This document shows, piece by piece, positions 1 through 64,000 of a DNA stretch of 64,000 nt. A model generated the notes under the pieces. It did not search any database. It was given only the letters and a program-made list of their open reading frames with translations, and was not told the origin of the DNA. The stretch is from Spiroplasma turonicum (GTDB taxonomy: Bacteria > Bacillota_I > Bacilli_A > Mycoplasmatales > Mycoplasmataceae). Where the stretch lies: NCBI RefSeq assembly GCF_001262715.1, contig NZ_CP012328.1, positions 186,001 to 250,000 on the forward strand, read 5' to 3'. The position numbers were made by a program, and so were the translations under genes. Positions within the stretch are counted from its first letter, which is position 1; every line of letters starts with the position of its first letter.

Positions 1-2
1 AA

Positions 3-791
3 ACATTTTTAAATGAATTCACAATTTGTAAGTCTAATGAACCATTATCAAAGTGTAAACAAATAATGAAAGGTATTCAACAAAAGTTATCATATAAAAA
101 CAAGTTATTTTACATAACTAGTGAAAACTGTAACCATTGAAAATATGAGCACAAATACTATAATATGGACAAAAATATTATATATTGTGATTATGATAAA
201 AGTGAAATTAGATCAACTCTTCAAGAATTTGTGGCTAATAATGATAATTATAAAATGGACCCATCTTTAAAAAACTTCTTAAATGAATTTGCAAAAGTTA
301 AAAATAATAAAGATTTTAAAGGGTTTTATTTATATGGTAATCCAGGAATTGGTAAAACCTACATTTTAAAATTAGTTGCAAATACACATGCTATGTGAAA
401 CGAGAAGGTTATATTTGTATCTGTTAATAAACTTATAAAAAGTATAAAAGATTCTTTTAATAACAATGAAGATAATTTCAATAATTATTTTTTTGATAAT
501 TGTTGTGATGTTGAAGTGCTAATTCTTGATGATATAGGTGGAGAGATGGTTAGTGATTGAAGCCGAGATGAAATATTATTTGGGTTATTAAATTATAGAA
601 TGGAAAAAAAGCTAAAGACTTATTTTAGTTCAAATTTCTCTATAATTGATTTAGAAAACAACTATATTAACAATAAAAATAAAAATAATGGTCAATTGAT
701 TTTTGATAAAGTTAAAACTAAAAGGTTTACGGAAAGAATAAAGGCACTTGCATATTTTATAAACCTAAGAGGAGAAAATAAAAGGTACTAG
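3..791 (+). CDS. dnaI: Primosomal protein DnaI (helicase loader), 5' end cut by window
   Basis: This is the AAA+ ATPase that loads the replicative helicase at origins and restart sites. The reading frame is open from base 3, so the start lies before the window; 262 residues are visible. The Walker A motif GNPGIGKT and the Walker B segment VLILDDIGGE are present, followed by SDWSRDEILFGLLNYRM and the TSNF-like SSNF sensor, all typical of Firmicute DnaI. The visible N-terminal part has several Cys and His residues (CKSNEPLSKC, ENCNHW), which fits the zinc-binding N-domain of DnaI. Two TGA codons are read as Trp. The gene ends at TAG, 118 bases before gap. I am confident of the family; the true N-terminus cannot be seen. 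Confidence 0.88.
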
Positions 792-878
792 TAGAAAAAT
801 TTCCAATTTTATTCACATATATAAAATATATAGAAAAAATTATAGCATATCTCTTTAAAAGTATTAATAAATAGGGTG

Positions 879-884
879 TAAAAT
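879..884 (+). promoter_or_regulatory. Possible -10 element of gap
   Basis: TAAAAT preceded by TG-like context (GGTGTAAAAT) lies 25 bases before the gap start. No good -35 hexamer sits 17 bases upstream, so this is only a candidate. A Shine-Dalgarno-like GAAAGGAAAT follows just before the gene. Confidence 0.3.
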
Positions 885-909
885 TAGTAGGTGAAAGGAA
901 ATTAAAACA

Positions 910-1923
<1,014 letters not shown>

Positions 1924-1935
1924 TTAATATAAAAT

Positions 1936-1990
1936 AACATATTTCTTTTAATATATTTAATTATTTAGTTAAAAGAGATATGTTTTTTAT
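1936..1990 (+). terminator. Rho-independent terminator after gap
   Basis: A 16-base stem (1936-1951 pairing with 1969-1984, one mismatch) is followed by a T-rich run. It separates gap from pgk. Confidence 0.8.
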
Positions 1991-2011
1991 TTTTAAAGAA
2001 GGGGAAAATTT

Positions 2012-3208
2012 ATGAAAAAAACATTGAATGATGTAAATGTTACAAATAAAACTGTTCTTGTAAGAGTAGACTTTAATGTACCAATAAAAGATGGTGTAAT
2101 AACAGATGATAACAGAATAAAAGCTGCATTACCAACAATTAAATATTTAGTTGATAATAATGCTAAAGTTGTTTTATTTTCACATTTAAGCAGAATAAAA
2201 GAAGAAGCAGATAAAGCTAAAAAATCATTAAGACCAATATCTTTAAAACTTGAAGAATTATTAGGCAAAAAAGTAGCGTTTATTGATAAAACTAGAGGTT
2301 TAGAGTTAGAAAATGCAATTAGTAATTTAAAAAATGGTGAAGTCTTATTATTTGAAAATACTAGATTTGAAGATGTTAAGGACAATGAAGTTGTTAAGTT
2401 TGAATCAAAAAATAATGAAGAATTAGGAAAATATTGAGCAAGTTTAGGTGAAATCTTTGTGAATGATGCATTTGGTACAGCACACAGAAAACACGCTTCA
2501 AATGTAGGAATTGCTTCAAACATTGCAGAAAGTTGTGTTGGGTTTTTAGTTCAAAAAGAATTAGAAATGTTATCAAAAGGTATTGATAATCCAGAACACC
2601 CATTTGTAGCAATTATAGGTGGTGCAAAAGTATCTGATAAAATTGGAGTAATTGATAACTTATTACAAAAAGCCGATAAAATAATTATTGGTGGAGGAAT
2701 GGCATATACATTCTTTAAAGCACAAGGTAATAAAATTGGTAAATCATTATGTGAAGAAGATAAAGTTGAATTAGCAAAAAGTTATTTAGAAAAAGCAAAT
2801 GGTAAAATAGTTCTACCAGTTGATTCAGCAAATAATACTGAGTTTAAAGATTCTGAATCTAATTATTCAGGAGTTAACTTACCTGATGACGAAATGGGAT
2901 TAGATATAGGCCCAAAATCAATAGAATTATTCCAAGACTTGTTAAAAGGTGCAAAAACAGTTGCATGAAATGGTCCTATGGGAGTATTTGAATTTGAAAA
3001 CTTTAAAAAGGGAACAGTAGGAGTTTGCGAAGCTATTGCTAATTTAAAAGATGCATTTACTTTAATTGGTGGTGGTGATTCTGCAGCAGCAGCAATTCAA
3101 TTAGGCTTCTCAGATAAGTTTACACACATTTCAACTGGTGGTGGTGCATCACTTGAATATATGGAAGGTAAAGTTCTTCCTGGTGTTGATATAATCCAAA
3201 ATAAATAA
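2012..3208 (+). CDS. pgk: Phosphoglycerate kinase
   Basis: Phosphoglycerate kinase transfers the phosphate of 1,3-bisphosphoglycerate to ADP, the first ATP-yielding step of glycolysis. The 398-residue length matches the family. Visible motifs are the substrate-binding RVDFNVPI near residue 17, SHLSRIK, the [13 protein letters not shown] segment, the hinge [15 protein letters not shown] and the C-terminal nucleotide loop [10 protein letters not shown] followed by [14 protein letters not shown]. Two TGA codons (in KYWASLGE and VAWNGPMG) encode conserved Trp residues. GAAGGGGAAAATTT gives a Shine-Dalgarno site. Hairpin terminators lie on both sides, so pgk looks like a single-gene transcript or a partial read-through from gap. 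Confidence 0.97.
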
Positions 3209-3212
3209 TATT

Positions 3213-3244
3213 AAAATCTTATGTTAATACATAAGATTTTTTTT
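3213..3244 (+). terminator. Rho-independent terminator after pgk
   Basis: AAAATCTTATGT and ACATAAGATTTT form a perfect stem around a four-base loop (TAAT) and lead straight into a T run. Confidence 0.88.
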
Positions 3245-3285
3245 ATGTTAAAATATCAATATTATTTTTTAAAGGAGAGCTATAT

Positions 3286-4059
3286 TTGAAAATTAGAAAA
3301 ATCGATAATACAGCGTGAATAAAAAATTTCTTTTTAGTAGATGATTATTTATACATAACAAATTCAGAACCTTATAAAAAAAATTGTTTTATAGCAAAAG
3401 TTAAAGTTTTTAAGGTTTTAGAAAATCTTAAAATCAGATCTAACATTAATAGGTACTTCCTTTCTAACCCAAATCCAACAGAATTCAATCCCATAGAAGG
3501 CTCTATGAGTGATTTAGAAATAGTAAAACTAAACCAATTATTTGTACAAAATGTATATAAATTTAAGGAGTCTATATGCATTTCTCTTGTTGATGATAAT
3601 AAAATAATTGAAAATAAAACTTTTGAAGGTGAATTAATTAATGAACTTCAAGACTGCATATATTTTGGATATTCAAACGATGAATATATATTTAAAAAAA
3701 ATAGAAATTGCTTTTTATATAATAAACAGAAGTTTATTGAATTAGATTTTGTTAATATAATTAGTTTTGCTGATAGTTTTGTAATACAAAATAGTTATGA
3801 ACAAATATTTTTATATAATAAAAAATTCAAATGTATAAAGAAGATTGATGATAGTAGAGATTATAAAAAAATTTATTACATTAACGAAAGAAACGTATTA
3901 ATTTCTAATTATAAAGAAAACATAACTTATATTTATAATATTGATACATGTAAAAAAAATATCTTCTCAAATTTTTTTATAAGTAGAGCATTAATGATAA
4001 ATAAAGATTTGATGATTATTAAACAAGATAAAAATGACAATATATCTTTTATAAATTAA
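3286..4059 (+). CDS. Hypothetical protein, TTG start
   Basis: I do not recognise this 257-residue protein. The TTG start is chosen because AAAGGAGAGC lies six to eight bases upstream and the frame is open from there through one TGA (Trp); the next in-frame ATG is about 73 codons later and would discard conserved-looking sequence. There is no signal peptide or membrane segment. The second half is rich in aromatic and Ile residues and alternates short hydrophobic strands with polar turns (for example DCIYFGYSNDEYIF, QIFLYNKKFKCIKKI), which suggests repeated beta-strands, perhaps a small propeller, but this is a guess. It is flanked by terminators and convergent with the next gene. Confidence 0.75.
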
Positions 4060-4060
4060 A

Positions 4061-4088
4061 AAAAAAACTACTTTCGTAGTTTTATCTA
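4061..4088. terminator. Bidirectional terminator between convergent genes
   Basis: AAACTAC and GTAGTTT pair around TTTC (4065-4082). The A run on the left gives a strong U run for the minus-strand transcript; the plus strand has only TTTATC, so termination should be better on the minus strand. The minus-strand gene's stop codon lies inside the stem. Confidence 0.75.
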
Positions 4089-5011
4089 TTCATTTCGTAA
4101 TTTTTTTGTTTTTCTGATAGATTTGTATAAACTCCATATTGGAATGAGTTTCCTTTAGATCACAAACCTTTAATTGTTTTAACTATAGTATAAATAATGA
4201 ATAATTGCATTGCAATTTTTAATGGTGCCAATAGGGCATCAAAGAAACCAAATATTCCTTTGTTTTTTGGATTAAATAAGTCTGCTATTATTGAAATGAT
4301 TGTCAATATTGATAATATTATTTGAATAATTAATATTATTGTTGCATAAACTAAATTAATAACAGCTATTAAATTCATAAATTTATAACCAGCACCTTTT
4401 TTGTCCCAAACATTTTTAGCGTTTGGCCCAGCAAATAATGCACAGTTTAAAATTCCTCAAAAACCAATTACTGCAAATACAATTCATACAATTTGATTAG
4501 TTTGACTCATACCCATACTTAATCCAGTTCCTTTTAAGAATATAAAGTAAAAAGAAACTCCAACAATTGGTGCAAGTAATGCGTTAACACCATAAGCTTT
4601 AGAAATAGTAAATTTTGGATCACTTGATGATTTAACTTCAACATTTGGCATCTGAGCTAAAACAAATGGTGTAAATAATCCACCAACTGATAAAGAGAAT
4701 ACTGCTAATATTCATCTATTGTTTATTAATGTATCATCATCAGATTTTCTTACAAAGTTGATAATATAACAACAATAATATAGATTTCCACAAGCTAGGA
4801 ATGCCATAACTGAGAATAAAACTGGTATATATTCTGGTTTAATATTTTCTGTTAACATAGCAAGGTCGCTAGAGCTTAATCCTTGTCTCAAAAAAAGTTG
4901 TGCAATATATATTAGAACTACAATTCCAAATGTAGCAGATATGACTCCGAAAATGTTTGCAATAATTAGTCAAGTTCTTATAGAACTCATTGATCTTCCT
5001 GGTCTAATAAT
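4082..5011 (-). CDS. Multi-spanning membrane protein of unknown function, probable ATT start
   Basis: The frame codes for about 309 residues with several hydrophobic segments, roughly six to eight membrane spans, for example WLIIANIFGVISATFGIVVL near the N-terminus and IILIIQIILSILTIISIIA near residue 235. I recognise no transporter motif. A perfect Shine-Dalgarno AGGAGGTGA (5015-5023 on the minus strand) is followed by three in-frame ATT codons and no ATG, GTG or TTG; the first ATG (4988-4990) is 27 bases away. I therefore place the start at ATT 5009-5011, six bases after AGGAGG. A short, basic N-terminus would result. It lies 68 bases downstream of a secreted protein on the same strand, so the two may form one operon. 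Confidence 0.7.
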
Positions 5012-5014
5012 AAT

Positions 5015-5023
5015 TCACCTCCT
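5015..5023 (-). promoter_or_regulatory. Strong ribosome binding site that decides an ATT start
   Basis: AGGAGGTGA on the minus strand is the best Shine-Dalgarno match in this region. The only start codons at normal spacing are ATT triplets in frame with the membrane protein downstream. Confidence 0.65.
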
Positions 5024-5079
5024 AAAGTAATATTATCACTATTTTAGATTTATTTTTAACTTATATATAAAATGAGTTA

Positions 5080-6096
5080 TTAAAGTGATTCATATTTTAT
5101 AAGAATATAAAATTCACCTTTGACCTCTTCATAATGAGTTATTTTAGCATAAAAGTATTCCTTAACGAACTCTTCATTATTATCAGCATAACCTTCTCCT
5201 AATGAATACTTATTGTTAGAGTCTAATTTGTAATCAAAAATTGTAATAGAATTTTTATTTTCAGGTGATGATAACTTATCTAATTTTGTTGGGTAATCTA
5301 TTTTTTTTGTTTTATGAATGTAATCTAAAATTTTTAACTCATTTGCTTCTGTGTCAATTGTATATTTTAAATTAAGAATATTAATACCAACTATATTTGA
5401 ATAAATTGTTAATTCAGATTCAAATGAAGCATCTGTATGTGAAATATCAATAACATAATTTATAGAAATTTTAAAAGTATTATTAAAAGTCTTTTGCATT
5501 TCTCTAGGAGAACTAAAAGGTCTATATGATTCAACTCCATAGATATTAATTTTATCTGTTTTTTCTATTTGCGAATTATTCTTTGCATCTAAAAAAACTG
5601 CACTTAGGTACATACTTAAATAATAAGATTCTTTCAAATATGTGTTTTTATGCTTTTCGATTCTTACAACTTGCTTAACTTCTTTTATATTATCGATATT
5701 TTTATCTAAATTTGGTAGAAAATTTTTGAATTGATTTAAGTCATAGTTTTGTATTTCTTTTGAATAGCCATTAAATGAAGTTTTTACAGATTCAACTTGG
5801 AAATCAGTAACTTTATATTCATCTACAACATCAAATATTTTTTTAGCCACATCAGTTTTAAAACTATTTGAAAAATCTTCATTTGTTATTTCAGCAAATG
5901 TTATAGAACCTTCTTTTTTAAATTCTAAATTATCAAAATTTAATTTAGATAAATCATAGCTATATTCAATTGATTCGTACTTAATTTGTGGCGGTGGGTC
6001 TTTATGTTCTTCTTTTGTACTAAAAGTACTTGTAAAAGCAGTAACAAAACTTAAAGAAATACTAGTAATTGCACACATAGAAATTAGTTTTTTCAT
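5080..6096 (-). CDS. Secreted or membrane-anchored protein of unknown function
   Basis: The 338-residue protein begins MKKLISMCAITSISLSFVTA, a classic Sec signal: basic n-region and about 18 hydrophobic residues. There is no lipobox; the only early Cys (residue 8) is inside the hydrophobic core, so it is either cleaved by signal peptidase I or stays as an N-terminal anchor. The mature part is polar, rich in Lys, Asp and Asn, with a short DPPPQ linker, and contains no further membrane span. No family is recognised. The start has GAGGTTATATG upstream and a TATAAT-like -10 on the minus strand at 6117-6122. The gene is followed on the same strand by the multi-spanning membrane protein. Confidence 0.8.
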   Translation of the reverse strand: MKKLISMCAITSISLSFVTAFTSTFSTKEEHKDPPPQIKYESIEYSYDLSKLNFDNLEFKKEGSITFAEITNEDFSNSFKTDVAKKIFDVVDEYKVTDFQVESVKTSFNGYSKEIQNYDLNQFKNFLPNLDKNIDNIKEVKQVVRIEKHKNTYLKESYYLSMYLSAVFLDAKNNSQIEKTDKINIYGVESYRPFSSPREMQKTFNNTFKISINYVIDISHTDASFESELTIYSNIVGINILNLKYTIDTEANELKILDYIHKTKKIDYPTKLDKLSSPENKNSITIFDYKLDSNNKYSLGEGYADNNEEFVKEYFYAKITHYEEVKGEFYILIKYESL

Positions 6097-6116
6097 TCAT
6101 ATAACCTCTTATAATA

Positions 6117-6122
6117 ATTATA
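6117..6122 (-). promoter_or_regulatory. Candidate -10 element for the secreted-protein gene
   Basis: TATAAT on the minus strand sits 21-26 bases upstream of the ATG, just after the preceding terminator. No convincing -35 is seen. Confidence 0.4.
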
Positions 6123-6136
6123 ATACACTTTATAAA

Positions 6137-6165
6137 AAATAAAAAAAAGCATTTATAATGCTTTT
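6137..6165 (-). terminator. Terminator of the permease operon
   Basis: AAAAGCATT and AATGCTTTT (6145-6165) form a perfect stem with a three-base loop; on the minus strand it ends in eight T residues. The permease stop codon overlaps the stem by two bases. Confidence 0.85.
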
Positions 6166-7717
6166 AATTATTTAATTCTATTATTTTAAAGAGCTTTTCA
6201 TAATCTAGCAACTTTTGATATTCATCTTCGTTATCTTTAATATTTTTCATTATTTTTTTGTGATATGCAAAATATAAAACAAAAATTATGACTATTAATA
6301 ACACTAAATATAATAATTGGAAAGTACTTGCTAATATTGATTGGATATCATCTGTTTTTAAAAAACCTTTAAATAAATCTATAAAATACATTACAAATAT
6401 AAAGCTCAATAAAATAAGTGTTATTGATCAAGCTACATATTCTCAAATTCTTATTTTAACTCTTTTTTTGTATCCTTGATACATTGCAGTTGGTATTACA
6501 AAGTAATAAATTAGCAACAACAATATTGATGCTGCATTTGCAATTGTTCCATAATTAAAAGGTGACTTTCTTTTAACTATACCTTGAACAAAATCTGGAA
6601 TAAATAAAAATAAAAAACCAGTTATTACAATTATGATTATTGTTGTCATTACACCTGCTACAGGCACACTCTCACTATTTTCCTTGTTAAAAACCTTAGA
6701 GATAAATCTCTGCGAACCAAGTGGTTCAAGTGTTGAACCCCCATATAATGTGACTTGAATTGAAGAGTTAAATCTCATAAGTATTGTACAAGTAATAATT
6801 AATCAAGGTCCAAACTTTCTTAGAAATTCGCTGTTGAATTTTTTAAATATTTGCAGGTTTGGGTTACCTTCGAAAGGGGCATTCACTGCAAACATTACAA
6901 TTAGTGTAAAAATTATATAAAAAATAGTTGTTGCAATCATTATTATAGTTATAGCAATAGGCATGTTTTTACTTCTATCTTTTATGTTTTTACCTGATAC
7001 TATAAAAGTTTCGATACCTGCAAAAGCAAAGAAACAAGTTGTAAACGTTTTGCTAAATGTTGTAAACCCAAGTCCTGTGTTATTTATATATTGGTCCAAT
7101 CCTGAAGTATCACTTGTAAATCCAGCTACTAGTCCAAATATCATTATTAATACAGTTATTCCTCAGGTTAAATAACCAATTATAACTGATACATATTTAT
7201 ATCTTTTTATTCCAAAAAATATTATGGTTGCAGCAAACATATATAAACCAAATGCAATCAAGTCAAGATATAAACTACCTCAAGCACCTCAAGCACCGGT
7301 TGGTAAACCAGTTATACTGTCAAAACCAACTAAATTATTGTCACCACCATCAAAGTTTTGTCTAACCATTGATACGATTAAACCCATACCTATTAAAGGT
7401 ATAACTGAATAGTTGATTACACCCATAAATAGTCCTCAAAACTTACCGAAGGCAGTTCTCATATACTGAGCTCCTCCTCCATTAGCTTGAGGGTGATACT
7501 TTACAAGTTTTGCAAATGATCATGCACACATAAATGCAACTACACCTTCAAGTGCAAATATTCATAATATGTGTATTCCTACACCTATATTTTCACCATT
7601 TTCATTAGTGCCAGTTACTACACCCGCAAAACTAGCGGTGAATGTAATACCTGCAATGAAACTTACTCCAACCCATATAACGGAGAGTAACCCCATTTCA
7701 CTCTTTTTAGTTTTCAT
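6164..7717 (-). CDS. APC-family amino acid permease
   Basis: This 517-residue integral membrane protein resembles the amino acid-polyamine-organocation permeases, which import amino acids by proton or antiport coupling. The N-terminal GLLSVIWVGVSFIAGITF spans TM1, where APC proteins bind substrate, and the sequence continues with about twelve hydrophobic segments, including the FFAFAGIETFIVSGKNI segment, a clear match to the TM6 FFAFxGxE region of the family. Many Trp residues are TGA-encoded, so the frame appears fragmented under the standard code. The ATG lies one base after the RNase J stop, so translation is coupled. Substrate cannot be read from sequence. Confidence 0.88.
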
Positions 7718-7718
7718 T

Positions 7719-9500
7719 TTATTTGTTTTCAGCCTTTCTGTTTAAAATGACTGGTATAATTAATGGATTTCTTCTTTTACATCTGAATATAAAAGGAGAT
7801 AAAGACTCTTTAATAGAGTTTTTAATTGCCCCAAAAGTTGGTTTTGAAGAGTTTAAAACATTTAGCACTGCATTAGTAACAATGTTAATAGCCTCAGCTA
7901 TAACATTTCCACTTTCACGTACATAAAAGCTTCCTCTAGAAACAATTCTTGGTTGCGCTGATAATTTATTTGTTTGTGAATCAATTGAAATAATAACTGC
8001 CATTAATCCATCATGACTTAAAATATTTCTTTCTCTGATTACGTTGCTGGCTTTACCAGTCATATCTTTACCATCAATAAATATGGCATCTGCAGGAACT
8101 CTTTTTCCTAATTCTGCAGTACCATTGTGTAATAGTATTTGATCACCATTAGCAACAACAAAAACATTATCTTTTTTTACATTAACTGAACTTGCAGTTT
8201 CCCCATGAGTTTTTAACATTCGATATTCTCCATGCATAGGCATAAAGAACTTTGGTTTTAGAAGAGTAAACAAAATTTTTTGTTCCTCTTGACTAGCATG
8301 TCCAGAAGTATGAATTTTATTTTCGCCACTGTTTTCTATAACATTAGCTCCAATTTTTGTTAAATTATTGACTACATTTTCTACGTCTGCTCTATTTCCT
8401 GGAATCGGTGATGATGACATAATAACAGTGTCACCAGGAATAATCTTAATAGTTTGGTGTTCCATTCTAGAAATTCGAGAAAGTGCAGCCATTGGTTCAC
8501 CTTGGCTACCAGTACATAGAATCATTATCTGATTTTTTGGGTAGTTATCAATTTCATTTGGTTTAATGAACATTTTATCATTAATGTTTAAATGACCAAT
8601 TTGTCTAATGATTTTGATAATTCTTTCAATACTTCTACCTATAACTATAATTCTTCTACTATATTTATTTGCTAATTCAATTATATGTTGTAATCTATGA
8701 ACATTAGATGCAAAAGAAGCAATTATTATTCTACCTTTTGCTTTCAAAAAGTGTGTATCTATATTTTGTATTATTTTTTTTTCACCAATTGTATAGCCTT
8801 CAACTTCAGCATTAGTAGAATCAGCCATTAAAAGTTGTATACCTTCATTTCCTCACTTAGATAATCTTTGAATATTTGCATTATGTCCTAAAGGGGTTCA
8901 ATCGAATTTATAATCTCCAGTTGAAAAAATAGCACCATTTGGAGTATCTAAATAAATACCAAATGCATCAGGTATTGAGTGGTTAACAGCGGCAAATTCA
9001 ATTCTAAAATGCTTAGTTGCATAAATATCATTTTCAGTATATTCCCTCACTACTGTTTTATTTTGCAATTTAAATTCTTTTAATCTATCTCTTATTAACG
9101 CAGCTGCAAGTTCTGGTGCATAAATAACCGGCACGTCTACTTGTTGCAATAAATATGGGATACCACCAATATGATCTTCATGTCCATGAGTTATAAATAA
9201 TGCTTTTAATTTATTTTTATTTTCAACAAGATAACTAAAATCAGGAATTACAGCTGTAATACCTAATTGTGTATTATCTGGAAATTTTACACCAGCATCA
9301 AGCATTATTATTTCATCATCATGCTCAATACAATATGTATTTTTACCAACTTCTTCTAGTCCTCCTAGTGCATATACTTTAGTTGGGTTATCAGAGTGTT
9401 TTAAACTCTTTTTTTCTGGATTGGTGTTACCTTCTAACTTTCTAACCTCTATTTTGTTTTCTAAATCTGTTAATAAGTTTGTCTTATTGTTAGTTTCCAT
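7719..9500 (-). CDS. rnj: Ribonuclease J (metallo-beta-lactamase/beta-CASP)
   Basis: RNase J is the 5'-3' exo- and endoribonuclease of mRNA decay and rRNA maturation. The protein has 593 residues. The metal-binding motif THGHEDHIGG lies near residue 80 and the later motifs STGDYKFD and LMADSTNAE are intact, as is the beta-CASP region (IIASFASNVHRLQ) and MPMHGEYRML. An intact HxHxDH motif makes it J1-like rather than the degenerate J2 type. There is an N-terminal extension of about 40 polar residues before KVYALGGLEEVGKN. Two TGA codons are read as Trp. Start: ATG after GTGAAAGGAATAAA. It is followed after one base by the amino acid permease. Confidence 0.95.
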
Positions 9501-9636
9501 TTTATTCCTTTCACTTTATCTTTATTATTAAAAAAAATTTATTAATATATCAAGAACTTTTGACTTTATTATAACAAATTTTATTAAGGAATTAATTTTA
9601 TTAAAAACAAATTTTACTTGCTAAATATCTAAGCAT

Positions 9637-9667
9637 AAAAAAAATGACTACACAACATATCAGTCAT
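9637..9667 (-). terminator. Terminator of def
   Basis: ATGACT and AGTCAT pair across a 12-base loop and are followed on the minus strand by eight T residues. The stem includes the def stop codon. Confidence 0.6.
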
Positions 9668-10289
9668 CTTCTGCATAAAATGGTTCTTCTTTATTTATTC
9701 TGTCATAATATAAGTTACCATTATTGTGGTCTAGTTCATGTTGAAAAACAATTGCTCTGTATCCCCTTAAAGTAATGTTAATACTTTTTTTTGATAGTCA
9801 TTCATAACCCTCAACCTGAATTTTATAATTTCTTGGAACTAATCCTTCATAATTTTTATCAACACTTAGACATCCTTCACCACCTTCTAAATATGATAGT
9901 TGAGGACTAGATGCTATTATTTTGGCATTAATCATAGCATACTCTTCTGCTTCGATATATTTTTCAACTTCACCAGTTTCTTCATTTTTTCTTTTCTTCT
10001 TTCATTCGAATCTGGCAAAAAACATGTTTTTATTAACTCCAATTTGTGGAGCTGCTAATCCAACTGCAGGTCTTAAATGATCTTTGTTTTCTTTATTATT
10101 TAATATTGGGTCTTGACTATACCTTACAAAGTCAATTAATTTCTTTATTGTAATTTCGTCTTCTTCAACCAAAGGAATTTCAACATCAATTGACTTATTT
10201 CTAATGACTTCAGGTTTGTCATCTTTTCATAACCATTTATTTGATGGAATTTCTTTTTGTAAAAGATCTTTTTCTAAATCTAAATTCAT
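9648..10289 (-). CDS. def: Peptide deformylase
   Basis: Peptide deformylase removes the formyl group from the N-terminal Met of new proteins using a bound metal. The 213-residue protein contains all three family motifs: [11 protein letters not shown] (motif 1), EGCLSV (motif 2, metal Cys) and [10 protein letters not shown] (motif 3, HExxH). The length agrees with the larger Gram-positive (type 2) enzymes, and the insertion between motifs 1 and 2 includes a Lys/Arg-rich stretch [12 protein letters not shown]. Four Trp residues come from TGA codons. The ATG at 10287-10289 follows TGAGGTAATTTAT. The gene is divergent from rsmD with only 59 bases between them. Confidence 0.95.
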
Positions 10290-10308
10290 ATAAATTACCT
10301 CAAAAATA

Positions 10309-10318
10309 ATTATATAAT
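10309..10318. promoter_or_regulatory. Palindromic shared -10 between def and rsmD
   Basis: ATTATATAAT is a perfect palindrome that provides TATAAT on both strands (10313-10318 plus, 10309-10314 minus), 20-35 bases from both divergent genes. No clear -35 is seen for either. Confidence 0.4.
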
Positions 10319-10348
10319 AATTTTACTTTAATAGTAAAAAGAGGTTTT

Positions 10349-10906
10349 ATGAGAGTTATTAGCGGAAGATTTAGAGGAAGAAAACTAAAAGTTTTAGAGG
10401 GTTTTAATACAAGACCAACATTAACAAGAGTAAAAGAAGATATTTTTAACGTTTTAAATAATTACTTTGTTTTTGAAAATAAAGTCGGCTTAGATTTATT
10501 TGCAGGGAGTGGTGCTCTTGGGATAGAGGCAATTTCTAGAGGAATCAAGCATATTTACTTTAATGAATTAAACAAAAATGCTATAAAAATCTTAAAAGAA
10601 AATTTGGTTGGCATTGAAAAGGATTTTTATACAATACTGAATTTAGATTATAAGAATGCCCTAAACCTTCTATTAACTTCTAGTGCAAAAATTGATATTA
10701 TTTTTTTAGATCCGCCTTTTAAAGAAATAGAATACTATCATAGTTTTTTTGAGTTTATCAGAAGTTGTAATATACTCAATAAATATGGTATATTAATTAT
10801 AGAATCAAAAGATGAACTTAAAATTGGTTATCTAGATAATTTTGTTATTTTAAAATACAAATATTATAAGAATAAACATTTATATATAGTTAGATTAGAG
10901 GAATAA
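10349..10906 (+). CDS. rsmD: 16S rRNA (guanine966-N2)-methyltransferase RsmD
   Basis: RsmD methylates G966 of 16S rRNA. The 185-residue protein begins MRVISGRFRGRKLKV, the typical RsmD start, followed by TRPTLTRVKEDIFN. The SAM-binding motif I is LDLFAGSGALGIEA and the catalytic motif IV is FLDPPF (the DPPF of N2-guanine methyltransferases). The start follows AAAAAGAGGTTTT. Six bases separate it from gmk, so the genes from here to thiN form a packed plus-strand cluster. Confidence 0.95.
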   Translation: MRVISGRFRGRKLKVLEGFNTRPTLTRVKEDIFNVLNNYFVFENKVGLDLFAGSGALGIEAISRGIKHIYFNELNKNAIKILKENLVGIEKDFYTILNLDYKNALNLLLTSSAKIDIIFLDPPFKEIEYYHSFFEFIRSCNILNKYGILIIESKDELKIGYLDNFVILKYKYYKNKHLYIVRLEE

Positions 10907-10912
10907 AATTAA

Positions 10913-11782
10913 ATGAAAAAAGGTAAAATTATTATTTTATCTGGTCCTTCAGGTGTTGGGAAAGGGACCATTAATAAGGAGTTAGCCAAGGATAAATCTT
11001 TAAATTTAACACAATCAATATCAATGACAACTCGATCACCAAGACCTGGTGAAGTGGATGGTGTAAACTATTTTTTTGTTGATAAATCAACTTTTAAAGA
11101 TGCTATTGAGCACAATGAATTAATTGAATATGCAGAATTTATAGGAAATTTTTATGGTACACCTAGGAAGTACTTATACGAAAAAATTGAAAAAGGAGAA
11201 AACGTAGTACTAGAAATTGAAGTGATTGGTGCAACTCAAATACTTAAAAAAGAATCTCCAGATAATTTAGTTTCAATTTTTTTAATGCCTCCAAATTTAA
11301 AACAATTAGAAAATAGATTAAGAAATAGAGGTACTGAAAATAATGAAGTTATTAAACAAAGGTTAGATAAAGCCTTATTAGAAATACCTTTAAAACATAA
11401 ATATCAATATGTAATTACAATTGAAAGTGTTGAAGATGCTGTCAATAAAGTTAAAGAAGTATTATTAAAAGAGAATACTTTACATGAAGATTGAAAAAAT
11501 AGTAAATACTATAAATTAAAAGAAGATGTAAAAAAAATAATAATTGAACAATATATGTTCTTGGTAAATAATTGAAAAGATAATGTAATTCATTTAGATG
11601 ATTACAAAGAAAACAATAATTTTGACTTTGAGGAGTATTTAATTAATTTTTTAACCCAAAAAATTTATAAATATGTTTTAGCATACGAAGAATTGGTTTG
11701 CCTAGATAATTTCTCAAGAGTTAAAATTATTGCAGAAAAGTTCATGTTAGATTTCAATTTCTTTACAATGGAACAAGATTAA
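10913..11782 (+). CDS. gmk: Guanylate kinase with long C-terminal extension
   Basis: Guanylate kinase phosphorylates GMP to GDP. The first 190 or so residues are a normal enzyme: P-loop LSGPSGVGKGT, TTRSPRPGEVDGVNYFF, the GMP-binding EYAEFIGNFYGTP, and RLRNRGTENNEVIKQRL in the lid. The frame then continues through two TGA (Trp) codons to TAA at 11780, giving 289 residues, about 95 more than the family norm. The tail is not low-complexity; it looks helical and aromatic, with segments such as QKIYKYVLAYEELVCL. Two bases separate it from rsmB. The kinase call is firm; the role of the tail is unknown. Confidence 0.93.
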
Positions 11783-11784
11783 AT

Positions 11785-13041
11785 ATGAATGCAAGAAATT
11801 TAGCTTTAAATTTACTTAATGAAATAATTTATAATAATAAGTTTTCTAACAAGCTTTTAAATAAAACTAAAGAAAAAAGTAATTTATCAAAAAGCGATAT
11901 TTTTTTTGTTTTTAAACTAGTTTATGGTGTAATTCAGTACAAAATTTATTTAGAATATGTTGTAAATAAGTTGCTTAAAACTGAAGTAAAAAATAAAAAG
12001 ATTTTTATTATTTTGCTAATGGCATTGTATCAATTTAAGTTTTTAAATTCAAAAGGTTATTTTGTTGTCAATGAATCCGTATTACTAGCAAAAAAAATAG
12101 ATAGCAATTACGCAGCCTTAGTAAATGCGGTTGTTAGAAAACTTGAAAATAAAGAACTGTGAATTGTAAACATAAAAAACAAAAAAAATATTATTCCTTT
12201 AACTAAAGGAATTCCTTTTTGGCTATATGATTTCATAAAAAAACAGTATGGTCAAAGTATTGCCGACGATTGATTAAATGATGTTAATAACAATGAGCAC
12301 TTATATTTAAGATTAAACTCAGAAATAATGGACGAAAAGCATTTTTTAAATAATTATAAAGAATTGTTAAATGCTGAAAAGTTTGAACTAACAAAAAATT
12401 TTTATAAAATAAATAATAAAATATTTGAAACAGATTTATTAAAATACGGAACTGTTTATTTACAAGACCCACTTAGCGGATTAGCATGTGAAGTTTTAAA
12501 TCCAAAAAGTAATAGCAAGATTATCGATATGTGTTGTGCACCTGGTGGCAAGTTGAGTTATTTATATAACCTTACAAAAGGAACGTCAAAAATAGTTGGT
12601 ATTGAAAAAAATTTAAGCAAAAAAAATATTTTATACAAAAACCTTGAAAGACAAAATATAAAAAATGTTGAAATATTTTTTATTGATGCATTGGAATACG
12701 ATTCTAAAGAATTATTTAATTATGTTCTATTAGATGCTCCTTGTAGTGGATTTGGTGTAATAAAAAATAAACCAGAAATAAGATTAAAAAAACATAATAA
12801 AAATAGTTTTGTTGAGTTATACAATATTCAGGGAAAATTATTAGAAAAAGCGTATAGTATGCTTGATGTAAATGGAGAACTTGTATATTCTACATGTACA
12901 ATTAATAAAAATGAGAACGAATATCAAATAAATAAATTTTTAAACAATCATAAAGACTTGAAAAAAACGTATGAAAAACAATTTTTTGGTTATGAATACA
13001 ACACAAATGGATTTTATATATGTAAACTAATTAAGACATAG
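11785..13041 (+). CDS. rsmB: 16S rRNA (cytosine967-C5)-methyltransferase RsmB
   Basis: RsmB makes m5C967 in 16S rRNA. The protein is 418 residues: an N-terminal NusB-like helical domain (MNARNLALNLLNEIIYN, then the NAVVRKLE helix near residue 118) and a C-terminal Rossmann methyltransferase. Motif I is DMCCAPGGKLSYL; the catalytic cysteines appear as LDAPCSGFGV (motif IV) and YSTCTINKNENE (motif VI). TGA codons within the NusB/linker part encode Trp. ATG lies two bases after the gmk stop, so it is translationally coupled. Confidence 0.94.
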
Positions 13042-13088
13042 AAATATGATATAACACTATGTATGTTATAATTATAAATGGAGATAAC

Positions 13089-14159
13089 ATGAAAAATAGT
13101 ATATTTAATTACACATTACCAAGTCTTGGAAAAACACTTGAAGAAAATGGATTTAAAAAATATTCAGCTAAGCAAATTTTTAATTGAATCTATGAAAAAA
13201 ATGTTTTAGATTTTGCTTTAATGACTAATATTAGTAAAGAACTTAAATTATTCTTAAATGAAAATTTTATAATTAATAGTTTAAACATGTTAGTTTCAGA
13301 AGAATCACATGATGGAACAATAAAATTATTATTTATGCTTGATGATAAAAGAACTATTGAAACTGTATTGATGCCTCAAAAGTATGGACAGTCAGTTTGT
13401 ATAACAACTCAAGTAGGATGTAAAATGGCTTGTAAGTTTTGTGCATCAGGGTTAATTAAAACCGAAAGAAATTTAGAAACTCACGAGATGGTTTTACAAA
13501 TTCTAGCGATTAATCTTCTATTAAAAGAAAAGTATAAAAATGATCCTGATAGTCCAAGAGCCAGAGTAAGTCATGTTGTTGTAATGGGTATTGGTGAACC
13601 ATTTGATAATTTTGATAATGTATGAAACTTTGTTAATATTATAAATGATGATTATGGTTTCAATATTGGTGCCAGACACATTACAGTATCTACTTGTGGA
13701 GTCGTTCCAAAAATAAAAGAGTTTGCTGATTTGCAATCACAAGTTAATCTTGCAATATCATTACATGCACCAAACAATGAAATAAGAAATAAACTTATGC
13801 CTATAAATAAAGCATATCCAGTTGAAAAATTGATGGATGCAATAAAATATTATATTCAAAAAACAAATAGAAGAATTACTTTTGAATACATATTAATTGA
13901 AGATGTAAATGATTCTGAAGATAATGCAAGAGAGCTGGCTAAGTTAGTTAAGGGAATAAATGGGTATGTTAATTTGATTCCATATAATGAAGTTGAAGAA
14001 AACCCATTCAAAAGATCAACTAAAATTGGTCAATTCTTTTCAGTTTTAAGAAAACTAAATGTTAATGCTATTTTGAGAAAAGAATATGGTATTGATATAA
14101 ATGCTGCCTGTGGTCAATTAAGAGCCAAAAGAGAAGGAATTATTAAAAATGAAATTTAA
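13089..14159 (+). CDS. rlmN: Dual-specificity RNA methyltransferase RlmN
   Basis: RlmN is a radical SAM enzyme that makes 2-methyladenosine at A2503 of 23S rRNA and A37 of tRNAs. The 356-residue protein has the radical SAM cluster motif CKMACKFC, the upstream [18 protein letters not shown] segment, [15 protein letters not shown] and the C-terminal catalytic cysteine in INAACGQLR. The enzyme needs a 4Fe-4S cluster, which links it to the suf genes of this window. The ATG at 13089 follows a GGAGATAAC Shine-Dalgarno. Its 3' end overlaps the phosphatase gene by 11 bases. Confidence 0.96.
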
Positions 14160-14907
14160 ACATGCAATGCTAACTGACATTGGAAATTACAGAAAACTTA
14201 ATCAAGATTATGCAGGATTTTCTGAAAATGGTAATGGATATGCATTTGGTATAGTATGTGATGGTATGGGTGGACACGCACATGGAGAGGTTGCTTCAAA
14301 AATTGCTGTTGAGAAGTTCATAACATTATTTGATTCACAAGATTTTAATGGAATGAGTAACAAAGATATCAATAGATGACTGAGAAATAGTGTTAATGAA
14401 ATTTTAAATGAGATGGTCGAATATTCTAATGACCATTTTGAAACTAAGGATATGGGTACTACTTTAACAGCTATCTTATTTACTAAAGTAGGAGCATTTG
14501 TTGTAAATATTGGGGACTCAAGAACTTATAAACTTGTTGGTGAAGATTTACATCAAATAACTCAGGACCAAAACTTATGAAATTCTACACCTGAGGCTGA
14601 AAGAAATGACATGAAAATTTCTGGATTATATAGTGAAGTTAATGAAGTTACTTTTTGAAAGGTATTAACTAGTGCTCTTGGACCACAAAAAACACTTAGA
14701 ATCGATACTTACTACATTGAAGAAATGAAAGGTATATACATACTAACAACAGATGGAATTCATGATTACATGGATAATGATTTGACTATTTCAACTTTAG
14801 GAAATAAAAAAATAAAATTAAAAGACAAAGCTTTTTATATAATTGAAGATGCTAAGGAAAATGTATCAACAGATAATTTAACTATACTAATAATTGAAGT
14901 GGAGTAG
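14149..14907 (+). CDS. PP2C-type Ser/Thr protein phosphatase
   Basis: This 252-residue PPM-family phosphatase removes phosphate from Ser/Thr residues and is the counterpart of the kinase that follows (PrpC/Stp and PrkC in Firmicutes). Metal-binding motifs are visible: [43 protein letters not shown]-like [17 protein letters not shown] and the terminal [16 protein letters not shown] encodes Trp in several places such as NRWLRNS and QNLWNSTPE. It overlaps the end of rlmN by 11 bases and precedes the kinase by 41 bases. Confidence 0.94.
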
Positions 14908-14948
14908 AATCCATTTTTTTTGTTATTATTATAAGTAAGGAGACACAT

Positions 14949-15962
14949 ATGCAAGAATATATTAAAGGAGATTTATTAGCAGATAGATATCAAGTTATTG
15001 AAAGACTTGGTAAAGGTGGAATGGCATCAGTTTATAAGTCAATTGATTTGTATACAAAAAACATTGTAGCAGTAAAAATTATATCTCCTGAAATTGTTCT
15101 AAAACCTGCAGGGCAAGAAAGATTTGAAATTGAAAAAGAAGCTTTTGCAAAGCTGGGAAATAATCCATATGTAGTTAAACTTTATGATGTTTTTCAATCA
15201 GGTAGTGATTGATTTATTATTTTAGAAAATGTTGACGGTGGAACTTTAAAAGATAAATATCAACAATTTGGAGCCATGACGCTTTCAGAAATTAAATTTT
15301 ATTTTACTAAATTATGTGATGCACTTGATAATGCTCATAAACTTGGAATAATACATCGTGACATTAAACCTGACAATGTTCTATTAACAAAAAGTGGCCA
15401 AGTAAAGTTAGCTGATTTTGGTATATCAGTAATGGAAGGTTTTGAATCGGAAGCTGAAAAAGCGATAGGTACTCCTAAATATATGCCACCCGAAGTAATA
15501 GCAGCTCAAAAACCAACGCCTCAAAGTGACATTTATTCATTAGGAATTATGTTGTATGAGTTTTCAACTGGTATTGCCCCTTTCATAGGAAAAGATCCTA
15601 AGAAAATTGCAACTAGACATATAAAAGAAAGTCCAACATATCCAAGACTTATAAATCCAGCAATCCCACAAAGTTTAGAAAATATAATTCTTAAAATGAT
15701 TGAAAAAGAACCAAACTTTAGATATCAATCTGCAGCAGAAGTTAAAGAAGATATATTAAAAGTAAGACAAACAGATATTGTTAAGCAATATAATTATCAT
15801 AATAAAATTTTATTTATAAATAGTTCAAAATCGAAAAAAATAAAAGTTGGTACTTATTATGATAAACTTCCTTTTATAGCAAAAAATAAATTCTCCATTC
15901 TTTTATCATTTATAATATTATCTTTCATATTAGCTTTTGCTCTTGTCTTAGTCTTTGTTTAG
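14949..15962 (+). CDS. prkC: Membrane Ser/Thr protein kinase (PrkC-like) without PASTA domains
   Basis: The 337-residue protein is a Hanks-type kinase. The glycine loop is LGKGGMASVY, the ATP-anchoring Lys is in VAVKII (residue 43), the catalytic loop is HRDIKPDNVLL, and DFGIS and PKYMPPEV mark the activation segment. After about 290 residues there is one hydrophobic segment (LLSFIILSFILAFALVLVFV) that ends the protein, so the kinase faces the cytoplasm and has no extracellular PASTA sensor. PASTA domains bind peptidoglycan fragments, so their absence fits a wall-less cell. AGGAGACACAT precedes the ATG. Confidence 0.95.
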
Positions 15963-15963
15963 T

Positions 15964-16851
15964 ATGAATACAGGTATTACTTTAAAAATATTAAGTGAAT
16001 TTGTGTATGTTTTATATAAAGAAAAAATATACATATGTAATTCAAAAGGAAATCTAAGACACAACAAAAAAACTCCAATAACTGGCGATTTAGTAGAGTT
16101 TGAAATATTAAATGAAGAAGAAAAAACTGGATTAATACTATCAATTAAAGAAAGAAAAAATGAATTGTATAGACCTAAAATTGCAAATATTAATCAAGTC
16201 ATTATTGTAACATCTTTAAAAGAACCTAACCTAAACACACTTACCTTAAATAAATACTTATTTTTTATTGAAACTATAAAATTAGAACCAGTATTATTGT
16301 TTACAAAAACTGATTTATTAACTAAAACTGATGAAAATTATAAAAAAGCATTAGAATATTATAAACTAGGTTATAAATCAATTTTTATTAGTAATATCAA
16401 TAAAGTTGATATTGATTTTCATACCCTTGAAGAAGTCGTTAAAGACAAAGTTTCAGTATTTACTGGTCAGACAGGTGCTGGAAAGTCCACAACTTTAAAT
16501 AATCTGATTCCTAATTTATTTGAAAAAACTCAGGAAATATCAAAATCATTAAATAGAGGTAAACACACCACCACTAAAAATGAACTTTTTATATACAAGG
16601 GAGGATTAATTGCTGATTCACCAGGATTTTCATCGTTTCAAATAAAAGAAATAAATCCTATAGATTTAGCAAAAAAAATAAAAGTATTCGAGAAATTTGT
16701 AGATAAGTGCAAGTTTTATGATTGTATTCATATAAATACTCCTAATTGTGAAGTCATAAATCAGTATAAAAATAACAAAATTCCTGAATTTATTTATAAT
16801 GATTATGTAAAAATACAAATGGAAATTAAAAACACACTTAAGAGAGGCTAA
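15964..16851 (+). CDS. rsgA: Ribosome small subunit-dependent GTPase RsgA
   Basis: RsgA is a circularly permuted GTPase that checks 30S subunit maturation. The 295-residue protein shows the permuted motif order: an N-terminal OB-fold, then the G4 motif FTKTD, the P-loop GQTGAGKST and the G3 motif DSPGFSSF, followed by a zinc finger (KCKFYDCIHINTPNCEV). The ATG at 15964 lies one base after the kinase TAG; no strong Shine-Dalgarno is present, so translation is probably coupled. A TTG nine bases further upstream is a possible but less likely start. Confidence 0.95.
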   Translation: MNTGITLKILSEFVYVLYKEKIYICNSKGNLRHNKKTPITGDLVEFEILNEEEKTGLILSIKERKNELYRPKIANINQVIIVTSLKEPNLNTLTLNKYLFFIETIKLEPVLLFTKTDLLTKTDENYKKALEYYKLGYKSIFISNINKVDIDFHTLEEVVKDKVSVFTGQTGAGKSTTLNNLIPNLFEKTQEISKSLNRGKHTTTKNELFIYKGGLIADSPGFSSFQIKEINPIDLAKKIKVFEKFVDKCKFYDCIHINTPNCEVINQYKNNKIPEFIYNDYVKIQMEIKNTLKRG

Positions 16852-16853
16852 CT

Positions 16854-17534
16854 ATGAAAAGAGAAGTTGCAGCAAGTATTTTAACAGCAAATTTTTTAGA
16901 ACTAAAAAAAGATTTAAATAAATTATTGGAATCTAATGTCAAATGAATTCATTATGATGTTATGGATTATAATTTTGTACCTAATTTATCTTTTGGAACA
17001 AAATTATTAAAAGATATTACAGATAATTATGACTTTAATATTGATATTCATTTTATGGTTAGATTAGATGATAAATGGAGTGTCGAATCTTATTTAAACT
17101 CATTTTATAGTGATAAATTAAAACAAATAACTTTTCATATTGAATCTTTAACTCAAAAAAATATTAATGATATCAGGAACTATTGTAAAGATCATTCTAT
17201 AGAGTTTTCATTAGCTATAAACCCCAATACAGAAGTTGATATTTTATGTGAATATTTACCACAACTTGATAATGTATTAATAATGAGTGTCCAACCAGGT
17301 TTCGGAGGTCAAACATTTATTGAGAATACTTTAGAAAAAGTAAAAAAATTAGTAAATATAAGAAATAAAAATAATTATAAATTTAGATTGCAAATTGATG
17401 GTGGGATAAATGAATTGACTTGTATAAAAGCAAAAAATGCAGGAGTTGATTTCTTTGTTGCAGGAAGCTTTTTAGTTAATGATAAATTATCAATATTAGA
17501 ATTAAAAGAAAGAGTTGAACTAATTGAAAACTAA
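16854..17534 (+). CDS. rpe: Ribulose-phosphate 3-epimerase
   Basis: Rpe interconverts ribulose 5-phosphate and xylulose 5-phosphate in the pentose phosphate pathway. The protein is 226 residues of TIM-barrel type. The N-terminal AASILTANFLELKKDL, HYDVMDYNFVPNLSFG, DIHFMV, MSVQPGFGGQTF and LQIDGGI motifs carry the metal ligands and catalytic Asp pair. One TGA (in VKWIHYDVMD) encodes Trp. The ATG lies two bases after rsgA, and its end overlaps thiN by 11 bases. Confidence 0.94.
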
Positions 17535-18144
17535 GGCGTTAATAGTTTGTTCTGAGACAAATATTAATATATCCGTTTTAAAAGATAAATATTATATTGT
17601 TGGTGTTGAAAGAGGTTGTTTAGATTTAATAGAAAAAAATGTCAACATAGATTATGCAATATCTGATTTTGATAGTGTTACTAAAAAAGAGTTTGAAGTT
17701 ATAAATAGTAAGTGTAAAAATATATTTAAATTAAAAGCAGAAAAAGATACTTTAGATGGTGTGGCGGCTATTGAATACGTAAATAATAACTTGAAAGTTA
17801 ATGAAATACTATTTATTGTTAAGCCTTCAAAAAGAGTTGATTTTAACTTATCAATTATAGAATTAGTATATAAATATAATGTAAAAATTTTAAATGATGA
17901 TTCAGTTGTTTTTAAAATTGATAGCGGTATTACAAATCTTGAATATAAAAAATTTGATAGTTTTAATTATTTATCATTATTTGCTTTAAAGGATTCTATT
18001 ATAACTTTAAAAAATATGAAGTATTCTGTCAAGGATTATAATTTAGCTGCTTTTAGTTCAAATGCTTTTTCTAACGAATTAAAAAACGAACAAGATGCAG
18101 AAATTATTTCAAATAATGAACTAATGGTAATGTTTACAAAATAA
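17524..18144 (+). CDS. thiN: Thiamine pyrophosphokinase
   Basis: ThiN transfers pyrophosphate from ATP to thiamine to make the cofactor TPP. The 206-residue length and the order rsgA-rpe-thiN match the Firmicute locus. Family features visible are VGVERGCLDLIE (the GVDxG site), YAISDFDSV (DFDS metal site) and KAEKDTLDGVAAIEY (KDxTD site). The start is TTG at 17524, inside the end of rpe; it is preceded by an AAAGAGAGTTGAAC sequence. The sequence is diverged in the C-terminal half, as usual in mollicutes. Confidence 0.88.
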   Translation: MKTKALIVCSETNINISVLKDKYYIVGVERGCLDLIEKNVNIDYAISDFDSVTKKEFEVINSKCKNIFKLKAEKDTLDGVAAIEYVNNNLKVNEILFIVKPSKRVDFNLSIIELVYKYNVKILNDDSVVFKIDSGITNLEYKKFDSFNYLSLFALKDSIITLKNMKYSVKDYNLAAFSSNAFSNELKNEQDAEIISNNELMVMFTK

Positions 18145-18178
18145 AAAAATCTAGCATAAGCTAGATTAATTTCTTTTA
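18145..18178. terminator. Bidirectional terminator between thiN and tRNA-Leu
   Basis: AATCTAGC and GCTAGATT (18148-18167) form a perfect 8-base stem with an ATAA loop. T-rich sequence follows on the plus strand and seven A residues precede it, so it can stop both the rpe-thiN and the minus-strand tRNA transcripts. Confidence 0.82.
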
Positions 18179-18261
18179 TGGTGCCCTCTGTCGGACTCGA
18201 ACCGACATGATTTCTCGGCAGATTTTGAGTCTGCTGCGTCTACCAATTCCGCCAAGAGGGC
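18179..18261 (-). tRNA. tRNA-Leu, anticodon CAA
   Basis: The minus strand folds as an 83-base class II tRNA: acceptor GCCCTCT pairs with AGAGGGC, then A and an encoded CCA. The anticodon stem GCAGA/TCTGC encloses the loop CTCAAAA, giving anticodon CAA (reads UUG). A D-loop with GGTAGAC, a long variable arm and a T-arm CGGTTCGAGTCCG are visible. It lies directly downstream of rpmB. Confidence 0.97.
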
Positions 18262-18278
18262 AAAATTAAATAAATAAT

Positions 18279-18482
18279 TTAATTATTTACTAATTGACTA
18301 TTTTTTTTCAAAGTTCTTAAAGTTCTTGCAGAAACTTTTGTAGTAATAAGTTTTCCATTTTCATCAATAAGTTTAACTTTTTGTAGGTTTAGGTTTCATT
18401 TTTTCTTGTTAGCATTCATAGCATGTGATCTTGAATTACTAAACATTGGACCCTTACCAGTTAATGAATCTTTTCTTGCCAT
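18279..18482 (-). CDS. rpmB: 50S ribosomal protein L28
   Basis: The 67-residue basic protein begins [20 protein letters not shown] and continues with [13 protein letters not shown] and [12 protein letters not shown], which is L28. One TGA encodes the conserved Trp. AGAGGTGATTAAT is the ribosome binding site. It is divergent from the Asp23-like gene, a very common arrangement (rpmB with yloU/yloV) in Firmicutes. No Cys pairs are present, so this is the zinc-free form. Confidence 0.96.
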
Positions 18483-18538
18483 ATTAATCACCTCTAAGTC
18501 TTAATCTATTAATCTTTATAAAATTTACGAGCAATATA

Positions 18539-18544
18539 ATTATA
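18539..18544 (-). promoter_or_regulatory. Candidate -10 element of rpmB
   Basis: TATAAT on the minus strand lies about 60 bases upstream of the rpmB start. The 18483-18685 interval contains no gene and holds the divergent promoters of rpmB and the Asp23-like gene; a GGGGTAAAAT at about 18614-18623 may be the plus-strand counterpart. Confidence 0.35.
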
Positions 18545-18685
18545 CATTATTCTACAAAATTAATATAATTAATTAAAAAACTTAATAAAATTTATTTTAA
18601 TATATTTGTTATTGGGGTAAAATATCTTTGTACAATAAATTTAATTTTTAAATGTAACAATTTACAATTAATAGGAGATATAGTT

Positions 18686-18985
18686 TTGGAAAAAGATATT
18701 ATTGATACAATAAAAAACACTATATATACAATTCCTGGCATTTCTTCGCTTGCTAATTATACGGTTGATTCATATGATATTTCTACCGATGATGTTTTAA
18801 AAGCGGTAGAGATTTCCAAATTTGAAAACATTTATAAAGTTAAATTACATCTTGTTTTAATTAATGGAGTTAATATAAAGGATGTATTGATCGAAGCACA
18901 ATCAAGATTAAAGTATGAACTTGAAAGAAATTACAGTTTTAAAGTAAACTTTATAATCGATGTAGTAGTTGATGATTTAAATTAA
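18686..18985 (+). CDS. Asp23/Gls24 family protein (YloU-like)
   Basis: This 99-residue protein resembles the short Asp23/YloU proteins found between rpmB and the DhaL-type kinase gene in Firmicutes. It has the alternating pattern VKLHLVLINGVNIKDVLIEAQSRLKYELER followed by VNFIIDVVVDDLN, typical of the domain. The start is TTG after ATAGGAGATATAG. Its biochemical role is not established; in Staphylococcus a relative is membrane-associated and linked to envelope stress. The neighbour is fakA, 56 bases downstream. Confidence 0.85.
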   Translation: MEKDIIDTIKNTIYTIPGISSLANYTVDSYDISTDDVLKAVEISKFENIYKVKLHLVLINGVNIKDVLIEAQSRLKYELERNYSFKVNFIIDVVVDDLN

Positions 18986-19041
18986 TTCTTTATTTTTTTA
19001 AATTATTATTTTTTATATTATTTTTATAGAAAGTGGAAAAT

Positions 19042-20685
19042 ATGAAACAATTACAATTTTTAAAAAATATGTTAACAAGTGGTGTTAATAATGTTTACAA
19101 TAATTATCCAAAAATAGATAAGCTAAATGTATTTCCTGTACCAGATGGTGATACGGGAACTAATATGAATTTGACTTGTACAAATGGTTTGTCAGAAATT
19201 GAAAATGATAATTATGATTCAGTTTCTGATTTAATGTCTAAATTCTCAAGAGGATTAATTATGGGTGCACGAGGTAATTCGGGAGTAATTTTTTCACAAA
19301 TAGTAAAAGGATTCGCAAATGGTCTTAAGTTAGATGATTCTCTTTCAACTAAATCTTGAAAATTAGCATTTAAAAATGCTAAGGAAGTAGCATATAGTGC
19401 TGTTATGAAACCAGTTGAAGGAACTATACTTACTGTTATTAGAGAAACCAGTGAAGATTTAAACAATTTAAATGACGATATTGATCAAAAAGAACTTTGA
19501 GACTTTATTATTAAATCTTCAAAAAAATCATTAGATAATACCCCTGAACTTCTTCCTGTTTTAAAAGAAGTTGGTGTAGTTGATAGTGGTGGTTATGGGT
19601 TATTAAAATTTTTTGAAGGTATGGAAAAATATGTCAGAACTGGTAAAATAGTTAGCAAATTAAAAAAACTTGAAGAAAATCTTGGTAACAACATCGAAGT
19701 TGATAGTATTGATGAGTTTGGTTACTGTACTGAAGCAATTGTTAATTTAATGGGAGATTATATTGATAATTTAAATGTTGATATAGTAAGAAATACATTA
19801 GAAGGTTATGGAAATACTTCAATAGTGGCAGTTACAGATTCAGATATATTAAAAATTCACACACATGCTCTAATGCCTGGCCAAGTTTTAACTTATCTTC
19901 AACAATATGGAGAATTTAAATCTATAAAGGTTGAAAATATGAACTTACAAGCAGAAAAACATACTACTGCAAATGGGAAAAAAGATTCTATTATAAATGA
20001 TAAAGATAAAAAAAGAACTTTAAAAAATGATGTTGCAACAATTTCTGTTGCAAGATCCAAAGGTATTGCTGATTATCTAAAAGAGCAACTTAGTGTTGAT
20101 TATGTAATTGATGGTGGAGCGAAAATGAATCCATCCACCAATGACTTTTTAGAAGCAATCGAAAAAGTTGATGCAAAAACAGTATACATTTTTCCAAATG
20201 ATTCAAATGTTTTATTGGCAGCCAAACAAGCTAAGGATTTAGAAAAACTTTCAAAAGTTGTTGTTATTGAAACTACAACAATTCCAGAAGGTATAACTGC
20301 ATACTTAAATTTAGACCCAGATGAAAGCCCTAAAAAAAATGAATCATCAATTAATAAAGCTTTAAAAAATGTTACTTCAATCTCTATAAATAAGGCTGCT
20401 CGAGATGCTAAGATTGACAATGTTGATATAAAAGAAAATCAATATATGTCATCTGTTAATAGAAAAGTTTTTGCTGCATCTGAAAGTTTAAATGAAACAA
20501 TTGTAAAAGTTTTATCTAAAAATATAAATTCAAAAACTGAAATAATAACAATATTTACTGGTGCTGATGCAACATTTAAAGATATTAGTAATTTGCGAAA
20601 ATATCTAGATGAAAATTTTGATGTAGAGTATGAATTAATTGAAGGTGGTCAAGAAGTTTACTTATTTATCATCGGAATTGAGTAA
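19042..20685 (+). CDS. fakA: Fatty acid kinase FakA / DAK2 (DhaL) domain protein
   Basis: FakA phosphorylates fatty acids bound to a FakB (DegV-type) carrier so that exogenous fatty acids enter phospholipid synthesis via PlsX and PlsY. The 547-residue protein has an N-terminal DhaL kinase domain with FPVPDGDTGTNM and GARGNSGVIFSQI, a second motif GTILTVIRE, and DSGGYGLLKFFEG at its end; the middle and C-terminal domains with GYCTEAIVNL and IKIHTH-like LKIHTHALMPGQVL complete the FakA layout. TGA codons encode Trp in the DhaL part. ATG at 19042 is preferred; GTG at 19033 is possible. plsX lies about 4.7 kb downstream. Confidence 0.92.
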
Positions 20686-20713
20686 TTAATCATAATTAAG
20701 AAAGAAGAATATA

Positions 20714-21208
20714 ATGAAAGAAATAATTTTAGGTGCTGGTTGTTTTTGGGGTACACAGGCCTTTTTTGATAAAATAAAAGGTGTTGAAAAAACAGATGTT
20801 GGATATGCTAATGGTTTATTAGATGAAGTTACTTACGAGGAAGTTTGTAAAGGTAATACTGAATTTATTGAAGTTTGTAAAATTACATTTGATGAGAATA
20901 TTATTAGCTTAGAAAAAATACTGGAAAAGTTTTTTAAAATAATAGACCCAACATTAGTCAATCAACAAGGTAATGATTTTGGAACGCAATATCAGTCTGC
21001 AATTTTTTTTCATCAAAGCGATGAACAAAGTTTTAAAAATATCATCAATAACTTTATTGAAAAAATGCAAATAAATTATAAAAATAAAATTGAAACAAAA
21101 GTTGATTATCTTAAAAACTATATTAGTGCAGAAGAGTATCATCAAAAATATCTTGAAAAAAATCCATATGGATATTGTCATATAAATTTAGACCTTGCCG
21201 ATGACTAG
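20714..21208 (+). CDS. msrA: Peptide methionine sulfoxide reductase MsrA
   Basis: MsrA repairs the S-form of methionine sulfoxide in proteins. The 164-residue protein carries the catalytic motif GAGCFWGTQAFF near the N-terminus (Cys9), VGYANG, the FFKIIDPTLVNQQGNDFGTQYQSAIF segment and EEYHQKYLEKNPYGYCH, all diagnostic. It has no fused MsrB domain. Start: ATG after AAGAAAGAAGAATATA. The next gene begins 15 bases after the stop. Confidence 0.96.
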   Translation: MKEIILGAGCFWGTQAFFDKIKGVEKTDVGYANGLLDEVTYEEVCKGNTEFIEVCKITFDENIISLEKILEKFFKIIDPTLVNQQGNDFGTQYQSAIFFHQSDEQSFKNIINNFIEKMQINYKNKIETKVDYLKNYISAEEYHQKYLEKNPYGYCHINLDLADD

Positions 21209-21223
21209 TTAAAGAGAAAAATT

Positions 21224-24200
21224 ATGAAAAATATATCTAAATCATACTTTAAATTATTTTTAAAATTATGAGTCGAAACAATTGGAGTAGTAGTTTTTTT
21301 GACAATTTTTACTATGCTTGTAATAGGAATGTTAGCCATACCTTTGCAAATGACAACTAAAACTGATGGTATAAAATCTCAAACAAATCTTTGAAATCAA
21401 CAAAGACAGTCAATACCAGCATTAACAAATTATTTTATTGATAAATACTTTATAAATTTTGATAAAAATAGTGATAAAAACATTTCAATCAACTCACCAA
21501 TTGGCACTATAAACATTAAAACACCAACTGATGGTTGATTTTCAAAAGAAGCTCTTAGCAAAATTGATGAATATACAGACTATGTGAGCAAAAATGATGC
21601 AAAAGATTTTTGTGGAGAATCTTCAAACAATGAAGAAAAAGATAAATGTGAAAAAGAATATGTAAAATCAGCTAAAATTGATTTTGCAAGAAGTTTAATT
21701 GATGCATTTTATTTGTATGGCGATGATAAATCACTAACCATTGCTGATGGTAGTCAGATACAACCAATTATTGTTAAAGACATATTTACAAATAATGGAA
21801 GCTGATTAAATTACAATAATTGATCAACAAGATCAGTTGAAGATTATATAATTTATCAAATTTTACAAGGTATTAATCAAAATGATGTCGATGTATCAAC
21901 ATTTATGTCTGTTGTTTTTAATGAATCCAAACCAAATACAAGTAAAGAGTTTTATCAAATATTGTTAACTTCAGCTACAAGTTTGGAAAATGATAATATT
22001 GATCTAAATAATTTAGTTTTCAGTGACAAAAACAGTAGATTACCACAAAACAACCAAGAAGTTGTAATAAATGATAGATATTCTAAATTAAAAAATATAA
22101 ATATTAATGACAAGATAATAATTAAAAATAAAGAGTTTAAAGTTGTCGGTATTGGCTCTAAATATTCTACAATTTCTCCAACTAAGTTTTCTCAGCTACG
22201 TACTTCAATTGATAATTACTTTCAAGTATATTTAAAAAACAGTTATTTTTATGAATCATCAGACCAATATTCTTTTAAAAATATGTTTCTTACAAATAAT
22301 TTTATAAGTTCTAGGCAAAATGGAAGTATATTCATATATAATTTTGAAAATTATTTAAAATTTAGAGATAAGGAATTAAATGTTAATTCTATTTTATGAT
22401 CAAATATTGACAATGCTAAACCAAATGATGAAACTGGAAATAGTAATCAAAATATTTTTAGTGTTGGTGTAAATTCTTTCAAGGATATAAGTGAACATAC
22501 TAATATAAAAGCATTAAACAATCTTTTTATAATGACCTATATTTATTTAGTAATTGGTATAATTTTATTTATACTAGGTTTTAGTTTTGTTATTTTTATA
22601 TTAAAAAAAGAAATATCAAACACAAGAAATCAACTTGGAGTTTTTAAAGCATTAGGATACAAAACAAGTCAATTGACATGAATTTTTGCTTTAAAAAACT
22701 TTGTGTCTATGTTTATATCTTTCTTATTAGGTTATTTTTTATCAATACCATTTCAGATTGATTCAGCTGAAAAGCAATTTAAATCATCAGTTACAATTGA
22801 TTTTGATTACATTTATCATGATTATATTTTCTTGACTTTTTTACTTTTAATAATTCCTTTAATATTTTCATTGTTTGCGTATTTTATAATTTATAGAGTA
22901 CTTAATGTAAAAGCTTTAGACTTAATAAACACTCAAACAAAAAGAAATAAAAGAAATTATTTAATTATTGTTATACAAATAATTTTCTTTCCAACTTTAT
23001 TATTTACATTAATAAATCACTTAATTTTAAAGTCATCCAAAAAGCATAATCGTTTATTTACATATAGATTGCAAAATGCTTTTGTTAATGATAATAAAGG
23101 GAAATTTATCCTAATTATTTCTTTATTTGGCATCAGTTCATTTCTATTTACAATGCAATTAAGAGCACTGCCTATTTTAAAAAATATGTTTGAATCTGGC
23201 TACAATATATATTCTAAAGAAGTTAATCATTATTATAATTTTAATTCTATTAATAATTTAAAATATTCTGACAATGGACTGATGAAAAATAATATAAAAC
23301 CTAATTATCAAATAAATTATAGTGACATTTCAGAAAATGAAAATTACATAGAAAATGAAATTATATACTCTAAAAATATAACTAATCTTATTAATAATAT
23401 TTCAGATTACAGAAATGAAATTTTAAAATCAAATGAAATTGAACAAATAAAAAGTTTAATACCAATTATTAGCAATTTAACATTTTTGTTATATCCATTG
23501 GAGAATAATGATGAAATTGATATTAAGACTTGAGTTCAAAATAACATTTGAAAATTAATAAGTAGTAGTTCTAATGAAGAAGAATTAAAGAAAATAATTG
23601 ATGATATGATGAAGAAACCAAATATTTTAAATATAAAACCAATTAATGAAAATAAAAACTCTGGTATATATGTAAATGACATTGCAAAATATGTTTGTGT
23701 ATCTATTCCAGGATATTCTGGAGATTGTAATGATCTTGAAAGTTTTAAAGAAGTTGCTAGAAATTATAATAATGATTTAGATTTTGGTCAACAAGTTTTA
23801 AGCTCTTTAGAAGCTGATAATACAAAACCCACTATTAGCACATCACTTAAAGATTGAATTTCAACTTTCTTAATTTCAGAAGACAAAGTCAATCCATTTA
23901 TATCTGCTAATAAAGTTTTATTTGATAAAACAAAAGAATTGTTAACTTATAATTTAAAGTTTTTTGTAGAAGACAATCAAGATATTGATTTAAGTGAATC
24001 AAATGTTGTAATGTTTAAAAGTTCAAAAGAATATGGTGATCCTAAAAACATTTTTAATTTTAATTCTATTTCTAATAGTTCATTTGAATCATTATCTGAA
24101 TTAAATGATGACTATATAAATGGATTAATATCATTTAGACTTGCAAAATTATTGAACCTTAATGTAAATGATAAGTTTATTATTAATATTGGAAACACAA

Positions 24201-25045
24201 CATTTAAACAGAAAATTAGAATTGCTGGCATTATAAGTGATAACACTTTATTGCAAGAAGTTTATTTAGATTATGATGCAGCAATGAGTAAAATTGCAAA
24301 AAATATTTCAACATCAAGCCCTGTATTTACTAATTTATATAGTACTAAAGAGGCAAGTGAAGGGGAAATAGATATAACTGATATTAGAAAATCAATTGAT
24401 ACATTTAGAAATAAAAGAGATTTATTTTCGTATGCATCAACACCTTCTAGACCATGATTAGCAACTAATTTAGATTTATACATTAATAACATTGCAAATT
24501 CTGAAAATGCCAATATTACTTTAAAAAATATATCTAAGTATTTGAACGAAAAATATTTATTGAAACCTTTTGATACACAGTTTTTTATTAATCCTGGAGT
24601 TGTTACATTTCCTATACTTAAAGAATTAATTAATTCAATATTAGGTGAAGTGGAAAAAGCAATGTTAACATATATAATCATAGATGTAATTTTACTTACA
24701 ATTCTTTTAATTGTTTTAATTAACGTAATAATAAATGATGCAATAAACATAATAACTGTTATGCGTTCATTAGGTTACACAAATAAAAAAATTAATTGAA
24801 TAATATTAGGTAGATATATTATATTTTCTTTTATAGGTTTTTTAATAGGTTATGGCTTATCATTATTAACATGGTCTATAATTCAATCAATTGTATGAAA
24901 TAGCTTTAAAGTAGTTGTTACTATACCAACTTTAATTTGATTACCATTTGTCTCTGGAATAATACTAGGCTCTATACTCTATATAGGTTGAATGACAGCC
25001 ACAATACAAATAAGAAAAAAACCTTTAACATTGTTATTAACATAA
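21224..25045 (+). CDS. Very large FtsX/MacB-type ABC transporter permease
   Basis: The frame runs for 1273 residues through many TGA (Trp) codons. It has an N-terminal membrane segment (TIGVVVFLTIFTMLVIGMLA), a long extracellular domain, a cluster of four membrane spans at roughly residues 440-600 that begins IYLVIGIILFILGFSFVIFIL and is followed by the FtsX signature GVFKALGYKTSQLTWI, another span and a second extracellular domain, and a last TM cluster that again has the signature VMRSLGYTNKKINW. That is two FtsX modules in one chain, as in lipoprotein-release and MacB-like permeases. No ATPase gene is adjacent, so its partner must be elsewhere. Extracellular parts are Asn/Ser-rich and have no recognised family. 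Confidence 0.88.
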
Positions 25046-25079
25046 TAATTATGTAAAATATTTAAAAGGAGATGGGATT

Positions 25080-25286
25080 ATGCCTTTAGCAAATAACAGT
25101 TCAAATGAATGTTGCCCTGGAGGAGCCCACAATTGCTATACTTGTAGAGTTTGCAGTGGTTCTTATCATGGTTGTAAGAGTTGTATGAAATGTATTAGTT
25201 GCATAGTATGTTATGAAAAAAAATGTCCTTGTTGCTCTGAGGGTAGTGCAAGACAAAAAGAAAATAAAGAAAAATATAAAAAATAA
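25080..25286 (+). CDS. Small cysteine-rich protein, possible metal binder
   Basis: This 68-residue protein has 13 cysteines, at positions 11, 12, 19, 22, 25, 32, 35, 38, 41, 44, 49, 51 and 52. From 32 to 44 a Cys occurs at every third residue, so CxxC motifs chain together (HGCKSCMKCISCIVC). The tail after residue 53 is polar and Lys-rich. There is no signal peptide or membrane span. AAAGGAGATGGGATT gives an excellent ribosome binding site and a terminator follows immediately, which supports a real gene. I know no named family; multi-metal (zinc, copper or iron-sulfur) binding is an inference from the spacing. Confidence 0.82.
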   Translation: MPLANNSSNECCPGGAHNCYTCRVCSGSYHGCKSCMKCISCIVCYEKKCPCCSEGSARQKENKEKYKK

Positions 25287-25313
25287 AAAAGCAATGTTTA
25301 CATTGTTTTTTTA
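25286..25313 (+). terminator. Terminator after the cysteine-rich gene
   Basis: CAATGT and ACATTG pair around two T residues, extended by A/T pairs on both sides, with a following T run. Confidence 0.8.
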
Positions 25314-25352
25314 TTCATATATATTAAAATAATTACTAGTGGAGAAAATAAT

Positions 25353-26360
25353 ATGGAATATAAAACAATTGCTTTTGATGTAATGGGTTCAGACAAAGGT
25401 ATACCACCTGCTTTGGAAGCGGCTTGTCAAGTTTTAAATGAGTTTAATGACTTAAAGATAATCTTTGTAGGTAACCAAGAAGAAATAAAAAAGTATTTAA
25501 AAAAACTTAAGTATGACAATGATAGAGTAGAATTTTTTAATACAACTGAAATAATCAATATGACAGATAGTATTTTAGATTTTAGAAGAAAAAAAGATTC
25601 AAGTATGACTAAGGCGATTGAACTTGTTAATGAAGATAAAGCTAATGCAGTTGTTACAGGAGGAGCAACAGCACCATATATTGCAGCTTGTCATTTTATA
25701 ATAAAGGAAATTCAAGGAGTTGATAGACCTGCATTCATGCCAGTTATTCCTACAATTGTATCTAACAAAGTTACATTATTACTTGATGTTGGAGCAAATC
25801 TTGAATGTACACCAAAAGATTTAAAGACATTTGCAATCATGGCGGGTGAATATTCTAAATTAATTAATAAGATTGAAAAACCGCTAATTGGACTATTAAA
25901 TGTTGGTGAAGAAAAGTCAAAAGGACTTGAACTACATAGAGAAACTTATAAATTACTTGAAGACTCTGAAAGAATCAACTTTTTTGGAAATATTGAGCCA
26001 AGGTATGTCACTTCAGGTTTTGTAGATGTTGTAGTTACTGATGGATATACTGGAAACATTGCATTAAAAGCAGCAGAAGGTATGGCTAAAAACCTTTTGA
26101 ATGAAATAAAGTCTTCAGTTACAAAAAATTTGTTTAGAAAACTTGCTGCACTTAGACTTAGAAAAGCCTTTAAAGAAGTTGCTGCAAAATTTGATTATAA
26201 AAATCATGCTGGAGCTCTGTTAATAGGCTTAAATAAAATTGCTTTTAAGTCACATGGTTCAAGTGATAAAAGATCTTTTTATGCTACATTGAAGATGACT
26301 TACAATGCTATTGTAAATAATGTTGTAATTAGATTAAAGGAAGCACTTCTTAATGAATAA
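25353..26360 (+). CDS. plsX: Phosphate acyltransferase PlsX
   Basis: PlsX makes acyl-phosphate from acyl-ACP (or cooperates with Fak products) for phosphatidic acid synthesis. The 335-residue protein begins with [11 protein letters not shown] and contains [74 protein letters not shown] and the C-terminal [23 protein letters not shown], all conserved in PlsX. It has no TGA-encoded Trp. It overlaps rnc by eight bases, the same plsX-rnc-smc order as in many Firmicutes, although acpP is not between them. Confidence 0.96.
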
Positions 26361-27048
26361 TATAAAAAACTTTTTAAATAAATTTGACATTAAATTAAAA
26401 GATAAAAGTTATTATGAAGAAGCACTAACACATAACTCATTTTCAAACGAAAATAGACTTTCAAAAAATTATCAAAGGCTAGAGTTTTTAGGTGACGCGA
26501 TAATACAACAAAAAGTTAGTGAGTTTTTGTATAAAAACTTTCCAAAAGCTAATGAAGGTATATTAACTAAGATAAGAAGTTCTATAGTAAGAGAAGAATC
26601 GCTTGCAAAAGTGGCTAGAACTATAAAACTAGGTAGTATTATTAGACTTGGTATTGGTGAACTAGATTCAAAAGGTTATGATAAGGACTCAATTTTAGCA
26701 GATGTATTTGAATCTTTCACTGCAGCAATTTACTTAGATTTAGATAGTTATTTAACTGACAAATGATTAAAAAAGACATTGTTTGATAATTTAGCTATAG
26801 AATCTTTAATTGAAGAAACTACTGATTATAAATCTGAACTTCAAGAATTAATACAATTAGAAATGAGAAGTGATTTGATATATAAAAGTATTTCTCAAGA
26901 AAAAGATGATAAAAATCAAATTAACTTTGTTGTCCAAGTTATGATAGATAATATGTTGTATGGAGTAGGTAAAGGGACTAGCAAGAAAAGAGCTGAACAG
27001 TTAGCTGCTAAAGATGCTTTATCAAAAATTAAAAAAACATTTAAATAG
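26353..27048 (+). CDS. rnc: Ribonuclease III
   Basis: RNase III cuts double-stranded RNA and processes rRNA precursors. The 231-residue protein has the signature [11 protein letters not shown] (residues about 37-47), a second acidic cluster [18 protein letters not shown], and a C-terminal double-stranded RNA-binding domain ending in [21 protein letters not shown]. One TGA encodes Trp between the domains (TDKWLKKT). The ATG lies inside the last codons of plsX, so expression is coupled. A terminator follows, before smc. Confidence 0.96.
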
Positions 27049-27056
27049 TAAGTATG

Positions 27057-27090
27057 AACGTATTCTGCCAATAATAGAATATGTTTTTTA
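27057..27090 (+). terminator. Terminator after rnc
   Basis: AACGTATTCT (27057-27066) pairs with AGAATATGTT (27076-27085) with one G-T pair, and the following bases are a T run. Confidence 0.8.
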
Positions 27091-27140
27091 CTTTATAGAA
27101 TAAGTTCTAAAAAATATATTATTTATAAATTTTATTTTTT

Positions 27141-27169
27141 TTAAAATTTTAAATATATTAGTTTATAAT
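27141..27169 (+). promoter_or_regulatory. Promoter of smc and possibly the pst genes
   Basis: TTAAAA (27141-27146) and TATAAT (27164-27169) are separated by 17 bases, followed by a leader of about 40 bases that includes a small TGTAG...CTACA hairpin. It is the clearest promoter in this part of the window. Confidence 0.55.
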
Positions 27170-27215
27170 AAAACCAGTTGTGTAGGATGGCTACATACAA
27201 ATACAAGAGGTTAAA

Positions 27216-30167
27216 ATGATATTTTTAAAAAGAATTGATGCTATTGGCTTTAAGTCTTTTGCTGAAGAAATTAAATTGGATTTTGACTATTCTATGACAG
27301 GAATTGTTGGACCTAATGGTAGTGGTAAATCTAATATTAATGATGCAATTATGTGAGCATTGGGTGAACAATCTTACAAAACACTTCGTGGAGATTCAAT
27401 GGAAGACATTGTATTTTCTGGAAGTAGTGAAAGAAAAGCTTTAAACTTAGCAGAAGTGACTCTTGTATTTGATAACTCTAATAGAAACTTTAGTTCATTG
27501 GATTTTAATGAAGTTTCTATAACAAGAAAGTATTTTAGAAGTACTAAAGAATCTGAATACTATATTAATAATTCGCGTGTTAGGTTAAAAGATATTCAAG
27601 ATGTTGCACTTGAAACTGGTCTTACAAAATCAAGTTTAGCAATAATATCACAAGGTTCTATAAGTAATTTTGTTGAATCAAAACCTGAAGATAGAAGAAA
27701 ACTATTTGATGAAGCCGCTGGTGTAGCGCGATACAAAAAAAGAAAAGATGAAGCGATACGCAAACTTTCTAGAACACAAGATAACTTAGACAGAATAAAT
27801 GACATAATAAATGAAATTGAACGTAAATTACCAAGTCTTAAAAAGCAATCTAAAAAAGCAATAGAATATAATGAAGCTTTTAATGAATTGAAATCAATAG
27901 AGGTTTCAGTTTTATTAAGTGATATAAAATTTTATGGTTCTAAAATTGAAGAACTTGAAAATGAAAAAGTTAATTTAAAAACGGAAATGGAATTATTACA
28001 AAAAACATTTCATAAGAATAATATTGAATATAATCAATTAATAAATACTAGTGAATCAAATGATAAAGATCTTTCAAAATTAAATAAAGAGTTTACTAAG
28101 GTAGTTGAAAAAATAAGTGAATTAAAAGTTGCTAAAATAACTTTAGAATCTAAAAAAGAAAATATAAACATTGATGATAGTGAATACAAGGTTTCTGAAA
28201 TAAAACACAAAGCAAAGAGTTTAGAAATTGAAATTGATTCAGAAGAAGGTAGATTAGCAAGTTTACTTAAAGAAAAACATGAAAAGAAAATTTTGTTAGA
28301 CAATCTTTCGGCAGAACGTTATAAATTAAATAATGAACAAGAATATTTAAGTAAAGTTATCTCAAAGTTAGAAATACAAATTGAAAATATGATTGCTAAA
28401 AAAAATTCATTAGAAAATCTATTTGATGGTGTAAAGAATGTTTTGGAAAATAAAAACATATTACCTGGTGTTGAAGGAACAGTTTCAGAATTTATAAAAG
28501 TTAAACCTGAACATGAAGTTGCTTTATCAACTGCTTTACAAAATAATATGCAAAATATTATTGTAAAAAATACAAATAGTGTAAAAGTAGCAATTGAGTT
28601 TTTAAAATCAAATAATGGAGGATACGCAACTTTTTTACCACTAGATACTTTAAGAGCAAATTATATTAATGAAGAAACAAAATTTATCATCAAAAAAACA
28701 AATGGTTTTATTGGATTTGGTAATGAATTAGCAATAATTGATAAAAAATTTAAAATAGTACTAGATTATTTATTATCTAATTATCTTATAGTTGATAGTT
28801 TTGAAAATGCAGTGAATATATCAAAAATTACTAATTCAAAGTTTCATGTCATAACATTAGATGGACAACGTATACTTCCTTATGGAGCCATTGTTGGTGG
28901 AAGTAAAAAAAATAAAAGCATTAATTTGTTTGACACAAGTAAATTAGAAGAACTTCAGAAAGAAAAAGATCATAATAATGAAAAGGTTATTAACCTTCAA
29001 AGTAAAATTGTTTCTCTTTCTGAAAGTATTGATATACAAAGAGAACATCACAATGAAATACAAGCTTCAATCGCCACCTCAAAAAAAACTTCTGAGTCTT
29101 TAGAAAAAGAGTTAAATAAAATTAAAAATGAATTTAGAATATTAACTGGTAAAGACCTTACAAATGATGAGGTAGAATTTAAATCTGTTGATGAGCAATT
29201 AATTAAGTTAATGGAACAAATTTCATTAGAAAATAATAATAAAGCAAAAATTGAACAAGACATAAACGTTATACGTTCTTTAAAAGACCAAGGTACACAA
29301 AAACAAAATGATTTATTCAAAAAACTTGAGGTAGACAGAAATATGTTAAGTGTACTAAAAGAAAAAATGTTAACAATTAATTCTGATAGAAACTTATTGA
29401 AAGAAAAAGAGTTTAATGCAAAAAACAGATTGGCTCAAGATTATAATTTAACGTTAGAAAACGCATTAAAAATAAAGGAAACTATAATAGAAAATGAAAG
29501 TGTAGTTAGAGAAAAAATTAAAGAACTAAGAGCAAAAATTAACTCACTAGGTAATGTAAATATTGATTCAATTGAAGAGTATGAAAATGAAAATTCAAGA
29601 TATGAAACCTACTTATCTCAATCTAATGAAATTTCAGAATCAATTAAAAATTTAAAAGACGCTATTGTTGATATGGATCATCAAATGGTTGAACAATTTA
29701 AAAAAATTATAAGTGATGTAAATAAAGTTTTACCAGAAACCTTTGCAACGTTATTTGGAGGAGGCACTGCTTCTATAATATACACAGAACCTAATGACAT
29801 TTTGAATACTGGAATTGATCTTAAATTGTCGCCACCAGGTAAAAAAATATCTAACTTAAACCTTCTTAGTGGTGGTGAGAAATCAATGGTAGCATTATCT
29901 GTGCTGTTTTCAATATTAAAAGTTAGACCAATTCCATTAGTTATATTAGATGAAGTAGAAGCACCCCTAGACATTGCTAATGTAGAAAGGTTTGCTAAAT
30001 ATATAAAAACCTTTGTTAATAACACACAGTTTTTAATTGTAACCCATAGAATTGGTACTATGGAAAATTGTGATAAACTTTTTGGAGCTACTATGGAACA
30101 AAAAGGTATAACAAAAATTGTACAAATTAAATTAGTTGATGCTAAAAAAATTACTAATAGTAATTAA
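27216..30167 (+). CDS. smc: Chromosome segregation protein SMC
   Basis: SMC forms the bacterial condensin with ScpA and ScpB. The 983-residue protein is shorter than the usual 1150-1190 but has all parts: the Walker A head GPNGSGKSN, long coiled coils of Lys/Glu-rich sequence (about residues 160-390 and 560-830), the hinge with ILPGVEGTVSEFI and ILPYGAIVGGSKK, and the C-terminal head with signature LLSGGEKSMVAL and Walker B VILDEVEAPLD. The reduction is in the coiled coils, as in other mollicutes. One TGA encodes the Trp of IMWALGEQS. Start ATG follows CAAGAGGTTAAA. The end is 23 bases from pstS with no terminator. Confidence 0.96.
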
Positions 30168-30190
30168 CTATTTAAAGGAGAATAATTTTA

Positions 30191-31354
30191 ATGAGCAAAA
30201 AAATTAGTATATTCCTTATCTCTTTTTTAATAATAATGGTTGGATTTTGAGTATGAACTATTGTTACACCAAAGAACTCAATAGTAATTGGTGGTAGCAC
30301 TAGTGTAAATCCATTTATGCAACTTGCAACAAAAGAATACAGCGATTCTAAAGAAGGACTTGATTTTGTATATAATTCAACTGGAAGTCAAGCTGGAGTC
30401 GGTGGAGTTGAAAAAGGAATGTATGCAGCTGGATTTATTTCTAAAGATGCAACAAATAAAACATTGTCTGAAGGTAATAGTTTTGTAGATTTAGAAAAAA
30501 CAGAAATTGAGGATGAAAATGCTTTTGAAAATATTAAAACAAATTTAGAAGATAAAAAAAATTTAGATAAGCAAAGTAGTTATTTAACAATTACCTTTGC
30601 ACTTGATGCTATAGGAATAATTTTTAACTCACCATCATATTGGCAGCAAAAAATCAATAATATTTCAATAAACGATCTTGTAAATTTTAATTTAAAAGAT
30701 AACAATAGCTTACTTGCTAAATTATATGAAGGGGAATTGACTTGATATGAAATGGCAAACAGACTTCTTATGGATTATACAAACGATGTTGATATTGATA
30801 ATTTAAAAAAATTAAATGAAAGCAACACTGAAATTGGAAACATTAAAATACCTACTTATACAAGAGAAGATGGTTCAGGTACTAGAAGTGCATTTTCTGA
30901 TTTAACTAAAATTAAAAAAATGCCTAGTTCTAATGTTGTTAATTCAAATGGTGCAATGATAGAACAAATAAAAGTTTCTACAGGTTTTGGTTATATTTCA
31001 AATGGATTTATTCAAAACTTGGATAATAATGGTGGAATATTTTTATCAGGGATTGATAATAAAAAACTAGCATCTCCATTAACAGAAGGTGAACAACCTT
31101 ATAAATTTGATCAAGATAAAAAACAGTGGGTCATAATAGATGATTACATTAATAATGATGAATTTATTAAAGCAGATGATGATAAGGGTTATACATTTAA
31201 AAGGCCTTTTATATGTATAACTAATTTAAATAGTAATGACTTCAACAACATATTTAATTTCTTTAATTATTTATACAAAGCTAACGATGATAGCAATCCT
31301 TTTAAAAAAGAAGGATTAGTTAAATATTTTGTAATTAATGACATTAAAGCTTAA
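30191..31354 (+). CDS. pstS: Phosphate ABC transporter substrate-binding protein PstS, membrane-anchored
   Basis: PstS binds phosphate outside the cell for the Pst importer. The 387-residue protein has phosphate-site motifs IVIGGSTSVNPFMQLA, YNSTGSQAGVGGVEKGMYAAGF and TREDGSGTRSAFSD, as in PstS proteins. Its N-terminus ISIFLISFLIIMVGFWVWTI is a single uncleaved-looking membrane segment with no lipobox Cys; most Gram-positive PstS are lipoproteins, so anchoring here is by a transmembrane helix. Four TGA codons encode Trp. AAAGGAGAATAATTTTA is the ribosome binding site. It overlaps the next gene and may be co-transcribed with smc. Confidence 0.9.
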
Positions 31355-33485
31355 AACTTTAAGTAAGGATTCGAAAAAAAGTATGAAAGAAAAAATTAAA
31401 ACAATGAAAAGGTATAAATCTAAATCAAAAAAAATAGATATAGCTTCTAAAAATTTGATAATATTTATGACCACAATTGTTATATTTATATTAGCCATTT
31501 TAGTCTCGTTTATATTATATAAATCAGTAAATTTCTTTAAAGATTTTTCATTCTTCAAATTTATTTTTTCTGGAGATTGAGCACCTGGTAAAGATGGTGC
31601 TAGTGACGCTAGTTATGGAATAGGAAGAATAATATTATCAACATTAATGATGTTATTAATATCACTATTATTTGCCATACCATTGACAATATTTAGTTCT
31701 TTATTTATCTGTGAATATCTTAGTGGTCGACTAAAAAAATTTGTAATTTTATTTATTCAACTATTAGCTGGTATTCCTTCAGTTGTATTTGGGCTATTTG
31801 CAATAGATCAAATTGGTCCTATGTTTATAAGAATGGGTGCACCAACAGGTGCTAATATGATGACCGCAAGTTTAACTTTGTCTTTTATGGCTCTACCAAC
31901 AATGATTGCTTTATCAATTAATGCAATTGAAGCAGTTCCTGTGGGTCATAAATATGCTTCACTTGCTCTTGGAATGACAAAAGAAAGAACCACATTTAGT
32001 GTCATCCTTGTTTCAGCAACTCCCAAAATAATAACTGCAATAATAACTGGTATTGCAAGAATAATTGGAGAGACAATGGCTGTAATTTTAATTGCAGGTA
32101 ACTCTGCAAAGGGATTAAATGTAGATGATGGGATAACAGGATTTTTATTCTCATCAATTAAAACATTAGCTGGTACCATTGGTCTAGAAATGTTAGAAAA
32201 TAATGGATTAACACATGAGTCTTCATTATATGCAATAGGATTAGTATTATTCATTGTTGTTATTCTTATAAACTTTTTAATTATTGCAATAGGTAATATT
32301 GGAAATAGAAAAAGAAATAAGCATAAAAAAAATAAAAAGTTTGCTTCATCAGATTATAATAAAAACTACAGTTATGACCCTCATAAACTTGATGTTCTTG
32401 TAAAAACAAATACTGAATCTAGATTATCAAAAAAAGTGCATAGTACAATACTTCGTGGTTTTATGATTACATCAACGGCTATAATAATTGGATTTATATC
32501 ATGGATTTTGATAACAGTCGTTGCTAAAGGATTGGTTAATTTTGATTCAAAAGCGTTTGTAGAAATAAGTGGACAACGTTCAGGAATTTTCGCTTTATTG
32601 CTAACAACAATTTTATTAATTGTTTCTACAATAATATTTGCAATTCCATTATCGATGTTTATTGCAATTTATTTAGCAGAATATGCTCATAAAGATAGTA
32701 AATTTGCAAGCACAATAAGATTTTGTATAAATGTTCTAGCATCTACTCCAAGTATTGTATTCGGAGTTTTTGGATTAAGTTTGTTCGTAACTGCAATGGG
32801 ATTACCTATGTCTATCTTTGCCGCAAGTTTAACAATGACAATTGTTATAATGCCTATGATGATTACTTCATTTGAAGATTCGATAACTTCAGTACCTACT
32901 TTATATAAAGAAGCTGCATATGGTTTAGGTATGTCTAAGACTGGCGTTGTTATAAAAGTTATATTGCCAAATGCTTTAAAAGGATTTATGACAACTATTA
33001 TCCTATCAGTATCTAGAATAATCGGTGAATCTGCTCCAGTTTACCTTACATTAGGTACTGCTGTAAGAATGCCGACTGATGGTTTCTTCTCATCTGGAGC
33101 AACATTAACAACTGAAATATATATGCTTGCATCAGAAGGAAGTTCTGCAGAACTTTTAGGTGTAGCATACCAAATAGCTTTTGTAACCATAATTCTAGTT
33201 TTAGGTCTTATATTCCTAAGTAGATATATTAGTAATAAATTAGATCCACTTTTTGAAAAAGTTACATTTAAACAAAAAATAATAAGAATTTATTCGTCTA
33301 TTTTTAAATTTAATTACAGAAAATGATTTGCTAAATTATATAAAAATATTAGAAGAAGATTTAAAAAACTTATTAGAGCATTGAGCTTTAAAACTATTAA
33401 AATAAATTATAAGAACCGTAAAATAAGAAAAAAAGTTATTAAAGATATTATTAAAGATGCTAAAAAAAATAGCATCTCTAATTAA
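31338..33485 (+). CDS. pstA: Fused phosphate permease PstC-PstA
   Basis: This 715-residue protein contains two homologous permease halves in one chain, each with the ABC loop (EAAYGLGM-type): [17 protein letters not shown] in the first half and [20 protein letters not shown] in the second, with [10 protein letters not shown] and [10 protein letters not shown] after them. Fusion of the two Pst permeases is known in Mycoplasma. An unusual, highly basic tail of about 55 residues (Lys/Arg-rich, for example [11 protein letters not shown]) follows the last span. The ATG at 31338 overlaps pstS by 17 bases; ATG 31383, with AAGGA upstream, is an alternative that would shorten the basic N-terminus. Three TGA codons are read as Trp. 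Confidence 0.92.
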
Positions 33486-33495
33486 GGGAGTATAT

Positions 33496-34377
33496 ATGTC
33501 AAAGTTAAAAGAAAATAAAACAGTTATTGTTGATGAAGAATTAAATCAAGAAGTTTTAAAAGAACTTTCAGAAGATAAGATTTATTCTAAAATCGTTCAA
33601 AATACACCAATTAATAAAAGACAAGAAGTTATAAAGATAAAGGATTTTAATTTCTATTATAATCATTCTAAACAAGCTTTAAAAAATATTAATATGGGTA
33701 TAAAAGAAAATACTGTAGTCGCTTTGATAGGTCCTTCTGGGTGTGGTAAATCAACCTTAATTAGATCTATTAATAGAATGAATGATTTAGTTGGTAACAT
33801 TTATCTTGATGGTCAAATAGAAGTTAATGACATTAAAATTTATGAAAAAGGTGTTGATGTTGTTCAACTAAGAACAAATGTAGGGATGGTATTTCAAAAG
33901 GCAAATCCATTCCCTATCTCAATTTATGATAATGTTGCATTTGGACCAAGGAATCAAGGTGTAAAAGACAAAAATGCTCTTAATCAAATAGTTGAAGATT
34001 CTCTTAAAAAAGCAGCTCTATGAGATGATGTAAAAGATTATTTAAGAGACTCTGCACTAAGTTTAAGTGGTGGACAACAACAAAGATTATGTATTGCAAG
34101 AGCAATTGCAATGAAGCCAAAAATTTTATTAATGGATGAACCAACTAGTGCTTTAGACCCAATTGCTACTTTAAAAGTTGAAGAGTTAATATTAAAATTA
34201 AAGAAGGATTTCACTATTGTTATTGTAACTCACTCAATGGCGCAAGCAACAAGAGTAAGTGACTATACAGCATTTTTCTTAAATGGTGAGTTAATTGAAT
34301 ACGATAGAACTAAAAAGATTTTTACAAATCCAAAAAACAAAAAGACTGAAGACTACATTTCAGGTAGATTTGGTTAG
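33496..34377 (+). CDS. pstB: Phosphate ABC transporter ATP-binding protein PstB
   Basis: PstB hydrolyses ATP for the phosphate importer. The 293-residue protein has Walker [20 protein letters not shown], the Q-loop [23 protein letters not shown], signature [11 protein letters not shown], Walker [12 protein letters not shown] and the H-loop VTHSMAQA; the phrase [12 protein letters not shown] is specific to PstB. The first 45 residues before IKDFNFYY are an extra polar extension. Start ATG follows AAGGGAGTATAT. One TGA encodes Trp at WDDVKDY. It is 19 bases from phoU. Confidence 0.96.
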
Positions 34378-34396
34378 AAAGAAAGGTAGGGTTATT

Positions 34397-35083
34397 ATGT
34401 CATACAATAAAATATTAGATAGAGATATAGAAACTATAAAAAAAGATTTACTAGCAATAATCGAATCTACCAAAACTCAATATGCGAATACATTTGAATC
34501 ATTAAAAACAAAAAATTATGAAATAGCACAAGAAGTAATAAATAATGATATAAAAATAAATGATATGCAAAATAACTTCACAAGAATGGCTCTTTGAAAA
34601 ATTGCAAAACAACAGATGGTTGCAGGTGATTTAAGATTAGCTGTCGGAGGAGTATTAATATGTAGAGAAGTTGAGAGAATAGCTGACGTTGCAAAAAATA
34701 TATGTTATTTCTCATTAAAATATAAACCTGAAACAATTGAAATTCAACAAATATCAAAAATGTTTGATCTTGTAAATAAAATGTTAAATATTATTTTAAA
34801 TCTTGTAGAAAATTATACTGAAGATCAGCATCAAAAAGTTCTTCAAGTGGAAGAAAAAATAACAGACGAGTTTAATTTAATTAATAAAACATTAGCTGAA
34901 AAAATATTAAATTCTAAAAGTAAAGATGAAGCTGAAAAAATTATAACAATTGTTAAACAATTAAAAAACTTAGAAAGAGCAAGTGAACAACTTATAAATA
35001 TTGAAGAAACAGTCCAATTTATTAGAACAGGTAAATTTGAAGAATTACAAGAATACATTAATAAAAAAAATGAAAAAAAATAA
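34397..35083 (+). CDS. phoU: Phosphate transport regulator PhoU
   Basis: PhoU is a helical protein that controls Pst activity and signalling. The 228-residue protein contains two PhoU repeats: the first with MALWKIAKQQMVAGDLRLAVGGVLICREVERIADVAKNI (metal-binding E-x-x-R-x-x-D pattern) and the second with KQLKNLERASEQLINIEETVQFIRTG. It closes the pst cluster, as in most bacteria. Start ATG follows AAAGGTAGGGTTATT. One TGA encodes Trp. A terminator hairpin overlaps its 3' end. Confidence 0.94.
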
Positions 35084-35104
35084 ACCTTTGTGTTTATTTT
35101 TTTT
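35076..35104. terminator. Bidirectional terminator, end of pst cluster
   Basis: AAAAATAAAC and GTTTATTTTT pair around a six-base loop (35076-35101), with T and A runs on either side. It contains the stop codons of both phoU and the convergent gene. Confidence 0.8.
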
Positions 35105-35984
35105 CTAAAGTAATTAGAATTGACTTAGTAAAATAATTATCATTTAATGAAATTGTGACAATTCCTTTTTTATAGTCAAATGATTCTACATTATAAAAAT
35201 CGATAATATTTTTATCATAAACATTTAAATAAGTATATTTTGCTATTCAATTTGATATGTTATTTTTTAAAATATTTATATCACTTGAAAATAATATTTT
35301 TTTATTTTGAGATTTTAAAATATTATTGATTGATCTTTTGAAATAAAATTGTAATTCAGTACTGCATAAAAAATCAGCTCTTAATTTATTATTAGATTTT
35401 AAATTTAAGTCAATTGAATCAAAGTCTAAAAAGTCAAAGAATTCAGTTACATTATTAAGATAAATCAACTCATGACTATATCAATCTATGAAACTTTGGT
35501 ACTTATCTTTAATAACGCTTTCTAACTCAATTTGAATATATTTAGCTTTATCTAAAATGATAGGATTAAGTTCCAAGTATTTTTGCGCATTATTAACAAA
35601 TTTATCAATATTATCATAATTAAACAAAATAAGTGTGAATTCTTTTGTAAATGAATAATTAAATATATTTGAGTTTTTCTTGTTTTCAAAACTAACTTTT
35701 AATACATCGTTTTTTAGTGATACAAAATTGATATTTGCATTTTTATATATATTATTGAATAGTGGTTCTTCTTCCATATTATCTTTAATTATCGATTTCA
35801 AATTTTTCTTTACAAAATTTGTTTCAGAATCTGACATGTCATACCTAAAGTATAAGTAATCATTTCACATTTGAATGAAATCTTGGTATTTTGATGATGT
35901 TTCACTAGTCTTTTTGTATGCACTAACAGTAGATGGTGTTACTGTTAAACCCAATGCTAGAACCATTTGCAATATTTTTTTCAT
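35094..35984 (-). CDS. Secreted protein of unknown function
   Basis: The 296-residue protein starts MKKILQMVLALGLTVTPSTVSA, a Sec signal peptide with a likely signal peptidase I site after VSA; there is no lipobox. The mature part is polar and rich in Asn, Lys, Ile and Phe, with no membrane span and no family I recognise. Two TGA codons encode Trp. GGTGGAAATT provides a ribosome binding site. It is convergent with phoU and divergent from ftsY. It resembles the 5080-6096 product in type (secreted, non-lipoprotein) but I see no sequence similarity by eye. Confidence 0.8.
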
Positions 35985-36054
35985 AATTTCCACCTTAATT
36001 ACATATACTTAATAAAATTATTATACAATTAAATAAGGAAAATGGAGAAATAAA

Positions 36055-37044
36055 ATGGGATTTTGAAGTATTTTAAAAGAACGAAGACAATTAAAAAAAC
36101 AAGAAAAAAAGCATAAAAAAGAACATAAAAATACCCTAACATTCTCAAGTGATATTAAAAAACTTACTAAAAAGTATAAAACACCAAATAGTGATTTTTA
36201 TGAAGAGTTAGAAAATGTTTTAATTAAGACTGACATGGGCATGAAAATGGTCCTAGAAATATCTAATAATGTTCAGAAAAAAGTAAAGCCTAAACACACT
36301 TTTACTGATATTAAAGAAATATTAGCAGAAGAAATATACAAAGCTTATATTGATTCGGGTAAACCAAAAACTGATTTAAATTTTAAAGATGGTAGATTAA
36401 ACATATTTTTAATAGTTGGTGTCAATGGAGTTGGTAAAACAACAAGCATTGCAAAGATTGCAAATTTCTATAGTTCACAAAATAAGAAGGTTCTTATTGC
36501 TGCTGGTGACACATTTAGAGCAGGTGCAGTTGAACAACTAGAACAATGATGTAATAATAGATTAAAAAATGTCGATTTAGTAAAACCACAAAATAATACA
36601 AAAGACCCAGCCAGTGTAGTGTTTGACTCTATAAAGATAGCCTTAGAAAAAAACTATGATATTTTATTAGTTGATACAGCTGGAAGACTCCAAAATAAAG
36701 AACATCTTATGAGAGAACTTGAAAAAATAACTAAAATTATACAAAAAAGTGTAAAGGACGGCCCACATGAACGTTTATTAGTTATTGATGCACAAACTGG
36801 CCAAAATGGAGTAAACCAGGCTAAAGCATTTTCAGAAGCAACTGATGTAACTGGTATTGTTTTAACTAAAATGGATGGTACTAGCAAAGGTGGGATTGCA
36901 ATGGCAATTAAAGATATACTAAAAATTCCTGTTAAATTGATCGGTACTGGTGAAAAAGTCGAAGATTTAAAACAATTTAATGTTGATGAATATATTTATG
37001 AAATGACTGCTGATTTTATGGAAGATGATGAAGAAAATGATTAA
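36055..37044 (+). CDS. ftsY: Signal recognition particle receptor FtsY
   Basis: FtsY is the SRP receptor GTPase at the membrane. The 329-residue protein lacks the long acidic A-domain of E. coli and starts with a short amphipathic, basic segment ([19 protein letters not shown]) that can target the membrane. The N-domain is followed by the G-domain motifs [42 protein letters not shown] and [10 protein letters not shown], and ends in [16 protein letters not shown] encodes Trp in three places. It overlaps ylxM by 20 bases, the usual SRP-gene neighbour. Confidence 0.96.
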
Positions 37045-37360
37045 CAATGAAATATCAAAAACAGTTTTATTAACAGAATATTATGATTATTATAAAAATA
37101 TGTTAACAGAAAAACAAAGACAAAACTTTGAATTATATTTTTTTGAAGATCTTTCTTATCAAGAAATTGCTGATAATTTAGAAATAAGTAAAAGCGCGGT
37201 GCACGATAGTTTAAATAAAACTGTAAATTATTTAATCAACATAGAAGAAAAATTAGGATTTGTAAAAAAACAAAATATGGTTAAAGATTTAGTAGATGAT
37301 TATAAAAAAAATATTATTAATATTAATCAATTGATAGATTCTTTGGAGAATATAATTTAA
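37025..37360 (+). CDS. ylxM: YlxM/UPF0122 family DNA-binding protein
   Basis: The 111-residue protein contains a helix-turn-helix of sigma-70 region 4 type: EKQRQNFELYFFEDLSYQEI then ADNLEISKSAVHDSLNKTV. YlxM proteins are encoded next to ftsY or ffh and have been proposed to modulate the SRP pathway. Two adjacent ATG codons (37025 and 37028) could each start the gene. The gene overlaps ftsY at its start and ymdB by one base at its end (TAATG), so all three are co-expressed. Confidence 0.92.
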   Translation: MMKKMINNEISKTVLLTEYYDYYKNMLTEKQRQNFELYFFEDLSYQEIADNLEISKSAVHDSLNKTVNYLINIEEKLGFVKKQNMVKDLVDDYKKNIININQLIDSLENII

Positions 37361-38127
37361 TGAATATATTATTTATAGGTGATGTATTTTCGTTGCCCGG
37401 TAGAGAAGTTATTGAAAAAAATATTGATAGTATAATAAAAAGTTATGATATTAGTTTTGTAATTGCAAATGGTGAAAACATAAGTCATGGAAAAGGCATA
37501 AACAAGAAACATTATGAATTTTTAAAAAATAATAAAGTAAATGTCATTACAAGCGGTAATCACATATTTAAACAAAAAGAGACTTTGGAGTATATTAAAA
37601 CAACAAATGATCTTTTAAGACCTGCAAATATGCATTCAGATTTACCTGGATTAGGTACAATTAAACTTTCAATTAATAACAAATCCATTAGAGTAACTAA
37701 TTTAATGGGAAGAGTTTTTATGGATTTAGTTGATAACCCATATGTTGTATTTGAAAAAATACTTGAAAATGATGATTCTGATATTCATATTGTGGATTTT
37801 CATGCCGAAGCGTCTGCTGAAAAAGCTGCATTTGCATATAATTATGATGGAAAAATAAGTGCTTTATTAGGTACACATACTCATGTTCAAACAGCTGATG
37901 AGCAAATATTGCCATTAGGAACTGCTTTTATAACAGATGTTGGAATGACTGGCCCAATTAATTCAATTATTGGTGTCAACCCTTCAGAAGTAATAAATAA
38001 AGAGAAAACAGGTTTACCAACTAAGTTTATTCCATCAACTAATGACGGAAAATTATGTGGAGTTGTATTGTCTTTTGATGACATTACAAATAAAGTATTA
38101 AGAATTAAGAGATTACAAGTAACATAA
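37360..38127 (+). CDS. ymdB: YmdB-type metallophosphoesterase
   Basis: The 255-residue length and motifs identify the YmdB calcineurin-like phosphodiesterase family (2',3'-cyclic nucleotide phosphodiesterase activity in Bacillus). Metal ligands are seen in FIGDVFSLPGRE, ANGENISHGKGI, TSGNHIF, IHIVDFHAEASAEK and LLGTHTHVQTAD. The C-terminus has ALPLGTAFITDVGMTGP-like LPLGTAFITDVGM. It has no TGA-encoded Trp. Its ATG overlaps the ylxM stop. Confidence 0.94.
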   Translation: MNILFIGDVFSLPGREVIEKNIDSIIKSYDISFVIANGENISHGKGINKKHYEFLKNNKVNVITSGNHIFKQKETLEYIKTTNDLLRPANMHSDLPGLGTIKLSINNKSIRVTNLMGRVFMDLVDNPYVVFEKILENDDSDIHIVDFHAEASAEKAAFAYNYDGKISALLGTHTHVQTADEQILPLGTAFITDVGMTGPINSIIGVNPSEVINKEKTGLPTKFIPSTNDGKLCGVVLSFDDITNKVLRIKRLQVT

Positions 38128-38147
38128 TTTCATAATAAAAATAGTAA

Positions 38148-38176
38148 TTGTAAATTGACTTAATTTTAGGTATAAT
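38148..38176 (+). promoter_or_regulatory. Promoter of the gene at 38204
   Basis: TTGTAA (38148-38153) and TATAAT (38171-38176) are 17 bases apart; TTGACT at 38155 is also present but too close to the -10. The start codon is 27 bases downstream with GGAGGATAG between. Confidence 0.55.
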
Positions 38177-38203
38177 TAAGGTAATACTATTGGAGGATAG
38201 ACT

Positions 38204-38569
38204 ATGAAAAGACATGATAAATTAAGAAATTTACATGAAGCTCTATTCGCTTTGGACAAAGAAATCAAAAACATTTGTAGAGGTATAGAACAAAGACTTA
38301 GAAACAACACTAAGTATATGGATACCTATCAAAGGGTTTTAACTGAAGTCGAATTCGAAAGAAAAAATGAAATGTATGGTAGGTCTACAATTTATGATTT
38401 TGAAAGAATGAGAATTAATCTAGAACAAGACGCAGGTAATTTAATATATGAAGCTATAAATGTCATGGGTAATGATGAATTCATTATTAGAAGACAAAAT
38501 GTGATTTTTGCATTTTGATTTATGGGTCAATTTGATGTTTATGCACTAGATTTATCAAGGGGAGGTTAG
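38204..38569 (+). CDS. Conserved-looking hypothetical protein
   Basis: The 121-residue protein is soluble, basic and probably helical (MKRHDKLRNLHEALFALDKE, then IKNICRGIEQRLRN). One TGA encodes Trp near the C-terminus (FAFWFMGQFDVY), and the frame ends in SRGG and TAG. TTGGAGGATAGACT is a near-perfect Shine-Dalgarno and a clear promoter precedes it, which supports a real gene. I do not recognise a family or motif. Confidence 0.8.
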
Positions 38570-38602
38570 TCTTAATTTAGTTTTTCTAAGTTAATCTTTA
38601 GT

Positions 38603-39553
38603 ATGAGTATTTTAAATAATAATAAAATTATTTATATAATATTTATAATGATTTCTATAATCATTTTTTTATTGCTAGTTTTAATTTTAACTAGATATTT
38701 TATTTGTTTGTCAATTTATAAAAAACAGAAAAAAGTTATAAAACCAGGATTGGTTGATGCAAAATTCTTTTTAACTTCTGACAATTATAATTTAAGTTGA
38801 TTAGGTAATATAAAAAGTACAGCAGAAACAATAATATTGGGAATTCATGATTATGGACAAACACGAGATTCTTTTATCGATCTAAAAGATTATTGTGATA
38901 AATATCATAATGATATAAGTGTTATCTCATATGATCAACGAAACTTTGGACAAAATAAAAAAATAAAAGTATTTAATTACAATAACTTAATAAATGACTT
39001 AAATGAAATAATCGAATATATTTCTAAAGAATACCCCGAAAAAAATTTAGTATTGATAGGAGAAGGTTTTGGTTCGACAATAGTTTCTAATTTTATGCGT
39101 AGAAAAGAGATACATAATGTATTTTTTTGTTCTTTATATTTAAATCAATTTAAAAAATTAAATATCAATTTAATTTTTAAAATGTTATTAGGAATAATTT
39201 TTTCATATAAAATTATGTTGACACAGAATTTGGACATGAATATTATTTGTGACAATAGTTATAATAAAATTTCATCTACACTAAATTCTTATAATAAAAA
39301 AAACTATAAAGAATATTTACAAATAAAAAAATTAAACAACAAAATTACAAAAAATTTTAGAAATAGCAATTTAAAAGTTCATTTGTTACTACCTACAAAT
39401 GACATTTTTATCAATAAGGAAACTTACATCAATATGTTTTCTAATATTGATGTAAATAAAATAAATATTATAAAATTAGAAAATGAAAAGCATTTATTTC
39501 TTAGAGGAAATGGTAAAGAAGAAATTTTTAAAACAATAATAAAACTGTTATAG
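38603..39553 (+). CDS. Membrane-anchored alpha/beta hydrolase-like protein, nucleophile replaced
   Basis: The 316-residue protein has one N-terminal membrane segment (IIYIIFIMISIIIFLLLVLI) followed by an alpha/beta hydrolase fold. GIHDYGQTRDSF corresponds to the oxyanion HG loop, VISYDQRNFGQ to the strand before the D-x-R-G motif, and LVLIGEGFGSTIV to the nucleophile elbow G-x-S-x-G. In that elbow the Ser is Gly155. A possible acid (TNDIFINKET) and His (NEKHLFLRG) are present. One TGA is read as Trp. It may therefore be inactive or use another nucleophile. The start ATG has only a weak Shine-Dalgarno. Confidence 0.82.
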
Positions 39554-39569
39554 AAAAATTTGATATTAT

Positions 39570-39575
39570 TATAAT
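39570..39575 (+). promoter_or_regulatory. Candidate -10 element of metK
   Basis: TATAAT lies 25 bases upstream of the metK ATG, with AAGGAG between. A -35 would overlap the stop codon of the hydrolase gene and is weak. Confidence 0.4.
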
Positions 39576-39600
39576 GCTATTTATTAAATAAGGAGAATTT

Positions 39601-40734
39601 ATGAAAAAGTTTTTTACTAGTGAATCTGTATCAGAAGGACATCCAGATAAGTTGTGCGATCAAATATCTGATGCAATACTTGATGCATGTTTAGAACAAG
39701 ATCCAGAGTCAAAAGTTGCATGTGAAGTTTTTGTTTCTGGTAATTTTTTAGTAATAGGTGGAGAAATATCATCAAGTGCAAAAGTTAATTATGAAGAAAT
39801 TACAAAATGAGTATTATCAAGAGTTGGTTACAATAATAAAGAAACTGGCATTGATCCTCAAACTTGTGAAATTTTAATTAAAATTAAAGAACAATCTAAA
39901 GACATATCTTTAGGTGTTGATAAAGAAGACACTGGAGCTGGTGACCAAGGAATAATGTTTGGTTATGCAACTAATGAAACATCGAATTATATGCCTTGTG
40001 CAATCCAAATCGCACATGACCTAGTTCATTTAGCTTCAAAATTAAGAAAACTAAATCAATTTAAATATGCACAACCCGATATGAAATCACAAGTTACAAT
40101 GGATTATGAAAATTATAAAAATCCAAGAATAGATACAATTTTAATGTCTATCCAACATGATGAAAATTATGATGAAAAAGAGTTTAAAAACTTTATAGTA
40201 AATAATATTATGAATGTAATTGCAAAAAAACATAATTTGAATACAGATTTTAAAGTTTTAATAAATCCAACAGGAAGATTTGTAATTGGAGGACCAATTT
40301 CAGACGCTGGATTAACTGGTAGAAAAATTATTGTTGATAGTTATGGTGGTTATGCAAGACATGGCGGTGGTGCTTTTTCTGGTAAAGACCCTTCAAAAGT
40401 TGACAGAAGTGCTGCTTATATGGCAAGATATGTTGCAAAAAATCTAGTAGCAGCAGGATTAGCAGATCAATTAGAAATCCAAGTTAGTTATGCAATAGGT
40501 GTTTCAAATCCGATCTCAATTTTTGTAGAATCTTTTGGCACAAACAAAGTTCCTTATGCAGTGATTTACAAGGCTATTAATGAAACTTTTAATTTTAATG
40601 TAAAATCAATAATTGAAACATTAGATCTTAAGAAACCAATCTATTTTAGAACAAGTAAGTATGGTCACTTTGGCAAAAAAGAATTCTCATGAGAAAAACT
40701 AGATAAAGTTAGATTGTTAGAGAAATATTTATAA
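39601..40734 (+). CDS. metK: S-adenosylmethionine synthetase
   Basis: MetK makes SAM from methionine and ATP; SAM feeds the methyltransferases and RlmN of this window. The 377-residue protein carries [80 protein letters not shown] and the C-terminal YGHFGK, all signature sequences. Two TGA codons encode Trp. The ATG follows AAGGAGAATTT. The stop codon overlaps the start of cutC (TAATG). Confidence 0.97.
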
Positions 40735-41396
40735 TGCTTTTAGAAGTTATTGCAAAATCTATTGAAGATGTTCATGATATTAATAATTCTAATGCACACA
40801 GAATTGAATTATGTAAAGATTTAAATGTTGGAGGTTTAACTCCTGATTATAATCTAATTAAACATGCAACCGATATTTCAACTTTACCAATCAATGTAAT
40901 CGTCAGACCTTCTTTTAAAAGTTTTGTTTATTCAGAAGCAGAAAAAATTCAAATATTAAAAGATATAGAATTTATAAAAACCACAAAAGCAAATGGAATT
41001 GTTTTTGGTGGATTAATTGATAAAAATATTGACGTAGAGTTTTTAAAATTAGTTATTAAAACAAAAGAAGATTTGGAAATAACTTTCCATAAAGCATTTG
41101 ATGAAGTAAATGATTTTATTGAAAGTTACAAAATTTTGAATGAACTTAATATAAATAATGTTTTAACATCAGGTGGAACTAATATTAATAAAGGCTTTAA
41201 AGAATTAATTAAACTAAGAAACTTGCAACTTGATACTAAAATATTAGTTGGTGGTGGAGTTAATTTAAATAATATTAAATTATTATCTAATGAATTTAAA
41301 AACATTCATATTGGCCGATTAGCAAGATTTAATAATTCATGAGATTCAAAAATTGATATTTTGACTATAAATAATTTACTTATAAACAACTTATAA
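40734..41396 (+). CDS. cutC: CutC family protein
   Basis: The 220-residue protein belongs to the CutC family of TIM-barrel proteins, once linked to copper homeostasis but with uncertain function. The family start is seen as LLEVIAKSIEDVHDINNSNAHRIELCKDLNVGGLTP, then VIVRPSFKSFVYSEAE, NGIVFGGL, ITFHKAFDEV, VLTSGGT and VGGGVNLNNI. One TGA encodes Trp near the end. The ATG overlaps the metK stop by one base. Confidence 0.9.
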
Positions 41397-41451
41397 TAAA
41401 AGTTTTTTTTTATTTAATTTAAGGAATATAATTATTTTAATGAGGATTATT

Positions 41452-42546
41452 ATGAAGTTTAAAGATATTAACATTAAATTAAATAGTAATAATATTTTAA
41501 AAAACAGGTTTGTTATGGCTCCGATGACAAATATGATGAGTTTTTGTGATGGCGAAGTCACTGATAATGAAATTAATTATTATTCTTTAAGATCAAAAGA
41601 AGTCGGTATGGTAATTACTGCAGCTGCATATATTAATAAAGAAGCTAAAACCTGAGAAGGTCAGTTAAGTATATCAGAAGATTCCATGATTAACTCTTTA
41701 TCTCTATTATCCGAATCAATTAAAATTAATGGTTCTAAAGCTATATTACAAATTTTTCATGGTGGCAGAATGAGTAACAGTAAAGTTCTTAAAGGATTAA
41801 GACCTGTTAGTGCCAGTGAAGTTTCAGCGATTAGAACAAATTCTGAATTACCAAGAAGCTTAAGTTTAAAAGAAATATACTCAGTTATTGATGATTTTAA
41901 AAAAGCAACAATTCGAGCAATGCAATCTGGATTTGATGGAGTTGAAATCCACGGTGCAAACACATATTTAATCCAACAGTTCTTTTCTCCACATTCAAAT
42001 AGAAGAAGTGATGATTTTGGTGGAACAATTGAAAAAAGGTATAAATTTATTGATTTATTAGTTAATGAATTAATTGAATTAAAAAACATTTACAATAAAG
42101 ATTTTATAATAGGTTATAGATTATCTCCAGAAGAATATGAAGAACCAGGTATAAGGTTTGAAGATACATTATTTTTGGTAGATAAACTTTCTGAAAAAGA
42201 TTTGGATTATATTCATATCTCTTTATCCAATTACAACCAAGTATCTAAGTCTTTTAATTATTTAAAAAGACCAATGATAAGTTATATATATGAATTGATT
42301 AATAATAGAACTAAATTAATAGTTGTTGGTGGAATAAAAACGATAAACGATCTAGAAAACTCATTAATGTATTCTGATTTAGTTGCAATTGGAAAACCAC
42401 TAATTACAGATCCAAACTTTGTATCAAAAATTTTAGATAATAAAGAAAAAGATATAAATTTCCATTTAAACAAAGTTGACAAGAATAAGAATTTTATAAG
42501 TAATCATTTTTATAATTTTTTGACAACACAATTTAAAATGAGCTAA
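41452..42546 (+). CDS. NADH:flavin oxidoreductase (Old Yellow Enzyme family)
   Basis: The 364-residue protein is an FMN-dependent ene-reductase-like TIM barrel. It shows KNRFVMAPMTNMMS, QIFHGGRMS, VEIHGANTYLIQQFFSPHSNRRSDDFGG (the substrate-binding H-x-x-N pair and phosphate site), VGGIKTINDLE and IGKPLITDPNF. One TGA encodes Trp (AKTWEGQLS). ATG 41452 has GAGG a few bases upstream; ATG 41440 would add four residues. The physiological substrate is unknown; a role in detoxifying activated alkenes is the usual inference. Confidence 0.93.
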
Positions 42547-42562
42547 TAGAAAGTTAAACTAA

Positions 42563-42805
42563 ATGAATAAAAACTTATTGTATATGTTTATATTAGATTT
42601 ATTAAATAGCTTATTAATAATTTTAACTATCCTTTCAATTTTTTTGAATTTAGTTAATGAAAAAAACAAGAACATATTTTTGTATTCTATAATTTCAGTA
42701 TGCTTTTTTTGTTATGTTTCATCTATTATTTATAAGTACAGAATTTATAAATTAAAAATAGAATATTTTAAGAAGATTTCTAATTACAAAAAAAATTGTT
42801 TATAA
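42563..42805 (+). CDS. Small two-span membrane protein
   Basis: The 80-residue protein has two hydrophobic helices: LLYMFILDLLNSLLIILTILSIFLNL truncated by a polar NEKNKN turn, then LYSIISVCFFCYVSSIIY. The C-terminus is basic (KLKIEYFKKISNYKKNCL). It starts 16 bases after the oxidoreductase stop with AGAAAGTTAAACTAA upstream. No family is recognised. The following 218 bases (42806-43023) are extremely AT-rich, code nothing convincing, and lead to the ABC exporter pair. Confidence 0.65.
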   Translation: MNKNLLYMFILDLLNSLLIILTILSIFLNLVNEKNKNIFLYSIISVCFFCYVSSIIYKYRIYKLKIEYFKKISNYKKNCL

Positions 42806-43023
42806 TATTAAATCTTATACCAATTATTAATTTTATCTTATGTGCAACAATGGCAAAATATATTTTTAAAAAAACAAATTAATTTTTCTTATTTAAAATA
42901 AATTTTTTTATTGGTATATAATAAAAATAATATTATTAATACAGAAATTTTTATATTAATAATTATTTATTTGATTGTGTTTTGACGATTACATAAATAT
43001 TTTTTTTAGTGAGGAGTAATAAA

Positions 43024-44829
43024 ATGCAAAGCGTTGAAGATAGAGTAAAATTTTTTTCAAAAGATAAATTAAAAAAATATAGAGAATTATTAGCGGGGTC
43101 AATTAAAGCTTACCCAGGTTTATTTACTATTTATGTTTTATTAGCTATTACTGATACAAGTCTTTTTTCATCTATGTCAATTGTAATTGCCAATTTAATT
43201 AAAAATATTACAAATGAAGGTGGAAAATCATTATTTGGTTTTACAATGTATTGATATAGTTGAGTTGCAGTTGGGTGGTCAATGATTTTAGCATATGCAG
43301 TTACTGAATTCTTTTTTAATTATGTTGGTGGTATTTGAACTAGAAAAGTTGAAATATGACTAAGGGTAAAGTGTTTAAAAGCATTAGTTGATGTTGATTT
43401 AACTTTTTATTCAAAAAATCAAATTGGTAACTATATGACAAAAATCATTGGAGATTCACAAGGAGCAGCCGATGGACTTAATGAATGATCAAATAATTTG
43501 ATATACATTATAATAATGTTTATTGTAATTAACATTATTATGTTTAGTTTAAATGTTGAAATTGCAGCAATAGCAATTGGTGTTTTTGTATTGTTATTAA
43601 TTATCTCATTAGTTATATACTTTCAATATAGAAAAGCAACAATTGTATCATTAGATTATAAACAAAATTTAGATGCTGATAATACTGATAGATTAATGAA
43701 TATAAGATTGATTAAATCAAGTGGTACAGAATTATCTGAGTTAGAAAGAATAAAAGATTTTAATAAAATATATGCAAAAAAAATTAATAAAACTGTATGA
43801 TTAGGAACTTTATTACTTATATTTGCAAACTTTTTAGGTTGAATCTTACCAGGTTTAATTACTATTTCAATAATTTTTATGTACAATGATACTTATAATT
43901 TAGCTCAAATTACTGCTTTAGTGATTCCGTTTGTGTCAACAGTTACAATACTTGCAGGAGCTATGTTTCTATTACCGATAATTTTAAGAGCACTATCTGT
44001 TTCAATGAACTGTAACTGAAGGTTGAATTTTATTTACTCACAAAAAAGTATTATAATTAAACCCTCAGAACCAATCAAAGTTAATCAAATCAACAAAATT
44101 GAATTAAAAAATGTTGAGTTCATATACCCTGAGTCTCCTTCAAAATTAATACTTCCTAAAACATCATTGGTGTTTGAAAAAGGTAAAAGTTATGCTTTTG
44201 TGGGTGAAACTGGTAGTGGTAAATCAACAATTGCTAAACTTTTATTAAGATTCTATGACCCTTATAAAGGTGACGTATTAATAAACGACATAAACTTAAA
44301 AGAAATAGATATGCCAAGTTATCTGGATAAAATTGGTTATGTTGAACAAGAACCACAAATTTTATATGGAACTGTAATGGACAACATCAGGTATGCAAAA
44401 TTTGATGCAACTGATGAAGAAGTAATCGAAGCTGCTAAAAAAGCTAGCCTTCATAATTTTATTCTAACCTTATCTGACAAATACGACACAATTCTTGGAG
44501 AACGCGGTTTTATCTTTAGTGGGGGCCAAAAACAAAGATTAGTTATAGCAAGAATGTTTTTAAAAAACCCTGAGCTGCTAATTCTTGATGAAGCTACAAG
44601 TGCACTTGATAATATTGTGGAAAAAGAAGTTCAAGCACAGTTAGATAAATTAATTATAGGTAGAACAACTATTATAATTGCACACAGATTATCTACTATA
44701 AAAGATTGTGATCAAATAATTGTTTTAGGTGGAAATGCAGGCGGAATAGTACAAGTAGGTACTTTTGAAGAACTAAAAAACTTAGAAGGACATTTTAACA
44801 AACTTTATAAAGCTGGATTAATGGGATAG
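43024..44829 (+). CDS. ABC exporter half-transporter (permease-ATPase), first of a pair
   Basis: The 601-residue protein joins an N-terminal type-I exporter membrane domain of about six spans (to residue 340) to a C-terminal ATPase with Walker A GETGSGKST, Q-loop VGYVEQEPQILYGTVMDNI, signature FSGGQKQRL, Walker B LLILDEATSALD and H-loop IAHRLSTI. Such MdlA/MdlB-like pairs work as heterodimers that export lipids, peptides or drugs; the substrate is not apparent. GAGGAGTAATAAA is seven bases from the ATG. Many TGA codons encode Trp in the membrane part. It is 11 bases from its partner. Confidence 0.94.
44170..44226 (+). repeat. 57-base exact repeat in Walker A region, copy 1
   Basis: This stretch is identical to 46032-46088 in the neighbouring paralogue. 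Shorter identical tracts are 44333-44360 with 46198-46225 (28 bases) and 44579-44618 with 46444-46483 (40 bases). Confidence 0.9.
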
Positions 44830-44840
44830 GGGGTATTATA

Positions 44841-46709
44841 ATGAGTTCGAAATATGAAGAAAAAGCAAAAGCTGAAATAATTGAAAAAATTAAACAAGAA
44901 CGTGAACAACATGGTTATTTATACTTATTATGCTCATATTTAAAACACCATCCCTGATCTGGATTTATAATAATTTTCCTTTCTATAATTGGGAGCGGGA
45001 TGGCAGTATCCATACCTCTAATGATGCAACAAACTCTTAACTGTATAAGTTTACTTGAGCAAGGTGAAGAAGCTGCTAAAACTAATTTTTTAATTTGAAA
45101 GTTTGGTTGACAAGAATGAGTATACTTACAATTATCAGTTTATGTGGTTTTAGCTATAATAATTTTTATTAGAAATATAACAGTTGGTAAGTTGGGAAGA
45201 GACATTGAGGTTCATTTAAGAAATGAAACTTTAAAATCATTGTTAAAGCAAGATATCTCATATTACAGTAATCAAAAAATTGGAGAAATTTTAACAAAGA
45301 TTGGTGCTGATACATGGTTAATTGGAGAACAAACTAGAATTATACCAACAATGATGTTAATGGCTTTATTTAACTTTATTGGTTCTTCAGTTGTTTTAGT
45401 TGTAGTTGATTATAAATTAGGTTTAATTGCTATGGGATTTGTTACTATAGGGTTAATATTGATGTTCATATTTTTAAAAAGAGTAAAAAAATGAGTAACA
45501 AAATTAAGAACCACAATAACATATGTTAATGGTGATATAACTGATAGAATTGGAACAATTAGATTAATTAAGGCATCGGGAACAGAAGTATATGAAAAAA
45601 ATCGTTTTAAAGAAATACATAATGAATTCTATCATACTGTTAAGAAGTTTTTCAAAAGATTAAGCTTCGTTATGACAGGGGCATTCACAACGGTTATGGC
45701 AGTACAACTTGTAGTCTTGTCAAGTGCATATGGTTTTTATCATAATGACAACCACAAGTTAATAATCATTTCAACAACATTTATTGCTGGTTTAGGAACT
45801 ATGACATCACCAATTTATCTTTTATTAAGATCTGCATTTGGTTATATGATGGCAAATGAATGTACAAGAAGGATTTATCAAATTACTAGTTCTAAAGCAA
45901 GATTTGATTCTCATTATTATAAAGGAGAAGGAAAGTTCGTAGAAAAATTGGATAAGGATATTATCTTTAAGGGTGTATCATTTAATTACCCTGAAAAGCC
46001 AGAGGTCAATGTTTTACCTAAGTTTGATTTTGTGTTTGAAAAAGGTAAAAGTTATGCTTTTGTGGGTGAAACTGGTAGTGGTAAATCATCTATAGCTAAG
46101 TTATTGTTAAGATTTTATGATCCAACTGAAGGAGAAGTTTTAATAAATAACGATACAAATTTAAAAGATGTTCATTTAAAATCTTTTTTAGATCTTGTTG
46201 GTTATGTTGAACAAGAACCACAAATAATGTTTGGAACAGTTAAAGAAAATATAATGTACACAAACCCAAATGCTACAGATGAACAAGTTATAGAAGCCTC
46301 TAAAAAAGCAAACTTGCATGATTTAGTAATGAGCTGACCCAATGAATATAATACAATTCTTGGTGAACGTGGCTTTATGTTGAGTGGTGGACAAAAACAA
46401 AGACTAGTAATAGCAAGAACATTTCTAAAAAACCCAGACCTATTAATTCTTGATGAAGCTACAAGTGCACTTGATAATATTGTAGAAAAGGAAATACAAG
46501 TTGAATTAAATAAACTTATGAAAAACAGAACAAGTATATCAATAGCACATAGACTTTCTACAATAAAAAATTGTGATCAAATCATAGTTTTAGCAAGAGG
46601 AAAAGGTGTTGTGCAAATGGGTACTTTTAATGAACTAAGAAATAAAAAAGGTCATTTTAAAGACTTATATGATGCAGGTCTTATGAAAGAAGAACAAGTA
46701 CAAAAATAA
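44841..46709 (+). CDS. ABC exporter half-transporter (permease-ATPase), second of a pair
   Basis: The 622-residue paralogue of the preceding gene has the same layout: six-span membrane domain, then ATPase with GETGSGKSS, VGYVEQEPQIMFGTVKENI, LSGGQKQRL, LLILDEATSALD and IAHRLSTI. It has a longer, Lys/Glu-rich N-terminus (SSKYEEKAKAEIIEKIKQER) before the first span. Both nucleotide sites look intact, so the heterodimer is not of the one-degenerate-site type. GGGGGTATTATA precedes the ATG. TGA encodes Trp at many positions. A terminator follows. Confidence 0.94.
46032..46088 (+). repeat. 57-base exact repeat in Walker A region, copy 2
   Basis: Identical to 44170-44226 in the upstream paralogue, while flanking codons differ. 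Confidence 0.9.
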
Positions 46710-46715
46710 TTAGTT

Positions 46716-46741
46716 AAAGCACTTTAAAAAGTGTTTTTTTT
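46716..46741 (+). terminator. Terminator of the ABC exporter operon
   Basis: AAAGCACTT and AAGTGTTTT form a short stem with an A-rich loop, followed by a run of T residues. Confidence 0.75.
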
Positions 46742-46789
46742 ATTAAAAAATTTATATAATATTCTTATAAGAAAGAAGTAGGTGATTAT

Positions 46790-47629
46790 ATGTTTTTATT
46801 AAAAAACAAGGAAATTGAAGCTAAAATTGTCATTGACAAACAAGGGCTTGAGGTTGTAAGTTTAAAACATAATGGAATAGAAGTATTGTATCAACAAGAT
46901 GGTTCTTGAGGAAAAACTTGACCAATCTTATATCCAATATGTGGAAGTGTTAATGGGCCTTACTTGCATAATGGTAGAGATTATCACACACCAAGACATG
47001 GATTTTTTTCGCAAATTAAAGATTGAACAATAGACTCACAAACTAATGAAAAAATAGTTTGTCATTTTAAAAACCATTATCAATTCCAAGATATTTATCC
47101 ATTTGAGTTTGAAATAACTATTACTATATTATTAGATAATAATAAATTTATTTATTTATTTGATGTAATGAATATTGGCAAAGAATTAATGTCTTATTCA
47201 TTCGGTCATCACCCTGCATTTAAAGTTGAAAAAGATTCGAAGGTTATATTTAGTAATGAACAATTTTACTCTTCTAAAGCAGGTAAAGGTAATACATATG
47301 TACCTGATCATAATAAAATAGCTGCAAAAGAAATAGTAATCTCAGAAGTTGATTTTAGTGACTCAAAATCTTTATTATTTGACCAATTTAATCTTGATTC
47401 AATTACATATTTATATAAAGATAAAACTATTAACATGTATTTTGATAAAAACCCTTACTTTGTAATATGAAAAGCAACTAACGATATGGATTTTGTATGC
47501 TTAGAACCTTATTGAGGTCTGCCTGATTTAGAAACTAGATTAGGTAATAGATATAGAGATAAACTTGGTATGAAACAACTTGAGTGTGGTGAAAGCGAAG
47601 TTTTAACAATGACTTTAGAAATCAATTAA
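46790..47629 (+). CDS. Aldose 1-epimerase family protein
   Basis: The 279-residue protein belongs to the galactose mutarotase-like superfamily of beta-sandwich enzymes that interconvert sugar anomers. WPILYPICGSVNG, TPRHGFF and SFGHHPAFKV carry the conserved Arg/His and catalytic His, in the short LacX/YeaD-like form rather than the classic GalM form. Several TGA codons encode Trp, including WGKTWP. The ATG follows GTAGGTGATTAT. It is a single-gene unit between two terminators. Confidence 0.87.
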
Positions 47630-47660
47630 AGAAACACATTTTATAATGTGTTTCTTTAAT
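47628..47660 (+). terminator. Long perfect hairpin terminator after the epimerase gene
   Basis: A 13-base perfect stem (47628-47640 with 47645-47657) encloses TTAT. The stop codon lies in the left arm. The T run after it is short, but the arm itself ends in TTTCTTT. Confidence 0.8.
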
Positions 47661-47677
47661 ATATATTAGACATTTTT

Positions 47678-47706
47678 TTTACATTATTTATTTATGGTAA
47701 TTTATA
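47678..47706 (+). promoter_or_regulatory. Candidate promoter of the lipoyl/E2-like gene
   Basis: TTTACA (47678-47683) and TTTATA (47701-47706) are 17 bases apart. A second possible -10 (TAAAAT) lies a few bases further on, so the exact promoter is uncertain. Confidence 0.35.
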
Positions 47707-47748
47707 GTGTAAAATACTAATATGTATAATATGTAAGAGGGACTAGAT

Positions 47749-49242
47749 ATGGAATATGTTTTATTCAATAATAACAAAAATTTAAAAGGTATAGTAGATG
47801 AAGTTTTTGTTAAAGACGGACAACCAGTAAAAAAAGGGCAAAAATTAACTACCATTTCTACTCAAGTTGATAAAATTGAAATAATTTCACCAATTGATGG
47901 TGTAATAAAAAATATTTTTATAATCGAATCTTTAATAGTTTCTTGTAATGATAAATTATTTGAAATAGTTACTCATCAAGAACTTTTAGAACTTGCTAAG
48001 GAACCAAATAATTTAAATGATACTTTAAAAGAGGGTTTAGAAGAGTTTAATTATTTTGATAGCTATGATGATGTTGAATCAAACCCCATAATGGAAGAAT
48101 TGGAAAAAAAATTAGAGCAAACAAATCAGGTTATAAACAATAAAAATAAAAACTTAAATTTCAATAGACAAGATTTACAAGAAACAAAAGTATCTGATGC
48201 AGCTTATTTAAATGACTTTATAAAAAATAAAAAAGTTGAAATAAATGATTCAATTACTCAAGAGCTAAGTTATTTCACAAAAAACACCTCATTAGACATG
48301 GAAGAAAATGTTTTTAAGGAAAAAACAAGCAATTTTTTATATCAACCTTTAAATGAAGCAAAAGATGAAGAGAAAAATTTGTTTCAAGAAGAAATTGATA
48401 AAGAAAAAGAAAAGTTTAATGAACTTTTAAAACAAAATGCAAATATTTCAGATATTAACAAAAGTTATGAAGAATCAATAACTGATGATAAAAAAGATTA
48501 TTTAAATAAATTAGACACTTTAAATAATGACTTTTTACAAAAAAAAGAAAATATTGAATCTAATGAATTTTCTAAAACATCGAAACTTAATAATTTAGAA
48601 AAAGCGCAAGTTGTTGAAGAAAAAGATGATTTGTTTTATGAAAAACCATCAAATCTTAATAAAACTGAAAATTTAAAAAAAGATTTAGACGTAAAAAAAA
48701 TATCTAAATCATCAATCAGTTTTACTGCAAATCTTAACAGTTTATTAAATTTATATGATATTCTAGAAAAAGCATTTATAAAAAGAAATCAAAAATTAGA
48801 AATATCATCATTGTTAATTAAAGCTACTTTAATTGCCCTAAATGAATCAAATATAGAAATTAAAGATAATAAAATAGCATTGATTCAAAAAATGGCAAAA
48901 GCATTTAATAAAAAAGAACTTACTTATATTGAAAAATCAAGCACAATATTTGATTTTCAAAACTCACTTAATAATTTAGAAACACTTAATGAAGATTTAC
49001 AGTTTAAAATATTTGATTTTATTAACTTTAATAATAATATTTTAAATTTTAATTTAAATGATAGTTCAAGTTTTAGTATTTCTTTGAATTCATTATGTCA
49101 AATTGTTAATAATGATGGATCAATTAGTACTTCTTTAAATGCAAATATAACTTTTGACTCTAATTCAATTACATATGATGAAATATCAAATTTTATTGAT
49201 ATATATATTGATTTAGTTGAAAACCCTGGCTACTTAATTTAA
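47749..49242 (+). CDS. Lipoyl-domain protein with degenerate 2-oxoacid dehydrogenase E2 fold
   Basis: The 497-residue protein has three parts. Residues 1-75 are a biotinyl/lipoyl-like domain (VFVKDGQPVKKGQKL then VDKIEIISPIDGVIKNI) with Lys42 at the lipoylation position. Residues 80-315 are polar, Lys/Glu/Asn-rich and likely flexible or coiled. Residues 320-497 follow the E2 acyltransferase pattern, from ISFTANLNSLLNLYDILEKAF and LEISSLLIKATLIALNES to EISNFIDIYIDLVENPGYLI. Where active E2 has FDHRxxDG, this protein has FDSNSITY, so catalytic His, Asp and Gly are lost. No pdh genes are adjacent; yhaM follows after 14 bases. GTAAGAGGGACTAGAT precedes the ATG. Parts 1 and 3 are inferred by eye. 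Confidence 0.75.
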   Translation: MEYVLFNNNKNLKGIVDEVFVKDGQPVKKGQKLTTISTQVDKIEIISPIDGVIKNIFIIESLIVSCNDKLFEIVTHQELLELAKEPNNLNDTLKEGLEEFNYFDSYDDVESNPIMEELEKKLEQTNQVINNKNKNLNFNRQDLQETKVSDAAYLNDFIKNKKVEINDSITQELSYFTKNTSLDMEENVFKEKTSNFLYQPLNEAKDEEKNLFQEEIDKEKEKFNELLKQNANISDINKSYEESITDDKKDYLNKLDTLNNDFLQKKENIESNEFSKTSKLNNLEKAQVVEEKDDLFYEKPSNLNKTENLKKDLDVKKISKSSISFTANLNSLLNLYDILEKAFIKRNQKLEISSLLIKATLIALNESNIEIKDNKIALIQKMAKAFNKKELTYIEKSSTIFDFQNSLNNLETLNEDLQFKIFDFINFNNNILNFNLNDSSSFSISLNSLCQIVNNDGSISTSLNANITFDSNSITYDEISNFIDIYIDLVENPGYLI

Positions 49243-49256
49243 ATAGAGGAGTATGT

Positions 49257-50222
49257 ATGATTAGTGACTTAAATTTAGAAGAAAAAATTGTAAACTTAAC
49301 TGCAAGAATTGAAAGAGTTGTTTTGTCTACCGGAAATAATGGATTGAATTATCTTATAGTTCATTTAATTGATAGAACTGGGCGTATAGAAGCACGTTTA
49401 TGGAATGTCAATGATGAAGATATTGCTCAACTGAAAAGTGGGTCAATAGTAAGGTTAGAAGCTAACATAAATAGTTACAGACATCAATTACAATTAAAGA
49501 TTAACAATTATGTTATCATCCAAGAAGAAGAATTTGATGATTATAAAATTACTCATGATATGTTTTCTATAAATGCTCCTTTAAACATTGATGATAAATT
49601 TAAAGATCTTATTGCTTTTATTGAAAACATTAAAAATGAAAGTTATAAACAAATAACGATAAGATTATTAAAAAAATATGAAGAAGAATTTAAAACATTT
49701 CCAGCAGCGGTAAGTATCCATCATAATGTTATTGGTGGATTATTTTGACACAGTACTTCATTATTAGAAGCAGCAGTTTCACTTAGAAAAGTTTATTCAT
49801 TCATTGAAGTTGATTGAGAATTAGTTTATTGTGGTGCAATCTTACATGATTTGGGTAAAGTTTTTGAACTTGACGGAAAAAATGCAAGCGAATATACAAC
49901 TATTGGTAAATTAATTGGCCATATATCTATTGGAAATAATTTTATTTGTAATGCAGCAAAAGAATTAAAATTAGATGGTGAAGATGTTTTAAAACTACAA
50001 CATGTAGTTCTTTCAAGCCATGGTAAAAATGAATTTGGTTCGCCAGTTGAACCATTATTAATAGAATCAATAATTATATCATCGTTAGATAGCCTTGACG
50101 CAAGGTTATACAGAGTTAATGAAGAAATAAAAAAAGTGTCTCATAATAATTGGACACCAAGAATACTATCTGAGGACGGTAGAAGTTTTTTAAGACATTA
50201 TAACAAGTCAAAAAAAAATTAA
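49257..50222 (+). CDS. yhaM: 3'-5' exoribonuclease YhaM-like (OB-fold plus HD domain)
   Basis: YhaM-type nucleases degrade RNA and single-stranded DNA from the 3' end. The 321-residue protein has an N-terminal OB-fold nucleic-acid-binding domain (LIVHLIDRTGRIEARLWNV) and an HD domain with SIHHNVIGGLFWHS, CGAILHDLGKVFEL, IGHISIGN and VVLSSHGKNEFGSPVEP, matching the YhaM family. Two TGA codons encode Trp. AGAGGAGTATGT precedes the ATG. Its stop overlaps that of hit on the other strand by four bases (TTAA). Confidence 0.93.
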
Positions 50223-50638
50223 TCTACAGTGTAATCAGATATTTTTTTATAAACTTCTAATACATCAAGATCATCTTTATGCTTATTGATTTTAAAAGTA
50301 TAACCATTTTCTTTTATATACTTTGGAATAATATGCTCATGATAATGAAATACTGTTTGAAAAGCTTCAGCACCTTGATTTGATACAAAGTTGAAACCAT
50401 TAGGATTAAAAGTTTTTTTTAAAATTTTTATAACTTCTTTTTTTGCCTTCATAACTTCAATGACGTCTTTAATATCTGTTTGTTCAAAGTTTTCATAATG
50501 TTTCTTTGGTATTACAAGACAATGACCATTTGAGTTAGGTGACAAGTCTAAAAATGATATTGTGTGGTCATTCTCATAAATAACATTTGATTGTATTTCT
50601 TTATTTGAAATTTTGCAAAATATACAGTTACTTTCCAT
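50219..50638 (-). CDS. hit: HIT family nucleotide hydrolase
   Basis: The 139-residue protein has the histidine-triad motif FHYHEHIIPKY, the CIFCKISNKEI zinc-like pair at the N-terminus and SFLDLSPNSNGHCLVIPKKHYENF, all typical of Hit/HINT proteins that hydrolyse nucleoside phosphoramidates or related dinucleotides. It has no TGA codon. The GAGGTATAAATT upstream supports the ATG. It is convergent with yhaM with a four-base overlap and no terminator between them. Confidence 0.95.
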   Translation of the reverse strand: MESNCIFCKISNKEIQSNVIYENDHTISFLDLSPNSNGHCLVIPKKHYENFEQTDIKDVIEVMKAKKEVIKILKKTFNPNGFNFVSNQGAEAFQTVFHYHEHIIPKYIKENGYTFKINKHKDDLDVLEVYKKISDYTVD

Positions 50639-50667
50639 AATTTATACCTCAGATATAATTTTATAAT

Positions 50668-50696
50668 AAAAAAAACCTTTATTAAAGGTTTTTTTT
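50668..50696 (-). terminator. Terminator of the lipoprotein pair
   Basis: AAACCTTT and AAAGGTTT pair closely around ATT, with eight A residues on the plus strand that give the minus-strand transcript a U run. It overlaps the stop codon of the second lipoprotein gene by two bases. Confidence 0.8.
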
Positions 50697-52521
50697 ATTC
50701 ATCTTTGTCATCTTCGTTTTTAATGTATTTACCAATTTCATTATATAATCCTGCATAGTACACAAGATCTTTATCTAAATATAATGAATATAGAGAAGTT
50801 TTTGCTAATTCTGAAGAAGCTGAGTCGTTTGATACTAAATATTTTAATTGATTAATTATTGAATTTCTTTTTGATGTATCTTTTAATAGTTCTTGTACAT
50901 CTTTAGAGTGTAATGAACTATTAATAGGTCTATTTCAAATTTCTTTAAACTCATTTTCATTGTTAATAGATTTTCCTAATTTAATTTTCTTTCTTTCTTC
51001 AGTATTTTTACCAATTACTTCATAAGTATTTTGATCATCAACACCTGAACCACCTAATAATTCAATCATATAGATAGGTAATACAACTACTATTTCTTCA
51101 TAATTACCATTATCTTTATCTGTAAAAGAGTATTTTTCAGGACTTTTAAAAACTAGTCCGGCACCATTATTCCATTCTTTAATAGCAGATTCATAATTTG
51201 CACCTGATATCGGTGAATCACCAATAGATGTTCCATTATTATATAATGTAAATCCTTTAAATCCACTTTGTCCAAAATAAGGGTCGTATGAATTACTATC
51301 ATTAGTTATAGGAGTGTATGCTGTACTTTCACTTGGCTCATCTCTCACAACTTTTTCATCAAGACTTGATAAAGCTTCTATAAGATCTTTAACGCCTTTT
51401 TCAAAATTATTAATAATTTCACCAGTTGCAAAATTTAAAACACCCTTAAGTTTTTTTCCAATAACTTCTTCAAGTTTTAAATCTTTTTTAGTGTTATCAT
51501 ATTTAACTGTTCAAACCATTTTTACATTTGTTTTTAGTTTTTCATTTGTATTATTACTTCATGATTGTGTTTTTGAAAAAATAGGAGAAGAAGTGTTTAA
51601 GAAGATATTATTTCCATCCCCAGCTGATTTGGTTTTAAACATATTTGCATCAAGAAATGATTTTGTTAATAAATTTGCATTTATATCTTCAAGAAGTTTA
51701 GATTCAAAGTATTGTTGAAATCTTAAATAAAGAGCAGTTTTTGAACTTATTCTTGTTTTAACTTCATCTTTTACTAAGTAAAACTTTGTAACATTTTCAT
51801 CTTTTACATCTTCGCTATACTCAAGTGTTAAATCTTTAATGTTAGGAAGATGAGATTTTAATGTTTGATTTTCATCTAAACCTTCAATTATTTCTCCAGA
51901 ATATTTTCAAGGAGTGGGAGTTTTTTCACCTGTTCTTTGAAATGAAACAGTTTTATAGTCACTAGATTTTACTTCAAAACTATCATTTTTTGGGTCACCT
52001 TTATCATCTAAAGTGCTCACAGTTGTATCATTTACAATGTTTAAATCATACAAATACTTAGCTTGTGTATTGAAATCAAAATTTTCATTACTTGATAAAG
52101 CTTTTGTATATTCTAAGAATAAATTATCTTCTGCAATTGAGCGAGTATCAGATGAGTATTTTTGTTTAAATTCTTGTTCAATACTTCCATCGTCATTTTT
52201 TTGATATAAATCTGTAAAGTTTAAGTCTTTAAACAATTTATTTGTTGAGTCAAAACTATATTGTTTTGAAATTAATTCATTTATCATGTTTACAACAATT
52301 GATGTAGCGTCATCAGTACTGAAAAATGAACCAAAGTCCATATTAGCAACTGCTGCATCACCCGCAAGACTAGCTATAAGTTTTTTAGCTAACTCTGGGT
52401 TCAATTTAGGTTTATCTGGTCTAACATCTCAAGAATTATCCTTATCACCACATGCAACAACAGTAGATGAAGTTGAGGCAACTAGACTAATAGCAGTTAA
52501 TCATCCTATTAATTTTTTCAT
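50695..52521 (-). CDS. Large surface lipoprotein (second of tandem pair)
   Basis: The 608-residue protein begins MKKLIGWLTAISLVASTSST and ends its signal in VVAC, a lipobox with Cys24, so it should be lipid-modified and exposed outside the membrane. The mature part starts GDKDNSWDVRPDKPK, is hydrophilic, and is rich in Ser, Thr, Asn, Asp and Lys without membrane spans. I do not recognise a family; such lipoproteins are typical of Spiroplasma and Mycoplasma surfaces. Five TGA codons encode Trp. AGAGGTGATAAATA precedes the ATG, whose first base is the last base of the upstream stop. Confidence 0.88.
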
Positions 52522-54788
52522 TATTTATCACCTCTGTAAAAACTATAATTTTTGTAGTAGATATTTATAAACTCGACATTTAAATAGTTTAATGACATTG
52601 CTTGAACATCTTCTGTTGCTTTATCTCCAGGCTTTCAAAACTTTTTATTTGCAATTGATTTAAGATTATCATCAAATAAGTCTTTGCCTTCAATTATTCT
52701 TTTTGGATAATCTGATTTGTCTGATTGTTTTTTAATTTCTTCATTTCTTTTGTTGAATTCATTTACAAAAGCATTACTTGGTGCTGAATCAACAATTGAC
52801 TGCACTGTATTCAACATACTATTGAACTTATTTTCTAATGCTGTTGCTATATCTTCATCTCCAGCAGATTCATCTTTTTTAAACTCAATAAATTGATTAA
52901 TAAAATCTTTTTGATCTGAAACTTTGTTTTTACCATCAATACTAATAGTTTTAAAATATTCAAAAACAGATGTTGATCAACTATATTTTGAAACATCAGT
53001 TGATGATTCGATTTTTACTCAATCCTTAACTTCACTCATTGCATCAAACGAAGTTGCTGCACCATCAATACCTTTTATAAGTGATGTATTAGTTAAATAT
53101 TTTAGATATCTATTTGTAATGTTTTTATTTAAATCATCATAATATTTAACACCATTAGATAATTCCACTTCAGTTTGTATATAAGCAATTTTTTCGTTAT
53201 TTGTTAATTTATGAAAGTTTTTAAAGTTTTCTAATTCTTTACGAGTATCAGTAGATATTAGACCATCTTCAAGACTTTTTGTTGTTTTTAAACTTTTATC
53301 TTTACTAGTTGAACTTTCTTTTAAATATTTATAACCATCAATATTAATTATATGCAGTCCTGAGGTATCTATTAACAATAATCTACCATCACCTAAAATA
53401 GCATAAAATTTAGAATCTACATTATTGGCATTTCTTGAGAAAGTTTGAATTACTTTATCATCGATTTTACTGATATCTTCATTTGATGACAAATCAACGC
53501 CTGAACTTTTATCTCTTAGAACATAATCATAAACCGCGTCTCTCAAATCTTGAGTGTAGTCAGATGAATTAGATAAAGTTAGTAATTTATCATACTTTTT
53601 AATTGTTGCTTTACCATCAAGTAAATTAGTTATTGTTCCCTCTGACATATATCTTCTTCAAATATTATCTGAAGAACTATCAGATGGTTTAACTGATTTT
53701 AATAATAAACCAATTTCAGCTTGGTACTTTGTATATGTTCTATTTTCAAAGCTTTTTCAAGATACACCATCTTCAAATTTGTGTTCATCAGCAAATGGAA
53801 TTGTAATTTCACTAATTGCTAATGGAGATTGTGAAGTATATCATTTATCTAAAAAGAATCTTTGTGAATTACTTATAAAACCTTTTCTTGATGCAGCATC
53901 TGTTGATGAAAAAGTTGTTAAATCAACAGGCACATCATATTTTAAATCTCTAGTATTTTCAATAGTTGTTTTTAAATTATTTCAAGTTGAAATATCATTA
54001 GTTTTATTCATAACTCATTCTTTGCTATCTTTTGTTGAGTTATATATTTGATTTAAAATATTCTTATCTGAATCTAATATTGATTGAACTTTAGATTCAT
54101 CATCTCCTGCTGCAACTAAGTTTTTGTATTTTTCTTGAACTGTTGTTTTTGAAACTCAAGTTACACCTTGTTGATCTGTGTTTAATAAAACATCTAATAA
54201 TGTTTTTGATACATTGTTAGAAGAGTCATTTAATAAAATATCTGCTTTGTATTTTTGTTCAAGCAAGTCTCTATCCATATCTTTTGTATCAGTTTGATAT
54301 ACACTAAACTTTTCAACAAGCATTTTTTTTCATTCGTCTTCTCATTTACCTGCATAATCGTTTTTGTATTTATCTTTTTCATTTTGAATTTGTCTATCAA
54401 CATTTGATGATAAAGTTTTTCATCTCTCAGTAATTATATTTTCTAAATTGTAAATATAATAGGGGTTAGTTTTATCAAGCTTATATTTAGCACTTGAACC
54501 TTCTCCATAGTTATTTTCAGAGTTTGCTACTAATGATAAATTAAACATTTTTAGCAAATCAATAGAGAATTTTTCTCTATTTTTTACACCTGAACTTGCA
54601 TTAATAAGTTTATTTAATACATCTTTAGCAGTAATATCTGCTTTCCCGTCCAGTTTTTCTAAAAAATGAACCAAAATTGAATTGCCATCGGCGTCTTTTT
54701 GGTCATATTTAGAATCACATGCAACTACTATTTGTGCAGTTGTTGCTATCAACGAAACAGTTGAAAGCAATGTTAGTAATTTCTTCAA
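52521..54788 (-). CDS. Large surface lipoprotein (first of tandem pair)
   Basis: The 755-residue protein has a signal MKKLLTLLSTVSLIATTAQI with lipobox VVAC and Cys at residue 24. The start is TTG (54786-54788), chosen because AAGGAGTG lies eight bases upstream; a TTG at 54815 would add nine residues but lacks a ribosome binding site. The mature part is polar, with helical Lys/Asp/Ser-rich segments and several Trp from TGA (for example KWEDEWKKML). The C-terminus lacks membrane spans. It shares composition and layout with the next gene, probably an old duplication, and the two are translationally coupled. Confidence 0.88.
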
Positions 54789-54819
54789 ATCATTCACTCC
54801 TTGATTTTTTATCAAGATA

Positions 54820-54825
54820 ATTATA
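54820..54825 (-). promoter_or_regulatory. Candidate -10 for the lipoprotein operon
   Basis: TATAAT on the minus strand lies about 32 bases upstream of the TTG start. A plus-strand TATAAT at 54904-54909 serves sufC. The 140-base divergent region contains both and little else. Confidence 0.45.
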
Positions 54826-54903
54826 ATAAAAAAAATCGTTAAATATTACATTATTTAAATTTAATTAAATATTTATAAATGTTAATCAATTTTTGTATTA
54901 AAA

Positions 54904-54909
54904 TATAAT
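54904..54909 (+). promoter_or_regulatory. Candidate -10 of the suf operon
   Basis: TATAAT is followed 20 bases later by the sufC ATG, with AAAGGAAGATA as ribosome binding site. No good -35 at 17 bases is seen, and no Fe-S regulator site is recognisable. Confidence 0.45.
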
Positions 54910-54929
54910 AACTTATAAAGGAAGATAAT

Positions 54930-55679
54930 ATGCATAAATTAGAAATTAAAGACTTGTTTGTAAATATTGAAGATAAAGAAATATTAAAAGGTATTAATTT
55001 AATAGTTAATACAGGAGAAATTCATGCTTTAATGGGCCCAAATGGAAATGGAAAATCAACACTATTAATGACAATAATGGGTCATCCAAAATATGAAATA
55101 ATATCTGGTGATATTTTGATTGATGATGTATCAATTCTCGATTTTTCAGTTGATGAAAGATCTAAGGCAGGGCTATTTTTAGCTATGCAAAATCCTCAGG
55201 TAATACCAGGTGTAACAAACTTAGAGTTTTTAAAATATATAGTAAATTCGCATAATGAAAAACCCAAAAAGTTACAAGAGATTTATAAAGATATTAAAGA
55301 GCAAGCAAACTCTTTAGATTTCAATTTGCACATGTTAAAAAGATTTGTTAATGATGGTTTTAGTGGTGGAGAAAAAAAGAAGAATGAAATCCTACAATTG
55401 AAAATGTTAAATCCGATCTTTAGTTTAATTGATGAAATTGATTCTGGATTAGATGTTGATGCTCTTGAAGTGGTAGCTAATAATTTGAATTCATTAGACC
55501 TAAATAAAAATGCTATGATTTTAGTTTCACATTACGACAGGTTTTTTAAAAAAGTTATTCCCACACATTCACACGTAATAATGGATGGTAAAATTGTTAT
55601 GTCTGGCGGAAATGATTTAGTTGAAAAAGTTAATAATAATGGATATTCATGAATAAAGGAATTAAAAAACAATGAATAA
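54930..55679 (+). CDS. sufC: Fe-S assembly ATPase SufC
   Basis: SufC is the soluble ABC-type ATPase that drives Fe-S assembly on SufB-SufD. The 249-residue protein has Walker A GPNGNGKST, Q-loop FLAMQNPQVIPGVTNLEFL, the SufC-specific signature FSGGEKKKNEILQ and Walker B FSLIDEIDSGLDVDAL, with H-loop VSHYDRF. Near the end, TGA encodes Trp (YSWIKEL). It overlaps sufD by eight bases and opens the operon. Confidence 0.97.
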
Positions 55680-56451
55680 TGAATATTTAAACAAAAAATT
55701 AGAATTTATTGATTTAAGAGAAAAATTTATTAATGAATTGATTATTTCAAATGATAGTGACTATTTAATCTTTTTAGAAAAGTTAAGCAAAGACATGCAA
55801 TTTATTATTTCTCAAAATATAAATACAAAAGTCTCAATAATTTTTTTTAATAGTAAAAGTAAGCAAGATGTTGCAAATTACAACTTAAACTTTAATTTAT
55901 TAAAAAACTCTCGGTTAGAACTTAACATTGCTAATCTTAGCAGTTTTGATGTTAATGAAAAAATCAATATCAATTTATTAGATGAAAATTCTGGAGTTGA
56001 ATTATATTGTGCAACTATTATAAATAAAGAGTTTGATAAAAAAACGTTATTGAATGTTGAACACAAAGCAAAAAATACATACTCAAATATCAAGGCTTAT
56101 TATGTTTTAAAAGACACATCCAAAGGATTTGTTAGATGCATAAGTAATATAACTAAAGGTTCATCTGGGTCTGAAGCTCATCAAGAATTAAGATTATTAA
56201 TATTAGATGAAAATGCTAAAGCTAATTCTGACCCAGTATTATTAATTGATGAAAATGATATCATAGCAAGTCATGCTAATGCTATTGGAATGTTAGACCC
56301 CGATCAAGTCTTTTATTTATTATCTAGGGGGTTGGATGAAAATACTGCTCAGGAACTTATTATTAATGGTTATTTTGAACCAATTTTTAGTACAGTAATT
56401 GATGAAAACTATCGAATATTATTATGGGATGTTTTAAAGGATATGATTTAA
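55672..56451 (+). CDS. sufD: Fe-S assembly protein SufD
   Basis: SufD partners SufB as the scaffold of the SUF system. The 259-residue protein is short for the family (about 420), lacking most of the N-terminal domain, but has the core beta-helix and the SufBD C-terminal motif: HANAIGMLDPDQVFYLLSRGLDEN then LIINGYFEPIF. The conserved SGSEAHQELRLLILDENAKANSDPVLLIDENDI precedes it. It has no TGA. It is placed between sufC and sufS and overlaps sufC. Confidence 0.92.
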   Translation: MNNEYLNKKLEFIDLREKFINELIISNDSDYLIFLEKLSKDMQFIISQNINTKVSIIFFNSKSKQDVANYNLNFNLLKNSRLELNIANLSSFDVNEKININLLDENSGVELYCATIINKEFDKKTLLNVEHKAKNTYSNIKAYYVLKDTSKGFVRCISNITKGSSGSEAHQELRLLILDENAKANSDPVLLIDENDIIASHANAIGMLDPDQVFYLLSRGLDENTAQELIINGYFEPIFSTVIDENYRILLWDVLKDMI

Positions 56452-56453
56452 TA

Positions 56454-57668
56454 ATGAACTACAAAAATTATTTTTCTTATTTTAAAAATAATTCAAATGA
56501 AATTTATTTTGATTCTGCTGCGACTTCAATAAAGTTTGATGAAGTTATTAAAGCTCATTCTGATTATGATCTGTTATACGCTGCTAATTCACACAATGAT
56601 CTTTTTAAAAATGCTTTTTTTTCCAATCAAATGTTATTGGAAACAAGAAAAAAAGTAGCTACTTTTATAAATGCCAAAAATGAAAACGAAGTTGTATTTA
56701 CAAGTGGAACTACTCATTCGTTAAATCAGTTAGCATTCGGTATATCAAACTTAATTGATAATAATTCTAAAATTTTATTAACAAAACTTGAACATGCATC
56801 AAATCTTTTACCTTGAATTGTAGTTGCAGAACAAAAAAATGCTTGTATCGAATTTTTAGACCTTGATTCTGAATATAAAATTGATATAGATAAAATAAAG
56901 AATAAATTAGATAGTTCTGTTAAAGTCGTGAGTTTTGCTATGAATTCAAATACAATTGGTATAAGTAATGATGTTGAATTAATTACAAAATTAATAAAAT
57001 CTTACAACAAAAATATCATTGTTATCGTTGATTTAGCTCAATCAATAATCCATAACAAAATTGATGTAAGCAAATGAAATGTTGATGGAGTTGCATTTTC
57101 TACTCATAAAATGTTTGGACCATTTGGACTAGGAGTTTTATGAGCTAAAGAAAACTTACTAAATGAGTTAAAACCAATATTTTATGGTGGTGGAAATAAC
57201 ATTGATATTAGTAATAATTCATATAAGTTAGCAAAACCACCCCATAAATTTGAAAGTGGTACTTTAAATTTAAGTGCTATCTATGCATTTAATAAATGTT
57301 TAGATGTAATTAATGAAATTGGTATTAATAAAATCATTGAATATCCAAAATCATTGAAACAATATTTTAGGGCGAATATAGATGATTCTATTATTAAAAA
57401 GTTTAACTTCTATAATCTTGATAATGATCAACCAATTCTTTTATTTAACTTATTAAACGTAAATGCACAAGATTTTGGAGCATTTTTAAATAAGAAGTAT
57501 AATATTTCAGTAAGAGTTGGTAAACATTGTGCAAGATTAACTAGCGACTTGCTAAATGCACACTCAACTATAAGACTTAGTTTTTCAATTTACAATACAT
57601 ATGAAGATATTGATAAATTAATAATTGCACTAAAAGATTCAGATAGTTGAGTTAATGAGATTATATAA
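56454..57668 (+). CDS. sufS: Cysteine desulfurase SufS
   Basis: SufS takes sulfur from cysteine using PLP. The 404-residue protein shows IYFDSAATSIKF, VVFTSGTTHSLNQLAFG, LLTKLEHASNLLPW, VDLAQSI, the PLP lysine in FSTHKMFGPFGLGVLW and the catalytic Cys in RVGKHCARL. TGA encodes Trp four times or more. ATG 56454 is two bases after the sufD stop; ATG 56424, inside sufD, would add ten residues. SufU follows after nine bases. Confidence 0.95.
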
Positions 57669-57677
57669 GAGGTAATT

Positions 57678-58115
57678 ATGATAGATGTTAATGACAAAAT
57701 TCTTTTAAGACAAATAATAATGGAACATTACACTGAACCAGAAAACAAAAAATTGATAGAAAACCCTAGTTCAATAATTCAAAAACAGGATTCAGCAACT
57801 TGTAGTGATGAAATAGATGTACAGCTATTAATAGAAAATAATATTATACTTGATGCAAGATTTGATGGTGTTGCTTGTGCGATTGCTATTTCTTCTTCTG
57901 ACATTTTGTGTAATGAATTAAAAAATAAATCCTTAAAAGATGCCATATTACACCTGGATAATTATCATAAATTAATTACTGGAGAAAAATATAATAATGA
58001 AATTTTAAATGAATTAATTGTGTTTAGTGATATTCATAAACAAGGAAACAGAATAAATTGTGCATTATTAGCAGCGGATGGTTTTAAAAAAATTATATTG
58101 AATGAGGTAAAGTAA
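57678..58115 (+). CDS. sufU: Fe-S scaffold/sulfur-transfer protein SufU
   Basis: SufU accepts sulfur from SufS via a zinc-bound site. The 145-residue protein starts LLRQIIMEHYTEPENKKLI, the SufU/IscU pattern, with conserved cysteines in SATCSDEIDVQLL, DGVACAIAISSSDIL and NRINCALLAADGF. The Gram-positive spacing is typical of SufU rather than IscU. AGAGGTAATT precedes the ATG, and its stop overlaps the sufB start (TAATG). Confidence 0.94.
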   Translation: MIDVNDKILLRQIIMEHYTEPENKKLIENPSSIIQKQDSATCSDEIDVQLLIENNIILDARFDGVACAIAISSSDILCNELKNKSLKDAILHLDNYHKLITGEKYNNEILNELIVFSDIHKQGNRINCALLAADGFKKIILNEVK

Positions 58116-59527
58116 TGAAAAAACTAAAACAGGAAAAACAAATACAAGAAATTGCGAAATATAAATATGGTTTTAATGAAGGTGAGTTGTCATCATTTAA
58201 AGTTGAAAAAGGTTTGTCTAAAGAAATAGTTACTCAAATTTCTAAATATAAAGAAGAACCAGAATGAATGTTGAAATTTAGACTAGATAGTTTAAAAGTT
58301 TTTGAAAATATGCCACAACCTAATTTTGGACCAGATTTAAATTGAATAAATTTCAATGATTACTATTATTACACAGAAGGTAGTGACAATATTTCAAATA
58401 ATTGAGATGATGTTCCAGATAATATAAAAAGAACTTTTGAAAGATTGGGAATTCCTAATGCAGAGAAGGAGTTTTTACTTGGTATTAATGCTCAATGAGA
58501 TGCAAAACCAGTTTATGAAAATTTAAATAAAGAATTAATTAGTAAGGGTGTTATTTTTACAGATTGTGATACTGCGTTAAAAAAATATCCTGAGTTATTT
58601 AAAAAGTATTTTTCAAAACTTGTGAATAATGACGATAATAAATATGCGGCCCTTAACTCAACTGTATGAAGCGGAGGTACATTTATTTATGTACCCAAAG
58701 GTGTTATTCTTGAAAAACCATTGCAAGCTTATTTTAGAATAAATTATCAATTATCTGGTCAATTTGAAAGAACTTTAATTATAGTTGATGATGATGCTCA
58801 ATTACATTATATAGAGGGATGTACCGCACCAGTTTATTCAAAAAATAATCTTCATGCTGCAATAGTAGAAATTTTTGTTGGTAAACGTTCAAGCGTAAGA
58901 TATACAACTGTTCAAAATTGAAGTGACAATGTACTTAATTTAGTTACAAAAAGAAGCATTGTTGAAGAAGATGGTAGAATGGAATGAATAGATGGTAATA
59001 TTGGTTCTAAAATTAATATGAAATATCCTGCTTGTATTTTAAAAGGTGATAGATCTCAAGGAGATACAATATCAATTGCTGTTGCAAAAAATGGAGTTTA
59101 TCAAGATGCAGGTAGTAAAATGATTCATTTAGGTAAAGAAACTAAATCCAAAATTGTATCTAAATCTATTACTTTCCAAGGTGGCACAGCAAATTATAGA
59201 GGATTAGCCTTTATAGGACCAGATGCCATTAATTCAAAGGCTAGAGTAGAATGTGATACATTGATACTTGATAATAAATCACATTCCGATACTATCCCTC
59301 AAAATAAAGTACAAAATAATAAGTCTCAAATTGAACATGAAGCAACAGTTTCAAAAGTTAGTGAAGAGCAATTATTTTATTTAATGTCAAGGGGCTTGAC
59401 AGAACAACAAGCTTTAGAAATAATTGTTATGGGATTTCTTGAACCCTTTACTAAAGAACTTCCACTTGAATATGCTGTTGAATTAAATCAATTAATAAAA
59501 ATGGATATGGAAGGTTCTGTAGGATAA
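58115..59527 (+). CDS. sufB: Fe-S assembly scaffold SufB
   Basis: SufB is the main scaffold of the SUF complex. The 470-residue protein has the family beginning YKFGFxE-like YKYGFNEGE, then [92 protein letters not shown], the [14 protein letters not shown] region and the C-terminal [26 protein letters not shown]. Many Trp are TGA. It ends the operon, with a long hairpin terminator after it. Confidence 0.97.
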
Positions 59528-59592
59528 AAAAAACTTATTATTTAATAACTGTAGAACTTTTTCTAACAGATTATTTATAATAAGTTTTTTTA
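59528..59592. terminator. Long imperfect hairpin between sufB and convergent gene
   Basis: The outer stem AAAACTTATTAT pairs with ATAATAAGTTTT; an inner arm pairs CTGT with ACAG. T runs lie on the right of the plus strand and A runs on the left, so it can stop both transcripts. Confidence 0.75.
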
Positions 59593-60033
59593 TTTATCTA
59601 AAACTTTTTCTGCACCATCACATTTTTTACAATAGATAACAGTAAGTTCATTTTTTCAGAATAATCTTGATGCTTTTAAGCTAAAGTTATTAACTTCAGG
59701 TAATCTTTTTTTTGCAGTTGAGAAGTATTTCATATAATTTTCTGGTTTATAAACACGTTTACAATTTAAACATTTTATATGATTAATTTGAAACTTTAAG
59801 ATAATTGATCTAACTTCTGCAATATATCAGTCAAGATCATTTTTTGAATATTCATCTGAAAAATATTTATCAAATGCATCAGTTAACTCATTTTCTCCTG
59901 CATCAGTTCTTTGCTTTTTATCGTTATATTTTTTTACAAATATTGGAAGAATTACAAGTGTCAAAAATGTAATTATAGTATTTGATCCAATAAATATACA
60001 AGAAGCTAATGCAATTTTCACAGATAAGTCCAT
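59590..60033 (-). CDS. Membrane protein with zinc-ribbon-like cysteine pairs
   Basis: The 147-residue protein has one N-terminal membrane span (LASCIFIGSNTIITFLTLVILPIF), a charged middle, and two CxxC pairs, CLNCKRVY and CKKCDG, about 45 residues apart near the C-terminus, which suggests a zinc ribbon. Three TGA codons encode Trp. AAGGAGTGAACAA precedes the ATG. It sits next to nfu on the same strand (15 bases between the genes), so it may work with Fe-S or metal handling, but I recognise no family. Confidence 0.75.
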
Positions 60034-60048
60034 TTGTTCACTCCTTCA

Positions 60049-60288
60049 TTACAATACAATTTCTACGCCATCAATATCATATGGAAACTCTTCAATTAAT
60101 ATTGACTCTACACCTTCTTTAAAGGTAATATCAGTTAAACCACAACCAACACAATTACCTTTTAATCTAATATACACAATTTTATTCTTAAATGCAACAA
60201 ACTCCATATCGCCACCGTCTTGATTAATGTAAACTTTAAGTTGGTCTAGCATATCAAGAATTTTTTTTTCAAGTTCTTTATTTTCCAA
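60049..60288 (-). CDS. NifU C-terminal domain (Nfu-type) Fe-S scaffold
   Basis: The 79-residue protein is a stand-alone NifU-like domain: IRLKGNCVGCGLTDITFKEGVE holds the CxxC that binds a 4Fe-4S cluster, and it starts with the INQDGGDMEFV motif. Such proteins carry clusters from SUF to target enzymes. It has no TGA codon. It lies close to the suf operon but on the opposite strand, with the zinc-ribbon gene after it. Confidence 0.95.
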   Translation of the reverse strand: MENKELEKKILDMLDQLKVYINQDGGDMEFVAFKNKIVYIRLKGNCVGCGLTDITFKEGVESILIEEFPYDIDGVEIVL

Positions 60289-60348
60289 AATTATTGACCC
60301 AATCTAAAAAAATTTTTATTTATAAAATAAATTTATATAAATTAAGTT

Positions 60349-60354
60349 TATAAT
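60349..60354 (+). promoter_or_regulatory. Candidate -10 for the S1-domain gene and pgi
   Basis: TATAAT lies 24 bases before the ATG at 60378; no good -35 is seen. Confidence 0.4.
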
Positions 60355-60377
60355 TTTATTGTTAGGAGAGCAACAAA

Positions 60378-60701
60378 ATGGTAGAAAAAGGACAAAAAAT
60401 TATTGCTAAAGTAACAGCAATTGTTAATTATGGAGCTTTTTGTGAAATAATTAACGATGATGATCAACCAATGAAAGGTTTGATTCATATTTCTGAAATT
60501 TCAGATTTCTATGTTAAAAGTATTTCGGACTTTTTAGAAACAGGTAAAGAATATGAAGTTGAAGTAATTGATTTCTTAGAAGATAAAAATCAAGTTAAAC
60601 TAAGTTTTAAATCATTAAGACCTGAACTTTTAAAGTCTGATGATTCTAAAATTCAAGAAACAACAAATGGTTTTGATAACTTAAAAAATAGTATAAAGTA
60701 A
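60378..60701 (+). CDS. S1 RNA-binding domain protein (YugI/CvfD-like)
   Basis: The 107-residue protein has one S1 domain: GQKIIAKVTAIVNYGAFCEI then GLIHISEISDFYV and VKLSFKSLRPE. This short single-S1 form is found as YugI/GSP13 or CvfD in Firmicutes, where it binds ribosomes or RNA. Its C-terminal tail is polar. TTAGGAGAGCAACAA precedes the ATG. It is 25 bases upstream of pgi on the same strand and may share its transcript. Confidence 0.9.
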   Translation: MVEKGQKIIAKVTAIVNYGAFCEIINDDDQPMKGLIHISEISDFYVKSISDFLETGKEYEVEVIDFLEDKNQVKLSFKSLRPELLKSDDSKIQETTNGFDNLKNSIK

Positions 60702-60726
60702 ATATATAAAGCATTAGGAGTATTAT

Positions 60727-62007
60727 ATGATTGAGTTAAATTTGAAAAATGTTAATTTTGAACAAGAAGTTATAGAGTTTGATAAAGCTAAAATTGAATC
60801 AATTCATAATCTAATTATTAATAAATCTGGAAAAGGTTCAGATTTTTTAGGTTGATATGAATGACCAAATAACTTTGATAAAAAAGAATATAATTTAATG
60901 AAAGAAAAAGCAGAAGAATTACGCAATGAGATAGAAGTTTTATTAGTTGTTGGTATTGGTGGTAGTTATTTAGGTACAAGAGCCGCAGATAATATGATTA
61001 GAGGTTTATTCACTAAAGATAAGGTTGAGCTAATATATATTGGTAATACAATTTCTTCAAGCTACATTAAACAAGTTTTAGATTATGTTGATGACAAGGA
61101 ATTTGCAATTGCAAATATATCAAAATCAGGAACAACTACAGAACCAGGAATATCTTTTAGAGTATTTCAAAATAAGTTAGTTGAAAAAAAAGGCAAAGAA
61201 ATTGCCCAAAAAAGAATTGTAGCTATAACTGATAAATCAAAAGGAGCATTAAAAAAATTAGCAACAATTGAAGGATATACTACATTTACAATACCAGATG
61301 ATATTGGTGGTAGGTTTTCTGTTTTTACACCAGTTGGAATATTTCCATTATTGGTAGCTGGAATTGATACTGATTTATTATTTAAAGGTTCTCAAAAGGC
61401 TTATAAGGATTTAGAATCACTAGATAATAGTGCATATAAATATGCTATTACAAGATATTTATTAAATGTTGAATATAATTATAAGACTGAGGTTCTTGTT
61501 AGTTATGAACTACAAATGCAAATGTTTACTGAATGATGAAAACAACTATTTGGAGAATCTGAAGGAAAAGATAATAAAGGCTTATTGCCATCAAGTTGTG
61601 TTTTTTCAACTGACCTTCATTCATTGGGACAATTTATTCAAGATGGTACAAAAAATGTTTTGTTTGAAACAGTTATAGATATTAAAAAGCCACAATTTGA
61701 CATAAATGTTCCAGTGGTAAAAGAAGATCTTGATGGTTTAAATTATTTAACTAACAATTCTTTTCATGAAATAAATCACATTGCACTTGAAGGTGTTATT
61801 GAAGCCCATGTAAACACTGGTATGGTACCAAATATTGTTTTAGAATTTGAAAAAATGGATGCTGAAATGTTTGGCTATGCAATTTATTGATTTATGCGTG
61901 CTTGTGCATTTAGCGGTTACTTGCTTGAAATTAACCCATTTGACCAACCTGGTGTCGAAGTATACAAAAAAAATATGTTTAAGCTACTTAAAAAACCAGG
62001 ATTTTAA
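60727..62007 (+). CDS. pgi: Glucose-6-phosphate isomerase
   Basis: Pgi interconverts glucose 6-phosphate and fructose 6-phosphate. The 426-residue protein is the shorter Gram-positive form. Visible motifs are [72 protein letters not shown] and the C-terminal [19 protein letters not shown] encodes several Trp, including FLGWYEWP. GGAGTATTAT precedes the ATG. A terminator follows. Confidence 0.97.
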
Positions 62008-62034
62008 AAAAAGCAATTTTATTGCTTTTTTTTA
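62006..62034 (+). terminator. Terminator after pgi
   Basis: AAAAAAGCAAT pairs with ATTGCTTTTTT around TTT and continues into a T run. Confidence 0.85.
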
Positions 62035-62060
62035 TTTAAAATTAAGTTAAGAGGTAAATT

Positions 62061-62564
62061 ATGTTAGAAAAAGATCAATTATTATATTTAAGCAAAAAAC
62101 AAGAAGAATTAGATAGTTATATAATGAACAGTCAAAATTTAACTCTAAATGACGAAATTGATAATATGAAGTTAGTAGCTCTTCTAGTTGAATTATCTGA
62201 ATTTATTAATGAATGTAGAGCTTTTAAATTTTGATCCAAAAAACCACCAAGTGATAAAAGTGTAATTTTAGAAGAGTTTGTAGATGGGTTACACTTTATA
62301 ATTAGCATAGGTAATGATATAATGTATAATTTTTCAAACTTTGAGTATAAAAATAACAATAATAAAGATTTAAATGAATGGTCAATTGAAGTTTATAATA
62401 TGGTTATGAACTTTTATAACTTTAAAAGTCATAAAAATTATCAAATTATGTTTAATAGTTTTTTAAATTGTTTAAGAATTTTAAATTATACAACTGAGGA
62501 CGTACTTGATTCATATAATTTAAAAAATGCAACAAATTTTAAAAGGCAAGATAATAATTATTAG
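62061..62564 (+). CDS. Dimeric (all-alpha) dUTPase-like protein
   Basis: The 167-residue protein matches the dimeric dUTP diphosphatase (dUTPase_2, MazG-like all-alpha NTP-PPase) family, which removes dUTP. LLVELSEFINECRAFKFW carries the first metal-binding E-x-x-x-E helix, and LEEFVDGLHFIISIG the second E-x-x-D pair. One TGA encodes Trp (FKFWSKK). TAAGAGGTAAATT precedes the ATG. The next gene begins 19 bases after its stop. Confidence 0.88.
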
Positions 62565-62583
62565 TAATAGTTAGGAGGTAAAA

Positions 62584-63642
62584 ATGGACTCTAATAAAAA
62601 AGATTTTTCTCAATATAAACCAAAAAATCCTAATGATCCCAAAATGCCGACATTAGGTGATGAAAAAGTTGAAAAACCTGTAACTAATGATTTTGTTAAT
62701 AACAATTCATCTAATTACTCTAACACAAATACTAGTACAAGTGAGCCATTTTTTAATAACTCTAAAGCACTTGGAATTCTAAATAGTTTGAAAAAAAATT
62801 TAGAACAAAAAGATGAAAAAGATGAAAAAAATGAGAGTAGGTTAGTATTACCAGATCCAGAATCTGAACTTAATATTGTAAATCAATTAAGAAATAGAGG
62901 TTCTATTAAGAACAGGGCATTACAACAAAACACTAAAGATAAAATAAAGACACTAAGAGAAGACCACAGACTTCACTTAAAAGAACAAGAGATTGAATTA
63001 ATTAAATCAACTTTTAAGGAAAAAGTTATTAAAGTTAATCGAAATAGTATTGTTTTAAAAAATTCTAAATTTGGTTTTGAAATTTATAAAAATAATGTCG
63101 ATAAGAGATATTGGGTAGTTGCAATATGTTTTGAAGAATTATTTAATCCTCAAAAAATTACATACACTAATTTATGAACAGGTGGTGCTTTCATCGGTTA
63201 TGGTTATGATGATTTAGATTTAACTTTGAATAAAACTTTAAATTTATTCAAAACTGGTAGAACAGGAAATATTTACTGAAAAGACTTTGTTGTTGATTGA
63301 TCAAAAGAAACAAATAGATTTATAACTGATGAAGAACCAAAAAAATTTACATACACTGAATACAAAAAAATAATTGATTGATATAGTAAAAATAAAATTA
63401 GAATATGTGTAAAAAATAAAAATAAAAAAGACTATGAGGATTTAATGTTTGAAGTTAAACAAAAAAGAGCAAATGGTGAGTTCGTATCACCAATGGTTGC
63501 TTTACAGGCAAAAATGATTGATAAACCAAGAAAGGCTTCGTACATTTTTGGTTACCCTGTTTTAAATCCAAATTATAAAGGAAAGGATTTTGTGAAACCC
63601 GAAAATAAGTTATATGAAATAGGTTTTGCATTTACTGAATAA
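62584..63642 (+). CDS. Hypothetical protein with disordered N-terminus
   Basis: The 352-residue protein has a polar, Asn/Ser/Pro-rich N-terminal 130 residues, with a small repeat KDEKDEKNE, followed by a basic helix (KNRALQQNTKDKIKTLRE) and a folded, aromatic-rich C-terminal region (RYWVVAICFEELFNP, WTGGAFIGYGYDDL, RKASYIFGYPVLNPNYKG). There is no signal or membrane segment. Four or more TGA codons encode Trp. TAGGAGGTAAAA gives a strong ribosome binding site. I recognise no family. Its stop overlaps the start of the methyltransferase gene. Confidence 0.82.
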
Positions 63643-64000
63643 TGAAAATAATAAATTCAATAAGTAATGATTTTATAAAATTTGCTATTTCTTTAAAAAA
63701 TGCAGGAAACCAAAAAAAGTATTCCAAATACTTAATTGAAGGCGAAAAAATGACAAAACTTGCTTTTAAGTTAAAAGAAACGGATTGTATATTAATAACA
63801 AACCAAAAATATATTAAAGAATTTGACAATTTTGATAATATTATTTTAATTAATAATAATGTGGCAAAAAAAATTTCATCTCTTGTAAATCACCAGGGTT
63901 ATTTTGCTATTTGCAATATAAAGCAAAAAAATTTTGATTATAAATCAAATTTTTTGATTCTAGATGGTGTACAAGACCCAGGAAATATGGGAACATTATT
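63642..64000 (+). CDS. TrmH/SpoU family RNA methyltransferase, cut at window end
   Basis: Only the first 119 residues are present. The N-terminus (KYSKYLIEGEKMTKLAF) resembles the substrate-binding domain of 23S rRNA 2'-O-methyltransferases, and the last visible residues LILDGVQDPGNMGTL are the first SPOUT motif, which marks the SAM-dependent ribose methyltransferase domain. The ATG overlaps the previous stop (TAATG). The rest lies outside the window. Confidence 0.88.
   Translation, partial: MKIINSISNDFIKFAISLKNAGNQKKYSKYLIEGEKMTKLAFKLKETDCILITNQKYIKEFDNFDNIILINNNVAKKISSLVNHQGYFAICNIKQKNFDYKSNFLILDGVQDPGNMGTL

Follow-up and report, generated by a model that had tools for sequence, protein, structure and literature searches.

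A very likely ATG-to-ATT start-codon switch in a conserved membrane-protein gene of Spiroplasma turonicum

A conserved membrane-protein gene of Spiroplasma turonicum very likely exchanged its ATG start codon for ATT in this lineage. The gene lies on the minus strand of the window, by which we mean the whole 64,000-nucleotide stretch of DNA analysed, and its frame (4082-5011) comprises 309 codons and a stop when read from the second of three consecutive ATT codons; the encoded protein has about seven hydrophobic stretches. The ancestral ATG of this conserved and still functional gene would have become ATT (5011-5009) in the lineage of S. turonicum Tab4c, for which a single G-to-T substitution is the simplest route. 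A 9-base-pair Shine-Dalgarno helix (AGGAGGTGA, 5023-5015) may still hold the 30S subunit in place, and the initiator tRNA would most likely start, with low efficiency, at the AUU at 5011 or at the AUU that follows at 5008. The product would be the full-length 309-residue protein in reduced yield, and part of it may begin at the AUG at 4990, which has a weak AGGA site. Initiation at AUU, the AUU yield and any regulatory effect are what we infer, and we lean towards the view that initiation at AUU works in this gene. An earlier note on this DNA had described a membrane-protein frame headed by ATT and had suggested that such a start could limit the level of the protein; the observation is confirmed and the interpretation is partly supported.

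The ribosome-binding site and the three ATT codons

Read on the minus strand from 5026 to 4988, the DNA runs TTT, AGG, AGG and TGA, then three ATT codons, then AGA CCA GGA AGA TCA and ATG. AGGAGG (5023-5018) and TGA (5017-5015) together form an extended Shine-Dalgarno sequence, AGGAGGTGA, on the minus strand. It is the exact 9-base complement of GGATCACCTCCTTTC at a second locus of the same genome (L067), a stretch that we take to be the 3′ end of the 16S rRNA. The three ATT codons (5014-5012, 5011-5009 and 5008-5006, all minus strand) lie 3, 6 and 9 nt past AGGAGG. Among 59 AGGAGG-N5-9-ATG matches in the same genome, not all of them confirmed as gene starts, the spacing is 5, 6, 7, 8 and 9 nt in 16, 13, 17, 5 and 8 cases, so that the second and third ATT stand at a usual distance and the first does not. 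On this argument from spacing the first ATT, just 3 nt from AGGAGG, is an unlikely start and was rejected, the second is the preferred start codon and the third is an alternative. An out-of-frame GTG (5018-5016) was likewise rejected, since it shares bases with the binding site and its frame ends at a TAG four codons later.

No ATG, GTG or TTG lies within usable distance of the binding site, and ATT stands there instead. The first in-frame ATG, GTG or TTG after the upstream stop is the ATG at 4990, 27 nt past AGGAGG, and the frame is open as far as the stop at 4084-4082 (code 4, TGA read as Trp). Both points had been made in the earlier note, which saw a strong binding site with only ATT at proper spacing and the nearest in-frame ATG 27 bases from it, and both hold on recounting. 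Of 56 open frames of at least 100 codons surveyed crudely across the window, with starts picked by a score favouring a binding site, 54 had a binding-site match of at least 4 bases at the chosen start; the 9-base match before the ATT of the membrane-protein gene was the longest.

We asked how unusual this arrangement is within the genome. AGGAGG-N5-9-ATT is not enriched (30 places at 29 distinct sites vs 40 in a backward control), and AGGAGG-N5-9-ATA/ATC occurs at 28 places vs 71 in the control. AAGGAG-N6-10-ATT was found at 103 places vs 71 (100 of the 103 were examined), and AGGAGG followed by ATG, GTG or TTG is enriched (71 vs 49). Because AGGAGG-N5-9-ATT is no commoner than in the backward control, a bare pair of site and ATT means little and it is the gene behind it that counts. 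We looked at the frames behind 186 distinct sites, AGGAGG or AAGGAG, that have ATT, ATA or ATC at a usable spacing in the window and in fetched parts of the genome, dropping frames that ran off the fetched stretch upstream; AAGGAG sites followed by ATA or ATC enter the count where they lay in such stretches. Sixteen of these sites head a frame of at least 50 codons without an upstream in-frame ATG, GTG or TTG, and in 11 of the 16 a usual start lies 3-15 nt past the site. The other five are two opposite 921- and 417-codon frames, two short frames (51 and 58 codons) and the membrane-protein gene. The latter is the only long sense frame without a nearby usual start among the 186 sampled AGGAGG and AAGGAG sites, to which this uniqueness is confined. 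Two other loci (L042 and L047) were considered as further ATT starts and rejected, both being internal to longer frames.

Upstream of the gene, TAGGAGGTG is invariant across 10 aligned upstream regions. On the minus strand, 6 nt upstream of the ribosome-binding site, the window has an extended −10-like element, TG-A-TAATAT (5038-5030), of which TGnTAnnAT is kept in the alignment of the window with nine relatives. This element suggests that transcription may start from a promoter of the gene's own, leaving a very short mRNA leader of about 15 bases. It was recognized in the upstream alignment alone; a scan of the single sequence for promoters gave 12 sites vs 12.0 expected, which is chance level. 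RNA folding around the start region did not stand out from that of shuffles (window z scores 0.45 and 0.41).

At the other end of the gene, directly past the stop codon (4081-4058), AACTAC-GAAA-GTAGTT followed by a T run resembles by eye a weak terminator. A terminator scan, which demands three G-C pairs, listed none, this stem included. The convergent neighbour on the plus strand (3286-4059) has an apparent TTG start behind AAAGGAG, a 7-base match to the ribosome-binding consensus.

Orthologues and their N termini

The membrane protein is present in 63 of the 99 related genomes searched, this genome counted, including 60/60 of its family and 20/20 of its genus. The 62 other genomes come from a genome search; separate pattern scans of related genome contigs matched 46 and 33 stretches, none of which was confirmed as a relative. 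The proteins form a family of about 300 residues, found in every searched genome of the family-level group and lacking a usable Pfam or NCBIfam match. As a single query against Pfam-A and NCBIfam, the window protein returned only PsbW (E 0.082, under the cut-off), and thus no family match above the cut-off; 21 aligned family members gave no NCBIfam match and, in Pfam, DUF3413 at E 0.0097 in one member. A structure model of the window protein from its single sequence was poor (mean pLDDT 49.5, pTM 0.35).

The two nearest relatives, L002 (65% identity to the window protein) and L003 (61%), place the start codon. In L002, AGGAGGTGA and AATTT are followed by ATG and GTA, then by CGA CCA GGA AGA TCA and ATT; in L003, AGGAGGTGA and AAAT are followed by ATG and GTT, then by AGA ACT GGA AGA TCT and ATG. 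The window counterpart has AGGAGGTGA, the three ATT codons, AGA CCA GGA AGA TCA and ATG. The N termini of the relatives, MVRPGRS and MVRTGRS, vs I-I-RPGRS in the window align unambiguously, with the second ATT in the place of the ATG and the third in the place of the Val codon. RPGRS is common to the window and L002, and R-GRS to the window and L003, and both are encoded upstream of the first canonical start. The comparison of 5′ ends with Spiroplasma orthologues that the earlier note had proposed thus sets ATT at the orthologous start, where L002 and L003 have ATG. Because the strong binding site is already found in these relatives with ATG, it is a precondition of the switch and not a later compensation. 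Where the window has the ATG at 4990, L003 encodes a Met within its protein and L002 has ATT, which encodes Ile.

An ATG is offered at the aligned N terminus in 62/62 of the other genomes with the gene (29 read from loci and 33 from fetched stretches; a partial match on contig 24 of the fragmented genome G025 was left out), with a GTG just upstream as an equal candidate in several and a weak or unusual binding site in some. The earlier note had weighed orthologues beginning at the internal ATG against its own reading, and we found none among the 62 that starts at the equivalent of ATG 4990 with the upstream ATG missing. Column 1 of the protein alignment is no evidence in this matter because the software gives the window protein an initial M. 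Within the genus, the ATT start codon occurs in 1/20 genomes, that of the window only, and ATT is therefore not a conserved regulatory feature. ATT is conserved in no other species and so gives no sign of having been selected.

Alternatives to a start at AUU

The main start may instead have moved to the AUG at 4990 (4990-4988, minus strand), reached through AGGA (5000-4997, minus strand) and yielding a 302-residue protein without IIRPGRS, with the old site left as a remnant or as a standby site. AGGA lies 6 nt before this ATG, within Pro-Gly-Arg codons, a detail that the earlier note had missed; the view that the internal ATG lacks a binding site is not supported. Measured to the end of the aligned GGAGG, the gap is 4 nt; infC in this genome shows that same distance (GGAGG-TTAA-ATG), and AUG 4990 is therefore a usable start. 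AUG is also a much stronger codon: according to PMC13009471, AUU and AUA reporters in Staphylococcus aureus yield about 10% of AUG in poor medium, and AUG 4990 could therefore carry much of the translation. Gene finders restricted to ATG, GTG and TTG would annotate the start here (Prodigal was used for CP013860). Against this stands the length of the N terminus, since a start at 4990 leaves 14 residues before the first invariant Gly vs 17-22 in all 20 aligned orthologues, a range that includes the 21 residues counted from ATT 5011. L002 shares the P-G-R codons holding AGGA yet has ATT, not ATG, after them, so coding accounts for the AGGA before ATG 4990. In L003 both ATGs are retained, and the long binding site precedes only the upstream of the two. 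On this evidence a main start at 4990 is a serious but less likely alternative.

We consider it improbable that the tandem AUU start was selected as a throttle on this conserved membrane protein, with the yield or the ratio of 309- to 302-residue products following initiation-factor levels. If true, it would to our knowledge be the first such case in Spiroplasma; a literature search found no paper on AUU or non-AUG starts in Spiroplasma. The dependence on IF3 raised in the earlier note is carried over from E. coli infC. The infC gene of the same genome (G000:C1:1046930-1047436) starts at ATG, so start-codon feedback on IF3 itself is not expected here. More widely, infC has an ATG start in 19 of 20 loci read (L061 and L124-L142; a 21st genome had no locus), including 13/13 in the genus, from which the AUU or AUA start of infC used elsewhere seems to be absent. 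The exception, L139 from another family of the order (G065), reads AAGGAGGAAGTT-ATA with no usual start beside the site and probably starts at ATA, judging from these bases.

Gene decay is another reading, in which, with its start codon gone, the gene has stopped yielding the protein or the cell can do without it. Start-codon loss is a common first step of decay, and ATT in this place is found in no other species. The gene itself looks intact, with no stop or frameshift within its 309 codons and with all columns that are invariant in 20 orthologues kept (14/14 with the start residue excluded, 15/15 with it). Relative-rate tests showed no acceleration in 14 comparisons against L002 or L003 (largest chi-square 2.72), a single comparison having more changes on the window side (32 vs 23). 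Between the window and L002, identity is 31/67 at fourfold sites and 0.85 at second codon positions. With the gene kept in every searched genome of the family as well, decay is very improbable. A point against the main reading is that N-terminal codons identical to those of L002 could reflect no more than a recent switch, since identical stretches of 16 bases are no rarity between the two genes (15 of 1023 comparison windows).

Two sequencing studies bear on the bases themselves. CP012328 was assembled from PacBio reads at 616-fold coverage with a consensus concordance of 100.00% (PMC4653801), and for the corrected S. turonicum record, CP013860, a second group resequenced a different subculture with Illumina at 288x and mapped the reads onto CP012328, which turned up 12 SNPs and a single 1-bp homopolymer indel in 1.26 Mb (PMC5034139). 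An error in the three-ATT stretch, which the earlier note had allowed for, would need only one substitution for the true base to be G and the start an ordinary ATG, and one assembly was examined; given the 616x PacBio reads and only 13 changed sites in the published counts, with a chance of about 3 in 100,000 that a SNP hit the start codon if SNPs fall evenly, we find it scarcely credible. We also counted against the ATG-to-ATT switch that such changes are very rare, 1 of 61,358 ancestral AUG starts having become AUU in PMC5622118.

Meaning and comparison with known non-AUG starts

For the cell, an ATT start may mean that the protein is made in smaller amounts or in a slightly shorter form. 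As a natural ATG-to-ATT switch the case is a clean one: it is dated to a single species, the gene is intact, and relatives already carry the strong binding site. It illustrates how a start codon may decay while the gene survives, given a long Shine-Dalgarno helix. There is an annotation problem as well, in that finders limited to ATG, GTG and TTG would set the start seven codons too late. The finding is otherwise ordinary.

Weak non-AUG starts of this kind are already known from infC, pcnB and cvfC1, and the membrane-protein gene is a probable further case. Like it, infC and pcnB of Escherichia coli are chromosomal genes with an AUU start expected to limit translation. In E. coli, IF3 exerts feedback on infC, the gene that encodes it, whereas the product of the ATT-headed gene is a membrane protein, not IF3, and infC of this genome has ATG. 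Both E. coli AUU starts are cited in PMC13009471 (refs 73 and 75).

The same paper describes AUU (cvfC1) and AUA (infC, ccpN) starts in S. aureus, mapped by Ribo-Ret and accompanied by extended Shine-Dalgarno sequences, and it reports that the AUA of ccpN reaches up to about 30% of AUG in rich medium. The S. aureus genes cvfC1 (AUU) and ccpN, citZ and infC (AUA), from a low-GC Firmicute relative, resemble the window gene in that a long Shine-Dalgarno helix stands before a non-AUG start. They differ in that their starts were mapped by Ribo-Ret and tested in reporters. In cvfC1 and ccpN the non-AUG codon itself is conserved among relatives, whereas the relatives of the window gene have ATG. A conserved non-AUG codon is not required of every member, since the AUA start of citZ in S. 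aureus is confined to one strain lineage.

Starts of the AUU type would be overlooked in mycoplasma start-codon counts because these rest on Prodigal, which permits AUG, GUG and UUG only (PMC4444185). The closest parallel on an evolutionary scale is with the prokaryotic AUG-to-AUU switches treated in PMC5622118, in which, as in the window, an ancestral AUG was replaced by AUU in one lineage. GUG and UUG starts are reported there to go with stronger Shine-Dalgarno sequences, in coupling statistics that omit AUU. The window gene differs from this coupling, its strong site being already present in the relatives that bear ATG.

What the first reader, a model, noticed from the sequence alone, without database searches (positions are those of the whole stretch)
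25080..25286. 68-residue protein with 13 cysteines at three-residue spacing
Cysteines at 32, 35, 38, 41 and 44 repeat every third residue, with CxxC at 19-22-25 and a CPCC end. A strong ribosome binding site, its own terminator, and position between a large permease and plsX suggest an expressed gene. The spacing could wrap metal ions or Fe-S clusters in a way unlike ordinary metallothioneins. It could be a metal store, a redox buffer, or a small regulator.
Basis: partly seen in the sequence, partly recalled or inferred. Interest (0 to 1): 0.7.

Follow-up and report, generated by a model that had tools for sequence, protein, structure and literature searches.

The report
Spiroplasma-only cysteine-rich small protein
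A real but unnamed 68-residue protein with 13 precisely spaced cysteines is conserved across spiroplasmas, and found nowhere else that was searched, and most likely wraps metal ions, so it may show how these tiny wall-less bacteria handle metals.

Summary
The frame at 25080-25286 encodes 68 residues with 13 cysteines at the stated positions, a Shine-Dalgarno site, and a hairpin terminator. It is a gene: homologues occur in 20/20 same-genus genomes and 37/99 relatives. Synonymous change far outweighs amino-acid change (dN/dS mostly 0.03-0.2). The 42-residue core shows no indel in the members read, and most of its 13 Cys plus His17, Arg23, Ser34 and Ile39 are invariant. Pfam, NCBIfam, PHROGs, PADLOC and the PDB hold no relative. 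Searches of 320 order, 395 class and 392 phylum genomes found it in six genera only. Position changes: downstream of fakA or a permease and usually before plsX in most clades, beside ispG in the citri clade, on mobile DNA in three genomes. Genus g12 lacks it, one citri-clade genome has deleted it and two carry broken frames, so it is dispensable. Best reading: a cytosolic metal-thiolate protein (zinc or copper more likely than Fe-S) for metal buffering or thiol defence. Residues between the cysteines are conserved like enzymes in the nearer clades, suggesting a rigid domain with a specific partner. A ferredoxin-substitute role is disfavoured. Structure prediction was uninformative (pLDDT 51). 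Metal identity and function are inferred, not shown.

The parts
25080..25286 (+). 68-aa cysteine-rich protein gene (13 Cys, 1 conserved His), stop codon included
   Evidence: homologues in 37/99 relatives; dN/dS mostly 0.03-0.2
25110..25235 (+). 42-residue core CC-x4-H-x-C-x2-C-x2-C-x6-C-x2-C-x2-C-x2-C-x2-C-x4-C-x-C-C, no indel in any member read
   Evidence: alignment A1, cores listed
25134..25154 (+). first CxxCxxC array, Cys 19-22-25, with invariant Arg23
25173..25211 (+). five cysteines at three-residue spacing, Cys 32-35-38-41-44, with invariant Ser34 and Ile39
   Evidence: the 8-Cys spacing 19-44 has no non-repetitive match outside the family in 392 genomes
25236..25283 (+). basic tail GSxRQxENxxKYxK, conserved in most clades, absent in the citri clade
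25065..25071 (+). Shine-Dalgarno AAAGGAG, 8 nt before ATG
   Evidence: purine-rich sites also precede the homologues
25284..25313 (+). hairpin terminator overlapping the stop codon (13-bp stem, U-run)
21224..25045 (+). FtsX-domain permease, 35 nt upstream; a 35-48 nt gap is kept in nearly all same-genus genomes examined, suggesting one transcript
19033..20685 (+). fakA (fatty acid kinase subunit A), the immediate upstream gene in genera g6, g7 and g9
25353..26360 (+). plsX, downstream neighbour

Best explanation
The gene makes a small cytosolic metal-thiolate protein. Its 13 cysteines and one histidine would bind about 3-4 metal ions (Zn(II) or Cu(I) more likely than Fe-S) in one compact, fixed-geometry domain. 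In the 32-44 run the side chains fall on one face if the chain has three residues per turn. It most likely buffers or donates a thiol-loving metal and protects against metal or oxidant stress in spiroplasmas. The gene, its conservation and its restriction to spiroplasmas are shown. Metal binding is inferred from the cysteine pattern in a protein without a signal peptide. The metal, stoichiometry and physiological role are guesses.
For: Nearly all Cys and His17 conserved with zero core indels across two divergent clades. Strong purifying selection. No signal peptide or hydrophobic segment (direct reading), so the thiols should be reduced in the cytosol. Dispensable and mobile, as expected of a homeostasis or stress trait: clean absence in g12 and deletion in G056, broken frames in G054 and G057, mobile copies in G040, G053 and G073. 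Varied operon partners argue against a role tied to one enzyme. A ferredoxin is encoded separately, leaving little need for an electron-carrier role.
Against: Between g1 and g6/g7/g9 the non-Cys core residues are as conserved as FakA, PlsX and Rnc or more so (for g6: 76% against 60, 51 and 36%). A simple metal sponge would not need that; it points to a specific partner or a defined cofactor. No metal gene among the neighbours identified, no Rfam element and no match to metallothionein families in Pfam or to metallothioneins in the PDB. AlphaFold2 gave no usable fold.
Confidence: 0.5

Rival explanations
1. A zinc-structured small adaptor or regulator: the cysteines hold a rigid Zn domain whose conserved surface (Arg23, Ser34, Ile39, basic tail) binds a protein or nucleic acid partner; metal is structural, not cargo.
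For: Non-Cys residues conserved like enzymes in the nearer clades, no indels, basic tail conserved in most clades.
Against: The tail is missing in the citri clade and non-Cys identity drops to 34-38% there while the Cys stay; no constant neighbour; no similarity to any known zinc domain.
Confidence: 0.27
2. An Fe-S protein: the CxxCxxC arrays bind one or two Fe-S clusters for electron transfer or cluster delivery, for example to IspG.
For: CxxCxxC runs; adjacent to ispG, an Fe-S enzyme, in the citri clade; flavodoxin absent in the spiroplasmas tested.
Against: These genomes encode a small CxxCxxC...CP ferredoxin candidate. Genus g12 has IspG and that ferredoxin but no Cys-rich protein. No ferredoxin family matches this protein.
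Confidence: 0.15
3. A secreted or modified disulphide peptide (toxin-like or RiPP precursor).
For: Small, Cys-rich; weak chance similarity to viscotoxin (E 0.7).
Against: No signal peptide, no leader-core split, no maturase among the neighbours identified; CxxC arrays at three-residue spacing do not suit disulphide folds.
Confidence: 0.04
4. A chance open frame.
For: None beyond the small size.
Against: Conserved across 37 genomes with low dN/dS.
Confidence: 0.01

Closest known systems
Metallothioneins, including bacterial SmtA/BmtA type
   Same: Small, apparently cytosolic, many Cys plus a His, no large hydrophobic core
   Different: CxxC runs at three-residue spacing dominate, with one CxC and two CC; no detectable sequence match; linker residues and all core spacings conserved, unlike typical metallothioneins (comparison from general knowledge)
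Small [4Fe-4S] ferredoxins (Fer4_13 type, also encoded in these genomes)
   Same: CxxCxxC motif, small size
   Different: No CxxCxxC...CP pattern, 13 Cys, no profile match; a separate ferredoxin candidate is present
Cys-every-third-residue arrays in viral contigs (L108, L133)
   Same: CxxCxxC periodicity
   Different: Hundreds of residues of near-tandem repeats, not one fixed 42-residue core

Membership tests
Metallothionein | match to a curated metallothionein profile or a solved metallothionein | tested here: not met
   no Pfam or NCBIfam match up to E 10; no metallothionein among PDB hits
Metallothionein | small size with high Cys content | tested here: met
   13 of 68 residues
Metallothionein | binds several Zn, Cd or Cu ions in metal-thiolate clusters | not testable with these tools
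   needs purified protein
Ferredoxin (Fe-S electron carrier) | CxxCxxCxxxCP or CxxCxxC...CP cluster motif or Fer4 profile | tested here: not met
   sequence; no Fer4 family match
Ferredoxin (Fe-S electron carrier) | co-occurs with IspG where no other carrier exists | tested here: not met
   ferredoxin candidate present; g12 has IspG without the Cys-rich protein
Zinc-ribbon or other known zinc domain | profile match or confident fold | tested here: inconclusive
   no profile match; model pLDDT 51

The most novel reading that the evidence does not exclude
A new metalloprotein fold confined to spiroplasmas: five cysteines in line at three-residue spacing form a linear thiolate face that holds a polymetal cluster of a kind not seen in metallothioneins, with a specific client protein that receives the metal.
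Probability: 0.15. Interest if true: 0.75.

Novelty: new variant of a known kind. Interest (0 to 1): 0.5.

Why it matters
Few metal-handling proteins are known in Mollicutes (general knowledge). A spiroplasma-restricted Cys-rich family, strongly conserved yet lost in some lineages and carried by mobile DNA, gives a single small testable protein for metal or thiol homeostasis in insect symbionts and plant pathogens. No curated family searched covers it, and in one plasmid record no gene is listed at its position.

Tried and rejected
Ferredoxin-substitute for IspG: rejected as main reading after a small ferredoxin candidate was found. Lipid-metabolism role from fakA/plsX synteny: weak, since the gene moves to ispG and mobile contexts. 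Co-distribution with fib and ispG: follows the Spiroplasma lineage, with g12 a counterexample. Weak class-level hit L070 (G243): E 0.003 over 27 positions, not found by the other searches, taken as chance. Viscotoxin similarity: chance. NifU_N is near-universal and uninformative. No paper on this protein was found. PlsX and FakA trees were too open to fix the order of gains and losses.

Full report
Observation. The frame 25080-25286 (+) encodes 68 residues with 13 cysteines at exactly the stated positions. It has no TGA codon, so the reading does not depend on the Mollicutes code. AAAGGAG precedes the ATG by 8 nt. A 13-bp hairpin with a U-run follows the stop. It sits between an FtsX-domain permease and plsX. 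The permease gap is 35 nt, so co-transcription is likely; a promoter of its own is not shown.

Is it a gene? Yes. Homologues occur in 37 of 99 relatives, including all 20 same-genus genomes. Pairwise dN/dS (Nei-Gojobori, table 4) is mostly 0.03-0.2, though 0.21, 0.23 and 0.37 occur in three of sixteen pairs. In the A1 alignment 16 columns are invariant, among them Cys 11, 12, 19, 22, 25, 32, 38, 41, 49 and 52, His17, Arg23, Ser34 and Ile39; Cys35 and Cys44 are nearly invariant and Cys51 is replaced in a few. No member read shows an indel inside the 42-residue core.

Distribution. Searches of 395 class, 392 phylum and 320 order genomes found the family in six genera only: g1, g6, g7, g8, g9 and one f9 genome. 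Named members are Spiroplasma. These largely match the genera with a full-length fibril protein, except that g12 has fib and ispG but no Cys-rich protein; there fakA abuts plsX. In the citri clade G056 has a clean deletion beside ispG, and G054 and G057 carry frame-broken copies, unless those are sequencing errors. G040, G053 and G073 carry an extra or sole copy in mobile-like surroundings; G053 and G073, in different families, share 88% DNA identity over 1.6 kb there, which suggests recent transfer. PlsX and FakA trees were too open to order gains and losses.

Context. In g1 the gene follows the permease by 35-48 nt in nearly all genomes examined. In g6, g7 and g9 it follows fakA. In the citri clade it follows ispG. 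The changing partner argues against a role tied to one enzyme.

What it resembles. Pfam, NCBIfam, PHROGs and PADLOC gave nothing, and the PDB only chance hits. The exact 8-Cys spacing occurs in 392 genomes only in the family, apart from one TGT microsatellite. Matches in viral contigs are Cys-dense or repetitive frames, none with the full core. AlphaFold2 gave pLDDT 51, so no fold search was made. No Rfam element lies nearby.

Testing the Fe-S idea. Next to ispG, and with flavodoxin absent in the spiroplasmas tested, the protein might have been an electron donor. A small CxxCxxC...CP ferredoxin candidate is however present in genomes of g1, g8, g9 and g12 (below the Pfam cut-off, but with the motif). 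Genus g12 has IspG and the ferredoxin but not this protein. The Fe-S reading is lowered, not excluded.

Mechanism. Best supported is a cytosolic metal-thiolate protein, Zn or Cu more likely than Fe. Shown: the gene, its conservation, its restriction to spiroplasmas in the collections searched, its absence or decay in some lineages, and mobile copies. Inferred: metal binding and the buffering or protective role. In tension: in the nearer clades the residues between the cysteines are conserved like enzymes, which favours a rigid domain with a partner.

Noticed in passing
L043 7738-9309, L046 7388-8952: Similar mobile segment (88% over 1.6 kb) with the Cys-rich gene and a 275-aa membrane protein of no Pfam or PHROGs family, shared by a citri-clade genome and one of another family: recent transfer.
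   Followed up: partly
L072 (pSciBLH13-1, NZ_CP047429.1): A 123-kb S. citri plasmid carries fib, deoxyribonuclease IV and a dual-specificity phosphatase beside a copy of the Cys-rich gene; no gene is listed at that position in the PLSDB table, which is incomplete.
   Followed up: partly
L108 5281-9078; L133 (- strand): Viral contigs encode proteins of about 300-950 residues with Cys at every third residue over long stretches (CxxCxxC...), possibly a repeat solenoid.
   Followed up: no
L090-L093; G000:C1:1012084-1012236: A small CxxCxxC...CP ferredoxin candidate occurs in spiroplasmas with IspG; flavodoxin was absent in those tested.
   Followed up: partly
G015:C1:424287-425815: The fib match is split into two pieces in one same-genus genome.
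   Followed up: no
window 20714-21208: msrA lies just upstream of the permease here; its cluster has no other member among the neighbouring loci compared.
   Followed up: no

Follow-up and report, generated by a model that had tools for sequence, protein, structure and literature searches.

A conserved E2-derived protein with lost active centres in Spiroplasma turonicum, a candidate scaffold of helical cell architecture

The E3-binding protein of eukaryotes (E3BP; protein X, PDHX) is a paralogue of E2 whose E2 catalytic centre no longer works, and the fibril protein (Fib) of Spiroplasma derives from a nucleosidase. Mammalian and fungal pyruvate dehydrogenase (PDH) cores include the E2-like E3BP (PMC10156792). 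The trimers of E2 cores are joined by a knob, the C-terminal helix H7, and a socket composed of H2, H7 and the beginning of H4 (PMC9681731). The poles of Spiroplasma carry a dumbbell core (PMC9710875; PMC5289999), and since the proteins that make the tapered pole have been called unknown (PMC9710875), a vacant structural role exists there.

The protein analyzed here, designated pE2-Y, is encoded in a window of 64,000 nucleotides of the Spiroplasma turonicum chromosome (1,261,374 bp), by an ORF of 497 aa at 47749-49242 (+) that is open with translation table 4. The features of the locus, in window positions and with the evidence in brackets, were as follows:

47625..47660, no strand assigned: inverted repeat of 16 pairs between an aldose-epimerase gene and pE2-Y, a possible terminator (sequence)
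47749..49242, + strand: pE2-Y, a paralogue of E2 that has lost both active centres (ORF call, orthologue searches)
47749..47988, + strand: N-terminal lipoyl-type barrel-sandwich domain, residues 1-80 (PF00364, alignment, AF2, dN/dS)
47860..47871, + strand: hairpin turn T38-Q39-V40-D41, at the site of Asp-Lys in lipoyl domains (alignment, AF2 model)
47989..48699, + strand: variable charged linker, about residues 81-317 (no E3-binding domain detected, lengths, dN/dS)
48700..49239, + strand: C-terminal E2 catalytic-domain fold, about residues 318-497 (AF2, structure matches, hhalign)
48730..48765, + strand: H2 helix segment, residues 328-339, a conservation peak (column entropy; role from PMC9681731)
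49153..49176, + strand: active-site motif degenerated from FDHRxxDG to FDSNSITY, residues 469-476 (alignments)
49216..49239, + strand: C-terminal knob VENPGYLI, residues 490-497 (column entropy)
49257..50222, + strand: yhaM (OB fold and HD domain), starting 14 bp past the pE2-Y stop codon (ORF, domain scan)

Other genes were also observed in the surroundings. Two adjacent ABC exporter half-transporters (ABC_membrane and ABC_tran) lie at 43009-46709. Two long lipoprotein-like ORFs occupy 50695-54815 (-), and in many relatives such ORFs likewise adjoin yhaM and a HIT gene; the one of the two that was scanned gave no Pfam match. In many g1 genomes a 235-aa protein, also with no Pfam match, is encoded between trmFO and pE2-Y (e.g., L035 6046-6753, -).

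Domain architecture and the two lost active centres

Residues 14-73 matched PF00364 (lipoyl/biotinyl) with 27.4 bits, above the cut-off, and the AF2 model of the N-domain (pLDDT 91.6) matched biotinyl/lipoyl domains with Z 12-14.5. The original prediction had regarded Lys42 of this domain as the retained lipoyl lysine, which proved to be a register error of two residues. In the ungapped alignment of PdhC (..VETDKVNSDIFAP) with pE2-Y (ISTQVDKIEIISP), V40 occupies the column of the lipoyl lysine and K42 stands two residues later, while in the AF2 model the turn comprises residues 38-41 and K42 is the first residue of the following strand. Both alignment and model ruled out K42 as the lipoylation site. 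No lysine was present in this column in the alignment of the orthologues (0/29), and several of them carry R, S or T in place of K42. Moreover, the search for a lipoate ligase found none in two genomes with an intact pE2-Y, G053 and G057. Because the lipoyl lysine is missing throughout the family and intact orthologues occur where this ligase was not detected, the suggestion that the protein is perhaps lipoylated, or senses lipoylation, found no support.

An RND/HlyD membrane fusion protein was also considered and rejected, as the head is a single compact barrel and the C-domain is that of an E2. The HlyD/RND matches were weak and limited to the barrel and the segment after it (RND_mfp, E 1.3e-8, below the cut-off, spanned only the barrel and the start of the linker), and the sequence showed no hydrophobic N-terminus that could be a membrane anchor or signal.

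The linker joining the two domains was long, as had been claimed, and also variable and charged, and the orthologues ranged from 479 to 856 aa. The peripheral subunit/E3-binding domain (PF02817) was absent from the S. turonicum protein at E up to 10 and from three scanned orthologues at E up to 1.

The C-domain of the S. turonicum protein alone matched PF00198 weakly (E 0.0099, below the cut-off). Among the orthologues, 14/29 members matched this family, with E as low as 1e-38; the close orthologues aligned with PdhC in a profile-profile comparison (hhalign, 97.8%, E 1.3e-12), and their profile found solved E2 domains (best E 2e-6). The AF2 model (pLDDT 87.7, pTM 0.84) matched E2 cores with Z 18-20.5 and, in most cases, an rmsd of 2.4-3.3 across some 180 residues. 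Since the sequences and profiles of the relatives and the AF2 model all match E2, the homology is firm, and the assignment of residues 320-497 to the E2 fold was confirmed.

The replacement of FDHRxxDG by FDSNSITY, with His, Asp and Gly missing, was likewise verified by the alignments. A catalytic His hidden by a shifted alignment was ruled out, as none emerged with mafft or hhalign, and none was present in any orthologue examined. Both E2 active centres are absent from pE2-Y, because the His, Asp and Gly of the motif and the lipoyl lysine are gone. The fold, the homology and the loss of the motif agreed with the pseudoenzyme that had been predicted, and the identity of pE2-Y as an E2-derived protein with lost active centres is near certain.

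Family, selection and conserved assembly elements

Relatives were collected by whole-genome searches; scans of genome contigs returned no relatives with query P0001 and five named records with query A4. Orthologues of pE2-Y were found in 20/20 searched genomes of the genus and in g6, g7, g8, g9 and g12. A PdhABCD operon with a normal PdhC was located elsewhere in the S. turonicum genome, as was a lipoate ligase gene, away from pE2-Y. A second E2-like protein of this genome, pE2-L (964 aa, G000:C1:153593-156487; L054:4594-7488), has a lipoyl-like head that lacks the Asp-Lys, and its E2 domain carries DQRIIDAAEAG. Its change of His to Gln was invariant in 20 aligned sequences, including those of f9, and was also seen in another 18 genomes.

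In a maximum-likelihood tree, pE2-Y (100) was the sister of pE2-L (96), and the two joined with support 92, separately from PdhC, a topology that is consistent with one duplication and loss of the His, followed by a second split into pE2-Y and pE2-L. As judged from sequence, the E2 paralogues of the pE2-Y family are old and under selection, which is a larger finding than the one first stated. A separate observation concerned the PdhC of one g1 genome (L088, G009:C1:139833-140513), which grouped with g5/g2 and not with the other g1 sequences included, as if it had been transferred.

The dN/dS of the N-domain was 0.03-0.24 in most informative pairs and 0.11-0.18 in the clade of the window. That of the C-domain was 0.03-0.18 outside this clade and looser within it (0.46-0.55, with dS near 1), and the linker gave 0.27-0.55 in most informative pairs. 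In the pairs of lowest divergence, from PDH-less genomes, both domains of pE2-Y gave 0.24-0.9, values that rest on few changes, and yhaM gave 0.1-0.25 in the same pairs, with one at 1.0.

Within the C-domain, the last eight residues had a mean column entropy of 0.83 bits vs. 2.13 for the rest, H2 and H3 being the next lowest. The ENPGYLI ending that had been noticed at the C-terminus was therefore real and belongs to the most conserved stretch of eight residues in the domain. Because conservation peaks at the knob and H2, the assembly elements appear to have been retained under selection despite the loss of the chemistry, and from this conservation we infer that pE2-Y oligomerises.

Distribution and competing explanations

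The preferred explanation, to which we give a probability of about 0.5, is that pE2-Y is a duplicated E2 that lost both centres and became a scaffold for Spiroplasma cell architecture. In this account an E2 (dihydrolipoamide acyltransferase) was duplicated in a Spiroplasma ancestor to give pE2-Y, which lost the lipoyl lysine and the catalytic His, Asp and Gly. The remainder is a small barrel-sandwich head, a long flexible arm and a C-domain of the trimer-forming kind, in which trimers are joined via the C-terminal knob-and-socket. The fold, the ancestry, the loss of both active residues, the selection and the co-occurrence with Fib and SMreB are shown by the present data. Either alone or together with pE2-L, the protein may assemble into a multivalent non-catalytic scaffold, the heads of which would dock a partner, and this scaffold would serve the helical cell architecture and not pyruvate oxidation. 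A non-catalytic oligomeric scaffold, as such, is moderately likely; the lost active residues and the conserved assembly elements favour the non-catalytic E2-like scaffold of the original prediction. A part in helical architecture is suggested by the distribution described below.

Sixty genomes of the family were compared, with Fib called at E < 1e-60. Fib and pE2-L coincided in 60/60 (both in 42, neither in 18; two g11 copies were divergent), and pE2-Y was intact in 39 of the 42 Fib-positive genomes. PdhC was retained in 16 of the 18 Fib-negative genomes, all without pE2, with G049 showing a fragment in the search. Six Fib-positive genomes had no intact PdhC (G025, an 85% complete MAG, G048, G053, G054, G056 and G057); pE2-L was retained in all six and pE2-Y was intact in five. 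In G054 (g8; L163/L124), pE2-Y was broken, PdhC and E1 were absent and lipoate ligase was not detected. The loss of PDH is recent in several g8 genomes, among which G048, G056 and G057 were named. In f9, which includes a Spiroplasma endosymbiont of Nebria riversi, strong MreB occurred with pE2-L in G067 and G078, neither was present in G073 and G083, and G088 was decaying; PDH and MreB were reduced or lost together in the latter three. Strong MreB without pE2 was found in G068, and divergent MreB without pE2 in the f5 genomes.

A dependence of pE2 on PDH was not supported by these data, and the pE2 families tracked the fibril/MreB cytoskeleton instead. The dissociation of pE2 from PDH is the stronger part of this pattern, and the tie of pE2 to the cytoskeleton the weaker one. 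The latter link is a correlation only, in which the genome counts ignore kinship and the Fib-negative genera perhaps reflect one ancestral loss.

A more specific form of this explanation, in which pE2-Y and pE2-L would form a non-catalytic E2-type assembly with a structural role in the Spiroplasma skeleton or the polar (dumbbell) organelle, is tentative and rather unlikely. A metabolic cage protein would then have become a cytoskeletal one, much as Fib did from a nucleosidase. For the ribbon fraction of S. eriocheiris that is insoluble in Triton, 16 proteins have been listed, of which none bears the name of an E2 (PMC5289999, Table 1), and pE2 as an abundant ribbon component is disfavoured since neither pE2 was named among them. 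E2 terms did not occur in two other Spiroplasma papers (PMC5988712, PMC9663586), and no published description of pE2-Y or pE2-L was found in the literature searched, which lay outside subscription journals and preprints.

Among the alternatives, pE2-Y (and pE2-L) could be dead E2 subunits of the PDH core, tuning its size or its loading with E3 or E1. The mammalian and fungal precedent (PMC10156792), the match of the model to E3BP (6h60, Z 18.9), the presence of PDH in most pE2 genomes and the conserved knob and H2 of pE2-Y point in this direction. Nevertheless, pE2-Y has neither a detected E3-binding domain nor the lipoyl lysine, and the pE2 genes lie away from pdh. In addition, 16 PDH-positive, Fib-negative genomes have no member of the family, and members do occur where an intact PdhC or a lipoate ligase was not found. 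We consider this alternative unlikely, and the binding of E1/E3 that had been suggested for pE2-Y was unsupported: PF02817 was not found in it although PdhC has the domain, and neither the absence of the family from the 16 PDH-positive relatives nor its occurrence in relatives without intact PdhC fitted such binding.

To a similarly low degree, pE2-Y might scaffold or regulate the product of the gene that follows it, the 3'-5' exoribonuclease YhaM. The position beside yhaM and away from the pdh genes held as originally described: yhaM was the next gene in 35/38 neighbourhoods viewed, with the gap of 14 bp in S. turonicum, and in g8 pE2-Y stands between yhaM and a phosphohexomutase-type gene that directly precedes yhaM in the f9 and f5 genomes. 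However, yhaM was not seen beside the pE2-Y present in G018 and G019, about 1.3 kb is inserted between the two genes in G053 (L064 5970-7251), yhaM is retained in many genomes without pE2-Y, and pE2-L is not linked to yhaM. As the linkage was not seen in two genomes, an operon partnership with yhaM was rejected as the sole reason for the upkeep of pE2-Y.

Less probable still is a role as a sensor, in which the former active-site channel of pE2-Y or pE2-L would continue to bind CoA or acyl-CoA. The channel motifs of E2 that pE2-L retains and its invariant DQR would fit such a role, as would the Asp of the motif, which most g8 orthologues of pE2-Y retain (YNE.IIDITEA), but in the clade of the window the motif is gone, along with some of the channel segments. 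That pE2-Y is a decaying gene without present function is very improbable: the fast-evolving C-domain in the clade of the window and the broken copy in G054 would agree with decay, but not the intact frames in 39 genomes, the low dN/dS of the N-domain in most pairs or the invariant tail residues. A lipoylated E2-like sensor, as first proposed, has the lipoyl fold of the head in its favour and can be given hardly any credence, as no orthologue has Lys at the lipoyl position and G053 and G057 keep pE2-Y with no lipoate ligase found.

Comparison with known systems

Inactive paralogues of E2 are familiar from eukaryotic PDH cores; the present case is a bacterial branch of E2 that has lost both chemical centres and is split into two conserved families. 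If the scaffold of helical cells proposed above were true, the pE2 proteins would be candidate proteins for the Spiroplasma pole, and Spiroplasma would provide a second example of cell architecture built with a former metabolic enzyme.

PdhC (E2p) of S. turonicum (G000:C1:542705-544060) has its domain order, C-terminal knob and ancestry in common with pE2-Y. In contrast to pE2-Y, it has the lipoyl Lys, the E3-binding domain (PF02817, 1.9e-13) and DHKVIDG, and it is encoded in the pdh operon beside E1 and E3.

The sister family pE2-L (roughly 890-1075 aa) resembles pE2-Y in the altered lipoyl-like head, the long linker and the dead E2 domain. It differs in its much longer linker, its strongly conserved E2 domain with the invariant DQR and the lack of a link to yhaM, and it is also present in f9 genomes with MreB but no pE2-Y.

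The eukaryotic E3BP, like pE2-Y, has kept the core fold (6h60) with an inactive E2 domain. E3BP retains E3 within the PDH complex (PMC10156792), whereas pE2-Y has no detected E3-binding domain and no lipoyl Lys, and its distribution shows no dependence on PDH.
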